A DNA stretch of 64,000 bases. Source: Pseudomonadota bacterium (GTDB lineage Bacteria; Pseudomonadota; Gammaproteobacteria; Acidiferrobacterales; UBA6901). The notes beneath the pieces are model-generated. The model did no database searches. It saw nothing but the letters and a program-made list of their open reading frames with translations, and was not told the DNA's origin. Shown in pieces: positions 1 through 64,000 of the stretch. Each line of letters opens with the position of its first letter. Within the stretch, counting starts at the first letter, position 1. The stretch is from positions 53,485 through 117,484 of the forward strand of contig JAJYEE010000005.1 in NCBI GenBank assembly GCA_021790335.1, in the 5' to 3' direction. The translations under genes were made by a program, and so were the position numbers.

Positions 1-76
1 GGCAGCGCACGGGATCGCGATGCGGCAGACACCACGCGGCGAGCAGCCGGGCAGGTCCGGACACTCTGGTGCAGTG

Positions 77-469
77 TCAGGTGAGGATTCCGTTCCTGGG
101 AAGGCCGACACCACCGCCGGCTACTATCCAGCCGAATACCAGCAGGGCGGCGAGATTCAGCAGCGCCAGCACTACCGCGGCCAAAAGCGCGGCGCCGAAT
201 CCGTCCACTTCGAAATCGCGTACGAACCAGGACACGAGCTTGATCATCAGAGCGTTGATCACCAGTGCGAACGCGCCGAATGTAAGGAAAGTCAGCGGCA
301 ATGTGAGCCAGAACAGGACCGGGCGGATGAACGCGTTGATCAGTCCCAGCACCAGGGCGGCAAGCCACAGCCCACGGCCCGAGCGGGCGCGTACTCCGGG
401 AACGATGTGCGTCACCAGCCACAGACCGAAGGCAGTTGCCACCCACAACATCAAAAAGACAATCAACAT
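77..469 (-). CDS. Phage holin family / DUF360 small membrane protein (YvlD-like)
   Basis: A 130-residue protein that is almost entirely hydrophobic, with about four predicted membrane helices separated by short charged loops (for example an RDFEVDGF loop near residues 84-91). Length, helix count and the conserved N-terminal pattern fit the phage holin 4 superfamily, whose bacterial members (YvlD type) are inner-membrane proteins of unknown role and usually not lytic. The ATG at 469 is preceded by AAGGA about seven bases upstream, which supports this start. It is transcribed away from the permease gene and has no phage neighbours, so a lysis function is unlikely. The family call is from sequence character; the function is unknown. 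Confidence 0.75.
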   Translation of the reverse strand: MLIVFLMLWVATAFGLWLVTHIVPGVRARSGRGLWLAALVLGLINAFIRPVLFWLTLPLTFLTFGAFALVINALMIKLVSWFVRDFEVDGFGAALLAAVVLALLNLAALLVFGWIVAGGGVGLPRNGILT

Positions 470-775
470 GGATTTATCCTTATTGCGCCCGGGAAGGTGT
501 CTTGCCTGGCCATTGTACCTGCTGAAGCGTAGGCCCGCACGCGCTCCGACGCTTCAGCGCGCGGAGACGACGGCAACGGCTCGATGCCGCGGGCCGGGGA
601 GGGCCTTTGTCTGCGGCGATCGTCTTTTGTCAATCCCAGGACGCTGCACTCATCCGGAGGCTCGGTGTCCGGCGTATCGGATTTGCACAAGGATGTCGCG
701 CGGACAAAGTCCGCAGTTCGCTCCCGATGATCGTGCTGTGCGCCCCATATACTCGCGGAGCCAGATCGGACGCCT
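470..775. other. Divergent intergenic region
   Basis: About 300 bases between two divergently transcribed genes. Both promoters must lie here, but I see no convincing -35/-10 pair. The open frames crossing it have no start signals or recognisable protein character. Confidence 0.5.
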
Positions 776-2008
776 GTGAACCTTCCGCTCATAACGCTGT
801 TCTGCGTGTTCGCGCTCATTGCGTTGCGCCGGCTCGGCCGTTTGCGCGTCGCGATCTGGCAGGCCATGGTCGTTGGCGCTGCCGTGGTGATGCTGACCCG
901 GCAGATCGGCATCGAAGCATCGATCCGGGCCATCGATCCGGATGTGATGCTGTTTTTGTTCGGAATGTTCGTGGTGGGTCAGGCGCTTGTGGCCAGCGGC
1001 TATCTGTATTTCCTGGCGTACCGGCTTTTTAGCCGCGCGGCCTCGCCGGGCGCGCTGGTATTCATGGTGCTGTTTGCTGCCGGCATGGCATCAACGGTGC
1101 TCATGAATGACACGGTGGCAATCATTGGAACGCCGCTCATGCTGCGCTTGGCCCGCGAGCACCGCATGGATCCGAAATTGCTGCTCCTGGCACTGGCGTT
1201 CTCTGTGACGATCGGCAGCGTCATGAGCCCCATCGGAAATCCCCAAAATCTGCTGATCGCGGTGCAGACCGGGATGCATGCGCCGTTCAGCGTCTTCTTC
1301 AGGGCCCTGGCCGTTCCGAGCCTCGTCAACCTCATGCTTGCCTACGGCGTGCTGCGCCTGTTTTTCCGCGGGTCTTTTCACACACGTGTTCTGGTGCACG
1401 CGCCAGTGGCTGTCACCGACCCGGCATTGGCGCGCCTGGCGCGCATCGCACTGCTGACGGTGATTGTCCTGGGGGCAACAAACGCGCTGCTGGAGCAGAC
1501 CGGCGCAGCCCGCGTGCTTCCGCTCAGCTGGATTGCCGTCGCGGCCGCTCTGCCGCTGCTCGTCCTGAGTCCGCGTCGCGGCGAGCTGCTGCGCGACGTC
1601 GATTGGAAAACCCTGGCATTCTTCGCCGCCCTGTTCGTGCTCACCAAGAGCGTGTGGCAGACGGGGTATATCCAGTCACTGCTTGCACGCGAGCGGCTCG
1701 ATCTGACCGACGTGCATACGATAATGGGGCTCAGCGTGCTGCTCAGCCAGCTGATTTCGAATGTACCGCTCGTGGCCTTGTACCTGCCATTGCTCGTGCA
1801 TGCCGCCACGGTCCATGCCTCTCTGGCGCTCGCTGCCGGCAGCACCATTGCCGGCAATCTGCTGATCCTCGGGGCCGCGAGCAATGTCATCATCGTCCAG
1901 AATGCGGAGCGCCGCGGTGTTGCCCTGACGTTTCTGGAATTTGCGCGCGTCGGCGTGCCTCTGACGATCCTCAATCTCGCCGTATATGGCCTGTTCCTGG
2001 CCCGTTAG
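776..2008 (+). CDS. SLC13/ArsB-superfamily anion permease
   Basis: A 410-residue inner-membrane transporter with roughly ten to eleven hydrophobic helices. Two motifs are diagnostic of the ion transporter superfamily that includes SLC13, ArsB, NhaD and CitM: an N-terminal repeat with a VLMNDTVAIIGTP segment (about residues 107-119) and SPIGNPQN (about 148-155), which sits at the substrate/Na+ site of each inverted repeat. A matching second repeat appears near LISNVPLVALYLP. The substrate (dicarboxylate, sulfate, arsenite or Na+/H+ exchange) cannot be read from sequence, and no arsR/arsC neighbour supports arsenic. The gene opens with GTG at 776; no ATG near the conserved start gives a better N-terminus. 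It converges on lon. Confidence 0.8.
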   Translation: MNLPLITLFCVFALIALRRLGRLRVAIWQAMVVGAAVVMLTRQIGIEASIRAIDPDVMLFLFGMFVVGQALVASGYLYFLAYRLFSRAASPGALVFMVLFAAGMASTVLMNDTVAIIGTPLMLRLAREHRMDPKLLLLALAFSVTIGSVMSPIGNPQNLLIAVQTGMHAPFSVFFRALAVPSLVNLMLAYGVLRLFFRGSFHTRVLVHAPVAVTDPALARLARIALLTVIVLGATNALLEQTGAARVLPLSWIAVAAALPLLVLSPRRGELLRDVDWKTLAFFAALFVLTKSVWQTGYIQSLLARERLDLTDVHTIMGLSVLLSQLISNVPLVALYLPLLVHAATVHASLALAAGSTIAGNLLILGAASNVIIVQNAERRGVALTFLEFARVGVPLTILNLAVYGLFLAR

Positions 2009-2070
2009 GAAGGCGGGAGTGCTCGCGCGCGGATCCGCCGCCGGGAAGGGGGCCGCCGGTCGCAAACCGA

Positions 2071-4518
<2,448 letters not shown>

Positions 4519-4538
4519 AGTTTATGCACCTGATCGTG

Positions 4539-4943
4539 CTACACCTTGCGCAGACTCAGTATCAGAACGCCGTTGACCAGATCCCTATGGTCGAATTCAT
4601 AATGCCCGGGAGGCAGTTCGATACGCCGTTCATAGCGTCCATAGGGAATCTCAAGGCGGTGTATCGTCGCTGCCCGCAGTTCCGGCGGCAGTGTCCGTTC
4701 TCCCGAGACCCGCAACACGCCAGCCTCGATTCCGACCTGAACCTGTGCTGCGACCATCCCCGGCAAGGCGATCATCATCCACAGATGACGGGACGTTTCG
4801 AAGATGTCCGCCGGCGGTTCCCAGATCGGGCGCTGTCCGGTGCTCTGAGCGAGGCGGAAGAACTGCCGCTGCATGCGTTCGGCCCGTTCCAGAAGTTCGA
4901 GGGCCTCGTCCCACATCCAGGATTTCGGATCATGTATTGACAT
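4539..4943 (-). CDS. Hsp20/alpha-crystallin small heat shock protein
   Basis: A 134-residue small chaperone that should hold unfolded proteins for refolding or for proteolysis by the neighbouring Lon. The alpha-crystallin domain runs from about residue 40 to the C-terminus: WEPPADIFET opening strand, the central V.VG...GVLRVSGER strand pair, and the closing GVLILSLRK. The typical I-x-I tail is absent, so the C-terminus is short. I chose the ATG at 4943 (MSIHDPKSW) because AGAGGA lies six bases upstream; the frame is open further to 5102, but the extra 53 residues look like translated leader. An N-terminal amphipathic segment (ALELLERAERMQRQ) fits oligomer-forming arms of this family. Confidence 0.92.
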   Translation of the reverse strand: MSIHDPKSWMWDEALELLERAERMQRQFFRLAQSTGQRPIWEPPADIFETSRHLWMMIALPGMVAAQVQVGIEAGVLRVSGERTLPPELRAATIHRLEIPYGRYERRIELPPGHYEFDHRDLVNGVLILSLRKV

Positions 4944-5378
4944 GCGGTTCCTCTGGCCTATATGCAAGAGAACTTCGAAGACAACACCGCGCCCCTTGAC
5001 GCGCGCCTCATCCCCTGGCGCCACCCATGCGGCGCGACCTGCGGTGCCGGGGCTGGGAGCACGTGTGAATGCTAGCCGCCCGAAAGCCGTTGCGGCCGTC
5101 ACCTTCGGTATCCGGCTCCATGGTCGCGCTCTTACAGCTATGCATGCGGACGCATCGCCCGGTTTGCAAGATCTCCGGGCCGGATTCGATCCTCATATTA
5201 TGTTATGTTCCGCCACCAAGCACCGCAGCGCAATGGCGGCTGCGCAATCGCTATACAGCGGCCGCCGGCCCGGCGGCAAATCCCTGTTTGCGCCAGTCCG
5301 GCCGAAGTCCACACACAGTCCTGGCGCGTTTCCCCGGATTTCCCGCAAGCGCCGCGCAATGGTGTGCTGCCCACGATC
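4944..5378. other. Gene-free stretch upstream of hsp20-lon
   Basis: 435 bases holding the leader of the hsp20-lon unit and the downstream end of the broken histidine phosphatase gene. I looked for a sigma-32 type promoter on the minus strand and found no good match. No RNA gene or repeat was seen. Confidence 0.4.
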
Positions 5379-5908
5379 CTACAGATCGAATGCGATGACC
5401 TCGGCGTTGGCAAAGCGCAGCGCCAGCATTTGCTGATCTGAGAGGCAAAGTGAATGAGCGACCGCTACCCGCATCGTTTCCTCGTGGGCAACCACCAACA
5501 CGGTACGCTCCGGCTGCAACCGCAGCCAGTCGAGAAAGCCGAGCACACGCTGCTTGTGTTCGAAGAGCGTTTCGCCTCCACCTATGCGGGTATGCATGGG
5601 ATCAGCGGCGATGGCGCAGTACAGCTGTTTCACCGTCTCGCCGTCGAGCCCGGTACGGAAGTCGTTGACTGCAGGATGCACGGTGATGGGTACATGATGA
5701 TCACCATTGACGATCTCGGCTGTCTGCCGCGTGCGTGGCAGTTCGGATACGACGATACGCTCCAGTGCCACATCCTTCAGATCGCACGCTGCGGCTGCAC
5801 CTGCTCTATCCCCAGGTCGGTCAGGTGAACCGGTCGTGCCGGGTCGTCGTTGCACAGACCGAGAACATTGTAATTTGTCTGTCCATGACGCATGAAGTAC
5901 GTCTTCAT
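5379..5908 (-). pseudogene. Histidine phosphatase family protein, frame broken once
   Basis: The N-terminus (from ATG 5908, GGAGGG ribosome site about ten bases upstream) reads MKTYFMRHGQTNYN, with the RHG phosphohistidine motif of the phosphoglycerate mutase/histidine phosphatase branch. It continues to LTDLGIEQ and then stops at 5777. The rest of the domain continues in another frame from about 5810: SELPRTRQTAEIV, then GGETLFEHKQRV and the second catalytic histidine in VVVAHEETMRVAV, ending at 5379. A single-base change at about 5795-5815 would restore one reading frame of about 176 residues. Both halves are well conserved, so this is either a very recent pseudogene or a sequencing error. 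The substrate is unknown; members range from sugar phosphate phosphatases to SixA-type phosphohistidine phosphatases. Confidence 0.8.
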
Positions 5909-6093
5909 GGCCGCACCCTCCGCAAACCATGCTGCCGCAGATGGCGTCCGGCATATCCCGATCCGTGTCCGCCGCTTGCGGCGGTGACCGCATTTTCGTA
6001 GTCTGGCATGGTTCATCCGGTGGACATGCAATGGCGGGGCGCGATTGTATGCCGTTTGGATCGTTGGGTCGAAGCTTCGGGGAAGCTCTTTAG

Positions 6094-6634
6094 ATGATCG
6101 GGACGGGGTCGACGAGGGTGCATGCGGGCTGGCTGGGCAGATGGTATGCCGAGCCGCTTGTCCCGGAACGGGCGCGCAGCCTGCTGGAGCAGGCGCAGCG
6201 CATCATGCACCGCGGGCAACGCTCCGGGCACCATTGCATCACCGGGCGGCTGCAAATCCTGATTGCGCGCTATTGGCTGGATGGGGCAGCGCAAAGCTAC
6301 GATTATGATATGGCTGTGCGCGCCGGTTTCCGCAACCGGCGCGCCAGGGCGCTCGCCGAACTTATATTATGGTCAGCTCCTTCTCAGCCGCAAACTCACC
6401 GGAGCATTCGAACACCTGAGTGCCGGGTTCTCGCTCGCCGGCCCGATGATGGCGGCGGAAGATTATCTGAACGTGCGCCGCCGCCATGCCCTGTTGCGCC
6501 GGCTTGAGCTGGCTTCGACCCCAGCATCACCGCACAGCCTCGATGCGCTGCTTGTCGAAGCCGCGGTCATCGTCAAGCTGGAAGGCAGATCGATGCCCCG
6601 GTTCACGCATGATCCATGTGATACCTCGGGCTAG
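6094..6634 (+). pseudogene. Unknown protein, frame broken once
   Basis: Two overlapping frames together give one coherent basic/helical protein of about 180 residues. The first frame (ATG 6094) carries GRWYAEPLVPERARSLLEQA and runs to about ALAEL at 6360. The second continues with YYGQLLLSRKLTGAFEHLSAG and ends at 6634. The join is at about 6355-6370, so a one-base indel is implied. The helical repeats with leucines and the phrase LSRKLTGAFEHLSAGFSLA resemble a TPR-like or membrane-associated helical protein, but I do not recognise the family. It is adjacent to another singly frame-broken gene on the opposite strand, which makes local sequence error or recent joint decay equally likely. Confidence 0.5.
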
Positions 6635-6816
6635 GAGTCGCGGCGTCTGCCGCCGGGCGACAACAGCACCGGGCTGATTACGGTCCGCGCGGCTGCGCGG
6701 GACGGGGGCATGGCGGTACCGGCTCCGCGGGGCCGGCGGGTCACTGGCGCCGTGTGCAGCGTTGCGGTGCATGGATGTGCAGGCAGCCCTATCCGCTTCG
6801 ACAGCCTGCAACGACA

Positions 6817-9645
6817 TCATCCGGTATTGCGCATCCCGGCGGCGATGGCGTTGATGGAGCGCAACAGCGGGTCGCGCCAAACGGACGGACGGCTCTCGTC
6901 ACCGGGTGCGGCGCGGTAGCGCTTGAGCAGAACCGTCTGGATATGGTTGAGCGGATCCAGATAGGGGTTGCGGCGGGCGAGCGAAAGCGCAAGGACCGGA
7001 TTGTCCTCGATCAGATGCTTGGCACCGGAGACATCCAGCGCCTGGGTTATCGTGCGATGGAATTCATCTTTTATCATTCGGTAGACCCTCTGGCGTGTAT
7101 CGGGGTCCGGACATAGTTCGGCGTACTCGCGCGCGATATCCATGTCACTCTTGAACAGTGCCATCTGGGTATTGCTGAGCAGTGACCGGAAGAATGGCCA
7201 TTCAAGATACATGCTCTGCAGTTTTGCCAGCCGCGCCGGATCGTTGGCGCGCCAGGATTCGAGCGCGCTGCCAAGGCCGTACCATGCCGGCAGAGTGTGA
7301 CGCGATTGGGCCCAGCCGAATACCCAGGGGATCGCACGTACCGAAGCTTTCGACCGGTCAGTCCGGTTCCTGTGGCTCGGGCGCGAGCCGATGTTCAGTA
7401 ATCCGATCTCATTGACCGGTGTTGCCTCATAGAAATAGTCCATGAAGCCCGGGGTGTGGTCCGTCAGAGACCGGTAACTCGTTTCACCAGCGCGCGAGAG
7501 TTCTTCCATGACCGCGAGATGGTCTTTGCGGTCTTGCACTGTGGGGCGCACGAGAGAAATGCTTGCCTTCATGAGGCCCGTGGCGCCCATCGTAAGCTCA
7601 TAGGCAGCAGTCTCGGCATTGCTGTACTTGTAATACAGCACCTCACCCTGTTCGGTGAACTTGATCTGGCCGTTGACCGTTCCGGGAGGCTGGGCCAGGA
7701 TTGACTCGTGCGTGGGCCCACCGCCCCGGCCGATGGTGCCGCCCCGGCCGTGAAACAGGCGGCAGCTGACTCCGAAGTGCTCGGCAATGCCGATGATCTT
7801 CTTCTGTGCCTCGTACAGGTTCCACGACGAAGACAGGGTACCGCCGTCCTTGGCGGAGTCGGAGTAGCCGAGCATGACCTCCTGCACGTTTCCGGAAGCC
7901 TTCAGCAGCGCGCAATAGGTTGGAATGCTTAACAGCGTATGCATGACGTCTTCGATACGTGCAAGATCGTCGATCGTTTCGAACAGCGGACTTATCCTGA
8001 TCTCGCAGTGCCAGCCTTCCGCGCCCAGCCCGGCCAGCCCGGCCAGACGTGCCAGCAGCATCACCTCCAGAATGTGGCTGGCCGCATGGGTCATAGATAT
8101 CACATAGTTGCCGAACACATGGCGGCTGACACTATCCTGGAGCCGCGCCATCAGTTCGAAGGTTTCGAGGGTCTCGCGAGCGGCCGGGCCCAGGCGTCGG
8201 CGATCGACCGCCGTGGGGGCGGGTGCCGCAATCAGTTTGGTTAGCAGCTGCAGTCGCGCAGGCTCGTCGAGGGAGAGGTAGGGCTTCTGTCCCGGAAGCT
8301 GCGCCAAAATCTCGTTCAGGGCCTCGGAGTGGCGCGAGGCCTCCTGTCTTATGTCGAGCTGCACAAGGTGGAAGCCGAAGGTTTCCGCCAGGCGAATCAG
8401 GTCCTTGAGCTCGCCATCGGCTATTTCCTGGTCACGATGACTGACAAGCGAGTCGCGGATCAGGTACAGGTCGGTGAGGAACTGTTCGTCTCGTCCATAT
8501 GCCGCCGACACGTCCCCGCTGGGCTCGCCGTGAAGCCGCTGATGTACCGCGCGCAGCGTATGCTCGAGCCGGTAGCGCATGAAGTAAAGCTTGCGTCGGT
8601 AAGGTTCGGAAAAGAATTGTTCCGGCTTGGTGCCGAACGCGTGATGGCCGAAGCGTTCGTCGCGCGCCAGGCTTTTCATCAGCTCATCCGACGGACGGGT
8701 GAGCAGTATCGAATAGGTAAGTATATTGCTGAGCGCAGTCAGCCGACGCATGTATTCCTGCAGAATCTCCTCAACGTGAAAGCCAACCGCGAGTAGTGTG
8801 GTCTCCGGCTTTACGTTTGGGTTGCCGTCGCGGTCTCCGCCGATCCATGAGCCGAACCTCAGGAAGCTGGGGACCCGGACAAGGGGCTGGCCGGCAGTGT
8901 CGTCGCCATAGATCCTGCGCACGGCGTCCTCGACCAGCCGGTAGGTGGTGGGCACCGCCCGAAACAGACTTTCGCGAAAATAGAAAAGACCATTGCGGAT
9001 CTCATCGCGTACCGCGGGACGCAGCGTCCGCACTTCATCGGTTTTCCAGAGGATCTGGATCTGGGCCCGCAGTTGCCCGATGGTATCCTGGATTTCCTCT
9101 TTGCCGAGGCGCGGATCGTTGAGACACTCGGAGGTCACGAAAATCCGTCTCAGTGCTTGCATGATCGTGCGGCGCTTGGCTTCGGTGGGATGGGCGGTGA
9201 ACACCGGCACAAACATCAGGCGGTCGAACAGCGTCTGCAGCTCGCCCGCGCCTATGCCCTGTGCATGGAACCAGCGCAGTGTTTCGTCGAATGACCCGGT
9301 CCACAATGGCCCGCCCGAGCGCATCATGCGCCGCCGCTGGCGGTGCTGAAACGCCTCTTCCGCGATGTTGACCAGGCTAAAATAGGCGTTGAATGCCCGC
9401 AGGACGTGGGTCAGGGTTTCAGGGTCGAGGCGGTCGATGAGGCGCATCAGCTGTCGCCGTATGCGCGGATTCTCCCGCCGGTGCAGACTGATGAATCCCT
9501 TGCGCAGCGTTTCGACCGCCTTCAGCACCTGCCCGCCGGCCTGGCTGTGCAGGACGTCGCCGAGGAGTTCGCCGAACAGCCTGACGCGGCTGCGCAGCTC
9601 CTTGTCACCGGGGATGGATTCTGGGTTCGTGTTTTGTCGGTTCAT
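6817..9645 (-). CDS. ppc: Phosphoenolpyruvate carboxylase
   Basis: A 942-residue cytoplasmic enzyme that carboxylates PEP with bicarbonate to oxaloacetate, the anaplerotic feed of the TCA cycle. Diagnostic motifs are VFTAHPTEAKRRT (active-site histidine), FGSWIGGDRDGNPNV, the mobile loop FHGRGGTIGRGGGPTHE, and the invariant C-terminal RNTG. Length is slightly above the E. coli enzyme. I place the start at ATG 9645 (MNRQNTNPES); the frame is open to 9960, but the added residues are low-complexity arginine-rich translation of the intergenic region. The ribosome site at 9645 is weak. The gene is monocistronic and divergent from the antitoxin-like gene. No Ser-phosphorylation N-terminal motif of plant enzymes is present, as expected in bacteria. 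Confidence 0.96.
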   Translation of the reverse strand: MNRQNTNPESIPGDKELRSRVRLFGELLGDVLHSQAGGQVLKAVETLRKGFISLHRRENPRIRRQLMRLIDRLDPETLTHVLRAFNAYFSLVNIAEEAFQHRQRRRMMRSGGPLWTGSFDETLRWFHAQGIGAGELQTLFDRLMFVPVFTAHPTEAKRRTIMQALRRIFVTSECLNDPRLGKEEIQDTIGQLRAQIQILWKTDEVRTLRPAVRDEIRNGLFYFRESLFRAVPTTYRLVEDAVRRIYGDDTAGQPLVRVPSFLRFGSWIGGDRDGNPNVKPETTLLAVGFHVEEILQEYMRRLTALSNILTYSILLTRPSDELMKSLARDERFGHHAFGTKPEQFFSEPYRRKLYFMRYRLEHTLRAVHQRLHGEPSGDVSAAYGRDEQFLTDLYLIRDSLVSHRDQEIADGELKDLIRLAETFGFHLVQLDIRQEASRHSEALNEILAQLPGQKPYLSLDEPARLQLLTKLIAAPAPTAVDRRRLGPAARETLETFELMARLQDSVSRHVFGNYVISMTHAASHILEVMLLARLAGLAGLGAEGWHCEIRISPLFETIDDLARIEDVMHTLLSIPTYCALLKASGNVQEVMLGYSDSAKDGGTLSSSWNLYEAQKKIIGIAEHFGVSCRLFHGRGGTIGRGGGPTHESILAQPPGTVNGQIKFTEQGEVLYYKYSNAETAAYELTMGATGLMKASISLVRPTVQDRKDHLAVMEELSRAGETSYRSLTDHTPGFMDYFYEATPVNEIGLLNIGSRPSHRNRTDRSKASVRAIPWVFGWAQSRHTLPAWYGLGSALESWRANDPARLAKLQSMYLEWPFFRSLLSNTQMALFKSDMDIAREYAELCPDPDTRQRVYRMIKDEFHRTITQALDVSGAKHLIEDNPVLALSLARRNPYLDPLNHIQTVLLKRYRAAPGDESRPSVWRDPLLRSINAIAAGMRNTG

Positions 9646-10003
9646 GTTGCTGCAAATACCCACCGCCAGCACGCGCCTTGCGCCTAGATCGGCCGGGATG
9701 ATCGGCAATGACGGGGCGTTATCATGCCCGAAGCCGGCCTCAATATAAAGCCGCTGCCGCACAGGCTGGAGCTGTACCACGCATGGGCGGCGGCTGCGGA
9801 CGGCGCGCCCGACGAATACGAGATGGTGGCGACGGCCCAATTCGGGGCGCGCCCGCGGTGGTGCGTATGACAGCGTTTCGGATTCCGTGCTAGTCTTAAT
9901 ATAAAAGCGGGTCGACAGGCGCGGGGGCGGATTTGCTCGGTCCCCGAGCCCGGGGTGCACCGGGCAGTCGTGCCGATTTCACGGATTCTTTGGAGTGCGC
10001 TCA
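9646..10003. other. Divergent intergenic region, ppc / antitoxin-like gene
   Basis: 358 bases containing both promoters. A short AT-rich patch reading CTTAATATAAAAGC at about 9894-9907 is the best -10 candidate on the plus strand, but no matching -35 is obvious. Nothing else was recognised. Confidence 0.35.
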
Positions 10004-10396
10004 ATGCATGAACTGAGTCACGAACAGCGCGTGGATCTCGCGCGGGCGGTCATATCCATATTGGACCACTGGGGACTGTCGGCGGCGGATCAGGTGGCGA
10101 TTCTTGCGCTCCCGCCGGGTACCCGCCCTGGAATGATAAGACAGTATCGCGAAAACAAGGCGCTTCCCGACGATGCCGAGGTCGCCGAGCGCATCGAGCA
10201 TCTGGCCGGAATCGCGGACGCGCTTCGTACCAGTCATCCGCTCAACGGTACAATGGATGCGATATGGATGCACACGGTCAATCGCCGATTCGATGATCGC
10301 ACGCCGCTCGAGGTCATGATCAACGACGGGCTGAGCGGAGTCATTGCGGTGCGTGCACATCTGGACTGTACCTTCGACTGGAGCCGTCTGGCCTAA
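10004..10396 (+). CDS. MbcA/ParS/Xre-type antitoxin-like protein (DUF2384)
   Basis: A 130-residue soluble protein. The N-terminal half is an Xre-like helix-turn-helix region (LSHEQRVDLARAVISILDHWGLSAADQVAIL). The C-terminal half has the toxin-binding signature of the DUF2384/MbcA/ParS group: an NGTMDAIWMH segment, then RFDDRTPLEVMINDGLSGVIAVRAHLDCTFDW. In known systems this domain neutralises a RES-domain NAD-degrading toxin. No RES gene is adjacent; the next gene converges from the opposite strand. The ATG at 10004 is preceded by TTGGAG eight bases upstream and is preferred over GTG 9995. It may be an orphan antitoxin or a stand-alone regulator. Confidence 0.8.
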   Translation: MHELSHEQRVDLARAVISILDHWGLSAADQVAILALPPGTRPGMIRQYRENKALPDDAEVAERIEHLAGIADALRTSHPLNGTMDAIWMHTVNRRFDDRTPLEVMINDGLSGVIAVRAHLDCTFDWSRLA

Positions 10397-10492
10397 ATCC
10401 CTTTTTTTTAAGACTGATTGCTCCGGTGCTGCCGGTTCTCCCGGACTGCCGCCCGCAGCGCAGGCACTGGCCCTGCCGCGACCCTGCCCGGT

Positions 10493-13400
10493 TCAGAGCA
10501 GAACCTGCTCCAGTCCGCCACGGCGGACGCGTTCGACGAAATGCCGCTGCCAGTCTGCACCCAATCGCTGATTGGCCAGTTCGACGACGATGTAATCCGT
10601 GTCGAGTCCGGTTTCGTCGCGGTATCGGGACAGACCCTGTACGCAGGCGGGGCACGAGGTGAGTATTTTCATCCCAGTGCCGGATGTCTGGCTTTGCCCC
10701 GCGATCTGCTGACTTGTGCGACGAAGCTCCTCCAGCTTTCGAAATCTGACCTGGTTTGCGATGTCGGGACGTGCGATGGCAAAGGTTCCGGCTTCCCCGC
10801 AGCAGCGGTCGGACAGAGCCACCTCCTGTCCCATCAGCTTTGAGGCGACGCTCACGGGATTGTAGGTCTTCATGGGTGTATGACATGGATCGTGGTACAG
10901 GTAGCGCACGCCCTTGACCCCGGTCAGGTGCACGCCCTTCTCCATGAGGTACTCGTGGATATCCAGAAGGCGGCATCCGGGAAAAATCGCGTCGAATTCG
11001 TATTTGAGCAGCTGATCCATGCAAGTGCCGCAGGAAACGATCACGGTCTTGATGTCGAGATAGTTCAGCGTGTTTGCGACGCGGTGGAAGAGGACGCGAT
11101 TGTCGGTGGTTATCTTCGAGCCCCTGCGCTCGTCGCCGGCAGACAGTTGCGGGTAGCCGCAGCACAGATAGCCGGGAGGCAGGACCGTCTGCGCACCAAC
11201 CTCGTAGAGCATCGCCAGCGTCGCGAGCCCCACCTGACTGAACAGTCGCTCTGATCCGCATCCGGGGAAATAGAACACCGCGTCCGAGTCTTCGCTGATG
11301 CGGGCCGGATCCCGCAGTATCGGAATCGTCTTGCTGTCTTCGATGCCAAGCAGCGCGCGCGTGGTCATGGACGGCAGGCCGCCAGGCATCGGTCTGCGCA
11401 CGAAGTTGATGATCTGCGCGGAAATCCGGGTGTGCCCCGTGGTTGCCTCAGGCGGCCTGCTGTTGTGCAGCAGGCCGACATGCCGGGCAAGACGATAGGC
11501 AATGCGTTGCGCGCCGTAACCCCACTCGATGAGCGACTTGCGCAGCAGCCTGATTTTTGTCGGGTCGGTGGCGTTGAGATAGGCCATGGACAGCCAGGTC
11601 GCGGGATTCGGACTGCGCTTGCCCCGATCCTTGAGGATCCGGCGCATGCGGATCGTCACGTCCCCGAAATCGATGTCGACCGGACAGGGGTTGAGGCACT
11701 TGTGGCAGATCGTGCAGTGGTCGGCGACATCATTCATCGCCTCGAAATGGCGCAGCGAGATGCCGCGGCGTGTCTGCTCCTCGTAGAGAAAGGCCTCGAT
11801 GATGAGACCCGTGGCGAGGATCTTGTTGCGCGGGGAGTACAGCAGGTTTGCTCTGGGTATGTGGGTGCTGCACGTCGGCTTGCATTTTCCGCAGCGAAGG
11901 CAGTGGCGAATGTCGTCATTAAGAGCGCCGAGCTCGCTTTCCTCCAGTATGATCGCCTCCTGCTGCAGCAGGCGCAGGGACGGCGTGTAGGCGCGTTCCA
12001 GACCCGATTCCGGCAGCAGCTTTCCGCGATTGAAGTTTCCGTTCGGGTCGACCTTGCGCTTGTATTGCGCGAACGCCTCAACGGATGCCTTGTCGAGATA
12101 CTGGATCTTGGTGATGCCTATGCCATGTTCTCCGGATATGACTCCGCCTAGCGACAGCGCCAGGGCCATGACACGCGCAACGATCCGATCCGCCTCCTGC
12201 AGCATTCCGTAGTCGTTGGAATGGACCGGGATGTTGGTGTGAACGTTGCCGTCGCCCGCGTGCATATGGGTCGCCACGAAAAGCCGGGCGTTGCGCACCC
12301 GCGAGTGGATGGCGTCGAGTTGGCGGTGTACGGGGGAGAATTCAAGCCCTCCGAAAATCTGTTTCAAGGGTCGCTCGACATCTGCGCGATACGAAATCCG
12401 CAGGTCACGCCTCAGCAGCTGCTGGATCAGCGTCTCGCCCGGCTGTGCCGGCGCCTGCGGCTCCGCGTCGAAAAGATTTTCGGCAGCGTCGACAGTCCGG
12501 TCGAGCCCGCTCAGGATGGATGACCAGCGCGCATGCACCCGATCGAGCAGTTCCAGGGCGGCTGTCTTCTTGTCGCCGAGAATGGCCATCGCCTCGTGGC
12601 TTGTCTCGTAGTCGGCTGCTGGCGGTGGAACGTCGGAAAGATCCTGAAGGTATTCACGGACCGCCTCGATAATGCGTAGCTTGTTGGAAATAGACTGCTC
12701 TATGTTGATGCGTTCGATGCCCGCGGAGTATTCCGCGAGTTTGTCCAGGGGTATCACTACGTCTTCATTGATCTTGAAGGCGTTGGTGTGCTTGGCGATG
12801 GCCGCCGTGCGCGAGCGGTCGAGCCAGAACCGGCGCCTGGCCTCCGGGCTTACCGCGATGAACCCCTCCGCCCCGCGCGCATTGGCCATGCGTACTACCG
12901 CAGATGCGGCGGTGGCTACCGCCGCCTCGTCGTCGCCCGCGATATCGACGAGCAGTACCATCTTGGGGCGATCCCGCCGTGCGGCTTTGGTTGCGTAACC
13001 GACTGCTTTCAGGTATCGCTCATCCAGGTGTTCAAGGCCCGACAAGGAGACCCCCGGGCACCCGTCGAGGTAATTCTTGGTTTCGACAATGGCGGGAACC
13101 GCCTTGCCGAGATCGTGACCGAAGAACTCGAGACACAGGGTACGCAAATAGGCCGGCATGCGGTGCAGGATGAACACCGCGGAAGTGATCAGGCCATCAC
13201 ACCCTTCCTTCTGAACACCCGGCAGACCGGCCAGAAACTTGTCGGTCACGTCCTTGCCCAGCCCGATCTTGCGGAAAGCCTTTCCCGGGACGGACAGCAC
13301 GCGTGGCTCGCCCAGCGGGGTGCGGCCGTCGATCTTGTAGCGCGTAATGCGGAACAGGACCTCCTCCTGCTCGTGAATTTTTCCCAGATTGTGATTCAGC

Positions 13401-14329
13401 CGCGTCACCTCCAGCCAGCGCGCATCCGGAGTCACCATGCGCCACGATGCAAGATTGTCGAGCGTCGTGCCCCAGAGCACCGCTTTTTTGCCTCCGGCAT
13501 TCATCGCGATGTTGCCGCCGATCGTGGAGGCATCCTGAGACGTAGGATCGACAGCAAAGCTGTAGCCGCTTGCTTCCGCGAGCTTTGCTACGCTCAGGGT
13601 GATCGCTCCGGCCTGGGCCCGCACCACCGGCACGGGCGACGCGACTCCCTCCAGCTGCCGGACTTCCACAGGCCCGAGCTGGTCGAGCTTTTCGGTGTTG
13701 ATCACCACCGATTCGGCGTGCAGCGGGACCGCACCGCCCGTATACCCGGTACCTCCGCCGCGCGGAATGATGGTTAGCCCGAGATCTATGCAGGCCCTAA
13801 CGATGTGGGCCGTCTCTTCCTCGCTGTCCGGATACACGACCGCCAGCGGATATTCGACGCGCCAGTCGGTAGCGTCGGTAACATGAGAGACGCGTGCGAG
13901 TCCGCTGAAATCCACATTGTCGCGGCGCGTCAATCGTCCGAGGTGTTTGCGCAGACGCCGACGCCACTCACGTTGGCGAGGGAACCAATTCTCGAACTCG
14001 CACACCGATTCGCGCGCGCGCTCCACCAGCGCCAGCGTGAGCGGGTTGCCTTCGGCGCGTTCGCTGATCTGGTCCAGGCGATGGTGCAGGGCGTGGACCA
14101 GCGACCCGCGCCGTTTCCGGTTCTCCAGGAGGTCGTCCTGGATGTAGGGGTTGCGGTGGATTACCCACATGTCTCCCAGGACCTCGAACAGCATGCGTGC
14201 CGAACGCCCGGTGCGGCGGGTGCCGCGCAGTTCGTTGAGGGTTTCCCACATCGCATCGCCAAGATAGCGGATGACGATTTCCCGGTCGGAGAAGGACGTG
14301 TAGTTGTAAGGAATTTCGCGGATTCGCAT
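10493..14329 (-). CDS. FAD-linked oxidoreductase with DUF3683, 4Fe-4S and CCG domains
   Basis: A 1278-residue fusion. The order is: an N-terminal DUF3683 region ([22 protein letters not shown]), a PCMH-type FAD-binding domain with [12 protein letters not shown] (about residue 188), a GlcD-like C-terminal FAD domain ending [13 protein letters not shown], a two-cluster ferredoxin segment ([11 protein letters not shown] about 808; [14 protein letters not shown] about 870), and a heterodisulfide-reductase-like domain with two cysteine-rich motifs (YLCCGYP about 1052; RCCGEAGTF about 1172). This joins in one chain what GlcD, GlcE and GlcF or LldE/F do separately. It should oxidise a 2-hydroxy acid such as D-lactate or glycolate and pass electrons to the quinone pool. 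The substrate cannot be fixed from sequence. The start at 14329 matches the conserved N-terminus; the upstream extension looks like leader. Confidence 0.88.
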
Positions 14330-14705
14330 AAAGCTGAGGCTCGTGGGACCGTGCCGATTTCCTTGGGGCACGTTACGCATATTAGCATGTACTTCTGGTT
14401 TTCCCGATTGGCCGCAGACATGCCGGGCAGGCCGGGGCTCCGGACGGCGGGTTTCGCCGTCCGGCCAGTCTGTGTGGCGGGATTCCGGTATCGGCTGCTT
14501 CTGGGCCGATGGATCGAGCCAGGCTCGTGCGTCACCCGCCGCACGAGCGGAATATTGCCCCACGGAGCGGTGATCGGCGCATTTTTAGCATGTGGGGCAG
14601 CGGACCGGAGTTCATGGCTCCGGCGGATTTTGACGTGGGTCAATGCGTCCGTGCAGGACGGATGACTATGCTCTTCCATGACGGTGGATACAGGGAGAGT
14701 GTGCC
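14330..14705. other. Divergent intergenic region with two small inverted repeats
   Basis: 376 bases between the oxidoreductase and pilZ-like genes. Two short dyads lie near the plus-strand gene: TTGAC-4-GTCAA at 14630-14643 and TCCGT-5-ACGGA at 14648-14662. They could be operator or leader hairpins; no clear promoter was found. Confidence 0.35.
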
Positions 14706-15095
14706 ATGGAGCATCGTTGGAACGCGCGTCGACCGCTGACGGTAAAGGCCATACTCCACAGCCCTGTGCTCGGGCCCGAACGAGTAAAAATACGGGACAT
14801 CGGGGCAGGCGGAGTGCGCGTCGAGGTTCAGGACGATGTACCCGCCACAAATCTGCATGTCGAGCTGGTTGTCGTAGGAAACGAGCACGGCATTCTGCGT
14901 ATTTACCGGGTTCCCGCACTCATCGTGTGGACATCCAGGAATATGGTCGGCCTCATGTTCTACGAGATGAACCCCCGCGCCGTCGTGGCGGCACTGAATG
15001 CGTTTTCGGCTGGCGAGGTAGAAGGAGACTTCGAGTCTGGGCCGAGTTTTGCCGGCGGGCCGAGTAATACGTCGGGCAAGCTGACCAGACCATAA
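14706..15095 (+). CDS. PilZ domain protein (putative c-di-GMP binding)
   Basis: A 129-residue protein with a single PilZ-like beta barrel. The N-terminal arginine motif is RWNARR (residues 4-9, RxxxR) and the second motif is RDIGAGGVRVE, in which the usual serine of (D/N)xSxxG is glycine. The barrel continues through VELVVVGNEHGILRI and NMVGLMFYEM. PilZ proteins bind cyclic di-GMP and relay it to motility, pili or polysaccharide machinery; here the substituted motif may weaken binding. GGGAGAG precedes the ATG. The C-terminal 30 residues are glycine/serine-rich and probably disordered. It is 16 bases upstream of a YbaK-like gene and likely shares its transcript. Confidence 0.75.
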   Translation: MEHRWNARRPLTVKAILHSPVLGPERVKIRDIGAGGVRVEVQDDVPATNLHVELVVVGNEHGILRIYRVPALIVWTSRNMVGLMFYEMNPRAVVAALNAFSAGEVEGDFESGPSFAGGPSNTSGKLTRP

Positions 15096-15111
15096 AAGGG
15101 AGGGCATCCCC

Positions 15112-15576
15112 ATGACTGTTGCCAGAACGATCACCGATTTTCTCCAGCGGCAGCGTGCGCACTATGCCGTGGTTCCTCACCCGCACACCGAGACGAGCCG
15201 CGCGACAGCCAATACCGTCCGGGTAGCAGCGGACCAGCTGGCAAAGGCCGTGGTTCTGATCGACGAGCGCGGCTACCTCATGGCTGTCGTTCCCAGCAGC
15301 CGTCACGTGAGCACCAATCGGCTATCGGAACTGCTCGGCCGCCGCCTTGAGTTGGCGACCGAGAACCGTATTGCACCGGTCTTCCGGGACTGCGATCCGG
15401 GGGCGATCCCGCCGCTGGGACCCGCCTACGGCATGGACACGATCGTCGATGACAGCTTGGTTGGCCAACCGGTGATCTATTTCGAGGCCGGCGACCACGA
15501 GCAGGTAATCCAGGTGGACGGCGAGGTATTCCTTTCGCTGCTGAAAGAGGCACGACACGGCCAGTTTACGCACTAG
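15112..15576 (+). CDS. YbaK/EbsC-family aminoacyl-tRNA deacylase
   Basis: A 154-residue single-domain protein of the YbaK/ProX editing superfamily, which hydrolyses mischarged aminoacyl-tRNAs in trans. The family fold is seen in HYAVVPHPHTETSRATA, the central QLAKAVVLIDERGYLMAVVP with the conserved lysine, and GPAYGMDTIVDDSL, where the glycine-rich GxxxG-like loop binds the 3' end. The substrate amino acid cannot be assigned. AGGGAGG precedes the ATG at 15112. It lies directly after the PilZ gene, probably on one transcript. Confidence 0.85.
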   Translation: MTVARTITDFLQRQRAHYAVVPHPHTETSRATANTVRVAADQLAKAVVLIDERGYLMAVVPSSRHVSTNRLSELLGRRLELATENRIAPVFRDCDPGAIPPLGPAYGMDTIVDDSLVGQPVIYFEAGDHEQVIQVDGEVFLSLLKEARHGQFTH

Positions 15577-15721
15577 GCGCGAAAATTCGTGGCCGGGTTG
15601 CCGCGGGAAGCGGCGGTGTGCGCTGCAGAATGATCGGCCACCGGCTCCGGCCCGCGCATCTTTGCACCGCTGCGGTGAAGGATGCGGCGGGGTTCTCGGC
15701 CGGCTGAGGGGCGGTGATTAG

Positions 15722-16708
15722 ATGGATGTCGCAGACATCAGTCTGTTCGCGCTCAATTGGGGCTCGGATCTTGCGTCGCGCGTTGCCGCAGCCCTGGATC
15801 TGCCTCTGGGCCGGCACGAGGAACGGGAGTTCGAGGACGGTGAGCACAAGATACGTCCACTCGAGAGCGTTCGGGGTCGTGACGTCTTTGTTGTCCAGTC
15901 CCTGCATGACGAGCCGGCCGGCAGCGTCAATGACAAACTGTGCCGCCTGCTCTTCTTCATCGCTGCCCTCAAGGACGCGGCTGCCGCGCGAGTCACTGCG
16001 GTCGTGCCGTATCTTTCCTATGCGCGCAAAGATCGCAAGACCCAGCCGCGGGATCCGGTGACTACGCGCTATGTTGCGAAGCTGTTCGAGAGTGTCGGCA
16101 CGGACCGGGTAATGACGGTCGACGTCCACAACCTTGCCGCATTCCAGAATGCATTCCGGTGTCAGACCGAGCATCTGGAGGCACGCATGCTGTTCGTCAG
16201 ACACTTTGCGCAGCGCATGCGGGGAGACAGCGTGGCGGTCGTGTCGCCTGATGTCGGTGGCGTCAAGCGTGCGGAGCTGTTCCGCCGGGCGCTGGCGGGC
16301 GCGCTCGGGCGCGAGGTCGATATGGCCTTTATCGAAAAAGAACGCGCGCTCGGGAAGGTCACCACGGGAGCGCTGGTCGGAGAGGTGCGCGGACGTATCG
16401 CCATCATCGTGGATGATCTCATCAGTTCCGGCACAACCATTGCGCGTGCTGCCAGTGTCTGCCGCACGGCCGGTGCAGTGTCGGTTTTCGCGGCGGCAAC
16501 ACATGGGTTGTTCGTGGCCGACGCCGAAGCGGTCATTGCCGAGGCGCCCATCGAACGCGTGCTCGTGACCGATACGGTTCCTGCATTCCGCATCGCAGGT
16601 CAGGCGGCGCGCGCAAAACTCGAAATCCTGGATATTGCCGGATTCCTGGCGGAGGCGATACGTCGGCTGAATGCAAACGGATCCCTTGTAGAGCTCAACC
16701 GGGCATGA
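15722..16708 (+). CDS. Ribose-phosphate pyrophosphokinase, divergent paralogue
   Basis: A 328-residue protein with the two phosphoribosyltransferase-like halves of PRPP synthetase, making PRPP from ribose 5-phosphate and ATP. FEDGEHKIRPLESVRGRDVFVVQS and PYLSYARKDRK are typical. Two key sites differ from the usual bacterial Prs: the divalent cation/ATP loop reads DVHNLAAFQNAFRC instead of the usual DLHxxQIQGFF form, and the PRPP loop is VDDLISSGTTIARAA rather than VDDMIDTGGT. That points to a second PRPP-synthetase subclass rather than the housekeeping prs. No nucleotide biosynthesis gene is adjacent. It may serve a special pathway or may be non-allosteric. The start at ATG 15722 gives a family-like N-terminus. 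Confidence 0.85.
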   Translation: MDVADISLFALNWGSDLASRVAAALDLPLGRHEEREFEDGEHKIRPLESVRGRDVFVVQSLHDEPAGSVNDKLCRLLFFIAALKDAAAARVTAVVPYLSYARKDRKTQPRDPVTTRYVAKLFESVGTDRVMTVDVHNLAAFQNAFRCQTEHLEARMLFVRHFAQRMRGDSVAVVSPDVGGVKRAELFRRALAGALGREVDMAFIEKERALGKVTTGALVGEVRGRIAIIVDDLISSGTTIARAASVCRTAGAVSVFAAATHGLFVADAEAVIAEAPIERVLVTDTVPAFRIAGQAARAKLEILDIAGFLAEAIRRLNANGSLVELNRA

Positions 16709-16722
16709 GCTGGTCCTGCAGC

Positions 16723-17772
16723 TCAGCCGAGGCCCAGATCCCGCACATACCGTTCGGCGCGATCGAGATAGTCGCACGCCGCCGCCGACCATTTTTTCGT
16801 GTTCCGGACCTCGGGGTCCAGGACGTGCCAGACCGCAATCTTGCAGCGGAAGCAGGCCCAGCAGCTCTTGTAGAAACTCAGAAGCGCCGGCGCAGGGGTG
16901 TCGGAGCTGATGCGTGCGTGACTTTCGAGGAACAGCCGCCCGACCGGCGCGGCGCCGAGCCGCTCGCACTCCACGGCGAGCAGGGAAAGTTCATCGGCGG
17001 GGTCAAGGATGCGGAAGTCGCGATTGAATTCCAGACGGTCGATGATCACCGGCTCCGGAACCAAACAGATGTGCTCCGGCCTCAGGTCACCGTGAGCCTC
17101 GATGATCTTGTTGTGTTCCGCGCGCTCGTCGACAAGCGTCTGGTGAAGGTCGAGGAACCGGAGTTGGGCGGCGGCGACATGCCTCAACTGCGCTTCGGGC
17201 AGCGCGTATTCCGGGCGCGAGAGCTCTCGGCAGGTATCCTCGACCCGGTCGCGCAGGCGGCGGCGATAGGTCGCGCAGTCCATCGCAATCGGGCGGGCCT
17301 GCCGGTAGAAGCAGGCCAGGCGCTCGGCCGCCAGGCGCGTTTCGGACTCGGGGATTGAGCCATTCAGTATTGCCTGATCAAGGAATCGCTCCGCCGGCAG
17401 GCGCCGCATCTTTACCAGCCAGTCGGCCACCGGACCGGTTCCGCCAAGCTGAAGCTCACCGGACAGGCTGGCAATGAGCGGGATCATCCCCAGGTAAATA
17501 CCCGGAGCCAGCGGGCGATTGAGCATGATTTCTGCTTCGCAGTCGCGGCGTCGAAGTTCGATGGAGCTGAAGTCCAGAAAGTCCCGGCGGACCGGCTTCT
17601 TGAGCTTGTATGCATGCGTATCGGTGAGAAATACCCAGGACATGTGGGTTTCGAGCGCGTAAACTTGTACGGGATGTTCCGGATAGGCGTGCGGACGGGA
17701 AAGGAACGCAACCTTGGCGGCCGTCGGTATCTCCGGTTCACCGCGATTCCTGGAATTCGGTGCCATGGTCAT
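16723..17772 (-). CDS. Aminoglycoside phosphotransferase-fold protein (COG2187-like)
   Basis: A protein of about 349 residues with a kinase-like fold. The catalytic signature is EAHGDLRPEHICL followed by VIIDRLEFNRDFRILDPADEL, the HGD...D pair of the APH/choline kinase superfamily. The N-terminal lobe carries THAYKLKKPVRRDFLDFS with the ATP-binding lysines. It corresponds to the N-terminal half of proteins annotated as bifunctional aminoglycoside phosphotransferase/ATP-binding protein; the C-terminal P-loop kinase half is missing here, so this is a stand-alone form. The natural substrate is unknown and antibiotic resistance should not be assumed. The start is uncertain: a TTG at 17790 and ATGs at 17772 and 17766 are in frame and none has a good ribosome site. 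It converges on the PRPP synthetase gene with 14 bases between. Confidence 0.75.
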   Translation of the reverse strand: MTMAPNSRNRGEPEIPTAAKVAFLSRPHAYPEHPVQVYALETHMSWVFLTDTHAYKLKKPVRRDFLDFSSIELRRRDCEAEIMLNRPLAPGIYLGMIPLIASLSGELQLGGTGPVADWLVKMRRLPAERFLDQAILNGSIPESETRLAAERLACFYRQARPIAMDCATYRRRLRDRVEDTCRELSRPEYALPEAQLRHVAAAQLRFLDLHQTLVDERAEHNKIIEAHGDLRPEHICLVPEPVIIDRLEFNRDFRILDPADELSLLAVECERLGAAPVGRLFLESHARISSDTPAPALLSFYKSCWACFRCKIAVWHVLDPEVRNTKKWSAAACDYLDRAERYVRDLGLG

Positions 17773-17944
17773 GAGCCAGTTCTGCAGCAAACCCGCCGGC
17801 TAACACTATCGCAAAAGGCGCACGCGGCAAAATATCGCTCTGATCCGGCGGTGCCGTGAGCCCGAGGCACTAGTCAGTACGCCGGTGAGGAGCCAGTATC
17901 CAGGCAGCCGTGCGAACGCTGCCAGAAGAGGATTCGACACGCGG

Positions 17945-18691
17945 ATGCAGCTTCGGATCGTATCGTACAACATTCATCGTGCGATCGGCATTGATCGCCG
18001 TTTCCGTCTCGACCGGATCGTGACGATCCTGGGGCATGTGCGACCGGACGTGGCGCTGCTGCAGGAAGTTGACTCCGGAGCGCCGCGCTCCGGAAATCTC
18101 GATCTCGCGCGCGAACTGGCGGACCTGCTCGGATACCCTTACTATGCGGTCGGTCATAACGTCGACCTGCGCAAAGGGTGTTACGGTAACGCGACGCTCA
18201 GCCGTTTCCCGATTCTGCGCGAACGCAATATCGATCTCACGATCGATTCGCACAAGCGCCGCGGCTGCCAGCACACCCGCATCCAGGCGCAGAAGCAGTC
18301 CGGTCACGCGCATATCATCGAGGTATTCAATCTCCATCTGGGTCTATCGGCGCGCGAGCGGCGGCTCCAGATTGCGCTTCTGCGGCGCTCCAGAGAGTTC
18401 TCGGACCTGGACCAGGCCCATGCCTGTCTTGTTGGCGGAGACTTCAATGACTGGCGCAGCCAGTTGCCGCCGATATTCACCGAAGAACTGGGATTCCAGT
18501 GTGCGACGTCGTGCGGTGGCGGGCGGCATTATCCGATGCGCACGTTCCCGGCGTTTTCTCCGACCGGGGGCCTGGACAAGATCTTCTTCCGCGGCCAGTT
18601 CCGGCTGCTCGATGCGCGTACCTGCCATTTGCGTGTCTCGCGTGTGGCAAGCGACCATCTGCCAGTGATTGCGGATTTTGAGTTGCAGTGA
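17945..18691 (+). CDS. Endonuclease/exonuclease/phosphatase family protein (YbhP-like)
   Basis: A 248-residue enzyme of the EEP superfamily (metal-dependent phosphoesterases, from DNase I to sphingomyelinase). Catalytic motifs are visible: YNIHRAIG (Asn), LLQEVD (Glu metal ligand), VGGDFNDW, and ASDHLPVIADFE (terminal Asp-His). No signal peptide is seen. The ATG at 17945 begins the conserved core; a longer GTG start at 17885 is possible. Its stop overlaps the GTG start of the next gene by four bases (GTGA), so the two are translationally coupled. The same pairing, ybhP with clsB/ybhO, is found in E. coli, which favours a role in phospholipid metabolism. Confidence 0.85.
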   Translation: MQLRIVSYNIHRAIGIDRRFRLDRIVTILGHVRPDVALLQEVDSGAPRSGNLDLARELADLLGYPYYAVGHNVDLRKGCYGNATLSRFPILRERNIDLTIDSHKRRGCQHTRIQAQKQSGHAHIIEVFNLHLGLSARERRLQIALLRRSREFSDLDQAHACLVGGDFNDWRSQLPPIFTEELGFQCATSCGGGRHYPMRTFPAFSPTGGLDKIFFRGQFRLLDARTCHLRVSRVASDHLPVIADFELQ

Positions 18692-19878
18692 ATGTGCCTG
18701 TAGCCAAGGTGCCGGCTGCGGGCCGGGAGCGGCGACCTTCAATCTCGAAATACCGGTTTCCATGGCGCGGCGGCAATCGCTTCCAGCTGCTGGTCGACGG
18801 AAACCAGTTTTTCCCCCACATGCTCCAGGCCATCAACGACGCGGCCCATCACGTGCATCTGGAAATCTACCTTTTCGAGACCGGGACTGTTGCCGGCCGC
18901 TTCATCGACGCGCTGGTGGCGGCAGCGGCACGCGGTGTGGACGTGCGCGTCATATTGGACGATTTCGGTGCGCGCGGCCTCGGCCGCGGTGACCGCGAGC
19001 GCCTGCGCGGCGGCGGCGTGAAGCTTGCCTTCTACAATCCGTTGCGTATCGGGAAATGGCTGAAGAATCTTGCCCGGGACCACCGCAAGCTCCTGGTCAC
19101 GGACGGAACGACGGCGTTTGTCGGAGGAACCGGCATCACCGATGAATTCGACCCGGCGGATTCTCCGGAATCGCGTTGGCGCGAAACCGTAGTGAAGGTG
19201 GCAGGACCTGTGATTTTCGACTGGCAGCTGCTGTTCATCGAAAGCTGGAAGCGCCATACCGGCGAGATGCTGCGACTGCCGGCCAAGCCGGCAGTCGCAG
19301 CGGGCGAGCGCATGCTGGGGCGTGTCACATTGATGCGCGGAAGATCGCAGCAGGGAATAAAGCGCGATCTGATTGCGCATGTGCATTCCGCAGAGCGGCG
19401 GGTGTGGTTTTCCACTGCCTATTTTGTGCCGCCGCGCCGTATCCGGCGTGCGCTGCGGAGGGCTGCACGTCGCGGTGTCGATGTGCGGTTGCTGCTGGCG
19501 GGTCCGCGAACCGACCACCCCGCTGTGCGTCTGGCGGGACGGAGATTCTACGCTTCGATGCTCCGAAGCGGAGTGCGCATTTTCGAATTTCAGCCACGCG
19601 TTCTGCACAGCAAAGTGAGCCTGTGCGATTCCTGGGTGTCGATAGGGTCGAGCAATCTCGATAACTGGAATCTGCGCTGGAACCTGGATGCTAACCAGGC
19701 AATCGAAGACCAGGAATTCGCCGAGCAGGTTCGCGCAATGTTCGATGCCGATTTCGCCCAGACCATCGAGTACACCTACCGGGACTGGACGCGCCGGTCG
19801 TGGCGCCTGCGCGTCAGCGAGTGGCTGTGGGGGCTGGTTGACCGGTTCCTCAACAGCATCGGTGACGGACGGCGCTGA
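18688..19878 (+). CDS. Cardiolipin synthase / phospholipase D family (ClsB-like)
   Basis: A 396-residue protein with two HKD catalytic motifs, the mark of the phospholipase D superfamily: H132-K134-D139 (DHRKLLVTDG) and H307-K309-D314 (LHSKVSLCD). The spacing of the two halves, VHLEIYLFETGTVAGRFIDAL near residue 60 and the lack of N-terminal membrane helices fit ClsB-type synthases, which transfer phosphatidyl groups to make cardiolipin and related lipids. It starts at GTG 18688 overlapping the stop of the EEP gene, so expression of the two is coupled. The C-terminus (RVSEWLWGLVDRFL) is an amphipathic helix that could bind the inner membrane. Confidence 0.9.
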   Translation: MNVPVAKVPAAGRERRPSISKYRFPWRGGNRFQLLVDGNQFFPHMLQAINDAAHHVHLEIYLFETGTVAGRFIDALVAAAARGVDVRVILDDFGARGLGRGDRERLRGGGVKLAFYNPLRIGKWLKNLARDHRKLLVTDGTTAFVGGTGITDEFDPADSPESRWRETVVKVAGPVIFDWQLLFIESWKRHTGEMLRLPAKPAVAAGERMLGRVTLMRGRSQQGIKRDLIAHVHSAERRVWFSTAYFVPPRRIRRALRRAARRGVDVRLLLAGPRTDHPAVRLAGRRFYASMLRSGVRIFEFQPRVLHSKVSLCDSWVSIGSSNLDNWNLRWNLDANQAIEDQEFAEQVRAMFDADFAQTIEYTYRDWTRRSWRLRVSEWLWGLVDRFLNSIGDGRR

Positions 19879-19894
19879 CCGCGCGCAAAGGCGT

Positions 19895-20920
19895 TCAGGC
19901 GGGTTCCGGAGCATTTCCGGAAAAGGCCTCCTCTACCTCTCGGTAGATGTCTGCCTCGTCTCCGGCATAGCGTGCAGAAAAGTGCATGGGCACGAGGCGC
20001 CTGGCGCCGCAGGCGCGCCCGAGCGCGCCGGCCTGACGCGCCGTAAGGTGGTATTTCCGGGCGGCATGGTCGGCGTCCCGGTGCAAGAAGACCGCCTCGA
20101 TGAACAGGCAGTCAGCATTGTGCGCGAGCTCGCGGACGCGCTGCGCATTCTCCGCGTGGTAGACGATATCGACAATATAGGCGATCTTCTGGCCAGCGGC
20201 GAAGCGCAGCACATTGCGGCGCAGGTCGCCGAGCGGAATCATGCGTTCATGATGGCTGTCGCGGTCGGTCCAGTGGACACGGACTTTCGTGTTATCGGGG
20301 TCTCCGTGGCGCACCGCCGCTTTCAGTTCATTCAGCCACGGACCTGTGGGAAGCCCAAGTTCGGTCAACCGGTTCTTCCAGACGTTGATGTGCTGTTTTT
20401 CCTCGAGCGCGAAGCCCAGGCATGCGGTACGGTGATCAAGCAGCGTGGCGAGCACGCGAAAATTCTCCTCGTCCAGCAGCACGCCGTCGGCGGCAGGGCG
20501 GGACGGCAGGTCCTCGCGTTTGAAACCTGATCGGCAGCGGAAGCGGGCCATGCGCAGCTCTCCAGACGGCCGCCATTCGTTTGCCTCGAGCGTAAAGTCG
20601 GTCGCGTAGTCTTGCACGAGATTCCAAGTATAGGCCGCGAGCTTGTGTTCGACGCGGTCGATGAATTCCTGGGGGCCGAACAGGGCGAGAGTGCGGGCAC
20701 GGCCCAGGCAGATGCGCACGATCCGATCGAGCCCCATGAAGTGGTCCATATGGGCGTGCGACACGAAAATGTGTGTCAGGCGAAGTATCTTGCGCGCCGA
20801 CAGCGACTGGATATCCCCCAGATCGAAGAGCAGCGCCCGTCTGGCAAACCGGAAGTCCACGTAAACCGAGGGATCACCGAACGGACCGTTGACGAGGAGA
20901 GGCTGTAGAGTCGACGCCAT
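19895..20920 (-). CDS. RNase Z-like metallo-beta-lactamase fold hydrolase
   Basis: A 341-residue protein with the MBL zinc motif HAHMDH (H55, H57, D59, H60) and further metal ligands in AYIVDIVYH and at the C-terminal VPMHFSARYAG, the arrangement of the RNase Z/ElaC group. True RNase Z processes tRNA 3' ends, but this sequence is longer and has an unusual internal region (GFALEEKQHINVWKNRLTEL, then WLNELKAAVRHGD). It may therefore act on another substrate. The ATG at 20920 (MASTLQPLLVNG) is chosen; the frame extends to 20971. It converges on the cardiolipin synthase gene with 16 bases between. Confidence 0.8.
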   Translation of the reverse strand: MASTLQPLLVNGPFGDPSVYVDFRFARRALLFDLGDIQSLSARKILRLTHIFVSHAHMDHFMGLDRIVRICLGRARTLALFGPQEFIDRVEHKLAAYTWNLVQDYATDFTLEANEWRPSGELRMARFRCRSGFKREDLPSRPAADGVLLDEENFRVLATLLDHRTACLGFALEEKQHINVWKNRLTELGLPTGPWLNELKAAVRHGDPDNTKVRVHWTDRDSHHERMIPLGDLRRNVLRFAAGQKIAYIVDIVYHAENAQRVRELAHNADCLFIEAVFLHRDADHAARKYHLTARQAGALGRACGARRLVPMHFSARYAGDEADIYREVEEAFSGNAPEPA

Positions 20921-21017
20921 GGCGAACCCGCCGCTGTGGTCATTATCGGGGTGGGTGTTCCATATTAACATGCCCTGCGGCCGTCGCCCGATGCGGGTGA
21001 ACCCCCGGTCAACGGTG

Positions 21018-22316
21018 CTAGCGTGCGCAGCTGCGAAACCCCGCGAATATGTCGTTTCTGTCTGGTGTGTAGAAGTTGCGCCAAGTATTCCACACCAGCC
21101 GCGCCGGGGTTGCCCAGCTTCCGCCGCGCAGAACCTTGTGCGTTCCGAACCATGGCGCGGAATAGTCGCGGTAAGGGTCGGGAGAAAAGCCCGGATAGGG
21201 AGCGAAAGTGGATGCGGTCCATTCCCAGACGTTGCCGATCATTTGGCGGCAGCCGCAGGCGCTGTCGCTTTGCGGAAGCGCCGCGACATCGATGCTGGCG
21301 AGTGTGCCGCCATGCAGATTGGCGTGCGTTCCAGTCGGGGTTTCGTCCCCCCACGGATAGCGGCGCTTCCGTGCACCCTTTACGCCACCCGGCATGACCT
21401 CGCAGGCTGCCGCCGCCTCCCATTCGGCCTCGGAAGGCAGCCGCCGCCCCGCCCAGCGACACCAAGCCTGGGCTTCGTGCCAGTTCACGTGCATCACCGG
21501 CGCGTGCGGTGCCAGTGCGGTCCAGCGATCGAAACGGCGCACTTCCCAGTCCGGGCCGTTCCTGCGCCAGTACCGCGGCGCTTCGGCGCCGGCCCGTGCG
21601 CGCCATTCCCATCCGCAGTCGTCCCAGAACTCGCGTCGGCGGTACCCGTGGTCGTCGACGAAGGCCACATAATCCGCATTGGTCACCGGTGCCCGTGCTA
21701 TGCGGAATGGCGCCAGTTCCACCGGGTGCGCCCACTTTTCGTTATCGAATACGAAACCCTCGGTCGACGTGGCGCCAAGCAGGAAGCGGCCGCCCGGCAC
21801 CTCCACGTCCCCCGGCAGCGGGCCGGCCGACGTCGCAAGCGCAGCGGTTCCGGCCGGTGCCGGGTAACCCAGGGTCTGGCGCATGTACGTGAACGCCTCG
21901 GAGTGCATGTCCTGGTGGAAAATGGCGAGCAGATAAAAGTAGGCATCCCTCTCGGGCACCGAGTCCCCGTGGTCATGCAGGCGCTGACGCAGCGCATCAT
22001 TCACCGCCTGCAGATAGGCGAGGGTGTCCACCACCGGGGGCAGGGGCAGGTCCCAACGCCGGTCATGCGCGATCGCGGAGGAGTCGTACAGGGTATCGGC
22101 CTCGGGCATCAGCGGGGCACGCCGGTCCAGATTGCGCAGGATCCAGTATTCGCTGAACCACGCCAGATGTCCGATTTCCCAGTTCGGGGGGTTCACCGTG
22201 GGCAGGCGCGGGCCGAGCATCTGGTCCGGGCCGAGATCGGTGACCAGACGCAGGGTGCGCGCGTGCGTATCGTCGAGGTATTCGAGAAGTTCTGCCGCTG
22301 TCACGGGATTGGCCAT
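21018..22316 (-). CDS. senA: Selenoneine synthase SenA (EgtB-like iron enzyme)
   Basis: A 432-residue protein with two domains. The N-terminal DinB-like half carries a three-histidine iron site: H50 in GHLAWFSEYW and H134/H138 in FHQDMHSEA, the same spacing as the sulfoxide synthase EgtB. The C-terminal half (about 170-432) is a formylglycine-generating-enzyme fold, with GGRFLLGA, VNWHEAQAWCRWAGRRLPSEAEWE, GNVWEWTAS and VLRGGSWAT. EgtB couples hercynine to a thiol; SenA is the selenium version, which joins hercynine to a selenosugar. The assignment to SenA rather than EgtB rests on the adjacent SenB-like glycosyltransferase and SelD; EgtB-only clusters normally carry egtD or egtC instead. No egtD is seen in this window, so hercynine would have to come from elsewhere. 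Confidence 0.82.
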   Translation of the reverse strand: MANPVTAAELLEYLDDTHARTLRLVTDLGPDQMLGPRLPTVNPPNWEIGHLAWFSEYWILRNLDRRAPLMPEADTLYDSSAIAHDRRWDLPLPPVVDTLAYLQAVNDALRQRLHDHGDSVPERDAYFYLLAIFHQDMHSEAFTYMRQTLGYPAPAGTAALATSAGPLPGDVEVPGGRFLLGATSTEGFVFDNEKWAHPVELAPFRIARAPVTNADYVAFVDDHGYRRREFWDDCGWEWRARAGAEAPRYWRRNGPDWEVRRFDRWTALAPHAPVMHVNWHEAQAWCRWAGRRLPSEAEWEAAAACEVMPGGVKGARKRRYPWGDETPTGTHANLHGGTLASIDVAALPQSDSACGCRQMIGNVWEWTASTFAPYPGFSPDPYRDYSAPWFGTHKVLRGGSWATPARLVWNTWRNFYTPDRNDIFAGFRSCAR

Positions 22317-22354
22317 ATACTATGCCTGTTCCGAATTATGTCCCTGTGAAATCC

Positions 22355-23302
22355 ATGCGTATATTGATTGTGACGCCTGCGCCGCGTGGATCGCGGGCTG
22401 GCAACCGTACTACGGCACGCCGCTGGGCCAGAATCCTCAGGGCCGAAGGCCACCGCGTCTCGGTCACGGTCGGGTACGATGGTGCGCCGGCGGACCTGAT
22501 GGTCGCGTTGCACGCCTGGCGCAGCGCGGACGCAGTGCAGTGTTTCCGGGAGCATTGTCCCGACCGGCCATTGATTGTAGCACTGACGGGTACGGATCTT
22601 TACCACTTCCTGCGCACCGATTGCGAAGTCACGACGCGTTCCATGAAGCTCGCTCACCGGCTCGTGGTTCTGCACGAGGCTGCGATCGACACGGTTCCTC
22701 AGCCGCTGCGCGGCAAGGTGCGGGTGATTCTGCAATCGGCGGATGTCTTTCCCGAGAGAAAACCGTCTCCGCGGCGCTTCGACGTCTGCGTGATCGGACA
22801 TTTGCGCGATGAAAAGGATCCGTTGCGCACGGCCTATGCTGTGCGCAACCTTCCGTTGCAGTCGCAGCTGCAGGTGCTGCATCTGGGGAAGGCGCACACC
22901 GATGCCTGGGCGCAGGCGGCGCGCGCAGAGATGGCGCAAAACCCGCGATATCGCTGGCGCGGTGAGGTCCCATACCGGGAGGTGCGGCGGGTGTTGGCGC
23001 GCAGCCGGCTCATGGTGCTGTCATCGCGCATGGAGGGGGGCGCCAACGTGATCTCGGAAGCCGTGGTTGCCGGCGTGCCGGTAATCGCCTCGCGCATCGA
23101 CGGATCGGTCGGCCTGCTTGGCTCCGGGTACCCGGGGTATTATCCGGTCGAAGACACGGCGGCGCTTACCGGGATGCTGTTGCAGGCCGAGCGTGACCCG
23201 GTTTTCTACGCGCGCCTTCAGGATGCCTGTGCGCTGCGTGCACCACTGTTTGATCCGCAGCACGAGCGGCAGGCATGGCGCGCTGTGCTGGCCGAGCTGT
23301 AG
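22355..23302 (+). CDS. senB: Selenosugar synthase SenB (TIGR04348-type glycosyltransferase)
   Basis: A 315-residue GT-B glycosyltransferase. The N-terminus ILIVTPAPRGSRAGNRTTARRWARIL and the central VIGHLRDEKDPLRTAYAVR match the small family formerly listed as TIGR04348, now known to include SenB. The C-terminal nucleotide-sugar half has SRMEGGANVISEAVVAGVPVIAS, with the conserved EAxxxGxPVIA. SenB uses selenophosphate and a UDP-sugar to make the selenosugar used by SenA. I take the ATG at 22355 (MRILIV) over 22322, because the extra eleven residues are unlike the family. It is divergent from senA with 38 bases between the starts and converges on the selD fusion gene. Confidence 0.82.
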   Translation: MRILIVTPAPRGSRAGNRTTARRWARILRAEGHRVSVTVGYDGAPADLMVALHAWRSADAVQCFREHCPDRPLIVALTGTDLYHFLRTDCEVTTRSMKLAHRLVVLHEAAIDTVPQPLRGKVRVILQSADVFPERKPSPRRFDVCVIGHLRDEKDPLRTAYAVRNLPLQSQLQVLHLGKAHTDAWAQAARAEMAQNPRYRWRGEVPYREVRRVLARSRLMVLSSRMEGGANVISEAVVAGVPVIASRIDGSVGLLGSGYPGYYPVEDTAALTGMLLQAERDPVFYARLQDACALRAPLFDPQHERQAWRAVLAEL

Positions 23303-23318
23303 CGGACGGTTCTGACCT

Positions 23319-25586
23319 TCATCGCAGGACGAGTGTCACCGATGCAGCCGCGTTGCCCGGTTCCATGACGCGCCCTATGACCGCGCTCTGGGCATAGCCG
23401 AGCCGGCGCAGAGCGGCAAGGCAGAGGTCCGAGTTTTCCTCGGGGACGGACGCCAGCAGACCCCCCGCCGTCTGAGGATCAAACAGCAGCGGGTAGCGCG
23501 CATGCGCGACGGCGGTATCCAGGTTGCAGATCGCGCGCCGCAGGCGGATGTTCTCCGGTTGCAGGGAGCTGAAGATCCCTTGTGCCAGGGATTCGAGTGC
23601 ACCGTCCAGGACCGGCAGACTGTCGAGTTCTATTTCGACGTCGACCTGGGAAGGGCGGGTCATCTCCAGGAGGTGACCCAGCAGCCCGAAGCCGGTGACG
23701 TCGGTGCAAGCGTGTGCTCCGTGAAGCATCAGGCAGTCGGCGGCCGCGCGGTTTGACTGCAGCATGGACTCCAGCGCCGCATCGATCCAGCGTCCCTTGG
23801 CAAGCCGGCGCATGTCGGCGGCGAACAGGGTGCCGGTGCCCAGGGCTTTCGCGAGAATCAGTCGGTCTCCCGGGCGCATGCCGCCCTTGCGCAGAAGCCG
23901 TCCGCGTTCCGCCAAGCCGTTGACGCACAGCCCGAAGGCCAGCTCGGCGCCTTCGCTCGAATGTCCGCCGACGAGTGCCGCTCCGGATTCTTCGAGCGCC
24001 ACCGCGGCGCCGGCCATCATCTCGTAGAGCGCCTGCTCGATCTTGGCTTCAGGGCCGAACGGAACGCTGGCAATGGCGAGGGCCGACTGTGGCTGTGCGC
24101 CCATCGCATAGATGTCGCCGAGGCTGTGGTTGGCGGCGATCCTGCCGAACAGGTACGGATCGTCGACGATGGCGCGGAAAAAATCCACAGTGTGCACCAT
24201 GACCTGTCCGGCGGGTACTTCGACGACCGCGGCGTCGTCCGCATCGCGCATGCCGACAAGAATGTCGGTGCGCGGTGCTATCGAGATGCGGGCGAGCACG
24301 CGGGCAAGTACCGTGCTGCCGATCTTGGATCCGCATCCGCCGCAGCGCATCGCCCACGCGGATATCTCGCGTAAAGCCTCGCCGTCCGCCGGCGTATCCG
24401 GCCGGCCCGCGCTGCCGGCCATGTGGTTCGGCAGCAGCGGTTCCCGGTAGCGCTCCATCCAGCGTCTGTCTATCCAGTCCTTCCAGCGCCATATGGCCGC
24501 TCCTGCGATGGTCAGCGGTCCGCGCGAAGCGATGGCGGAGCGGTCTCCCGTGCTTATCAATGCGAGAAAACGGCGCTGCGGAACGAACGCAACCAGCGGT
24601 TCGCATTTCGATGCGCGCCGCAGATTCACGGCAAGCGCCGGACCCTGACGTACCGCCATCACGCCGGATTTCGCGCGCGGATGATTGCGCATGGTCGCGA
24701 TGTCGCCGGCGGCGAAAACACCCGGGTGAGAATAGGACTGCAGGAAGTCATCGACCTCGATAAACCCGGTCGAAGTGGTCGTGAGCCCGGTGCGGGCGAT
24801 CCAGCCCGGAGCCGCCGCGTTCGTCGCCCAGATGAGCGCATCGTAGGGAAAGGACAGAGTGGCGCCAGCGTGTATCGCAGTAATATGTTCCGCCGTGACT
24901 TTGTGCACGCGATGTTCGGGATGGACCGATACCCCTCGTTCCGAAAGGATGTGCATGAACTTCCGTCTCACCCGCTCATGGTGCGTGGGAAGGATCTGCG
25001 GCGCTTCCGAAAACAAATGGAACTGCGCCCGCCCGGCGCCGCCGGCGGATGCAACGCGATGCTGCAGCGAAAGCGTGAGCTCTACCCCTCCGGCGCCGGC
25101 GCCCACCACTGCGATGCGGAAGGTACTCGCGGTATTGCGCATGCGCCTCTCGATCAGATCCCATCCTGCGAGAAAGCGGTCGACTGGCTTTACCGGCAGC
25201 GCATGTTCTGCCACTCCCGGAATGCCGCTTTCGTCCGGTGTCGAGCCGATGTCGATCGAGAGCACGTCATAGGGGACCGCCGGGCGCCCGCGGCACAACA
25301 CCCGGCGGTTCGCCAGGTCCAGCCCGACCATTTCGTCGTGGTAGAGCCGGCAGCCGGCGAAGTGCGCGAGCGGGCGCAGGTCCACATGGACTTCGTCGAA
25401 GCCGTAGTGGCCGGCGATATAGCCGGGCAACATGCCGGAATAGGGCGTGTGGACGTCGCGCGTTATAAGGGTGAGCCGTACCCCCGGTTCGGGGCGCATC
25501 CCGAAAGCCCGCAGCACAGCTACGTGGCTGTGGCCGCCGCCAACGAGCACCAGATCCTTACGAACGATGTCTGACTGGCCTTGCAT
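23319..25586 (-). CDS. selD: Selenide, water dikinase fused to N-terminal FAD oxidoreductase (SenC role)
   Basis: A 755-residue fusion. Residues about 1-385 are a pyridine-nucleotide-disulfide/NDH-like oxidoreductase: dinucleotide-binding LVLVGGGHSHVAVL, a second one in IAVVGAGAGGVEL, and an FAD site GVFAAGDIATM. Residues about 405-755 are selenophosphate synthetase: RCGGCGSKIG with the catalytic cysteine and lysine (about 412-419), MVHTVDFFRAIVDDPYLFGRIAANHSLGDIYAMGA, GGHSSEGAE, TDVTGFGLLGHL and DPQTAGGLL. SelD makes selenophosphate from selenide and ATP; the fused oxidoreductase is thought to supply or control reduced selenium. In the sen clusters described for other bacteria this step is SenC, usually without the fusion. 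The active site carries Cys, not selenocysteine. Confidence 0.92.
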   Translation of the reverse strand: MQGQSDIVRKDLVLVGGGHSHVAVLRAFGMRPEPGVRLTLITRDVHTPYSGMLPGYIAGHYGFDEVHVDLRPLAHFAGCRLYHDEMVGLDLANRRVLCRGRPAVPYDVLSIDIGSTPDESGIPGVAEHALPVKPVDRFLAGWDLIERRMRNTASTFRIAVVGAGAGGVELTLSLQHRVASAGGAGRAQFHLFSEAPQILPTHHERVRRKFMHILSERGVSVHPEHRVHKVTAEHITAIHAGATLSFPYDALIWATNAAAPGWIARTGLTTTSTGFIEVDDFLQSYSHPGVFAAGDIATMRNHPRAKSGVMAVRQGPALAVNLRRASKCEPLVAFVPQRRFLALISTGDRSAIASRGPLTIAGAAIWRWKDWIDRRWMERYREPLLPNHMAGSAGRPDTPADGEALREISAWAMRCGGCGSKIGSTVLARVLARISIAPRTDILVGMRDADDAAVVEVPAGQVMVHTVDFFRAIVDDPYLFGRIAANHSLGDIYAMGAQPQSALAIASVPFGPEAKIEQALYEMMAGAAVALEESGAALVGGHSSEGAELAFGLCVNGLAERGRLLRKGGMRPGDRLILAKALGTGTLFAADMRRLAKGRWIDAALESMLQSNRAAADCLMLHGAHACTDVTGFGLLGHLLEMTRPSQVDVEIELDSLPVLDGALESLAQGIFSSLQPENIRLRRAICNLDTAVAHARYPLLFDPQTAGGLLASVPEENSDLCLAALRRLGYAQSAVIGRVMEPGNAAASVTLVLR

Positions 25587-25643
25587 CCACGGCCCGCTGG
25601 CATGGTGACGTCGCAGATCGCTTCTCCGGCGGCGGACCGCCGT

Positions 25644-26321
25644 TTATTTGATCTTCAGAAGTTCAATGTCGAAAATCAGCGTCTCATTCGGCCCGATGAC
25701 GCTGCCCACACCGCCCGCGCCGTAGGCAAGATTGGCGGGAATGTAGACCCTCCACTTGGATCCGACCGGCATCAACTCCAGCGCCTGTTGCCAGCCCTGG
25801 ATCACTCCGGTGAGCGGGAAAGTCGCCGGCTTCCCGCGCTTGTAGGAGCTGTCGAACTCGGTGCCATCGATCAGCAATCCCCGGTAGTTGGCGACGACGG
25901 TGTCGCTCACGTTCGGCCTGGGACCCTTGCCCTCGGTGATCACCTTGTACTGCAGTCCGCTGGGAAGGGTGACGACGCCCGGTTTTTTCGCGTTTTCCGC
26001 GAGAAACTTCGTTCCAGCCGCCAGGTTCCTCTGTGCCAGCGTGGCCTGGTCGGCCTCGCGTTTGTGCTGGTAGGCGAGGACTGCCGCGCGCATCTGGTCG
26101 CTGCTGAGTCGCGCTGGCCTGCCGCTTTCTGCATCATTGATCGCCAGCAGCAGCGCCCTGGAATCGATATCCATGCGCTCATTCTTGAGGTTCTCCCCGA
26201 TTCGATATCCGACCACGTAGCTGATGCGCTGCTTTTGGGTAGTCAGTTTTGAGGGGGTCGCAGCACAGCCGCACAGAAAAATCGCGACCAAAGCGAAGCT
26301 AAGTGGATTCCGGATACTCAT
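25644..26321 (-). CDS. Lipoprotein FKBP-type peptidyl-prolyl isomerase (FkpA/Mip-like)
   Basis: A 225-residue secreted isomerase. The N-terminus is a lipoprotein signal peptide with lipobox LCGC ending at C19. A helical dimerisation segment (about 30-110, with DQMRAAVLAYQHKREADQAT) is followed by a C-terminal FKBP domain with VVANYRGLLIDGTEFDSSY, GVIQGWQQALELMPVGSKWRVYIP and GSVIGPNETLIFDIELL. Such periplasmic proteins catalyse prolyl cis-trans isomerisation and help fold outer-membrane proteins; Mip and FkpA are relatives. It lies downstream of the selD gene on the same strand with 57 bases between, but is probably an independent transcription unit. Confidence 0.92.
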   Translation of the reverse strand: MSIRNPLSFALVAIFLCGCAATPSKLTTQKQRISYVVGYRIGENLKNERMDIDSRALLLAINDAESGRPARLSSDQMRAAVLAYQHKREADQATLAQRNLAAGTKFLAENAKKPGVVTLPSGLQYKVITEGKGPRPNVSDTVVANYRGLLIDGTEFDSSYKRGKPATFPLTGVIQGWQQALELMPVGSKWRVYIPANLAYGAGGVGSVIGPNETLIFDIELLKIK

Positions 26322-26773
26322 GACTGTCCCTCAGGGATTGCTTGTGTGATGTTCTCATCCAGGAATGGAACGGCAGTTCCGACCCCTTTCAGTGCCCTAC
26401 GGGCTGTGAATGGGAACGCTCCCCGGTGCCGGTCCCGTCACGGCGTCATGTTCCCATAACCTTTCGTTCCAGCCAAGCGTGCAGCGATGCAGCTGCCGGC
26501 GGTACTGCGCCTGGCAAAGACTCCGTGTCGTCTGGGCGGGCGACATCGAACCCGGAAGCAGCCGCGCCTGCCTCAGGTGCTGGTCGTGACGCCGCGACCG
26601 GTGCCGTTGTCCGGCATCCGTAATCGGCGTGGCGATGGCGCCGTTGCCCGCCGGTACCGGCGGGCAGGCCTTGCACGGACATGTTAAAGTGACGGCGAGT
26701 GCGGAGGGATCGCCGGCGCTGTCACGCTCGCGCTCCTGATTTTTCAAGCGCAACCGGTTGGGAGTGGCAACAG
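26322..26773. other. Divergent intergenic region, fkpA-like / pepN
   Basis: 452 bases that hold both promoters. The only clear structure is the perfect palindrome at 26645-26666 (listed separately). No convincing -35/-10 pair or RNA gene was seen. Confidence 0.4.
26645..26666. promoter_or_regulatory. Perfect 22-bp palindrome upstream of pepN
   Basis: The half-site TGCCCGCCGGT is followed immediately by its exact reverse complement. The element is centred about 119 bases before the pepN ATG. It could be a regulator binding site or a GC-rich extragenic palindrome. No second copy was noticed in this window. Confidence 0.45.
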
Positions 26774-29488
26774 ATGGCGGCATCCAGGGCAGCGGGCAAA
26801 GCAAAAGCGGTTCACCTCAAGGACTACCGGCCGCCTGACTATCGCATCGATCATGTGCGCCTCGAGTTTCTCCTGGATGAGGAGACAACCCGGGTACTTG
26901 CGCAGCTGGACGTGACCGGCAGTGACACCTCCCGCGGCCGGCCGCTGGTGCTCGACGGGCGCGAGCTCGACCTGAAGTCTATTGCGCTGGACGGGCAACG
27001 CCTCAGCCCCGGCCGGGACTATCTGCTGGATACCGAGCACCTTACGATTCCACGCGTCCCGGGCCGGTTCACCGTGGAGATCGAAACCGAGATTCATCCG
27101 CGGAACAACACCACGCTCACAGGGCTGTATGTCTCCGGTGGCAACTTCTGCACCCAGTGCGAAGCCGAGGGGTTCCGCAAGATCACGTTTTTCCCGGACC
27201 GCCCGGATGTGATGGCCAGGTATACGACCACGATCGTGGCGGACAAAGTCCGCTATCCGGTTCTGCTGTCCAACGGCAATCCGTCGGAGCGCGTCGACCT
27301 GGGCAATGGCCTGCATCGCGCAACCTGGGTGGATCCCTATCCGAAACCCTCCTACCTGTTCGCGCTGGTAGCCGGAGATCTTGCATGTATCGAAGACCGG
27401 TTTGTGACGCGCTCCGGTCGTCCCGTGCAGCTGCGCATGTATGTTCAGCACCACAATGCCGACAAATGCGGGCATGCCATGGCGTCGCTCAAGAAAGCGA
27501 TGCGCTGGGACGAGCAGGTGTTCGGGCGCGAGTACGATCTTGATATCTACCAGATCGTCGCCGTCGATGATTTCAACATGGGGGCGATGGAGAACAAGGG
27601 ACTGAATGTCTTTAATTCCGTGTATGTCCTGGCCAGACCCGATACCGCCACCGATGCCGACTATCAGGCGATCGAGCGGGTGATCGCACACGAGTATTTT
27701 CATAATTGGTCGGGAAACCGGGTGACCTGCCGCGACTGGTTCCAGTTGAGCCTGAAGGAGGGTTTTACCGTGTTTCGCGACCAGGAGTTCGGCGCGGACG
27801 TGACCTCTCGCGGGGTGGCGCGGGTGCAGGACGTGAACGTGCTGCGCACGCACCAGTTCCGCGAGGACGCGGGCCCAATGGCGCATCCGGTGCGGCCCGA
27901 ATCCTACGTCGAGATCAACAATTTCTACACGACGACGGTCTACAACAAGGGTGCCGAAGTGGTCCGCATGCTCCGGGAACTGATCGGCGCAGACGCATTT
28001 CGCCGTGGCACTGATCTGTATTTCGATCGGCACGACGGCCATGCCGTTACGACCGATGATTTCGTCAAGGCGATGGAAGACGCCAGCGGCATCGATCTGG
28101 GACAGTTCCGGTTCTGGTACAGTCAGGCGGGCACGCCGCATGTGCATATCGGGCGGGCCTATGATGCGCGCACGGGGGTATACATCCTGCATGTGCGCCA
28201 GACCTGTCCGCCGACACCCGGCCAGCCGCACAAGGAGCCCTTTCATATCCCGTTTGCGATCGCATTGCTGGATGGTGACGGGCGGGAGCTGCCCGTCAGC
28301 CTGATGGGTGAGCATTCCGGGGTGGTGGGCACGCGCGTGCTGCAGGTGCGGCAGGCCGAGCAGACCTTTGTGTGCGTCGGTGTTCCGCAGGAGCCGGTAC
28401 CGTCGCTGCTGCGCGGGTTTTCGGCGCCGGTCAGACTGCAGACCGATCTGAGCGAGAGCGAACGCTGCTTTCTGTTGGGCTGCGACAGCGATCCGTTCAG
28501 CCGCTGGGAAGCCGGCCAGCAGCTGGCTGCCGGATTCATCCTCGATCTTGCGGCAAAGCCCCGCAGGCGCGGCAGCACGCAGCCACTGAATCCGCAGTTC
28601 GTCGAAGCCTTCCGAGCGACGCTGCGCAGCGACGATCCGGACAAGGCGATGATCGCGCAGGTGCTAGCCCTGCCGTCCGAAGCCTACCTTGCCGACCTGA
28701 TGGATCCGGTCGACCCCCAAGCGCTGCACGACGCACGCGTGTCGGTGCTGCGTGTCCTGGCGCAGACACTGCGCGACGATCTGCTTGCCATATACCAGGA
28801 CAATCTCGGGCGGGGAGGCTACAGCGTCGATCCGGAGTCTGTCGGACGCCGCAGTCTGAAGAATCTGTGTCTTTCATACCTGATGGAGCTCGATGATCCG
28901 CAAGTGCGGGAGGTGTGTGTCGCGCAGTTTCGCCACGCCGACAACATGACCGACGTGATGGCTGCATTGCGTGCGCTCGCCGGTACCGACTGCCGCGAGC
29001 GCCGTGATGCGCTTGCCGAGTTTCATGATAAATGGCGGGATGAGCCATTGGTTCTGGACAAGTGGTTCGCGCTTCAGGCCACGTCCCGGTTGCCCGGGAC
29101 CCTCGCTGAGGTGAAGACGCTCACGCGCCATCCGGCGTTCACCCTGAAGAATCCCAACCGGGTGCGTGCACTGATAGGTTCGTTCTGCGCCGGCAATCCC
29201 GCGCGGTTCCACGACCGCAGCGGCGCCGGCTACGCGTTTCTGGCCGACCAGGTTCTGAAAATCGACCGGCTGAACCCGCAGCTCGCTGCCCGGCTCGCCG
29301 GGGCGCTCAGCCTGTGGCACAAGTATGAAGCGCGCCGCCAGGCGCTCATGAAGAAGCAGCTCGAACGCATTCTGGGTGAGCCGGCGCTTTCCCGCGACGT
29401 GCAGGAAATTGCGTCGAAGAGTCTCGGATCAGCGGGCGCGGAAGGGAAGACCCGGGGCGGTGTGGGTCGCCGGAGCGGGCGACGCTGA
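26774..29488 (+). CDS. pepN: Aminopeptidase N (M1 zinc metallopeptidase)
   Basis: A 904-residue cytosolic M1-family peptidase that removes N-terminal residues from peptides. The exopeptidase motif GAMEN (MGAMENKGLNVFN) and the zinc site HEYFHNW with the downstream glutamate in FQLSLKEGFTVFRD are present. C-terminal alpha-helical regions typical of E. coli PepN follow. The ATG at 26774 has GGAG nine bases upstream; an earlier start at 26699 is not favoured. Length is close to the E. coli enzyme with a slightly extended, basic C-terminus (KTRGGVGRRSGRR). It is monocistronic and converges on a small DUF465 gene. Confidence 0.96.
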   Translation: MAASRAAGKAKAVHLKDYRPPDYRIDHVRLEFLLDEETTRVLAQLDVTGSDTSRGRPLVLDGRELDLKSIALDGQRLSPGRDYLLDTEHLTIPRVPGRFTVEIETEIHPRNNTTLTGLYVSGGNFCTQCEAEGFRKITFFPDRPDVMARYTTTIVADKVRYPVLLSNGNPSERVDLGNGLHRATWVDPYPKPSYLFALVAGDLACIEDRFVTRSGRPVQLRMYVQHHNADKCGHAMASLKKAMRWDEQVFGREYDLDIYQIVAVDDFNMGAMENKGLNVFNSVYVLARPDTATDADYQAIERVIAHEYFHNWSGNRVTCRDWFQLSLKEGFTVFRDQEFGADVTSRGVARVQDVNVLRTHQFREDAGPMAHPVRPESYVEINNFYTTTVYNKGAEVVRMLRELIGADAFRRGTDLYFDRHDGHAVTTDDFVKAMEDASGIDLGQFRFWYSQAGTPHVHIGRAYDARTGVYILHVRQTCPPTPGQPHKEPFHIPFAIALLDGDGRELPVSLMGEHSGVVGTRVLQVRQAEQTFVCVGVPQEPVPSLLRGFSAPVRLQTDLSESERCFLLGCDSDPFSRWEAGQQLAAGFILDLAAKPRRRGSTQPLNPQFVEAFRATLRSDDPDKAMIAQVLALPSEAYLADLMDPVDPQALHDARVSVLRVLAQTLRDDLLAIYQDNLGRGGYSVDPESVGRRSLKNLCLSYLMELDDPQVREVCVAQFRHADNMTDVMAALRALAGTDCRERRDALAEFHDKWRDEPLVLDKWFALQATSRLPGTLAEVKTLTRHPAFTLKNPNRVRALIGSFCAGNPARFHDRSGAGYAFLADQVLKIDRLNPQLAARLAGALSLWHKYEARRQALMKKQLERILGEPALSRDVQEIASKSLGSAGAEGKTRGGVGRRSGRR

Positions 29489-29500
29489 TCAGGCTGCCGG

Positions 29501-29707
29501 TCAGGCGTTCAGGTCCGGAATCATGCGGCTTTCGAGACGTGCAATGAAGTCCTTCAACTGCAGTTTCCGTTTCTTCAGGCGCCGCAGCTGCAGCTGGTCG
29601 GCGAACAGATCCGCCGACAGCTGGGAAATGACCTGATCGAGGCCCCGGTGCTCCAGGCGCAACTGCAGCAGCTGCTGACACAGAGATTCGCTGTCTTCGT
29701 TTTCCAT
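29501..29707 (-). CDS. DUF465/YdcH family small coiled-coil protein
   Basis: A 68-residue, highly charged helical protein: SLCQQLLQLRLEHRGLDQVI followed by LRRLKKRKLQLKDFIARLES. The pattern H(R/x)xLD and LKKxKLxLKD near the C-terminus is the mark of the DUF465 (YdcH/SlyX-like) family, whose function is unknown. The ATG at 29707 has AGAAG upstream and gives the standard length; the frame is open further upstream to 29809, but those residues are arginine/proline-rich leader. It converges on pepN. Confidence 0.85.
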   Translation of the reverse strand: MENEDSESLCQQLLQLRLEHRGLDQVISQLSADLFADQLQLRRLKKRKLQLKDFIARLESRMIPDLNA

Positions 29708-30329
29708 GTTTGTGTTCTTCTCGTTGCTGCCAGGTTGGCACCTCGTGCCTCGTGACGGCCAATGCCGCGATCCGGCCGCCGCCTGCGGCCGGATTCCGGT
29801 TGGGATCATAGGGCCTTGCCATGTTCCGGTACATGCCGGCGCAGGCCATACATTGATAAATTATAGTCGCATGGAGCCGCAGCGATGAGCCGTGATTGCC
29901 GCCCTGCGCCCCGCGACATGCGGTCCGAAGCTCCCCGGAGGCGCCGCGGAGCGGGGTGGTTTTTGTTCCGGCTTCAGGGACGTTCTGTAATGCGGTCGAT
30001 CAACCAAGGTGCGATGTCCGGGATCGTCCTGCCGGTAGGGATTTCGCGCAACCGCGCCCCGCCTGAGCCGGCTGCGCCGCAGCGGGGCAGCATGAAATTT
30101 CCGGCGGCACCGACCGGCCCCGGTTCCAGGGCTGGACGACGGGGCGGAATAGGGGAACATGGTCCGGCAGACCGAGCTTATCGCGGCCCAGGCTGCGGAG
30201 TCGGTATGGTGCCGGTGCGCAGGCCGTTGCCTCCGTCCTGTCTTCGGAAGCGACGGAGGAACCATTGGCTCCGGGCGCTGTCGGACGGACCAGATCCCCG
30301 AATTGACGCACTGTTAGAGGAGTACGACC
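29708..30329. other. Large divergent intergenic region
   Basis: 622 bases between the DUF465 gene and the next plus-strand gene. Long open frames here are arginine/proline-rich and have no ribosome sites. A TTGATAAATTATAG patch at about 29853-29866 may be part of a promoter. No RNA gene recognised. Confidence 0.4.
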
Positions 30330-30725
30330 ATGGATTACACCGAGGCAGAAAATCAGATCGCACAGGTCCAGCAGCAGTCCCAGACCGTGATCCAGAACAT
30401 GCAGCAGTTCGCACAAAAGCTGCGTTCGGCGGCCCCGGACGAGACGACCGGGCGCGAGTGGGCGCTGGACCTGCGTGAAATCGCGATGTCCATGCAGACC
30501 CAGAATCAGGCCATGGTGGGACTAGTCAACCAGATGGCGGAGTACATCAAGACGCTGGAATCGCAGCTGGCGACGCATCCCAGCCCGAGCGTTCAGCCGC
30601 GCGGATGGGCAGCGCAGGCCTCCGGCGGCGGAGGGTTCTGGAGCAGTGTCACGAGCGGCCTGGGGGTTGGCGCCGGATTTGCCGTGGCAAACGATCTGGT
30701 CGGCGATCTTTTCAGCATGTTCTAG
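30330..30725 (+). CDS. Unknown coiled-coil protein with Gly-rich C-terminal tail
   Basis: A 131-residue protein with no family I recognise. The first 85 residues are glutamine-rich and helical (ENQIAQVQQQSQTVIQNMQQF; MQTQNQAMVGLVNQMAEYIKTLE), likely a coiled coil. A short proline/serine linker leads to a hydrophobic glycine-rich tail, GGGGFWSSVTSGLGVGAGFA then VANDLVGDLFSMF, that may insert in a membrane or mediate assembly. AGAGGAG lies seven bases upstream of the ATG, so translation is well supported. Codon use looks like the neighbours. It is followed on the same strand by another unknown small gene. Confidence 0.7.
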   Translation: MDYTEAENQIAQVQQQSQTVIQNMQQFAQKLRSAAPDETTGREWALDLREIAMSMQTQNQAMVGLVNQMAEYIKTLESQLATHPSPSVQPRGWAAQASGGGGFWSSVTSGLGVGAGFAVANDLVGDLFSMF

Positions 30726-30873
30726 CCGGATTCCGGCGCGTTACCATGCGGTTTCCTGGCCTGCGCCGACCGTATCGGGCGCCGCCGCGGACTGATTGCG
30801 CAGGCCCGTAAATTGCTGGCGCGCCGCGAATGAGGGATGATGGCTTCGTTCCCGTCGGACGGTCGAAATCCCC

Positions 30874-31227
30874 ATGGACAAACCCAAGATAATCACGGCC
30901 CTGCCGCAATGCCGCTACAAGCTCGGCGCATTCCTCATTACCGTGCTGGGCGAGGTCGAAAGCGGCGATGGGGTAAGTTATCGCTACATTGCAGCTGTCA
31001 TCACGGAAGGTGACCCGGAGCCGGGTCTGTACGTGACATCCGAGCGTGCGGCAGGCGGTTCCGGGGGTACGGGCAAGCACGCCATGCGCATCATCATGCG
31101 CGACGGTGCGCAGGTCATCGGTACTTCGGACCGCTGGGGCAATCTCGATATGTTCGTCAGTGACGCCCTGGAAGTCGTGGCGCGGCTCCTCGATCTGCAG
31201 GATGAGCAACCTTATCCGCTGACTTGA
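30874..31227 (+). CDS. Conserved-looking hypothetical protein
   Basis: A 117-residue acidic soluble protein, apparently alpha/beta, with strand-like segments GAFLITVLGEVES and RYIAAVITEGDPEPGLYVTSER and a C-terminal DMFVSDALEVVARLLDLQ helix. No signal peptide or known motif is visible. The ATG at 30874 has only a weak ribosome site. Base composition matches the surrounding genes, so I believe it is coding, but no function can be proposed. Confidence 0.6.
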   Translation: MDKPKIITALPQCRYKLGAFLITVLGEVESGDGVSYRYIAAVITEGDPEPGLYVTSERAAGGSGGTGKHAMRIIMRDGAQVIGTSDRWGNLDMFVSDALEVVARLLDLQDEQPYPLT

Positions 31228-31248
31228 TCCGTAGCGCCGTGCATGCCC

Positions 31249-31273
31249 CCCCGGACGGTCTTGTCCACCGGGG
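31249..31273. terminator. Possible bidirectional hairpin between convergent genes
   Basis: CCCCGG and CCGGGG arms separated by 13 bases, with extra GGAC/GTCC pairing inside, lie between two convergent stop codons. There is no T-run, so an intrinsic terminator is not certain. Confidence 0.35.
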
Positions 31274-31276
31274 TCC

Positions 31277-31585
31277 TCAGTCCTGCTCTTCAGGCTTCCC
31301 CGGCTTCGTCCGGCCGACCCTGCTCAGCGGAATCACGGCATGCCCGCCACCGGCCGGTTCGTCGACATAGCGGGGCCGCTGGCTCATGGACCTTCCGGCC
31401 GCCTCCGCGAGTTCTCGCTCGCGTGCGGCAATGAGCCCGAAGCATTCGCGGATCCCCTGCACGGTCTCATCGGAAAGCGGATGGCTGTGTCCGGGCCGGG
31501 TAAACGTGTCCTTGGCGACGTTGGCCAGCACTTTCTTGACTGAGCGCAGAATTCGTTCTTCCGCGGAGAGAGTCTCGGTGTTCAT
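31277..31585 (-). CDS. Uncharacterised small protein
   Basis: A 102-residue soluble protein. The N-terminal two thirds are helical and charged (EERILRSVKKVLANVAKDT; SDETVQGIRECFGLIAARERELAEAA), and the C-terminal third is proline/glycine-rich and basic. This looks like a compact helical domain with a disordered tail. I do not recognise the family. It starts at ATG 31585 and lies downstream of the yihY gene's opposite end on the same strand, with about 100 bases between. Function is unknown. Confidence 0.6.
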   Translation of the reverse strand: MNTETLSAEERILRSVKKVLANVAKDTFTRPGHSHPLSDETVQGIRECFGLIAARERELAEAAGRSMSQRPRYVDEPAGGGHAVIPLSRVGRTKPGKPEEQD

Positions 31586-31692
31586 GGTTCACCTTCTGGC
31601 GCCGCCTGACGCCGTCGTGTTTGGGATTGATTAATACGTATTCTGACACAGTTTGCCCACCGGTCCGCGATCATCTTGTGCCGGGCGGTATT

Positions 31693-33069
31693 TCATCGAG
31701 GCATTGCCTGGCTGTTTGGGGCAAGTCTGTTTGCCGACGCCGCCGTGGCTGGAAGTGCCAGGTCTTTCAGGGTCTTGCTGCCCACCGAATCCTCCAGGGC
31801 CCGATCCATGCCCTCGATCAGCCGGTCCACAAGGGGTTCATTCGGCAGCCTGCGGGCCAATGGGGCATCGTCTTCCCCTGAGCTGCGCACCGCGTCAATC
31901 AGGGCTGTCAGGGGTACGGTCTCGGGACATCTCGCCGGAAGGTAATGCTCCGGTTCTCCGGCCGATCGCACCACGAGTCCGTGCCGTTCGAGCAGGTCCA
32001 GCATGCCTGAGACGAGCGTCTCGGGAATTCCGGCCTGGCGGGTGAGGCTGTCGCGGGTGCACTCCGGTCCGCTGCCGTAGTGATTGCGGACGATCCAGGC
32101 CATGAGTATGAGCGCAAGCTGCTCCTGTCCGCGGGCGCTGAGATGCAGTTTCCGGCGATGCAGGGCGAGAGATTCGGGGTGCTGATGATAGAAGGCGATG
32201 CTGGCGCCCACCAGCAGTATCGACCAGCTCAGATACAGCCAGATCATGAACATGACCACGATGGCAAAACCTGAATAGATCGCGCTGTAGCGCGTCGAGC
32301 CGACGACAAACGAAGCGAAAAGCCAGCCGCTCCCCTCCCACAGGGCGCCGGCAATGATGCCGCCGGTTACGGCAGACCGCAGCCGTACCTTGGTGTTCGG
32401 AATGAACATGTAGACAAACGAGAAGGCCGCGATGACCAGCGCGTACGGCACCAGAGCCCCGATGATCCGCAGCGCTGTGCCCAGCGGCTCGGTTTGCGCC
32501 AGCGCCTTTACTATGGATGCATTCATCAGGGTGGCCGTCAGGCCCATTGCCGAGAACACCAGTACCGGGCCGACGGTCAGCACGCTCAGATACTGGCTGA
32601 AGCGCTGGATCAGCGGTCTGGTCTGTTCCACCTGCCAGGTGTAGTTGAAGGCGCGCTCCACCTTCTGGACCAGAGACGCTACCGTGTAGATCAGCAACCC
32701 CAGTCCCAGAGCGCCGAGTACGCCGACCTTGATGTGCTCGACGAACCCGATGATATGCGCGCTGATTACACCGCTCTTGTCGCCCAGCGGCGCCAGAAAG
32801 TGAAGCAGCAGCGGCCGTATGGCATTGTGCACGCCGAATGCCTTGAGCACGGAAAAGCTGACGGCAAGCAGCGGCACGAGCGACAGCAGTGTGGTGTATA
32901 CCAGCCCCATGGCCTGTAGCGTGAGCTGTCCCTCGGTAATGTCGTGTATCACGACATGGACCACGCGTAACAGCCATCGGATCCGCCGGCGTAGCGGGCT
33001 AAGCGATGCCAGATCCGCATTCCAGAGGGATTCGTTTAAAGCGTTGCGGAATCTGCCGAAATCCATCAT
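31693..33069 (-). CDS. YihY/UPF0761 family inner-membrane protein
   Basis: A 458-residue protein with six predicted membrane helices and the YihY family hallmarks: AMGLVYTTLLSLVPLLAVSFSVLKAF in the first helices, VFSAMGLTATLMNASIV, and NTKVRLRSAVTGGIIAGALWE followed by YSGFAIVVMFMIWLYLSW. Family members were once called ribonuclease BN but are not nucleases; their role is unclear. The C-terminal 130 residues form a soluble winged-helix-like region (DSLTRQAGIPETLVSGMLDLLERHGLVV). I prefer the ATG at 33069 because GAGGA lies about eight bases upstream, but 33078 and a longer 33171 start are in frame. Confidence 0.88.
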   Translation of the reverse strand: MMDFGRFRNALNESLWNADLASLSPLRRRIRWLLRVVHVVIHDITEGQLTLQAMGLVYTTLLSLVPLLAVSFSVLKAFGVHNAIRPLLLHFLAPLGDKSGVISAHIIGFVEHIKVGVLGALGLGLLIYTVASLVQKVERAFNYTWQVEQTRPLIQRFSQYLSVLTVGPVLVFSAMGLTATLMNASIVKALAQTEPLGTALRIIGALVPYALVIAAFSFVYMFIPNTKVRLRSAVTGGIIAGALWEGSGWLFASFVVGSTRYSAIYSGFAIVVMFMIWLYLSWSILLVGASIAFYHQHPESLALHRRKLHLSARGQEQLALILMAWIVRNHYGSGPECTRDSLTRQAGIPETLVSGMLDLLERHGLVVRSAGEPEHYLPARCPETVPLTALIDAVRSSGEDDAPLARRLPNEPLVDRLIEGMDRALEDSVGSKTLKDLALPATAASANRLAPNSQAMPR

Positions 33070-33446
33070 GGCGTGCATCCTCGTGCCGTCCGTCGGAGCG
33101 GTTATTGGTGTATTTCGCAGATTGCGACAGGCCGGTGACCGATAATATACAATGACCCCGGACACAAGCATAACCGCGGGCCGCCCGGCTCTGCGGCATT
33201 ACCTTCATTTGCGCTCACCGCACTGCACTGCCGGTGCCGTGAGCTTCGTCCGTCCATTGACCGTCTATCCGGCGGGAATTTTCGGGGTGCCGGTTTGCGG
33301 AAACAATTGGCCCGACGCTGGTCTATGAAGATAGGAAACCAGAACCAGCAGCAGTCCCGGGGCTGGCTATGGTCCGTTGCCATACCGAACAAGACGGGTT
33401 TATGTGGCAAGGGAATCGTTGTCCTGCTTTGGAGGTGATTGAGACC
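33070..33446. other. Intergenic stretch upstream of yihY and of the small ORF
   Basis: About 380 bases with no recognisable gene. The minus-strand promoter for yihY should lie in the first part. Confidence 0.4.
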
Positions 33447-33584
33447 ATGAAACTGCGCAATCGGTTTGCGACCATGTCCCGCGTCGTGCGGCAGCGGCAA
33501 AAGCGGCGTGCGGACGCCCATTCGCCCGGAACCCCTCCGGCAAAGCGCCTGAAGGGGCCATGGTCGGTGAAGAGCGATCGATGA
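33447..33584 (+). CDS. Candidate 45-residue basic small protein
   Basis: A short frame that starts ATG 33447 and is preceded by GGAGGTGA at 33431-33438, an almost ideal ribosome site with eight bases spacing. The product begins MKLRNRFATMSRVVRQRQ and is strongly basic (many Arg and Lys), proline-containing in the middle (SPGTPPAKRL), with no signal peptide or membrane segment. It sits in an otherwise empty gap between two minus-strand genes. A nucleic-acid- or ribosome-binding small protein would fit the charge, but that is a guess; no family is recognised. Confidence 0.4.
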   Translation: MKLRNRFATMSRVVRQRQKRRADAHSPGTPPAKRLKGPWSVKSDR

Positions 33585-33690
33585 TGCCGTGCCGGGCGGC
33601 GGGGCAAGCTCCGTTATCCGGTGAGAGCAGGGCCGCGGAATGCACAAAGCCCGGGCGGGCGCGGTCCGCAGACGGGGACCCAGTCGGCCG

Positions 33691-35148
<1,458 letters not shown>

Positions 35149-35161
35149 CGTTTCTCCTGTG

Positions 35162-36349
35162 CTACGGATAATCCGCCATCTCGCCGGCGCGTTCACGCAA
35201 AAGCAGCTGCTTGAAGCTGGGCCAGATGTCTTCCTTGTTCTCGATCATGAGGGCGTGGAAGTTGGCAGCTTCTATCTTCTCGAAAAGCTCCAGCAGCGAA
35301 TCGCCATAGGATCCGGAATTGAGCGGCTTGATTTCTCCGTAACCGAACAGATTGCAGACTTCGGCCAGTTCCCGCGCCGCCCTGAGTGCCGCCGGATTGT
35401 CCTGTGTCCAGTTGTCCCCGTCCGAGCAATGGAAGGCATAGACATTCCAAAGCGAAGGATGAAACCGCTCCTTGATGATTTCCAGTGCCTTCAGATATCC
35501 CGAGGAAATGATTGTTCCCCCGGACCCGCCCTTGGTGAAGAACTCTTCTTCGCTCACCTCCCGGGCCTGTGCATCGTGCGCTATGAATACGACCTGAACA
35601 TTGTTGTAGCGGGTTCTGACGAACTGGTACAGCAGGAAGAAGAAGCTGCGCGCAAGATATTTCTTCATGGTATCCATCGATCCCGAGGTATCCATGATGC
35701 ACAGGACCACGGCGTTGGATTGAAATCGCAGATCGCGCACGATGTGGCGGTACTTGAGATCATCGCGGTGAAATGGGAAGCGCGCCAGTCCAAGTTCGCT
35801 GACGGGGGGTGTGCGCGCCGCCTGCTTGCGGCGCATGCGCGCCATCGCCGTTCGCTTCTTGTCGAGGTGGGCGCGGACGCCCACCCGGCGGAACCCCTTG
35901 CGCTTGCGCATGCTTTCGACAGGAACCTCGCGCAGCTTCTTGCGCTCCATGTCGGGCAGATCCAGGTCCTCGAACATGATGTCGACCAGTTCCTCGAGCG
36001 TGATTTCGGTCTCGTAGTAGTCGACACCCGGCTGGTTCCCGGCCTTGCCGCCGGGCTGCGCGCCTTCGGTCTTGTCGATCACCTGTCCCGGCTGGCTGTC
36101 GCCTGGCCCGCTGCCGACCCTCGGGGAGTCGTCACCGAATATGAAGTGGTACTCGCGTACGCCGCGGATCGGAACCTTGATGATCTTGTCGCGGCTCTGG
36201 CCGATGATGGACTCCTCGGCCACGATGTCGACCACGTTCTCGCGGATGGCCTCGCGCACCTTCTGACGGTGACGCAGACGGTCCCCGGCACTGCGGTCCG
36301 AGCGCAGCGCATCGGACTCGGAATATGAGCGAAACACCGATTCGGTCAT
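35162..36349 (-). CDS. YeaH/YhbH family protein (DUF444)
   Basis: A 395-residue protein of the DUF444 family. The C-terminal half is a von Willebrand A-like domain with the metal site IMDTSGSMDTMKKYLARSFFFLLYQF, and the N-terminal half carries VDIVAEESIIGQSRDKIIKVPIRGVREYHF. The partner of the PrkA kinase in E. coli is YeaH, acting in a stress response. It lies between prkA and spoVR with very short gaps, so the three are cotranscribed. No signal peptide or membrane segment is seen. The start at 36349 is consistent with the family. Confidence 0.93.
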   Translation of the reverse strand: MTESVFRSYSESDALRSDRSAGDRLRHRQKVREAIRENVVDIVAEESIIGQSRDKIIKVPIRGVREYHFIFGDDSPRVGSGPGDSQPGQVIDKTEGAQPGGKAGNQPGVDYYETEITLEELVDIMFEDLDLPDMERKKLREVPVESMRKRKGFRRVGVRAHLDKKRTAMARMRRKQAARTPPVSELGLARFPFHRDDLKYRHIVRDLRFQSNAVVLCIMDTSGSMDTMKKYLARSFFFLLYQFVRTRYNNVQVVFIAHDAQAREVSEEEFFTKGGSGGTIISSGYLKALEIIKERFHPSLWNVYAFHCSDGDNWTQDNPAALRAARELAEVCNLFGYGEIKPLNSGSYGDSLLELFEKIEAANFHALMIENKEDIWPSFKQLLLRERAGEMADYP

Positions 36350-36371
36350 GCCATGAACTCCGCGATCGCAC

Positions 36372-38303
36372 TCAGTCCTTCCACAGGTTGTTTGCGGCGT
36401 ATTTCAGCACGACTTCCGCTGAATGCGGACTGTAGCCGCGTTCCAGAAGCGCCTTGACGAGATCATCGTACTTCTTGAGCTGCTCCTCGTCGCGCGTGCG
36501 CGATTTGGTGATGACGCGGCTCATTTCGCGCACCGAGCTCATCAGTTTCCGCTCGATTGCCTCCTTCAGCGGCTCGTAGGAATGATGCGAAACTTTCTCC
36601 CCGCGGCGGCTCTTGGCCCAGAGATAGGCCATGACCTCCTGCCGGAAGCCCTGCGCAGCGGAGCCGACGATGGCGATCTGTTCCTCGACGGATTTCAGAA
36701 AGCTCTCGTCGGGCTGCAGGTCTTCGCCCGTATTGCGGTCTTTCAGACGCGTCTTGTTGACGTAGGCCTCGGCGTGATCCAGGTAATTCTGGAACAGCGC
36801 CTCTGCCTGCTCCTCGAAGGAGAACACGAATGCCTTCGTGATTTCCTTTTCCAGCATCTCCAGATAAGCCTTGTGCAGGACATCCTGTAGAAATTCCAGG
36901 TACTGTTTGCGTGTGTCGTCCGGAAGGTCCGCGCCCTTGACCATGCTGATCAGGGCCTCGCGCACGTTTATCGGGTTGATTCCGTCCGGGCTTTCGGCAA
37001 GCGCATTGTCGATCGCCTTCATGATAAAGCGCGGCGAGATGCCGAACATCCCCTCGTGCCTCGTCTCCTCGCGCAGCTCGCGCACGTTGATCTTCGCGGT
37101 CTTTCCCTTTTCCACCACGTCTTCGCCGTTGTACAGGCGCAGCTTGGTCATCAGGTCGCACTTGTTGGTCGGTTCCAGACGAGAAAGGATGGCAAACATG
37201 GCGGCCAGTTCCAGGGTGTGCGGTGCGATATGCTCGCGGAAGTCCGACCTCTCCAGGAGTTTCTTGTAGATCTTGATCTCTTCCGCCAGACGCAGGTTGT
37301 ACGGAACCTTGATTACCACCACGCGATCGAGTATCGCTTCATTGGTCGGGTCGCCCTTGAAGCGCTGCCACTCGGCCTCGTTGGAATGGGCAACGATGCA
37401 GGTGTCGACGTAGACCGTACCGTGGCGGCCGGGTGCCGGAATGAACTTCTCCTGGGTTGCCGTGATCATCGTATGCAGGTATTCCGGTTCGTTCTTGAAC
37501 ACCTCGATGAATTCGGTCATGCCGCGGTTGCCGACGTTGAATGCGCCATTGAGATCGAGCACGCGCGGATCACCTTCGGAGTAGGTGTCGAGCTTGGAAA
37601 TGTCCACCGAGCCGATCAGCACGGACGTGTCCTGGTTATTCGGATCCACCGGCGGCACCACGCCTACGCCGCGGCGCTCATGCCGTGAAAACGGTACAGT
37701 CGCGACCGGCACGTCCTCGTAATGGCCGTTGAATTCCTCCCTTAGGCGGTGCCGGCACACTGGGCAGAGCTCGCCTTCCAGATGAAGGCCCAGCATCTTC
37801 TGGAACTCGCCACGAAGATGTTTGGGAATGAGGTGAAGCGGTTCTTCGGCCATCGGGCACCCCTCGATGGCGTATACCGGAGGGCTCTCCTCGAGGCCAC
37901 GTTGCAGCCGCTCGACGAGCGAGCTCTTCCCGGCACCGACGGGCCCCATGAGATACAGCACCTGGCGCGACTCTTCGCCATGCATGGACGCGGAATGGAA
38001 ATAGCGGACGACCTGAGCGAGCGTGGGTTCGATTCCGAAGAACTCGTTGCTGAAGAAAGGATAGATCTTGATCGCCTCGTCGCCGAACAGCCTTTTGATG
38101 CGCGGATCGGCGGGGCTTGTGATGTCCGAGGCGCCGTGCTGGATAAGTGCGTCGTAGAGGCGCGCATGCGCGAGTTTCGGAATGGATGGATCGGCTTTGA
38201 CTTTTTCGAGGTACTGGAGAAATGTTCCGCGCCACTCCAGGTTTTCGCGGTTGGCACGGTCTTTCTCGATCAGCTCAACGAAACCGGATGTCTTGTTAGC
38301 CAT
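36372..38303 (-). CDS. PrkA family serine protein kinase (YeaG-like)
   Basis: A 643-residue cytoplasmic protein with an N-terminal AAA-like ATPase: Walker A in LMGPVGAGKSSLVERL near residue 105, followed by MFGISPRFIMKAIDNALAES and other PrkA-family motifs. The C-terminal region (QGFRQEVMAYLWAKSRRGEKVSHHSYEPLKEAIERKLM) corresponds to the kinase-like part. YeaG is induced in stationary phase, under nitrogen limitation and acid stress, and works with YeaH. GAGGAGG lies six bases before ATG 38303. It heads the prkA-yeaH-spoVR operon. The 550-base gap upstream should hold its promoter. Confidence 0.95.
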   Translation of the reverse strand: MANKTSGFVELIEKDRANRENLEWRGTFLQYLEKVKADPSIPKLAHARLYDALIQHGASDITSPADPRIKRLFGDEAIKIYPFFSNEFFGIEPTLAQVVRYFHSASMHGEESRQVLYLMGPVGAGKSSLVERLQRGLEESPPVYAIEGCPMAEEPLHLIPKHLRGEFQKMLGLHLEGELCPVCRHRLREEFNGHYEDVPVATVPFSRHERRGVGVVPPVDPNNQDTSVLIGSVDISKLDTYSEGDPRVLDLNGAFNVGNRGMTEFIEVFKNEPEYLHTMITATQEKFIPAPGRHGTVYVDTCIVAHSNEAEWQRFKGDPTNEAILDRVVVIKVPYNLRLAEEIKIYKKLLERSDFREHIAPHTLELAAMFAILSRLEPTNKCDLMTKLRLYNGEDVVEKGKTAKINVRELREETRHEGMFGISPRFIMKAIDNALAESPDGINPINVREALISMVKGADLPDDTRKQYLEFLQDVLHKAYLEMLEKEITKAFVFSFEEQAEALFQNYLDHAEAYVNKTRLKDRNTGEDLQPDESFLKSVEEQIAIVGSAAQGFRQEVMAYLWAKSRRGEKVSHHSYEPLKEAIERKLMSSVREMSRVITKSRTRDEEQLKKYDDLVKALLERGYSPHSAEVVLKYAANNLWKD

Positions 38304-38852
38304 AACCGACCTCCTCATTGATCCTGCATTCAATTACCGCATCTCGTCACTTTCCCCCTTCGACCCTGATTTTTGTGGATCTTATTTATCTTATATAGCG
38401 CTTTTCCGCACCGGAATCCAAGAGCGCAATATGTCGTGCGCCGTGCACCTTGCGGCGGTGCGGTCTTGACATTTGCGAATCGCGCCGCCCCGGCGTTTCG
38501 CGGGTCTTCCGAGCGCCGGCGGCACACGGATTGCCTGTTGTCTGCCTCCTTATAATGAGTGAGACCGGAAAACGGGCGATGCGTTTCAGGCGACCGGGTT
38601 CGGATATCCGCTGTGAAGGCGCCAGGGTACCGGGAGCGCGGTTTGCAGAGCATCGGGGCGAAATGGATGTATCCGTCCCGACCGAAAGCCGCCTTGGTCA
38701 CCGTCGGGTCGCTGCTCCTGCAGCGCCGCTGCCGCGCAGGAAGTTCCCTGTGACGCGCGCCGCTGGCGGCTGATATAGTACCGGCCAGGGACCGGTTCGG
38801 CGCGGTGGAATGTCCGATCGCACAGTGACCGTTGAAGACAAGGGGGAGAGCA
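38304..38852. other. Divergent intergenic region, prkA operon / marR
   Basis: About 550 bases with both promoters. A TATAAT hexamer lies at 38551-38556 but the nearest -35-like TTGCCT is only 14 bases away. TTGACA at 38466-38471 has no good -10 partner. No clear gene; short frames here have no ribosome sites. Confidence 0.35.
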
Positions 38853-39317
38853 ATGCCTTCAAAAGAAAAACCCAGGGGTCGAGCGGTGACGACGGCGGAA
38901 TACGAAATGCTCGCGTCATTCCGGTATGCCCTGAGGCAATTCCTGCGTTTCAGCGAAAACGTCGTGGGCCGCGTAGGACTGACGCCACAGCAGCATCAGG
39001 CGCTGCTGGCGATCCGCGGATTTCCCGGCCGCGAGCAGCTTACCATCGGCGAACTTGCCGAGCGGCTGCAAATCAAACACAACAGCGCGGTGGGGCTTGT
39101 GGACCGGCTTGTGAACGGGCATTTGATGGTGCGGCGTCCGGCATCGGCGGATCGCCGCCAAGTCTACGTATCGCTGACGCCGCGTGGTGCCCGGGTGCTG
39201 GAGCGCCTGACCGCGATGCATCGGGAAGAGATACGGCGGGTCGGCCCTGGCATCGGGCTGCTGCTGCGGCGTCTGGCGGCGGCCAAGCGCGGCTCGGGCG
39301 TGAAACGGAGACGCTAG
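38853..39317 (+). CDS. MarR-family transcriptional regulator
   Basis: A 154-residue winged-helix regulator. The recognition region is TIGELAERLQIKHNSAVGLVDRL and the wing is RRPASADRRQVYVSLTPRG, with the conserved DxR. Helices at both ends (residues about 15-40 and 115-140) form the MarR dimer interface. MarR proteins usually repress their own promoter and respond to phenolic or oxidative signals through ligand binding. No obvious efflux or stress gene is adjacent; the next gene is an ExeA-like ATPase 417 bases downstream, so the target may be self or distant. GGGGGAGAG precedes ATG 38853; an upstream TTG start is possible but less likely. Confidence 0.9.
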   Translation: MPSKEKPRGRAVTTAEYEMLASFRYALRQFLRFSENVVGRVGLTPQQHQALLAIRGFPGREQLTIGELAERLQIKHNSAVGLVDRLVNGHLMVRRPASADRRQVYVSLTPRGARVLERLTAMHREEIRRVGPGIGLLLRRLAAAKRGSGVKRRR

Positions 39318-39734
39318 AAACCGCATTGCCCCTTTCCACGGCATGGTCTTCCATAGCCGGAAGTTCTTCCCCCGCCTACCGGTCTGCAACCCCGGAGCGG
39401 CAGAGCATCCCCCCGATTCGAACGTGGCGCGGCGCGGTTTCAGACCCGTATCCGGGCAGAGCGGCCAGTCTTTCCTGTCCGGATCGGCATGAACAGGAGT
39501 AGAGGTTGCCTTTTGCCCTTGCCCCCACCACAATTGACCACAAAAAACAGCAAAATGGCCTAAGATGTATTACGAATCCCTCGCCGGGGACACGGCAAGG
39601 GGTCGGCACGGGCCGGTGATTTTCGAGGATGCCCGCAAGAAGTATCCTCAGCCAGGCGGATCACGACGTTGAGGGCCTGGATGTCCGCATCGCCACCGAC
39701 CTGCCGGTGCGGTGGCAATGAGGAGGGTGGCTGG
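39318..39734. other. Intergenic region before the ExeA-like gene
   Basis: 417 bases. TTGACC at 39534-39539 and TAAGAT at 39561-39566 look promoter-like but are 21 bases apart, more than optimal. No gene or RNA recognised. Confidence 0.3.
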
Positions 39735-41630
39735 ATGTATGAATCCTTCTTCAGACTGAAGGAGAAGCCGTTTTCGCTGCTTCCCGATACGGGCTACCTG
39801 TATCTGAGCCGAAAGCACGGGACGGCGCTGGCCTTGCTCGAATACTGTCTGCTCAGACAGGATGGGTTCTGTGTCATCAGCGGCGAGGCCGGTGTCGGCA
39901 AAACGACGCTGATTCGCAGGCTGCTCTCCGAATACGCCGACCGGTTCACTATCGGGCTGGTCTCCAATACGCAAGGGTCGCTCGGCGAGCTCCTCGGCTG
40001 GATTTCCGTCGCATTCGGGCTCGAGTACCAGGACCGGACCCGGTCGCAGTTATATGAAGATTTCCTCCGGTTCCTGGCCGATCAGCATGCACGGGACCGG
40101 CAGACCGTCCTGATCATCGATGAAGCCCAGAATATTTCGGCCGCGATGGTGGCCGAGCTTCGGGTGCTGTCGAGGCCGAGTGCCGGATCGAGCCGGTCGC
40201 TGAAGACTGTTCTCATCGGCCAGCCGCAGCTGCGGGCAACGCTGGGCGCGCCCGGACTCGAGCAGTTCGCCAGGCACATCGCGGTTGATTACCATCTGGG
40301 GCCGCTTAGCCGCGCTGAAACCGGCGAGTATATCCGCCACCGCCTGTCAGTGGCCGGGGGCGATCCGGGTATTTTCGACGACGAAGCCTGCGATGCGGTT
40401 TTCCATTACAGCGGCGGAATACCGCGGTTGACTAACCTGCTTTGCGACAACGTGCTCGCCTGCGCATATGCCCTGAAGCGGACCACGGTGGGGGCAGACA
40501 TCGTGCATTCCGTCATGCGCGAGCGCGAGGTGCGCGGGACCTTGCCGCAGTTCGCAACGCGGCCTGCGGCGGAGGTCCTGCGGCAGACGATGCCGGCCAC
40601 CGCATCGGCTGCCGAGGAGCAGCCGATGCGCAAACGCGGTGTGGTCGGCGGTGTCCTGCCGGTGCAGCCGGGATTGAATGACGAGGCCGCAGATCCGCAA
40701 CGAGGCACCGTCAGCAGGCTCGTTGGCATGGGGAACTGGCCGCGCAATGAGCGTCGTGCAGCGGTGGTGCATCAGGTGATGCGCACGGAAGGAGGAGGGC
40801 CGGGGCGGGAGGGGTTCGGGTCGCATTCATCCATGGGCACGACCGACGTTGCATCGGCTTCGCCAGCGGGGCCCGGATCGGAAGCTCAACAGAGACCGCT
40901 TACGGCCGGTCCGGGAGGTGGTTCGCCAGGCGACATGACGGCCACCGACCTTGAAGGAGGGGAGGGCATGGGAAATTACCGAATGGTCCCGCTCGCGGCT
41001 GACCAGCGGCCACGGGTCTTCTGGGGTACTGCAGTCATGCTGGGTTTCGTCGCCGGCCTGCTGGTTGCGGTGATTCTGATCGGCGCGGTCTATCTGGATC
41101 TGGGCAGGATCCGGTTGGCGGTCAGGCCGTCACGCACGTCCGTGGCACCCCCCGCTCCGGTCACGGTTGCACCGCCCGTTGCCTTGCCACCGGCACCTGC
41201 GCCGGTGGCAGCCGCGACGCCAGCGCCGGCTTTGCCGTCGCGCGCCGTCGCAGCGTCCCGGCTGCGTGAATTGCGCAACGAAAGGGATGCAGCGATTGCC
41301 GAGGCCCGCGCCCTGCAGAGGGAGCGCGACGCGGCGTTGGCGGTTGCCAAGGCGCGCGAACGTGCCGCCCAGGCGGAACTGCGTGCCGCCCTGGCGGAAG
41401 AGCGTGCTCAGGCAGCGTTGCGCCGGCGCTCGGCCGAGGAGCGGACCAGGCCTGCCCCCGCCCCGGTCATCATTGTGGCGGCACGTCCGAAACAGACTGC
41501 CAAAGCGGTGCCGGACATCCGGCAGCCCGCTCCGCCGCCAGTGAAAAGCGCGGCGCCCAAGGCCCTCAAGTTCTCGCCCAACCCCTGCAACGGGCCGGCC
41601 GCCAAATTTCTCTCGACCTGCAAGGAATGA
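39735..41630 (+). CDS. ExeA/GspA-like AAA ATPase with membrane helix
   Basis: A 631-residue protein. The N-terminal 270 residues are an ExeA-type AAA ATPase: ESFFRLKEKPFSLLPDTGYLYL start, Walker A ISGEAGVGKTTLI, Walker B VLIIDEAQN, and GGIPRLTNLLCD sensor region. A low-complexity linker follows, then one membrane helix at about residues 430-455 (AVMLGFVAGLLVAVILIGAVYL), and a C-terminal tail with an Ala/Pro-rich stretch and an arginine/glutamate coiled coil. ExeA works with ExeB in placing type II secretin, but no other secretion gene is in the window, and the peptidoglycan-binding tail of ExeA is missing. AGGAGG precedes ATG 39735. The role is unknown: a secretion or polysaccharide export helper is possible. 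Confidence 0.75.
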   Translation: MYESFFRLKEKPFSLLPDTGYLYLSRKHGTALALLEYCLLRQDGFCVISGEAGVGKTTLIRRLLSEYADRFTIGLVSNTQGSLGELLGWISVAFGLEYQDRTRSQLYEDFLRFLADQHARDRQTVLIIDEAQNISAAMVAELRVLSRPSAGSSRSLKTVLIGQPQLRATLGAPGLEQFARHIAVDYHLGPLSRAETGEYIRHRLSVAGGDPGIFDDEACDAVFHYSGGIPRLTNLLCDNVLACAYALKRTTVGADIVHSVMREREVRGTLPQFATRPAAEVLRQTMPATASAAEEQPMRKRGVVGGVLPVQPGLNDEAADPQRGTVSRLVGMGNWPRNERRAAVVHQVMRTEGGGPGREGFGSHSSMGTTDVASASPAGPGSEAQQRPLTAGPGGGSPGDMTATDLEGGEGMGNYRMVPLAADQRPRVFWGTAVMLGFVAGLLVAVILIGAVYLDLGRIRLAVRPSRTSVAPPAPVTVAPPVALPPAPAPVAAATPAPALPSRAVAASRLRELRNERDAAIAEARALQRERDAALAVAKARERAAQAELRAALAEERAQAALRRRSAEERTRPAPAPVIIVAARPKQTAKAVPDIRQPAPPPVKSAAPKALKFSPNPCNGPAAKFLSTCKE

Positions 41631-41781
41631 GGCCGGTGCCTTCGTGGTTGTAACGGTGGTTTTTCGGGCGCGCCTTCCGGCAGACCCATCGGCGCTGGCC
41701 GGGCGCCATCTGCTGCGTGCCGGTCTGCACGCCTAGGCGCGCGTCCGGTCGCAGCGCCGCGGCGGGCGCGCAGCACCTGCT

Positions 41782-44631
<2,850 letters not shown>

Positions 44632-44730
44632 GTCGCGTGTTCTTGGCTAAAGAAGCGTGATGTCGGCTGCGACCGGCCTTGTCGCCCTGATCGTCAGTGT
44701 CTGGGCAGGGTGTGGCCGGTCTGTTGCTAT

Positions 44731-45777
44731 CTATTTTGGGGAGTTATTGTCCATGTTTGCCGCACCCTGTGCCAGCATTTCCTCGAGGATCTGGGCGAGT
44801 CGCGCGACTACAGAGCTGTCGAGTGATCCCGCACCCGATTTGCGCAGTTCCAGGTCAAGGCGAGCCGCCGCAAGCACCGCAATCCTGTGGGCATGGGCCG
44901 ACGGCAGGGTTGCGGCAGGCGGCGGCTGCGGTTCGTCCGGTGTCGGGGCAGACGCCGCTTGCCGCCGAGCTTCTGCCGAGCCTCCTCCGGGCACGAGATC
45001 GACGGCATTCTGGAGCACCGGAATGTCATCCCAGTACACTTCGACCGTAGCGGGCGCGTGCGCCGGTTCCTGGCCGGACTCATGCCAGCTGCCGGCCGTA
45101 AAACCCGCCGGTATCCCGGAGTCGGCCGGAGGCGGATGTTCTGCGCCCGATCCGCCGGACGTGTCCGAGCCCTGCGTCGGCCGTACCGCGATGCGGTCCG
45201 ATGGCCCCGGTGTGTCGGGTGTCTCCCGGGAAACCGCGGGTACAGCATCGGTAAATGGCAGCTCGTGCTGGCTTGCCTCGCCTCCGAAACGCCGGTCCGG
45301 ACGCTGTTTGGCCGGGACGCCGCCGCGGGCCGCATTTTCCATTGCTGCGGCCGCTGGCCGGCCGGGACCTCCCGGCGCGGGTTGCGCGTCGCGGGCGATG
45401 CCAGATCGGCTTGCGGCATCAATGTGCGGTTCCCGTAGCTTGGCGTTGCTCGTACCGTCGGCAGACCGACGGCCGTCATCATGAGGGTCGGATGCCGCTG
45501 GCCGGGCGCGCGGTGCCGCGATGCCGTGTGCAGCGTCCTGCCCCGAAGACCCGAGCGCGGCAAGGCTCCCTTCGAGATGGGCGATCATATCGGTGGGTGT
45601 AGGCGAAGCGGGCAATTTCCCGTCGTGCGCCGGTGGTTCCGCGATCGGCGGGACGGGTTGCCCCGCGCCCTCCTGCAGTTCATTGCGCAGCAGGTCCTGC
45701 AACGATTGCAGGACTTCCTCCAGAGTGTGTCTGGACGATGGGGTATGTTTCGGCTTGTCGGCGGGCCCGTTTGTCAT
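44731..45777 (-). CDS. Unknown Pro/Ala-rich protein between holC and valS
   Basis: A 348-residue protein that is mostly low-complexity, rich in Pro, Ala, Gly and charged residues, and probably disordered. Two short ordered patches stand out: an N-terminal helix HTLEEVLQSLQDLLRNELQ and a C-terminal helix HRIAVLAAARLDLELRKSGA continuing to VVARLAQILEEMLAQGA. A possible short motif YWDDIPVLQNAVDLV sits at about residue 255. No known domain or membrane segment is visible. The frame is open and codon use is like its neighbours, so it is likely expressed. Its place between holC and valS suggests cotranscription in the pepA-holC-valS unit. Confidence 0.6.
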   Translation of the reverse strand: MTNGPADKPKHTPSSRHTLEEVLQSLQDLLRNELQEGAGQPVPPIAEPPAHDGKLPASPTPTDMIAHLEGSLAALGSSGQDAAHGIAAPRARPAASDPHDDGRRSADGTSNAKLREPHIDAASRSGIARDAQPAPGGPGRPAAAAMENAARGGVPAKQRPDRRFGGEASQHELPFTDAVPAVSRETPDTPGPSDRIAVRPTQGSDTSGGSGAEHPPPADSGIPAGFTAGSWHESGQEPAHAPATVEVYWDDIPVLQNAVDLVPGGGSAEARRQAASAPTPDEPQPPPAATLPSAHAHRIAVLAAARLDLELRKSGAGSLDSSVVARLAQILEEMLAQGAANMDNNSPK

Positions 45778-45809
45778 TGGGCTAGTTTAGGTCGCCGCAG
45801 CGGACCAGG

Positions 45810-46247
45810 CTAGACTTCGTGATTCTCCAGCGGGTAGCCGCGATCGCGGTAGAACCGGAACCGGACGCGCGCCTGCTGCTTCTCCTCCTCGGCGGCGCCG
45901 ACGAATTCGGCCACGCGTTGGAAGCGGCTGAAGCAGCCCGGCACCTCCGGCTTCAGCGATACCAGGATATCGTGACAGACCGCGGGCGGTTCCTCGTGCC
46001 CGATGAGCACCACCGGACGCGGGTCTTCCGCGGGGTCGTGTCCGCCCGGACTGAGCCGGTGCGGGACGAAGCTGCCGGGGCTGAACGTCCATAACATCTC
46101 GTCCAGACGGGCAGTCTGCTGCGCATCCGCAGTCAGGATGTAGGTCTCGTGGCCGTGGCGGAACGCCTTTTCCACGAAACGGCACACCAGCAGATCGGGG
46201 TTGCCGGCATCCGCGTTGCGAGTCACGTAGAAATCTATGCGGGTCAT
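45810..46247 (-). CDS. holC: DNA polymerase III chi subunit
   Basis: A 145-residue protein. MTRIDFYVTRNADAGNPDLLVCRFVEKAFRHGH with the later YILTADAQQTARLDEMLWTF and FSRFQRVAEFVG are characteristic of HolC, the clamp-loader subunit that with psi links the holoenzyme to SSB. Length matches HolC. The ATG at 46247 overlaps the pepA stop by four bases (ATGA), so translation is coupled, and the pepA-holC order is standard in gammaproteobacteria. An extended frame reaching upstream to 46685 is antisense-like extension inside pepA and is not used. Confidence 0.92.
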   Translation of the reverse strand: MTRIDFYVTRNADAGNPDLLVCRFVEKAFRHGHETYILTADAQQTARLDEMLWTFSPGSFVPHRLSPGGHDPAEDPRPVVLIGHEEPPAVCHDILVSLKPEVPGCFSRFQRVAEFVGAAEEEKQQARVRFRFYRDRGYPLENHEV

Positions 46248-47752
46248 GTCTCCGTCTGTCCATGACTTTCGCTGCGTTCGATCAGGAACGTCGTCAGCAG
46301 CGGCACCGGCCGCCCCGTGCCCCCTTTCTCCTTGCCGGTTTTCCACGCGGTGCCTGCGATATCCAGGTGGGCCCATTTGAATTTCTTGGTATAGCGGGCA
46401 AGAAAGCAGGCGGCAGTTATCGCACCAGCATCGCGTCCGCCGATATTCGCCATGTCCGCGAAATTGCTGTCGAGCTGCTTCTGGTAATCTTCCCACAGCG
46501 GAAGCTGCCAGGCCCGGTCGAAGGAATATTTTCCGGCTCCGATCAGCGAGCGCGCCAGCGGCTCGCTGTTGGTCATCAGGCCGCTGGCGTGTCTGCCCAG
46601 GGCGACGATGCAGGCACCGGTAAGCGTGGCCAGATCGACGACCACCGACGGATTGAAACGCTCGGTGTAGGTCAGGGCATCGCACAGTATCAGGCGCCCC
46701 TCGGCGTCGGTGTTGAGGACCTCAATGGTCTGGCCCGACATGCTCGTGACGATGTCGCCTGGTTTGTTGGCGTTGCCGTCCGGAAGATTCTCCGAGCTCG
46801 GGATCACGCCGACCACGTTGATCGGCAGCTTCAACTCCGCAATGGCCTTGAGAGTGCCTAGCACGGCCGCTGCGCCGCACATGTCGTATTTCATCTCGTC
46901 CATCTCAGCCGCCGGCTTGATCGAAATTCCGCCGGCGTCGAAAGTCAGACCCTTGCCCACCAGCGCCACCGGCGACTGGGTTTCGCTGCCGCCCCCGTAT
47001 TCGACGATGATCAGCTTCGGCGGCTGGCTGCTGCCGCGCGCCACCGACAACAGTGCGCCCATGCCGAGCGCGCGCATGTCGTGCTCCTCAAGCACGGTGG
47101 TCTTGACTCCATATTCCTCCTGCAGTGCCCATGCCTGATCGGCCAGGTAGCTGGGAGTGCAGACATTGCCCGGCAGATTGCCGAGGTCCTTTGCCAGTTT
47201 TACGCCGGCGCTGATGGCCTCGCCCTGGCGCACGGCATTTTCGGCGGGTCCAAGATCGCTGCGCTTGGGAACCATCAGTACCATGCGGCGCAATGCGCGC
47301 CGCTTCTCGCTCTTGCGGCTCTTCATCTGATCGAACCGGTAGTACGCCTCTTCCGTCATCTCCACCGCATGGCGCAGCTTCCAGTTGAGGTCGCGGCCCT
47401 TGACCTCCAGATCGGCAAGGAAGACCGCCGCCTCGGTTGCGCCGGTCTCGCCCAGGGCGCGCGCGGCATGGGCGAGAACCGCGCGGTAGGATCCATCGCC
47501 GAGATCTTTCTCTTTGCCGCAGCCGATCAGCAGCACGCGCTCCCCGGGGATGTTCGGTACGTGATGCAGCAGCAGCGACTGCCCCATGCTGCCGGAATGG
47601 TCTCCGCGGCGGAGGATGGCCGTGAGCGCACCGCCGGAGATTTGGTCGAGCTGCCGGGCGCTGGCGGTGAATTTGCGGCCTTCGAACATGCCCACCACGA
47701 TGCATGCGCTGCGTTGTTTTTCGGGACCGCCGCTCTTTACGGTGAATTCCAT
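46244..47752 (-). CDS. pepA: Leucyl aminopeptidase PepA (M17)
   Basis: A 502-residue cytosolic aminopeptidase of family M17, and in E. coli also a DNA-binding protein in Xer recombination and carAB control. The catalytic signature NTDAEGRLILCDALTY is present with metal ligands in VGKGLTFDAGGISIKPA and MKYDMCGAAAVLG. The C-terminal KFKWAHLDIAGTAW is standard. Start ATG 47752 has GAGG about six bases upstream; GTG 47758 is in frame. It heads the pepA-holC-(unknown)-valS unit. Confidence 0.96.
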   Translation of the reverse strand: MEFTVKSGGPEKQRSACIVVGMFEGRKFTASARQLDQISGGALTAILRRGDHSGSMGQSLLLHHVPNIPGERVLLIGCGKEKDLGDGSYRAVLAHAARALGETGATEAAVFLADLEVKGRDLNWKLRHAVEMTEEAYYRFDQMKSRKSEKRRALRRMVLMVPKRSDLGPAENAVRQGEAISAGVKLAKDLGNLPGNVCTPSYLADQAWALQEEYGVKTTVLEEHDMRALGMGALLSVARGSSQPPKLIIVEYGGGSETQSPVALVGKGLTFDAGGISIKPAAEMDEMKYDMCGAAAVLGTLKAIAELKLPINVVGVIPSSENLPDGNANKPGDIVTSMSGQTIEVLNTDAEGRLILCDALTYTERFNPSVVVDLATLTGACIVALGRHASGLMTNSEPLARSLIGAGKYSFDRAWQLPLWEDYQKQLDSNFADMANIGGRDAGAITAACFLARYTKKFKWAHLDIAGTAWKTGKEKGGTGRPVPLLTTFLIERSESHGQTET

Positions 47753-47972
47753 GGACACCTCAGGGTTGTGTGAGCTTTTGCGCGCGTCGATTATGGTATA
47801 TTTTGTGCTGCAAGCACATCCCCGCCGCCGGTTCGGGCCGGTGTTCTATACGACGAGATTGCAGGGGAAGCTGTATTCCGAATGGATAGGTGAGCTATCG
47901 CCATGGTTGTTTCCCAGGTTCCGCACGCAAGATATCCGGGGATTCCGCCTGAGGCTTCGGCACGGGCGCGCC

Positions 47973-48000
47973 TCGGTGCCGCTGCCGGCAGCGGCACCGA
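47973..48000. promoter_or_regulatory. Perfect 28-bp palindrome abutting the lptF start
   Basis: The half TCGGTGCCGCTGCC is followed directly by its exact reverse complement and ends six bases before the lptF ATG. In RNA this would be a very stable hairpin overlapping or abutting the ribosome site, so it could limit lptFG translation; in DNA it could be an operator. Confidence 0.55.
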
Positions 48001-48006
48001 AGAATC

Positions 48007-49101
48007 ATGCTGATCATCGATCGCGCGCTCATGCGCGAGACATTCCAGTCCAGCATCGCGGTTACGCTCATCTTTCTCGTGCTTTTCCTGGTCATCAGCC
48101 TGGTCAATGGTCTGGCGAAGGCCGCGGTGGGTGACGTGCCGGTGGCGATCCTGTTCACACTGCTCGCGCTGGAAACCGTAAAGACCCTCGCCCTGATGTT
48201 GCCGCTGTCGGTGTTCATAGGGATACTTCTGGCATTCGGCCGCTGGTACCGGGATAACGAAATGACGGTGCTTTCCGCCTGTGGTCTGGGCATTTTGCAT
48301 TTCCTGCGCCCCGTCGCGCTGGTGGCTGCGGGCTTTGCCCTGGTTGCCGGGTTCTTTTCCTTTTATCTGGAACCGCTCGCTTCCGGCCTCATCCACAAGG
48401 CGCAGAGTTCCGGCAACAGTCACTACCAGGTGAGCGGCATTATTCCGGGTACTTTCAACCAGGTGAAGGGGGGCGGCTTCTTTTATGTCGGATCGGTCAA
48501 TCGCGCCGAATCCAGCCTGAGCGACATCTTTGTGAACAATGAACAGCTCGGAAAGCAGGGTGTGCTGGTTGCCAAGACAGGTCATTACTATACGGACCGG
48601 AAGACGGGAGACCAGTATCTGGTGCTGGACAACGGCACCCGCTATGAGGGGTTGCCGGGGCGGGCCGATTACCGCATCCTCCAATTCCAGACTTATATCG
48701 TGCGGATCGTGCCGAGGGCGGCGCCGCCATTGCCGACGCAGATCGACGCGATGTCCTTGGGACAACTGTTGCATTCGAGAAGCCGGAGCGCGGTTTCCGA
48801 ACTGCACTGGCGGATCGCCAAGCCGGTTACGCTGTTCATCCTTGCCTTCATCGCCGTGGCGTTCGCCTATACCAACCCGCGCCGCGGCCGTTACGCCGGC
48901 CTGTTCAGTGCGATACTCGTGTACTTCGTGTATGCCAACCTGCTTGCCGTCGGGGATGTGCTGATCAAGAGCGGCCGGGTATCCGCGGCGGTCGGACTGT
49001 GGTGGGTCCACGGGATTTTTATAGTCCTGGCCGTTTACCTGTTGATGCGGCGTGCGGGCAACAGGACGCTGCTGCCGTACCCATGGTTTTTGCGCCGTTA
49101 G
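48007..49101 (+). CDS. lptF: LPS export permease LptF
   Basis: A 364-residue inner-membrane protein of the YjgP/YjgQ family. Three N-terminal helices and three C-terminal helices flank a periplasmic beta-jellyroll of about 170 residues. Family motifs are the N-terminal LIIDRALMRETFQSSIAVTL, ALETVKTLALMLPLSVFIG and the C-terminal RIAKPVTLFILAFIAVAFAY. LptF and LptG form with LptB the ABC transporter that extracts LPS from the inner membrane. The next gene, lptG, starts three bases after the stop, so they are cotranscribed. The region before the ATG holds a perfect 28-bp palindrome. Confidence 0.93.
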   Translation: MLIIDRALMRETFQSSIAVTLIFLVLFLVISLVNGLAKAAVGDVPVAILFTLLALETVKTLALMLPLSVFIGILLAFGRWYRDNEMTVLSACGLGILHFLRPVALVAAGFALVAGFFSFYLEPLASGLIHKAQSSGNSHYQVSGIIPGTFNQVKGGGFFYVGSVNRAESSLSDIFVNNEQLGKQGVLVAKTGHYYTDRKTGDQYLVLDNGTRYEGLPGRADYRILQFQTYIVRIVPRAAPPLPTQIDAMSLGQLLHSRSRSAVSELHWRIAKPVTLFILAFIAVAFAYTNPRRGRYAGLFSAILVYFVYANLLAVGDVLIKSGRVSAAVGLWWVHGIFIVLAVYLLMRRAGNRTLLPYPWFLRR

Positions 49102-49104
49102 ACA

Positions 49105-50169
49105 ATGACCCTACTCGACCGGCACATCGCGCGCAGCATTCTCACCAGCACCGCCCTGGTATTTCTGGTGCTCATGGCGTTGTTCATGTTTTTCAAGTTC
49201 GCCGATGCGCTCGGCGACTACGGCAAGGGAAGCTTCGGGATGTCGGAAGTCGTCGTCTACGTGCTGCTGCGTATGCCCTGGGAAATGTACCGGCTGTTTC
49301 CCATGACGGCGCTGCTTGGGACGACGCTGGGTTTGTCTTCGCTTGCGGTGGATTCCGAGCTCATCGCCATGCGTGCCGCCGGAGTTTCGATACTGCAAAT
49401 CGTCGGAGCCGCGATGAAGATAGGACTGGTCTTCGCGGTTGCCGCGCTGATCCTGGGCGAGGTTATCGCTCCGGTGACGGAAAACATGGCGGAGCGCGGG
49501 CGTTCGCAGGCCCTGCACCAGGGAGTCGCGCAGGAAAATAACTATGGCCTGTGGATGCGGGACGGGCCGTCGTTCGTGCATGTCGGTGAAGTTCTTCCCG
49601 ACCTGAGTCTGCTAAAGGTCAATATTTACAAATTTGGAGCGGGCGACCATCTGCGCAAGCAGACTTACGCCAGCAGCGGCCGCTACGTGGACCACCACTG
49701 GCAGCTGACCGACGTGCGCCAGAGCTGGATTGAACATGACCAGGTGCGGACGCGCCAGCTGCCCTCGGAAGTGTGGTCGGCTGCCCCCAAGCCCAGCACG
49801 CTCGCCGTGTTCGCCGTCAAGCCGGAAGGCTTGTCGATCTGGAACCTGTATAGCTATATCCAGCATCTGAAAGCGAACAAGCAGGATACCGGCCGTTACG
49901 AACTGGCGTTCTGGAACAAGGTTGTTTCTCCGTTTGCCACTGCCGTGATGGTGATTCTTGCGATTCCCTTCGTGTTCACGCACCTGCGCAGCAGCGGAGT
50001 GGGTGTGCGCCTGATGATCGGCTTCGGGATGGGTGCTGCGTTCTATATCCTAAGCCGCGGTTTCGGCTACTTCGGCCTGCTCTACGGATTACCTCCCGTG
50101 GTCGGTACGGTGTTGCCCACGCTTCTGTTCCTGGGGATAGCGCTCGTCATGCTGCGACGGGTCGGTTAG
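49105..50169 (+). CDS. lptG: LPS export permease LptG
   Basis: A 354-residue partner of LptF with the same layout of 3+3 membrane helices around a periplasmic jellyroll. The N-terminal LDRHIARSILTSTALVFLVLMALFMFFKFADALGDYG, MPWEMYRLFPMTALLGTTLGLSSLA and C-terminal LSRGFGYFGLLYGLPPVVGTVLPTL are typical. The gene lies three bases downstream of lptF, giving strict co-expression. Its stop overlaps by four bases the stop of the convergent RDD-family gene. Confidence 0.95.
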   Translation: MTLLDRHIARSILTSTALVFLVLMALFMFFKFADALGDYGKGSFGMSEVVVYVLLRMPWEMYRLFPMTALLGTTLGLSSLAVDSELIAMRAAGVSILQIVGAAMKIGLVFAVAALILGEVIAPVTENMAERGRSQALHQGVAQENNYGLWMRDGPSFVHVGEVLPDLSLLKVNIYKFGAGDHLRKQTYASSGRYVDHHWQLTDVRQSWIEHDQVRTRQLPSEVWSAAPKPSTLAVFAVKPEGLSIWNLYSYIQHLKANKQDTGRYELAFWNKVVSPFATAVMVILAIPFVFTHLRSSGVGVRLMIGFGMGAAFYILSRGFGYFGLLYGLPPVVGTVLPTLLFLGIALVMLRRVG

Positions 50170-50621
50170 GAGGAGGGTGTGCCGGCGGCCTTCGGGATCA
50201 CGATCATGTGCGTCCCGGAAAGCCGGTCGTGCCAGGCGCAGCGGTCACGGTCGACCAGTACCCACAGATATCCGGCCCCGAACGGGACCCACGACAGCAT
50301 TGCGGCCAGAAAACGCAGCAGGGCCTGCTTCCAGGAGACTGCGCCGCCGGCGCGATTGACGACGCGCAGGCGCCAGGCGCGCATCCCGAGCGTCTGGCCT
50401 CCATGTACCCAGAACCATCCAAAAAACAGGAACGAGACGACAAGCAGGTAGAACTGGAAGAGGTATCGTCCGGCCGCGCTCGTCGGCGCCCCCCGGGCGA
50501 TCAGATCGAAGGGCACCGCAGCGACCAGCAGCACGGCGATCAACACCAGCGTGTCGTACAGGATCGCCGCCAGCCGCCGAATGAGGCCAGCCGGTTCCCC
50601 GTCGGGGAAGAGGGTCGTCAT
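50166..50621 (-). CDS. RDD family membrane protein
   Basis: A 151-residue protein with about three membrane helices. It contains the RDD family hallmark GLIRRLAAILYDTLVLIAVLLVAAVPFDL near the N-terminus and WRLRVVNRAGG in the middle; the family is named for the conserved Arg and two Asp. RDD proteins have been linked to Na+/H+ exchange or left unassigned. No ion-transport evidence is visible here. The gene's stop overlaps the lptG stop on the opposite strand. It is divergent from ccmF across the AT-rich gap. Confidence 0.85.
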   Translation of the reverse strand: MTTLFPDGEPAGLIRRLAAILYDTLVLIAVLLVAAVPFDLIARGAPTSAAGRYLFQFYLLVVSFLFFGWFWVHGGQTLGMRAWRLRVVNRAGGAVSWKQALLRFLAAMLSWVPFGAGYLWVLVDRDRCAWHDRLSGTHMIVIPKAAGTPSS

Positions 50622-51073
50622 GCGCCGGCGACCTTCGTCCCGAATCGCACGGGGATTGTCCCGGAAGGCGGATTTTGCACAGATGAAAAAAATCTTTCTG
50701 CGACAGAGACTAACTGCATCGGCCGAATATTAGAGAAACTATATATCACTGATTTATAAGCACTATATGAACTGTTTAAAAAATGTTCAATCCAACTGAA
50801 ATAGGCTATTCGCCCTAATGCAATATCGGAATTCCCAGCTTATACACAAATTTATCCACAGGAACTGTGTACAACCACCATGGCCGGCAAGATACGGTGC
50901 GCCAGGCCGATAGCCGGGCCGAATCCGGCGTTTCCTGGTTCCGAAAGCCGCAACTCCGGGCGCAATAGTAGCCGTTTGTCCTATCGGCGGGTAGGGCGTA
51001 AACTACGCGCTCGCTGCAGTCAGCGGGCTGCCGTTTCTCGAAAGCATCTTCATTGACGGATACCTGTACTCTT
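50622..51073. other. AT-rich divergent gap with DnaA-box cluster
   Basis: 450 bases between the RDD gene and ccmF. From about 50690 to 50860 it is much more AT-rich than the flanks (runs such as GTTTAAAAAATG and ATATATCACTGATTTAT). It should hold both promoters. The right part carries the DnaA-like boxes listed separately. Confidence 0.5.
50840..50874. promoter_or_regulatory. Cluster of three DnaA boxes
   Basis: TTATACACA at 50840-50848 and TTATCCACA at 50852-50860 both match the consensus TTATNCACA exactly, in the same direction and 12 bases apart. TGTGTACAA at 50866-50874 is the reverse complement of TTGTACACA, with one mismatch. A further one-mismatch match (TTTTGCACA) lies at 50673-50681. 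Adjacent DNA is AT-rich. This could be a DnaA-controlled promoter or an origin-like element. Confidence 0.55.
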
Positions 51074-53095
51074 ATGTCACCGAACGGCCTTTCCCTCAAT
51101 CTCATCGAACTCGGTCACTTTGCCGCCATCCTTGCATTCGTACTGGCCTGCGTTCAGGGGTTCACCCCGATCGTGGCGCGCGTGCTGCGCCGCCCGGAGC
51201 TGGCGGGTCTGACGAGCAATCTGGCCGTCGCGGTCTTCGTGCTCACGAGCATCGGCGGGGCAACGATCATTTACTCCTTCCTGACCAACAATTTTTCCGT
51301 TCTGGTCGTGGCCAGTCATTCGAATACGCATCTGCCCCTGTTCTACAAGGTGGCGGCGCTGTGGGGTGGACACCGCGGGTCGCTCTTCCTGTGGATTTGG
51401 GTCCTGAGCCTGTTCACGATGGTACTGGCTTTCGACGGCCAGTCGCGCTATCCGGAGCGCCTTCCTGTGATCCTGGCAGTGCAGGGATGGCTGCTCGTCG
51501 GTTTCTATGGGCTGTCTTTGTTCCTGTCGAACCCTTTTGTGCGGCTGTTTCCGGTCCCGGCACAGGGTGCCGACCTGAACCCGCTGCTCCAGGACCCGGG
51601 AATGGTAATGCATCCGCCGATGCTCTACATGGGATATGTCGGCTTCTCGGTGCCGTTCGCCTTTGCGATGGCAGCGCTGATTACGCGCTGGAAAAGTGAG
51701 CTGTGGATCGGAATCATCCGCCGCTGGGCGCTTATTGCCTGGGGATTCCTTACCCTGGGCATCGTGCTCGGCGCATGGTGGTCGTACTACGTGCTGGGAT
51801 GGGGAGGATATTGGGCCTGGGATCCGGTCGAAAATGCCTCCTTCATGCCCTGGCTTGTGGGGACAGCGCTGATCCATTCGATCACCGTGCAGGAACGTCG
51901 GCGCATGCTGCATACCTGGAACATCTTCCTGGTGATCACCACGTTTTCCCTTTCGTTACTCGGAACCTTCCTGGTGCGCTCGGGCGTGCTGTCATCAGTA
52001 CATGCCTTTACCGTCGACCCGGGGCAGGGCTCGTACATCCTGATATTCATGACGGTGGTGCTGACCGTGTCGTTCGGCATCTTTCTGGTCCGCGGACGCT
52101 ACCAGGAGGCGGAAGAGACGGTAACCTCTCCGCTTTCACGTGAATCCCTGTTTGTATGGAACAATGTGGTGTTCACGGCAGCCGCCGGCTGTGTGCTGCT
52201 CGGAACGCTGTATCCGCTGGCGATCAATGCGCTGAACGGGTCGCGTATCACGGTTGGACCTCCCTATTTCGATCTCGTGATGATGCCCATCTTTTTCATC
52301 ATGCTGCTGTTGATGGCGGTCGGTCCGCTTGTCCCCTGGCGCAAGGCCAACCTGATCCGTTTGCGCGCGCGTGTGGTGATTCCCGCGATCATGGGCCTGG
52401 TAGCAGGGGTGCTGATGGCAGTGCTCGCCTGGCCCGTATACTGGACCGGACCCGTAGCGATCGGGCTGGTGGGTTTTGTCTTCGGCACGCTGGTTGTCGA
52501 TCTGGCGCGGGCTGTGCTGCAGCGACGCCTGCAGCATGCCTCGGAAAACGTCGCGACGTCGGTGTGGCGCACGGTAATGGGGAACCGTCGGCATTATGGC
52601 GGGATGATCGTCCACTTTGGCATCCTGATGATCGCCGTGGGCGTGGTCGGCACCGGACTGTTTCGGCTCGAGAAATCCGTAGTCATGGCCCCCGGCGACG
52701 TGGTCAAGATCGGGAGCGAGCGCCTGCGCTTCGACGGTGTACGCACCTTCAAGAAGGCGAACTATGTGGCTTTGCAGGGGCGGCTGACCTCGCTTGACCA
52801 CGGATTCGTGCTGCGGCCGGAACGCAGGGACTATGGCCGGCAGCAGATGCCGACGACGAACGCCTCGGTGAACTCTGATCCGCTGCGTGATGTCTACGCT
52901 GTGATCGGGGGTGCAGTTCCCGGCAAGAATGGAGTCGTGCGCTATGTCGTTCAGGTCTATGTCAACCCGCTGGTCGAATTCCTGTGGCTAGGCGGATTGA
53001 CCATGATATTCGGGCTCGGAGTCACGCTGAGTCACCGGGTCCGGCACGGGGCGCGTGCCGCCGCTGCGGAGGCCGTCTCGGCCTACGCCAAGTAG
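51074..53095 (+). CDS. ccmF: Heme lyase CcmF
   Basis: A 673-residue membrane protein that attaches heme to apocytochrome c in system I maturation. The WWD-type heme-handling segment is clear: GWGGYWAWDPVENASFMPW, with other conserved parts HTHLPLFYKVAALWGGHRGSLFLW, VMHPPMLYMGYVGFSVPFA, and a large C-terminal periplasmic domain with FRLEKSVVMAPGD. About 13-15 helices are predicted. I start at ATG 51074; a TTG at 51053 would add seven residues. First gene of the plus-strand ccmF-ccmH-ccmI unit. Confidence 0.95.
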   Translation: MSPNGLSLNLIELGHFAAILAFVLACVQGFTPIVARVLRRPELAGLTSNLAVAVFVLTSIGGATIIYSFLTNNFSVLVVASHSNTHLPLFYKVAALWGGHRGSLFLWIWVLSLFTMVLAFDGQSRYPERLPVILAVQGWLLVGFYGLSLFLSNPFVRLFPVPAQGADLNPLLQDPGMVMHPPMLYMGYVGFSVPFAFAMAALITRWKSELWIGIIRRWALIAWGFLTLGIVLGAWWSYYVLGWGGYWAWDPVENASFMPWLVGTALIHSITVQERRRMLHTWNIFLVITTFSLSLLGTFLVRSGVLSSVHAFTVDPGQGSYILIFMTVVLTVSFGIFLVRGRYQEAEETVTSPLSRESLFVWNNVVFTAAAGCVLLGTLYPLAINALNGSRITVGPPYFDLVMMPIFFIMLLLMAVGPLVPWRKANLIRLRARVVIPAIMGLVAGVLMAVLAWPVYWTGPVAIGLVGFVFGTLVVDLARAVLQRRLQHASENVATSVWRTVMGNRRHYGGMIVHFGILMIAVGVVGTGLFRLEKSVVMAPGDVVKIGSERLRFDGVRTFKKANYVALQGRLTSLDHGFVLRPERRDYGRQQMPTTNASVNSDPLRDVYAVIGGAVPGKNGVVRYVVQVYVNPLVEFLWLGGLTMIFGLGVTLSHRVRHGARAAAAEAVSAYAK

Positions 53096-53106
53096 GTTTC
53101 AAAGTC

Positions 53107-53577
53107 ATGCGCCGTTTCCTATTCCTGATGGGGATTCTCGTGCTGCTGGCTCCGGCTTTCGGGGCCACGCCATCGACCGGTGGCAGGGTGGTGCATGAGG
53201 ATGCGCTGACGCGCAAAGAGCTTTCCATCGCCAGAACCTTGCGCTGCACGGTCTGCCAGAATGAGTCGGTGGCCGATTCCAAGGCCGGCATCGCCCGCGA
53301 TATGCGCGTCCTGATCCGCAAGCAGCTGCGTGCCGGCAAGTCGCGCAAGCAGATAGTCGCTTATTTCGTTTCGCGCTACGGCGATTACATTCTGCTCAAG
53401 CCGCGGTTCGATACGGTTGGCGCGATTGTGTGGATACTTCCGTTGTTCCTGCTGGCGGTGCTCGCTCTGTCCGGCTGGTTCGTGATCCGTCGCCACAGCC
53501 GTGCTACGGAACCCCCCCCTCCGCAACTTACCGAGGAAGATCGCGCGCGTGTGCGCGCCGCCCGTCAACAGGATTAA
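53107..53577 (+). CDS. ccmH: Cytochrome c maturation protein CcmH (CcmL-type)
   Basis: A 156-residue protein with an N-terminal signal/anchor, the thioredoxin-like helical domain with ARTLRCTVCQNESVADSKAGIARDMR (redox pair in LRCTVCQ), and a C-terminal membrane anchor (VGAIVWILPLFLLAVLALSGWFVIR). It keeps the apocytochrome CXXCH cysteines reduced for heme attachment with CcmF and CcmG. The ATG at 53107 follows the ccmF stop by 11 bases. It is separate from the TPR part, which is the next gene. Confidence 0.95.
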   Translation: MRRFLFLMGILVLLAPAFGATPSTGGRVVHEDALTRKELSIARTLRCTVCQNESVADSKAGIARDMRVLIRKQLRAGKSRKQIVAYFVSRYGDYILLKPRFDTVGAIVWILPLFLLAVLALSGWFVIRRHSRATEPPPPQLTEEDRARVRAARQQD

Positions 53578-53580
53578 GCC

Positions 53581-54495
53581 ATGCTCTGGATCTGGATACT
53601 GCTTTCAGCCGCGGTGCTGTTAGTCGTCGGCACCGTGTGGTTCGTTGCGCGCCCATTGCGGCGCGCGGCTGTCGTGATTCCCGGCACGCCGCGGCATGAG
53701 CTGGAATTGGTGCGCGAGCGCCTTGTGGCCCAGCTCAACGAAATCGATGCCGAACGGGTGGACAAGGGGATGGATCCCCAGATAGCGCGGGATGAGGAAC
53801 TGCGCGTTTCGGCCGAACTCGCGGCGGTGCTCAAGCAGCTGGAGCAGCTGCCAGCCGATTCGGACAGGGCGCGGGAGGCGGGGGGTTCGCGCAGACTGTG
53901 GCTCGTGACCGTTGTGGTGCTGGCCATTATTCTGCCGACCGCTGCCGTGAGTCTGGATGCCATTGTCAACGGCCCGACGCTCGAGGGCATGCTGCGCATC
54001 GCTGAAGGCAGGGCGCAGGCACAGGCGGATTTGCCGCCGATGGTCCTGGCGATGGTCGCGAAACTCCACAGACAGCTCATTGCGCAACCGGATGATCCGG
54101 TGGGATGGGCGCGGCTGGCGCACTCCTATTTCGTCCTCGGGCGCAAGGGAGATGCATTCAGGGCGTATGCCAAAGCCTACCGGATGGCGCCGGAGAATTC
54201 GGAGATTGTTTCCGATTACGCCTGGGCCAAATTCACCGACAACCCCGGCAACACGAGCGGACTGGTCTTTACGCTTTACAGCCAGCTTCACAAGCTGCAG
54301 CCGAACAATCCCGATGCGCTCTGGTTCCTGGGGCTGGCCGCCTATCATAATGGCGATCCCGCCAAGACGATCGTTTACTGGAAGCGGCTTGCGGCCCTGA
54401 TCCCGGGCGATAATCCGGCGCATCATGCGCTGTTGCACGGCATCGCACAGGTGCAGGCGCAGATGCGAGCGGCCGAACGCAGCCACGGGAAGTGA
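53581..54495 (+). CDS. ccmI: TPR-containing cytochrome c maturation protein CcmI
   Basis: A 304-residue protein with an N-terminal membrane anchor (MLWIWILLSAAVLLVVGTVWFV), a short helical RHELELVRERLVAQLNEIDAE region, a second hydrophobic segment near residue 105, and a C-terminal TPR domain: VGWARLAHSYFVLGRKGDAFRAYAKAYRMAPENSE and ALWFLGLAAYHNGDPAKTIVYWKRL. CcmI holds apocytochrome c for delivery to the heme lyase. In E. coli this region is fused to CcmH; here it is a separate gene starting three bases after ccmH. It ends the plus-strand ccm unit. Confidence 0.93.
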   Translation: MLWIWILLSAAVLLVVGTVWFVARPLRRAAVVIPGTPRHELELVRERLVAQLNEIDAERVDKGMDPQIARDEELRVSAELAAVLKQLEQLPADSDRAREAGGSRRLWLVTVVVLAIILPTAAVSLDAIVNGPTLEGMLRIAEGRAQAQADLPPMVLAMVAKLHRQLIAQPDDPVGWARLAHSYFVLGRKGDAFRAYAKAYRMAPENSEIVSDYAWAKFTDNPGNTSGLVFTLYSQLHKLQPNNPDALWFLGLAAYHNGDPAKTIVYWKRLAALIPGDNPAHHALLHGIAQVQAQMRAAERSHGK

Positions 54496-54499
54496 TCGT

Positions 54500-54521
54500 T
54501 CCGGGCTCGTGGAGGCCCGGA
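54500..54521. terminator. Hairpin between the convergent ccm units
   Basis: Perfect 7-base arms TCCGGGC and GCCCGGA with an 8-base loop, starting five bases after the ccmI stop. No T-run follows, so its role as terminator is unproven. Confidence 0.35.
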
Positions 54522-54682
54522 CCTCGCCTGCGGACGGCACATTGCCGGTCTGGGCCAGATCCAGGGGTACCCTCTTGGTCGCGATGTGAAAACGGGCAGA
54601 GAATCGCTGTCGGACCTGCAATGCATCCCGGATCGCGATCGGCGTTCCGGCAGCAAGGGCCTGCCGGCAATGAACGACCCGC

Positions 54683-55207
54683 CTAACCCTCGAGCCTGCG
54701 AACGAGCGGCAGCAATTTGTCGCGCCACGCCCGCGGCGTGATCGGTCCGATCTGTTTGTAGCGGATGATGCCGTTGCGATCGACGACGAAGGTTTCCGGC
54801 ACGCCGTAAACGCCCCAGTTGATGGCGGCCTGTCCATTGGCATCCAGCACGTCCTTTTCGTAGGGATCGCCGCTAACCTTGAGCTCGGCCAGTGCATCGG
54901 CGGGCTTGTCCTTGTAGCTGACGCCGATGATGGGCACGATATTCTTGCGGGCGAGATCAACCAGCAGCGGGTGTTCTTCGCGGCAGGACACGCACCACGA
55001 CGCCCAGATGTTGATGAGCACCACGTGGCCGCGCAGGTCGGCATTCGTCAGGGTCTTTCCCGGTTCCTGCAGGATCGGCAGGTCGAAATGCGGCAGCGGT
55101 CTGCCGATCAGCGGCGAGGGAATTCTGCGCGGGTTGAGGCGCAGTCCGTAGGCAAGCAGCAAGCCAAGCGCGGCGAACAGCCCGATGGGGATCAGGAATT
55201 TCTTCAT
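54683..55207 (-). CDS. ccmG: Thiol:disulfide interchange protein CcmG/DsbE
   Basis: A 174-residue periplasmic thioredoxin anchored by one N-terminal helix (LIPIGLFAALGLLLAYGL). The active site is WASWCVSCREEHPLL (CVSC instead of the common CxPC), with the cis-proline loop at YGVPETFVVDRNGIIRYKQIGPIT. It reduces apocytochrome c or CcmH. Its start overlaps the ccmE stop by four bases, so it is coupled to ccmE. It is the last gene of the minus-strand ccm unit. Confidence 0.94.
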   Translation of the reverse strand: MKKFLIPIGLFAALGLLLAYGLRLNPRRIPSPLIGRPLPHFDLPILQEPGKTLTNADLRGHVVLINIWASWCVSCREEHPLLVDLARKNIVPIIGVSYKDKPADALAELKVSGDPYEKDVLDANGQAAINWGVYGVPETFVVDRNGIIRYKQIGPITPRAWRDKLLPLVRRLEG

Positions 55208-55671
55208 GGTCTGTAAGATTGCGGTGCCGGGTCGACCTGTGTGGTCGAGCCGCCGTGGTCCTTGAGCTCCTGTGCGACTTCCGGCGGCATGTATTTCGCA
55301 TCATGTTTCGCCAGCACCTGGTCGGCGATGAACTGGCCACGGGCATTGAGCCTGCCCTGGCATACCACGCCCTGGCCCGCGCGGAACAGGTCGGGCAGGA
55401 TTCCATGGTAATGAACCCGGATGGCTTTGTGGAGGTCGGTCACAACGAAATCCACGGTTAAACCGCCGCCACTTTTTTTTATGCTGCCTTTCTCAACGAG
55501 ACCGCCGACCCGGAACACGCTGTGGATCGGCGCCTTGCCGGCAAGTATCTGGGTGGGGGTGAAGTAGAAAACCAGGTTGTTGCGGAAGGCGTTCAGGATC
55601 AGCAGTGACGCGACGGTCAGCACGGCCACGCCGCCGATGATGAGAAAAAGCTTCTTGTGTCTGGCTTTCAT
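55204..55671 (-). CDS. ccmE: Heme chaperone CcmE
   Basis: A 155-residue protein with an N-terminal membrane anchor and a periplasmic OB-like domain. The heme-binding motif VLAKHDAKYMPPE holds the covalent heme histidine. CcmE takes heme from CcmC and gives it to CcmF. Neighbours are ccmD upstream and ccmG downstream with very short gaps. The C-terminus is short and flexible as in other CcmE proteins. Confidence 0.96.
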   Translation of the reverse strand: MKARHKKLFLIIGGVAVLTVASLLILNAFRNNLVFYFTPTQILAGKAPIHSVFRVGGLVEKGSIKKSGGGLTVDFVVTDLHKAIRVHYHGILPDLFRAGQGVVCQGRLNARGQFIADQVLAKHDAKYMPPEVAQELKDHGGSTTQVDPAPQSYRP

Positions 55672-55687
55672 TGGGATTGATTGAACC

Positions 55688-55897
55688 TCACTCGCTCACG
55701 TAACGCTGCGCACCGGTTTCCTTCGGAGCCTGCTCGGCAAGCGCGAGCTCGCGCAGCATCTTGAGGACAGCCTTGCGTTTGCGCACAGCGCTGACCACAT
55801 TCCAGAACAGCACCAAGGTGGCAAAACCGTAGGCGCCCCATACGTAATCCGCATAGCCACCCATCGCGAAAAAGGCATGCCAGCTGTGCCAGATCAT
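55688..55897 (-). CDS. ccmD: Heme exporter protein CcmD
   Basis: A 69-residue small membrane protein: FFAMGGYADYVWGAYGFATLVLFWNVV with one helix and a basic tail RKRKAVLKMLRELA. It is the CcmABC adaptor that helps release holo-CcmE. Its ATG at 55897 overlaps the ccmC stop by four bases. The MGGYxxYVWxAYG pattern is diagnostic. Confidence 0.92.
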   Translation of the reverse strand: MIWHSWHAFFAMGGYADYVWGAYGFATLVLFWNVVSAVRKRKAVLKMLRELALAEQAPKETGAQRYVSE

Positions 55898-56652
55898 GGA
55901 AACTTCCCCTGGGTTTCCATCCCGCTGCGCACGATCTGCGTGACCCAGCCGGTGTGACGCTCGCGTGCCAGGATTTCCCCGCGCATGCGGATCAAAACCA
56001 CCGTAAAGTAGAACACGAAAAAAGCGATGGACATGATCAGCAGCGGATGCAGCATACTCGGATAAATGGTCGGGGATACGATTCTGCCCAACGAACCTAT
56101 AGACGCCGGTTGATGCAAAGTGTTCCACCAAACCACCGAGAAATGGATGATGGGAATGTCGACGACCCCGACGAGGGCCAGTACCGCCCCGGCGCGTGCG
56201 CTGCGTCGGGGGTCATCGATGGCAGCCTGCAGCGCCATGAAACCCATGTAGAGAAAGAACAGGAGCAGCTCCGACGTGAGCCGCGCGTCCCACACCCAAT
56301 ACGTTCCCCACGTCGGTTTTCCCCACAGCGAACCGGTAACCAGTGCCATGAGCGTCAGGGACGCCCCGATCGGAGCGCTCGCGGTGGCGAGCATATCTGC
56401 GAGCTTGATGTTCCACACCAGGCCCACCAGTCCGGCCCCGGCCATCATGACGTAGATGAACATCGACATCCATGCTGCCGGCACATGAATGAACATGATC
56501 CGGTAGCTGTCGCCTTGCTGGTAGTCCGGTGGCGCGACGTATAACCCGAGATACAGCCCGAAAACGAACAGCAGCAGCGTGATCGTTCCGAGCCAGGGAA
56601 TGAGGCGTCCGGCCAGGGCGTAGAAGTTCTTTGGAGAGGCGTATTTGTACAT
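55894..56652 (-). CDS. ccmC: Heme transporter subunit CcmC
   Basis: A 252-residue membrane protein with six helices and the WWD-type signature WGTYWVWDARLTSELLLFFLY (about residues 112-132), with conserved histidines in IHVPAAWMSMF and IIHFSVVWWNTLHQPASI. CcmC attaches heme to CcmE. It lies in order A-B-C-D-E with ccmB upstream and ccmD downstream. Confidence 0.96.
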   Translation of the reverse strand: MYKYASPKNFYALAGRLIPWLGTITLLLFVFGLYLGLYVAPPDYQQGDSYRIMFIHVPAAWMSMFIYVMMAGAGLVGLVWNIKLADMLATASAPIGASLTLMALVTGSLWGKPTWGTYWVWDARLTSELLLFFLYMGFMALQAAIDDPRRSARAGAVLALVGVVDIPIIHFSVVWWNTLHQPASIGSLGRIVSPTIYPSMLHPLLIMSIAFFVFYFTVVLIRMRGEILARERHTGWVTQIVRSGMETQGKFP

Positions 56653-56673
56653 GAGTTTGGCGTCCGGCTGCGC

Positions 56674-57354
56674 TCAGTCTAAGGAGATGCGCAGTGCTGC
56701 GGCTGTGGCCCAGGGCGCGAAACCCAGCGCCAGCAGCAAAAAGGCTCCTAACAGGGAGAAATAGGCTTTGGTATCAAGACCCGAGGCACTGGCCGTGACG
56801 GCCCCCGCTCCGAAAATCAGAACCGGAGTATACAACGGCAGCACCAGCAGGGACAGCAGCACGCCTCCTCCCCGCACCCCGAGGGTGAGGGCGGCGCCGA
56901 CGCTGCCCAGGAGACTGAGGACGGGGGTGCCGAGAAGCAGCGTAACCGCCAGGGTTCCCATGGCGTGTGCAGGGAGGTTCAGCTGCATGGCCAACAGTGG
57001 GCTCAAAACCACCAGCAGCAGGCCGCTGGTCACCCAGTGAGCCGCAACTTTGGCGAAAACGAGGGGCGTCAGGGGGTGCGGACTCAGGGTCATCTGCTCC
57101 AGCGTGCCGTCGGCATGGTCACCGGCGAACAGTCGCCCCAGGGAGAGCATCGTGGCGAGCAGCGCGGCAACCCACAGGACCCCGGGCGCCAGCCTGCTCA
57201 GGACGTCCGGTTCGGGTCCGACGCCGAGCGGGAAAAGGCTTGAGACGATGACAAAAAACGCGAGTGGAGTTGCCACATCCGCAGGTTTGCGCGCTGCGAG
57301 GATCAGGTCGCGCTGGAAAATACAGCGGGCGGTGCCGAGCAGATTCTGGGACAT
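56674..57354 (-). CDS. ccmB: Heme exporter protein CcmB
   Basis: A 226-residue integral membrane protein with six helices: FQRDLILAARKPADVATPLAFFVIVSSLFPLGVG, LFAGDHADGTLEQMTLSP, and ALTLGVRGGGVLLSLLVLPLYTPVLIFGAGAV. It is the permease of the CcmABCD complex that releases holo-CcmE. Its start overlaps the ccmA stop by one base (57354). Confidence 0.95.
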   Translation of the reverse strand: MSQNLLGTARCIFQRDLILAARKPADVATPLAFFVIVSSLFPLGVGPEPDVLSRLAPGVLWVAALLATMLSLGRLFAGDHADGTLEQMTLSPHPLTPLVFAKVAAHWVTSGLLLVVLSPLLAMQLNLPAHAMGTLAVTLLLGTPVLSLLGSVGAALTLGVRGGGVLLSLLVLPLYTPVLIFGAGAVTASASGLDTKAYFSLLGAFLLLALGFAPWATAAALRISLD

Positions 57355-57965
57355 CAGGAGTCTAGCCTGATCTTGCTGATAGGTCCGGTCACTGCTAGCT
57401 CCTGGTGCGAGGTGATGACGACCAGTCCTCCGGCCGCGACATGAGCCGTCAGCCGTTCGTTCATGATCGCGCCGAAATGGACGTCGAGTGCCGTCAGGGG
57501 TTCATCCAGAATCCACAGCGGCTTGGTGACTACAAGCAGGCGCGCCAGCGCGAGACGCCGTTTCTGGCCCTGCGAAAGAAACTTCGCCGGCAGCCGTGCC
57601 GCCTTGGTCAGACCGACCCGCTCCAGCGCCGCGGCGATGTCGGCGTGAGAGTCCGCGCCGCCGACGCAGGTACCGAACCGCAGGTTTTCGGCGGCGCTGA
57701 GATCGCCCTGAATGCCGTTTGCGTGTCCGATATAGCAGAGCTGACTGCGATAATCGTCCGCAAGCTGACCGATCGGGGTTCCTTGCCATCGCACTTCCCC
57801 GTCTGCCGGCTGGGACAGCCCGCAAAGCGTACGCAGCAGCGTGGTCTTGCCGCTTCCGTTGGCACCCTGAACATAGAGCAATTCACCCGGCTGTACCGAG
57901 AAGGACAGCTTTTCGAACAGCGCCCGGTCCCCGCGCGAGCAGGTTAAATCGACGACTTGCAGCAA
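57354..57965 (-). CDS. ccmA: Heme exporter ATP-binding protein CcmA
   Basis: A 203-residue ABC ATPase with Walker A VQGANGSGKTTLLR, signature LSQGQKRRLALARL and Walker B WILDEPLTALD. It powers release of holo-CcmE. I take TTG 57965 (QVVDLTCSRGDRALFEKLSF context) as start because CGGAGGGG lies directly upstream; an ATG at 58013 would add residues that overlap the tRNA fragment and lack a ribosome site. It is the first gene of the minus-strand ccmABCDEG unit, so the promoter lies within or next to the tRNA-like repeat. Confidence 0.93.
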   Translation of the reverse strand: MLQVVDLTCSRGDRALFEKLSFSVQPGELLYVQGANGSGKTTLLRTLCGLSQPADGEVRWQGTPIGQLADDYRSQLCYIGHANGIQGDLSAAENLRFGTCVGGADSHADIAAALERVGLTKAARLPAKFLSQGQKRRLALARLLVVTKPLWILDEPLTALDVHFGAIMNERLTAHVAAGGLVVITSHQELAVTGPISKIRLDS

Positions 57966-57991
57966 TTGGCCCCTCCGTATCTGCGGGATAA

Positions 57992-58036
57992 TGGTGCCCC
58001 GGAGACGAATCAAACGCCCGACCTGCCACCTAGGAG
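57992..58036 (-). repeat. tRNA-Arg(CCT) 3'-end fragment, left boundary repeat
   Basis: On the minus strand this reads from a CTCCTAGG anticodon-loop-like start through AGGTC, a T-arm (GGGCG, loop TTTGATT, CGTCT) and acceptor strand CCGGGGC-A-CCA. It is the 3' half of a tRNA-Arg(CCT) gene, with a C-to-T change in the T-loop and no 5' half. A second diverged copy in the same orientation lies at 63595-63640. Such direct repeats are the footprint of tRNA-targeting integration. Confidence 0.75.
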
Positions 58037-58588
58037 GCGTAAAACCGCCTTTTTGGCATCAACAACTTGGCTCGATATCTTTGTAAAATCCATACTTTAG
58101 CATCACGTTAGCTAACGCCAACTTACGTAATATTCCGCTCTCACTATACCAAAAATGTACCAAAATCGGGGGCCACATTCTGTGGCTTTTCCAGCGGCAG
58201 GTCACAAATTGCGCCCAGATATAGCTGACCGCACCGCACCAAAACCGGCAAGTTTCTGAATTTTTTGGATTTTCTGACGAACGGTGAAATGTCTCAAAAA
58301 ACAATGGCTACACATTGTCAATGTACGATTGTAGGGTATTGATATCATATATAACAATAACTTATGGTAGACAACATATATTCCGGGCGGCATGCTTACA
58401 CCAGAAACAAAAAGGCCCTCGGCGGCTCGCAACCGACGGGGGCCGGGTCCGGCCAGGAAGAGGGCCGGGGGTACTGCTTCTGCAAAAATCGGTATAGCGG
58501 GTGTATCGTCACAATTATACGCCCCCGAATCTCTCCCGTGCCGGTGTTTTCGAGTCCGACCTAGCGGGTCGGGCGGTGGAGATTGCCT
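58037..58588. other. AT-rich island end, no clear gene
   Basis: 552 bases just inside the left repeat. Up to about 58400 it is AT-rich, with an ACAATG-6-CATTGT dyad at 58301-58318 and a run of alternating A/T near 58345. Short frames on both strands have no ribosome sites. It may contain the integrase arm sites or a decayed gene. Confidence 0.4.
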
Positions 58589-58753
58589 GTGCAAAAAACA
58601 CTTTCTGCTGTTCAGCTCGGGGAGTTAGTCGGTGTCAGTCCCCAATCCTTCCGTTACACGGTCTGCCGCGTGCCCCGGGGTGGGCGGGTGCTGCTGTCCG
58701 GCCGGTTGCCCTCAAGATGGTTTATGGGCCGGGGGATGCGGGGGAGCCGGTGA
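58589..58753 (+). CDS. Possible small helix-turn-helix protein
   Basis: A 54-codon frame starting GTG 58589 with GGAG seven bases upstream. The product begins QKTLSAVQLGELVGVSPQSF, which looks like a helix-turn-helix of the excisionase/AlpA or transposase N-terminal type. The frame then turns basic and low-complexity. In another frame the region continues ALKMVYGPGDAGEPVITIMLPGED to 58782, so the original protein may have been longer and is now frame-broken. It does not match a family I can name. Confidence 0.3.
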   Translation: MQKTLSAVQLGELVGVSPQSFRYTVCRVPRGGRVLLSGRLPSRWFMGRGMRGSR

Positions 58754-58759
58754 TCACGA

Positions 58760-59902
58760 TCATGCTGCCGGGCGAGGACTAGCCGGCGTGTCCGGCGCTG
58801 CCGTGATGCCCTGGTCCCGGACTTCTAGACCGTCCAAGAACCTGGCGGTCGACTGCGGTCGTGCCCCGTTCTTCTTGCGATATGCAGTCGGCTGGTGATA
58901 CACACTGCGGTAGAAATCGCAGTTCCGACAAACCGGCCGGAAAAATCCCTGCTCCTGGATCAGCTCCATGTAGAGCTCATTTTTTCTCGAAAGGATATCC
59001 TTTAGAGGAGTTGTGGCGATGTTGCCGATCTGCAGGGTCGCATCGACATCCCGGCAGGAGCAGCCGTTGACAACCCGGTCGCCATCACCTGAAAGCCGTC
59101 AAAAAGCTTGGCGCACGGTCCGAGCTTCGGAAGGGTGTCATCGTCCCAGATCTTGATGTTGAGTCCGGCAACATCATCTTCGGTGATCATCCCGCCCCAG
59201 TTGTTGTACAGGCCATGCGAGGGGTTGACGGACACACCCAATGCTCTCAGCCGATCCACTAGTACCATGAGATCGCTACTCGACGTTTTCGGAACGTCGA
59301 ACGTCGACCGCCACCCGATCGCGAGCGAGAACGGCCACGAGTCCTTGAGGCTGATAAGGGTTTCGAGATTCGAAAGAAGCCGCCGATAAATCTTGGGCGA
59401 AGACTTGGCAATCTCGACAAAGCTCTTTTCGTCATGGCCATAGATGCTAATTACCAGCGATGACAGCTTCTTCACTGTAACCAGCTCGCGGACTTTCTTG
59501 GCATCGACAACAGTGAAGTTCGTGAAGAAATGATAGGCTTGGACCTGCGGGTGCGAATCGAGAAACCGGAATTTGTTAAAGACATTCTTGTCCATGAACA
59601 CATCCCCCGTGGTCGGGGTGAGTCCAAATTCCCGGAACCCCAATTGCAACGCCTGCTCGACGCAATCCCGAAACATCCCGTCCGGCATGCTTACCCGAGG
59701 CGATCGCTTTTTCTCAATAGGCACAAAAGCGGCATTTCAGGTTGCAGGCACTGCTTGTTTCAATGCAGAACGCGGCCCGACCTGTCGGAAGGAATTCCCG
59801 CTTCAGCCATTTGTTCAGCCTAAGCTCTGCTGGCATCAGGTAGGAGCATTTGATTTTTTTCTCGATCAGGCGGAGAGCGGCTTTAGCGTTCATGGGCACC
59901 AT
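58760..59902 (-). pseudogene. Radical SAM/SPASM enzyme, frame broken twice
   Basis: Three consecutive frames on the minus strand form one protein of about 380 residues. From ATG 59902 (or 59893) the N-terminus ends in CIETSSACNLKCRFCAY, with the CxxxCxxC radical SAM cluster site. One extra T at about 59713-59720 breaks the frame; removal gives YEKKRSPRVSMPDGMFRDCV. The middle part continues with GLTPTTGDVF and GPCAKLFDGFQV. A second break at about 59095 separates it from the C-terminal DGDRVVNGCSCRDVDATLQIG and RPVCRNCDFYRSVYHQP, a SPASM auxiliary-cluster domain, ending at 58760. All cysteines are kept, so decay is recent or due to sequence error. SPASM enzymes modify peptides, proteins or sugars; the substrate here is unknown and no precursor peptide was found. 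Confidence 0.78.
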
Positions 59903-60239
59903 TCCGGATCACGAGCCTGGCCTGGACCGGGCACATACCGGGTCGGGGTAGAGAGAGGAGGGCGGGTGGAGGCATTGCCCGATAGCGCCTCAATCCGTTG
60001 TCCATCAAAAAATGCCTCTCAAAGATATTCATCTTTTAACACGTTAACACGCGACCCTTGACTGTCCAAGTCGATGGGGCGCGGTCCCAAGGTAAATTTG
60101 TTCTCCAGTCACCCAGCTGGCGCGCCTGAGTTTTCTGTCATCCGCAAGCAGGCGAAGACGCCGCGGATGCGAAGCGATGGTTTGCGCATCATCCCGGCGA
60201 TGGCTTGTCCGGGTTGCCGGAATGATCCGGGAAATCCGG
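59903..60239. other. Island intergenic stretch
   Basis: About 340 bases upstream of the radical SAM relic with no recognisable gene. The promoter of that gene would be here. Confidence 0.35.
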
Positions 60240-60545
60240 TGGGCAAGCGTCGAAGGCGGGTGATATTTTCGGGACCGAAGCCGGTGCGATAAGGTTTCCG
60301 GCAAGGGCACGGGATGTTTGAGGCGGGTCTGCCGGTCGATGCCGATACGCCGCGGGAGTACGCGCGAACCCAGGGTCGGGTGGTGCCAGCCGGGCAGGAT
60401 CAGGAACCGGCCGTTGTCGACGATAAGCTTGAGCCGGCGGTACCGAAAGCGGAAGTCCCGCCCGATCCGGCGATCTCGTGCGCCACATTTCAGGGCCGCC
60501 GCCGACATGCCTGGTTGCCGTAACCCACTGATCGCACCCCGTCGC
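60240..60545 (-). pseudogene. DUF4338/DruA-type protein relic
   Basis: On the minus strand one frame reads AAALKCGARDRRIG, then KLIVDNGRFLILPGWHHPTLGSRVL and RIGIDRQTRLKHPVPLPETL, ending near SRKYH. These segments follow the DUF4338 pattern (AAxKxxxRDRxIGW, VVxNxRFLILPWVRVPxLASHVL, LxxDWxxRxxxPVxLLET), the family of DruA from the Druantia defence system and of related transposase-like proteins. The N-terminus is missing and the C-terminal part is eroded; other frames carry fragments. It is best seen as a dead relic of a mobile-element gene. Confidence 0.55.
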
Positions 60546-61055
60546 GACATACCCCATGGTCTTGCCTCTCTTCGGCACTGCACCAGGGTGGTGACAGCCC
60601 GCCATCTGCCCCTGACAGCGTGCCCCTTCGCCCCGCTCCAGCGGGCGTAACCCGATTTCCGCGAGCGCTTCGCTGCCGGGTTTCGTGAGTTCCATCCCGC
60701 TACTGATAGCGGGATCGTTCGACTCTGTTCTGCTTCCGGTACCAACCTGCTGATTACCTGTTGGTTTCTTTACTGGGGAAATTCACCGTGGGCACGGTCC
60801 CTGAGTGCTAACCAGTAGCAATGGGCAACCTGTTGGCTGGACATTGGATCACCCAAACAATCGCTATATGTTTGCTGATTGCTGCGGACATTGTCGAATC
60901 GCGATCAAATGCCGCGACGCGCGACATTGCTGTCATCCTCGAAAATGTGTGGAGTGTACGCGGTCAGATTTTGCACCGATTAGGCAGGCGTCACCTCGCG
61001 TTGGCGGCGCAATTTCGTTAGCACTTCGTGATCCCGCGCCTGGCGGCGAGAGCGC
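60546..61055. other. Island intergenic stretch
   Basis: 510 bases with no gene I can support. A short duplicate-like pattern around 60750-60830 (CCTGTTGGTTTC, CCTGTTGGCTGG) was seen but not interpreted. Confidence 0.3.
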
Positions 61056-61745
61056 TTACCGGAGTTCCGTGAGGGCAATCCCGAAGACGGTACGAAGACC
61101 CCTTTCTCCGGTCGGCGTGATTCGCACGGCGCGGCTGTCGAGGTGGTGTTCGATCCATTGAAGAGCGAGGCAGTGTTCATGGATCGCGATGCCGACGGTG
61201 CCGGCCAGGTGATGCCGGCGTTCGCTCCAGTCGATGCAGGTGCGGCAGGCGGGATGCAGCCGGATTCGCGAAACGTTGATACCCCAGGATTCAAGAAAGG
61301 CGAGCCCTTCGGTCGTGACGTGGGCGATCTCCCCGTCGAGCACGACCGCGCGTATCCGCACTAGCGCATCGCATATCGCCACGCCCAAGCGCCCGGCGAG
61401 GTGGTTGTAGCAGGTTCGGGCCTCTTGCAGGACCGGATCGGCGTGAAAGCGCATGACGGCCGGGGGAGAGACGGCGGCGACCGCCATCACTGCCTCGAGC
61501 ATCGAGGCGACTTCCACCGAAGCGATGCGGTAATAGCGATGCCGGCCCTGGCGCACCACGGTTACCAACCCTGCTTGTTCCAGGCGCGCGAGGTGACCGC
61601 TCGCGGTCTGAGCAGTGACGTCGGCGCAGGCGGCCAGTTCACCGGCGGGCAGGGCGCGACCGTCACCCAGCGCGAGCAACATGTGCGCCCGCGCCGGCTC
61701 CCCGACCAACGCCGCGATCTCGGCCACCCAATCTGCATTCGACAC
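61056..61745 (-). CDS. ArsR-family transcriptional regulator
   Basis: A 229-residue protein with an N-terminal winged-helix of the ArsR type (VGEPARAHMLLALGDGRALPAGELAACADVTAQTASGHLARLEQAGLVTVVRQGRHRYYRI) and a C-terminal domain with cysteines and histidines (HPACRTCIDWSERRHHLAG) that may bind metal or another ligand. I take the GTG at 61745 (SNADWVAEI) with GAGGTGA five bases upstream; an ATG at 61778 is in frame. Length and domain layout fit longer ArsR proteins paired with MFS exporters. It is divergent from the MFS gene with a strong inverted repeat between them, so it likely represses both. Confidence 0.88.
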   Translation of the reverse strand: MSNADWVAEIAALVGEPARAHMLLALGDGRALPAGELAACADVTAQTASGHLARLEQAGLVTVVRQGRHRYYRIASVEVASMLEAVMAVAAVSPPAVMRFHADPVLQEARTCYNHLAGRLGVAICDALVRIRAVVLDGEIAHVTTEGLAFLESWGINVSRIRLHPACRTCIDWSERRHHLAGTVGIAIHEHCLALQWIEHHLDSRAVRITPTGERGLRTVFGIALTELR

Positions 61746-61788
61746 GATACTCACCTCTTCAAGTCCAGCATAGCGCATCCGGCTGGCG

Positions 61789-61812
61789 ACGCTTCGGCGC
61801 CGGCCGAAGCGT
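61789..61812. promoter_or_regulatory. Inverted repeat between arsR-type and MFS genes
   Basis: Arms ACGCTTCGGC and GCCGAAGCGT are exact complements separated by four bases (GCCG). The dyad lies 44 bases upstream of the regulator start and 88 bases upstream of the MFS start, the expected place for an ArsR-type operator. Confidence 0.6.
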
Positions 61813-61899
61813 TCCGTTACTACCGGCCATAAACTCCGCTGCAAAATGCCGACCTTAAGCCCGAGGCCGGCGCAAGCCCGGCATACCAAAGGAGACTGG

Positions 61900-63249
61900 A
61901 TGGCGGCGACGACGGCGGGCGCGAGCACGGAGATTAGAAATCGGCGTGTAGCCCTTGTGGTTCTCTGCTTAGGGGTCTTGATGATTCAGGCGGACACTTC
62001 GGTGGTCAATCTGGCGGTACACGCCATCGGCGTTGCGCTTCACGCGCCTCTGGCGACGCTGCAATGGACGGTCGACGGCTACAACCTGACCTACACGCTG
62101 TTCCTGATGTCGGGCGGTACGCTCGCTGATCTCTACGGCCGCCGGCAGATGCTGCGGCTCGGCGCTGGTCTGTTCACGCTAGGTGCGGCAGTCTCTGGTC
62201 TGGCACCGGATGCGGCGATGCTGGTCAGCGGGCGCGTAGTCGCGGGTCTCGGCGCGGCGTTGCTAGTACCGAGCAGCCTCGCACTCATCCGCGTCATTTG
62301 GACCGATTCGCGCGAGCGTGCGCATGCCATCGGGATTTGGGCGGGCATGAACGGCGCGGCTTTCGTGTTCGGTCCGACCCTCGGGGGTCTGCTGATTGCG
62401 GTCTCTGGCTGGCGCAGCGTATTCCTTCTGATCATTCCGATCGGGCTCGCCGTGTGGATACTGGCCCCGCGTATCCCCGAGTCGGCCGATCCGCTCGGAC
62501 GGCGACTCGACCTGCCCGGTCAGCTACTTGCCGGCTTGGGTCTCGGCGGGCTCGCATTGGCAGCGATCGGCCACGGTGAGCTTGCCGTCGTCAGCGCGAT
62601 CGTGGGCGGGATATGCGTCGGCGGATTCGTGTGGGTCGAGCACCGGGCCGGTGACGGCGCGATGATGCCACTCATGGTGTTTCGCCATCGTGCCCTGATC
62701 GGGGCGATCACTGTGGCCGCAGCCATGACTTTTGGGATGTATGGCGTGCTGTTTCTGCTGCCGCTCATGTGGCTGCGGTTTCATGTCCTGGACGTAGCGC
62801 AGGCCGGCGCGGCATTGATGCCCATGTCCATCGCATTCGTCGCGCTTTCGCACAGATCCGGCGCCTGGAGTCACCGTGTCGGGGCGCGCGCGATGATGGC
62901 CAGCGGCATGGCCCTGATTGGTGTCGGGATCACCATTCTGGCCCTTACTGATGCAGGTCGCCCGCTCGCACTCGCCGAGCTCGGACTGCTCCTCACCGGC
63001 ATTGGCATGGCACTCAACACCGGCCCGTTGCTCGCTGTGGCAGTTGCTGCGGTGGAACCGTCGCGCGCCGGCACAGCATCCGCCCTGGTCAACACTGCGC
63101 GTATGGTGGGTGCAACCTTCGGGGTGGCGGTGTTAGGCGCCGTCTATGCCAAGGTCGGAAACAGCGCAGGATTCGCACTCGCCATGTGCCTCGGCGGTTT
63201 GGCGGCGTTTCTTGGCGTGGTGCTGGCGGTGAAGTCAATCCACGTATGA
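61900..63249 (+). CDS. MFS drug/solute exporter (DHA2-like)
   Basis: A 449-residue transporter with about 13-14 membrane helices. Motif A of the major facilitator superfamily is seen in SGGTLADLYGRRQML, and the DHA2-type VDGYNLTYTLFLM and VVNLAVHAIGVALHAPLATLQW patterns are clear in the first helices. Proteins of this type export drugs or small molecules with protons. AAAGGAGA lies five bases before ATG 61900. Divergent from the ArsR-type regulator, so expression is probably induced by the substrate. The pair is the only clearly intact cargo of the island. The substrate is unknown. Confidence 0.9.
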   Translation: MAATTAGASTEIRNRRVALVVLCLGVLMIQADTSVVNLAVHAIGVALHAPLATLQWTVDGYNLTYTLFLMSGGTLADLYGRRQMLRLGAGLFTLGAAVSGLAPDAAMLVSGRVVAGLGAALLVPSSLALIRVIWTDSRERAHAIGIWAGMNGAAFVFGPTLGGLLIAVSGWRSVFLLIIPIGLAVWILAPRIPESADPLGRRLDLPGQLLAGLGLGGLALAAIGHGELAVVSAIVGGICVGGFVWVEHRAGDGAMMPLMVFRHRALIGAITVAAAMTFGMYGVLFLLPLMWLRFHVLDVAQAGAALMPMSIAFVALSHRSGAWSHRVGARAMMASGMALIGVGITILALTDAGRPLALAELGLLLTGIGMALNTGPLLAVAVAAVEPSRAGTASALVNTARMVGATFGVAVLGAVYAKVGNSAGFALAMCLGGLAAFLGVVLAVKSIHV

Positions 63250-63594
63250 CGGCAGGCTTCCAAATTGACCTCGTACCGGAATCGAGGAAGAGGAAGAACG
63301 TGGAATTCGAGGAAACCAAACAAGGCTGGCGTGCGGCCGTCTGAATGCGACCACGTTCAAGGAATCGAGCGCGCCTGACGTGGACGAACCAGAGGTCCGG
63401 GCGAGGGGTCTTTGTCGCTTTTGGTGTCCGGCCAGCAATCGACATTGACAAGTTGAGATTCGGCACACAGCTCGATGCGGTGCGCGAGAGCGCGATGCAA
63501 CCGGGGCCGCCATTGTCAGACTCAATTGGCCAGCATTGATTATGCCGAAATCACCAATGACCCCCTGTTATGTGCTGCTAAGTATTTGAAAATA
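63250..63594. other. Possible decayed gene remnants
   Basis: 345 bases after the MFS gene. Short frames read like protein (for example FQIDLVPESRKRKNVEFEE) but no full gene or known family can be recognised. Confidence 0.3.
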
Positions 63595-63640
63595 TGGTGC
63601 CCCGAACACGAATCGAACGTGCGACCTGCCGCTTAGGAGC
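63595..63640 (-). repeat. tRNA-Arg(CCT) 3'-end fragment, right boundary repeat
   Basis: On the minus strand: CTCCTAAGCGGC (anticodon loop with CCT and 3' stem), AGGTC, T-arm GCACG-TTCGATT-CGTGT, and acceptor TCGGGGC-A-CCA. The T-loop is normal, but the 5' half of the tRNA is missing and the 5' anticodon-stem strand does not pair. It is a direct, imperfect copy of 57992-58036 and bounds the 5.6-kb island. Confidence 0.75.
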
Positions 63641-63880
63641 GGGTTCAGGGCGCGTTAAGAATCAGTGATTTGCCGGAGGAGTGCTGTTTCGTCAACGACT
63701 TACGTTGACTCTGAGACACCCACATTTACTTAAATAGACTCTGCGTTTACGCCAAATTTACACCACGAATGCGGGTATTGGTTTGCCAGTTCTGAACAAG
63801 GGTATTGGCTAGAGCTGGGGATAACCAAACGCCTGAACCACGTCTAGTTTTGAGGAGGCCCCATTCTTCTCAAAGGGTAA

Positions 63881-64000
63881 CTACTCACCCGGTTCAGCGT
63901 ACAGCTGACCGGAGAGAGCCATTTGGATAGCAACCAGGGGGTTGACGCCACGGTTGGCCATGGTCTGCAGATAGCTGGAGATGCGGCAGTACGCTTGGGC
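63881..64000 (-). CDS. C-terminus of a transposase-like protein, runs off the window
   Basis: The last 39 codons of a minus-strand gene: AQAYCRISSYLQTMANRG, then VNPLVAIQMALSGQLY, stop at 63881. The YCRISSYLxTxxxxGxNxLxAI pattern resembles the ends of IS66-group and related transposases, but the fragment is short. The gene extends beyond 64000. It lies 240 bases outside the right tRNA fragment, as expected for a second mobile element in tandem. Confidence 0.4.
   Translation of the reverse strand, partial: AQAYCRISSYLQTMANRGVNPLVAIQMALSGQLYAEPGE

Follow-up and report, generated by a model that had tools for sequence, protein, structure and literature searches.

A predicted selenoneine biosynthesis locus with an Ndh-SelD fusion in the place of SenC in a gammaproteobacterium

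Gene content and domain architecture of the locus

Examination of a 64,000-nucleotide stretch (53,485-117,484) of contig JAJYEE010000005.1 from a gammaproteobacterium (GenBank assembly GCA_021790335.1, here genome G000), which we refer to as the window and whose right edge is the end of its contig, reveals three adjacent genes, senA, senB and a gene for an Ndh-SelD fusion, whose products all score above the cut-offs of the corresponding NCBIfam models. The senA gene (21018..22316, minus strand) codes for a 432-residue homolog of selenoneine synthase (NF041186, 535 bits, cut-off 420), and senB (22355..23302, plus strand) for a 315-residue Se-glycosyltransferase homolog (TIGR04348, 442 bits, cut-off 300). 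Counted with the senB start at 22355, ahead of which a further in-frame ATG lies at 22322, the starts of these two divergent genes are separated by 38 bases (22317..22354). The third gene (23319..25586, minus strand) stands in the place of SenC and codes for a 755-residue protein matching both TIGR03169 (480 bits, cut-off 310) and TIGR00476 (314 bits, cut-off 125). Its NDH-like FAD oxidoreductase domain, as delimited by TIGR03169, covers residues 11-380 (24447..25556, minus strand), and its SelD domain runs from residue 414 to the end (23319..24347, minus strand), the TIGR00476 match being residues 414-718. The SelD active site, C415-G-G-C418, is part of the motif MRCGGCGSK (24333..24344, minus strand). 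An earlier note on this DNA had recognized an EgtB-like SenA with H50, H134 and H138, a SenB of the TIGR04348 type, the divergence of their genes and, alongside them, a SelD fused to an FAD oxidoreductase; the three histidines are indeed present, and the model scores, coordinates and strands bear out the rest of that description.

The sen genes are flanked by a cardiolipin-synthase-like gene, an RNase-Z-like gene, a gene for an FKBP-type isomerase and pepN. This neighborhood is kept in two congeners, G002 and G003, with 91-98% and 79-87% protein identity respectively over the eight genes compared, and seven of the eight are also kept in G001 (64-82% identity). The RNase-Z-like metallo-hydrolase gene (NF002558; 19895-20971) follows senA on the same strand, as it does in G002 and G003, but tblastn was negative for it in the fetched locus of G001, in the loci of the other relatives and in the 80 named loci described below, and we therefore dropped it as a candidate component of the pathway.

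Conservation of the gene order across bacteria

The layout of the window was compared with 80 named loci, the best of 576 confirmed SenA-relative loci, which come from several phyla. SenB is found next to SenA in 66 of them; the two genes are divergent in 45 loci and co-directional in 21, and no SenB was seen in the other 14, of which some are short. The order and strands of the window (fusion-senB-senA) recur exactly in 10 of the 80 (L011, L016, L021, L039, L054, L066, L072, L074, L082 and L083), and L037 has the same order with the NDH half of the fusion alone seen; these loci belong to Gamma- and Alphaproteobacteria. The earlier note had called the layout rearranged. Given that 45 of the 66 loci with both genes are divergent and that the exact order is repeated elsewhere, this description falls away: the layout is an arrangement common to many bacteria and thus no rearrangement peculiar to this one.

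Scoring the named loci by tblastn with the proteins of the window, we found among the 45 divergent loci 17 with the full Ndh-SelD fusion, 4 with the NDH half only, 6 with a stand-alone SelD and 18 with none of these. None of the 21 co-directional loci has the fusion; one of the 14 without SenB does. When kinship between the loci is ignored, the association of the fusion or its NDH half with divergence (21 of 45 against 0 of 21) has a Fisher's p of about 5e-5. The short distance between senA and senB also has counterparts: of the 45 named loci with divergent genes, 34 have the matches 20 to 99 bases apart. Such close starts suggest that the two genes have overlapping promoters.

A separate observation concerns the stand-alone SelD genes of three sen loci, L033 (3940-4926), L034 (526-1452) and L086 (2485-3453), whose active-site position is occupied by an in-frame TGA (asterisk in KAG*GSK, KAG*AAK and TCG*AAK, respectively). 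Given this codon, the three proteins probably contain selenocysteine.

Affinities of the SenA homolog

OvsA, the selenoxide synthase of ovoselenol formation, uses selenium and takes histidine as its substrate. It shares its fold family with the window protein and passes the NCBIfam SenA model NF041186 (435 bits, cut-off 420). It is also the solved structure (chains 8ux5 and 8u41) that scores highest with the window protein, at 320 bits; EgtB 4x8b reaches 286 bits, and the solved SenA chains, which are some 50 residues shorter in the middle than the window protein, reach 282. Hence the possibility had to be tested that the locus encodes an OvsA-type synthase that places selenium on histidine and has no need of egtD. 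Several lines of evidence speak against it. The TIGR04373 signature (cut-off 71) is passed by the window protein (100.8 bits) and by solved SenA 8k5i (93.8 bits) and missed by OvsA (56.7 bits) and EgtB (45.1 bits). The active-site motifs of the window protein are HQDMH and DYSAPWFGT, the latter loop being identical in 8k5i, which has HEAMH as the other motif, whereas HQNMH and STLQF stand in the five printed rows of OvsA. A quick maximum-likelihood tree, built from 70 of the 128 gathered sequences, places SenA (41 rows, including the window protein and 8k5i), OvsA (12) and EgtB (17) in three groups of their own, supported at 85, 100 and 96; 8k5i has a long branch (2.05), which makes its own place in the tree unsure. 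SenA genomes, moreover, carry EgtD (see below). We accordingly reject the OvsA identity, which now appears very improbable. The other candidate identity, that of an EgtB (ergothioneine sulfoxide synthase) using sulfur next to selenium genes that adjoin it by chance, draws on the common domain order and three-histidine iron site and on the 334 bits that the protein scores with TIGR03440, the EgtB model. This score is, however, under the cut-off of 360 and far under the 535 bits for SenA, the EgtB sequences group apart in the tree, and a chance association sits poorly with SenB adjoining SenA in most of the named loci; this identity is likewise rejected, as scarcely credible. The phylogenetic check proposed in the earlier note thus came out in its favor, and on tree and motifs the window protein is of the SenA type and not of the OvsA or EgtB type. 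The predicted iron ligands H50, H134 and H138 are invariant in 32 aligned homologs.

Public records give the name selenoneine synthase SenA to proteins of the OvsA group, for example P0128 and P0136, and in the P0121-P0240 set such names are likely an annotation error. In a gammaproteobacterial metagenome-assembled genome, an OvsA-group and a SenA-group gene lie head to tail (L068:4864-7570) with a stand-alone SelD nearby, and this organism possibly makes both selenium products.

Conserved residues of SenB

The window SenB is about 40% identical to that of Variovorax paradoxus (124 of 311 positions). We compared 13 positions, including the catalytic K158, that are given in PMC10891094 for the Variovorax protein. 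Ten are kept (N20, T23, H58, R61, T83, T85, R155, K158, E231 and E239), K154 of the window protein sitting at the place of K158; these include all four positions used as the test of the pathway (K158, N20, T23 and E231). The other three differ (V157 to E, T214 to V and H235 to N), the last being the change by which the EGGAHV motif reads EGGANV.

The Ndh-SelD fusion and the selenium economy of its hosts

Sequence comparison relates the NDH half of the fusion to solved FAD-dependent NADH dehydrogenases, and solved SelD chains align over its residues 416-740. Both the cysteine and the lysine of the SelD active site are present. An alignment of 24 fusions showed MRCGGC at the active site in all of them and, at the 95% level, five conserved cysteines (C415, C418, C618, C627 and C722), none of which is in the NDH half. 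A search of the genome for other selD copies, as the earlier note had proposed, returned none over the TIGR00476 cut-off of 125: the three other matches (65, 26 and 25 bits) were rejected as a second SelD, and the fused protein is the only one over the cut-off.

Fusions of Ndh with SelD that carry CxxC in the active site were on record by 2008 (PMC2398784), in a paper that terms their function not entirely clear. The window protein resembles these in its N-terminal NDH-like domain, its Cys-type SelD and its active-site CxxC (PMC2398784 and PMC4561486). According to PMC4561486, every genome with an extended SelD also has selenoproteins and other Sec machinery, whereas the type in the window adjoins senAB and is found in some genomes with neither SelA nor SelU over the cut-off. 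Models for SelA, SelU and YqeB were searched in nine genomes including G000. None of the three was over its cut-off in G000, G001, G004, G017 and G111; SelA was found in G003, with a 39-bit SelA fragment in G002, SelU in G098 and G100, and YqeB over the cut-off in none of the nine. On these models G000, G001, G017 and G111 depart from the rule stated in PMC4561486. The relative G017, a single contig of 3,958,814 bases, has senA, senB and the fusion as well as a separate egtB-egtD pair. Given that none of the SelA, SelU and YqeB models finds anything over its cut-off in them, G000 and G017 may use selenium for selenoneine alone. A literature search found no paper linking Ndh-SelD with selenoneine, in a search weak enough to have missed the original selenoneine paper as well.

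The missing egtD and the source of hercynine

The earlier note had remarked that no egtD is present, and this stands: none was found in the window (best tblastn E-value 0.5), and neither an EgtD nor a second EgtB-like protein was found in the assembly, which is 97.6% complete. EgtD otherwise accompanies SenA. It was found in 48 of the 49 other SenA genomes searched, drawn from the 80 named loci (45 over the cut-off; the exception is the genome of L038), and egtD lies within 23 of the 80 fetched loci themselves. Among 145 relatives, EgtD is present in 7 of 8 SenA genomes against 64 of 137 others (Fisher's p 0.03). Within the family of the window, G001-G003 have both SenA and EgtD and G004-G006 have neither, and a second EgtB-like match was seen in none of them. 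In G001-G003 egtD, fabA and fabB share one strand, egtD being the upstream gene; ppsA flanks them at one end, while epmA, efp and epmB lie at the other. As an observation in its own right, the three SenA congeners (L134, L135 and L136) all have egtD as the immediate upstream neighbor of fabA-fabB, which serve the synthesis of unsaturated fatty acids.

This neighborhood bears on whether the gene is truly absent, in which case selenoneine would be made from imported hercynine or SenA would use another histidine derivative. The empty search of a nearly complete assembly and the L038 genome, which likewise has SenA and no EgtD match, are compatible with true absence. On the other side, EgtD is present in all three SenA congeners, and contig C28 of the window's genome begins inside epmB, that is, within the congeners' egtD neighborhood, matching G002 from base 3 onwards with 94% identity over 4387 bases. 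The rest of a 12-kb congener query covering the region of ppsA, fabB, fabA, egtD, a diguanylate cyclase gene, epmA, efp and epmB gave one further match, which falls in the diguanylate cyclase gene (246 bases, 69%). Thus ppsA, fabB, fabA, epmA and efp are missing along with egtD, and given that the joint loss of fabA, fabB and efp is implausible, a gap in the assembly appears the best reading, true absence of egtD being unlikely. To look for the other edge of the supposed gap, 7.5 kb from the far side in G002 were compared with the assembly and found no match, an empty answer obtained without a positive control. The gene itself was unseen; it likely lies inside the gap, upstream of fabA-fabB, and such a gap at the site of the congeners' egtD fits better than the earlier note's conclusion that hercynine must come from elsewhere.

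Functional implications

The nearest characterized system is senABC of Variovorax paradoxus DSM 30034 (PMC9814287), in which SenA, SenB and a SelD-type enzyme are likewise encoded together; most of the SenB positions compared from PMC10891094 are shared with it, as described above. The window differs in the divergence of senA and senB and in having the Ndh-SelD fusion where Variovorax has SenC. Judging from homology to characterized enzymes, the fused Ndh-SelD would supply selenophosphate, SenB would convert this to a selenosugar and SenA would transfer the selenium of the selenosugar to hercynine. The NDH domain could draw electrons from NAD(P)H and hand them on, by way of FAD, either to the C415/C418 pair or to a selenium species.

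We propose, with a probability of roughly 85%, that the three genes are a selenium-incorporating set predicted to make selenoneine, the egtD gene being placed in the unassembled stretch. The model scores, the tree, the motifs, the SenB residues, the conserved loci and the co-occurrence of SenA with EgtD all favor this proposal, as does the finding that no SelA, SelU or YqeB that would consume selenophosphate is over the cut-off in the bacterium itself. Against it weigh the EgtD missing from the assembly, the gap's far edge that was not found, OvsA as the top solved structure, the SenA group support of only 85 together with the long 8k5i branch, the three differing SenB positions, H235 included, and the L038 genome. 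Of the selenoneine locus suggested in the earlier note, the SenA grouping, the SenB residues and the sole SelD have held up, and the rearranged layout and the external hercynine have not.

The locus is therefore a well-supported selenoneine locus, to which a fused SenC and a selenium economy limited to selenoneine are added as hypotheses. More tentatively, in a proposal that may well prove wrong, the fusion could be a self-contained, NAD(P)H-driven maker of selenophosphate, working from oxidized selenium by way of FAD and the CxxC for the use of SenB, with selenoneine as its native job in hosts, including G017, that would devote their selenium to this one molecule and lack selenocysteine, selenouridine and selenium-molybdenum enzymes.

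Given that NF041186 takes in an OvsA enzyme, annotations made with this NCBIfam model can misstate the product, and annotations of selenium metabolomes may consequently name the wrong one. For the Ndh-SelD family, the locus would provide the fusion with a partner pathway and a testable route for its electrons, and it draws attention to bacteria that may use selenium for one small molecule only.
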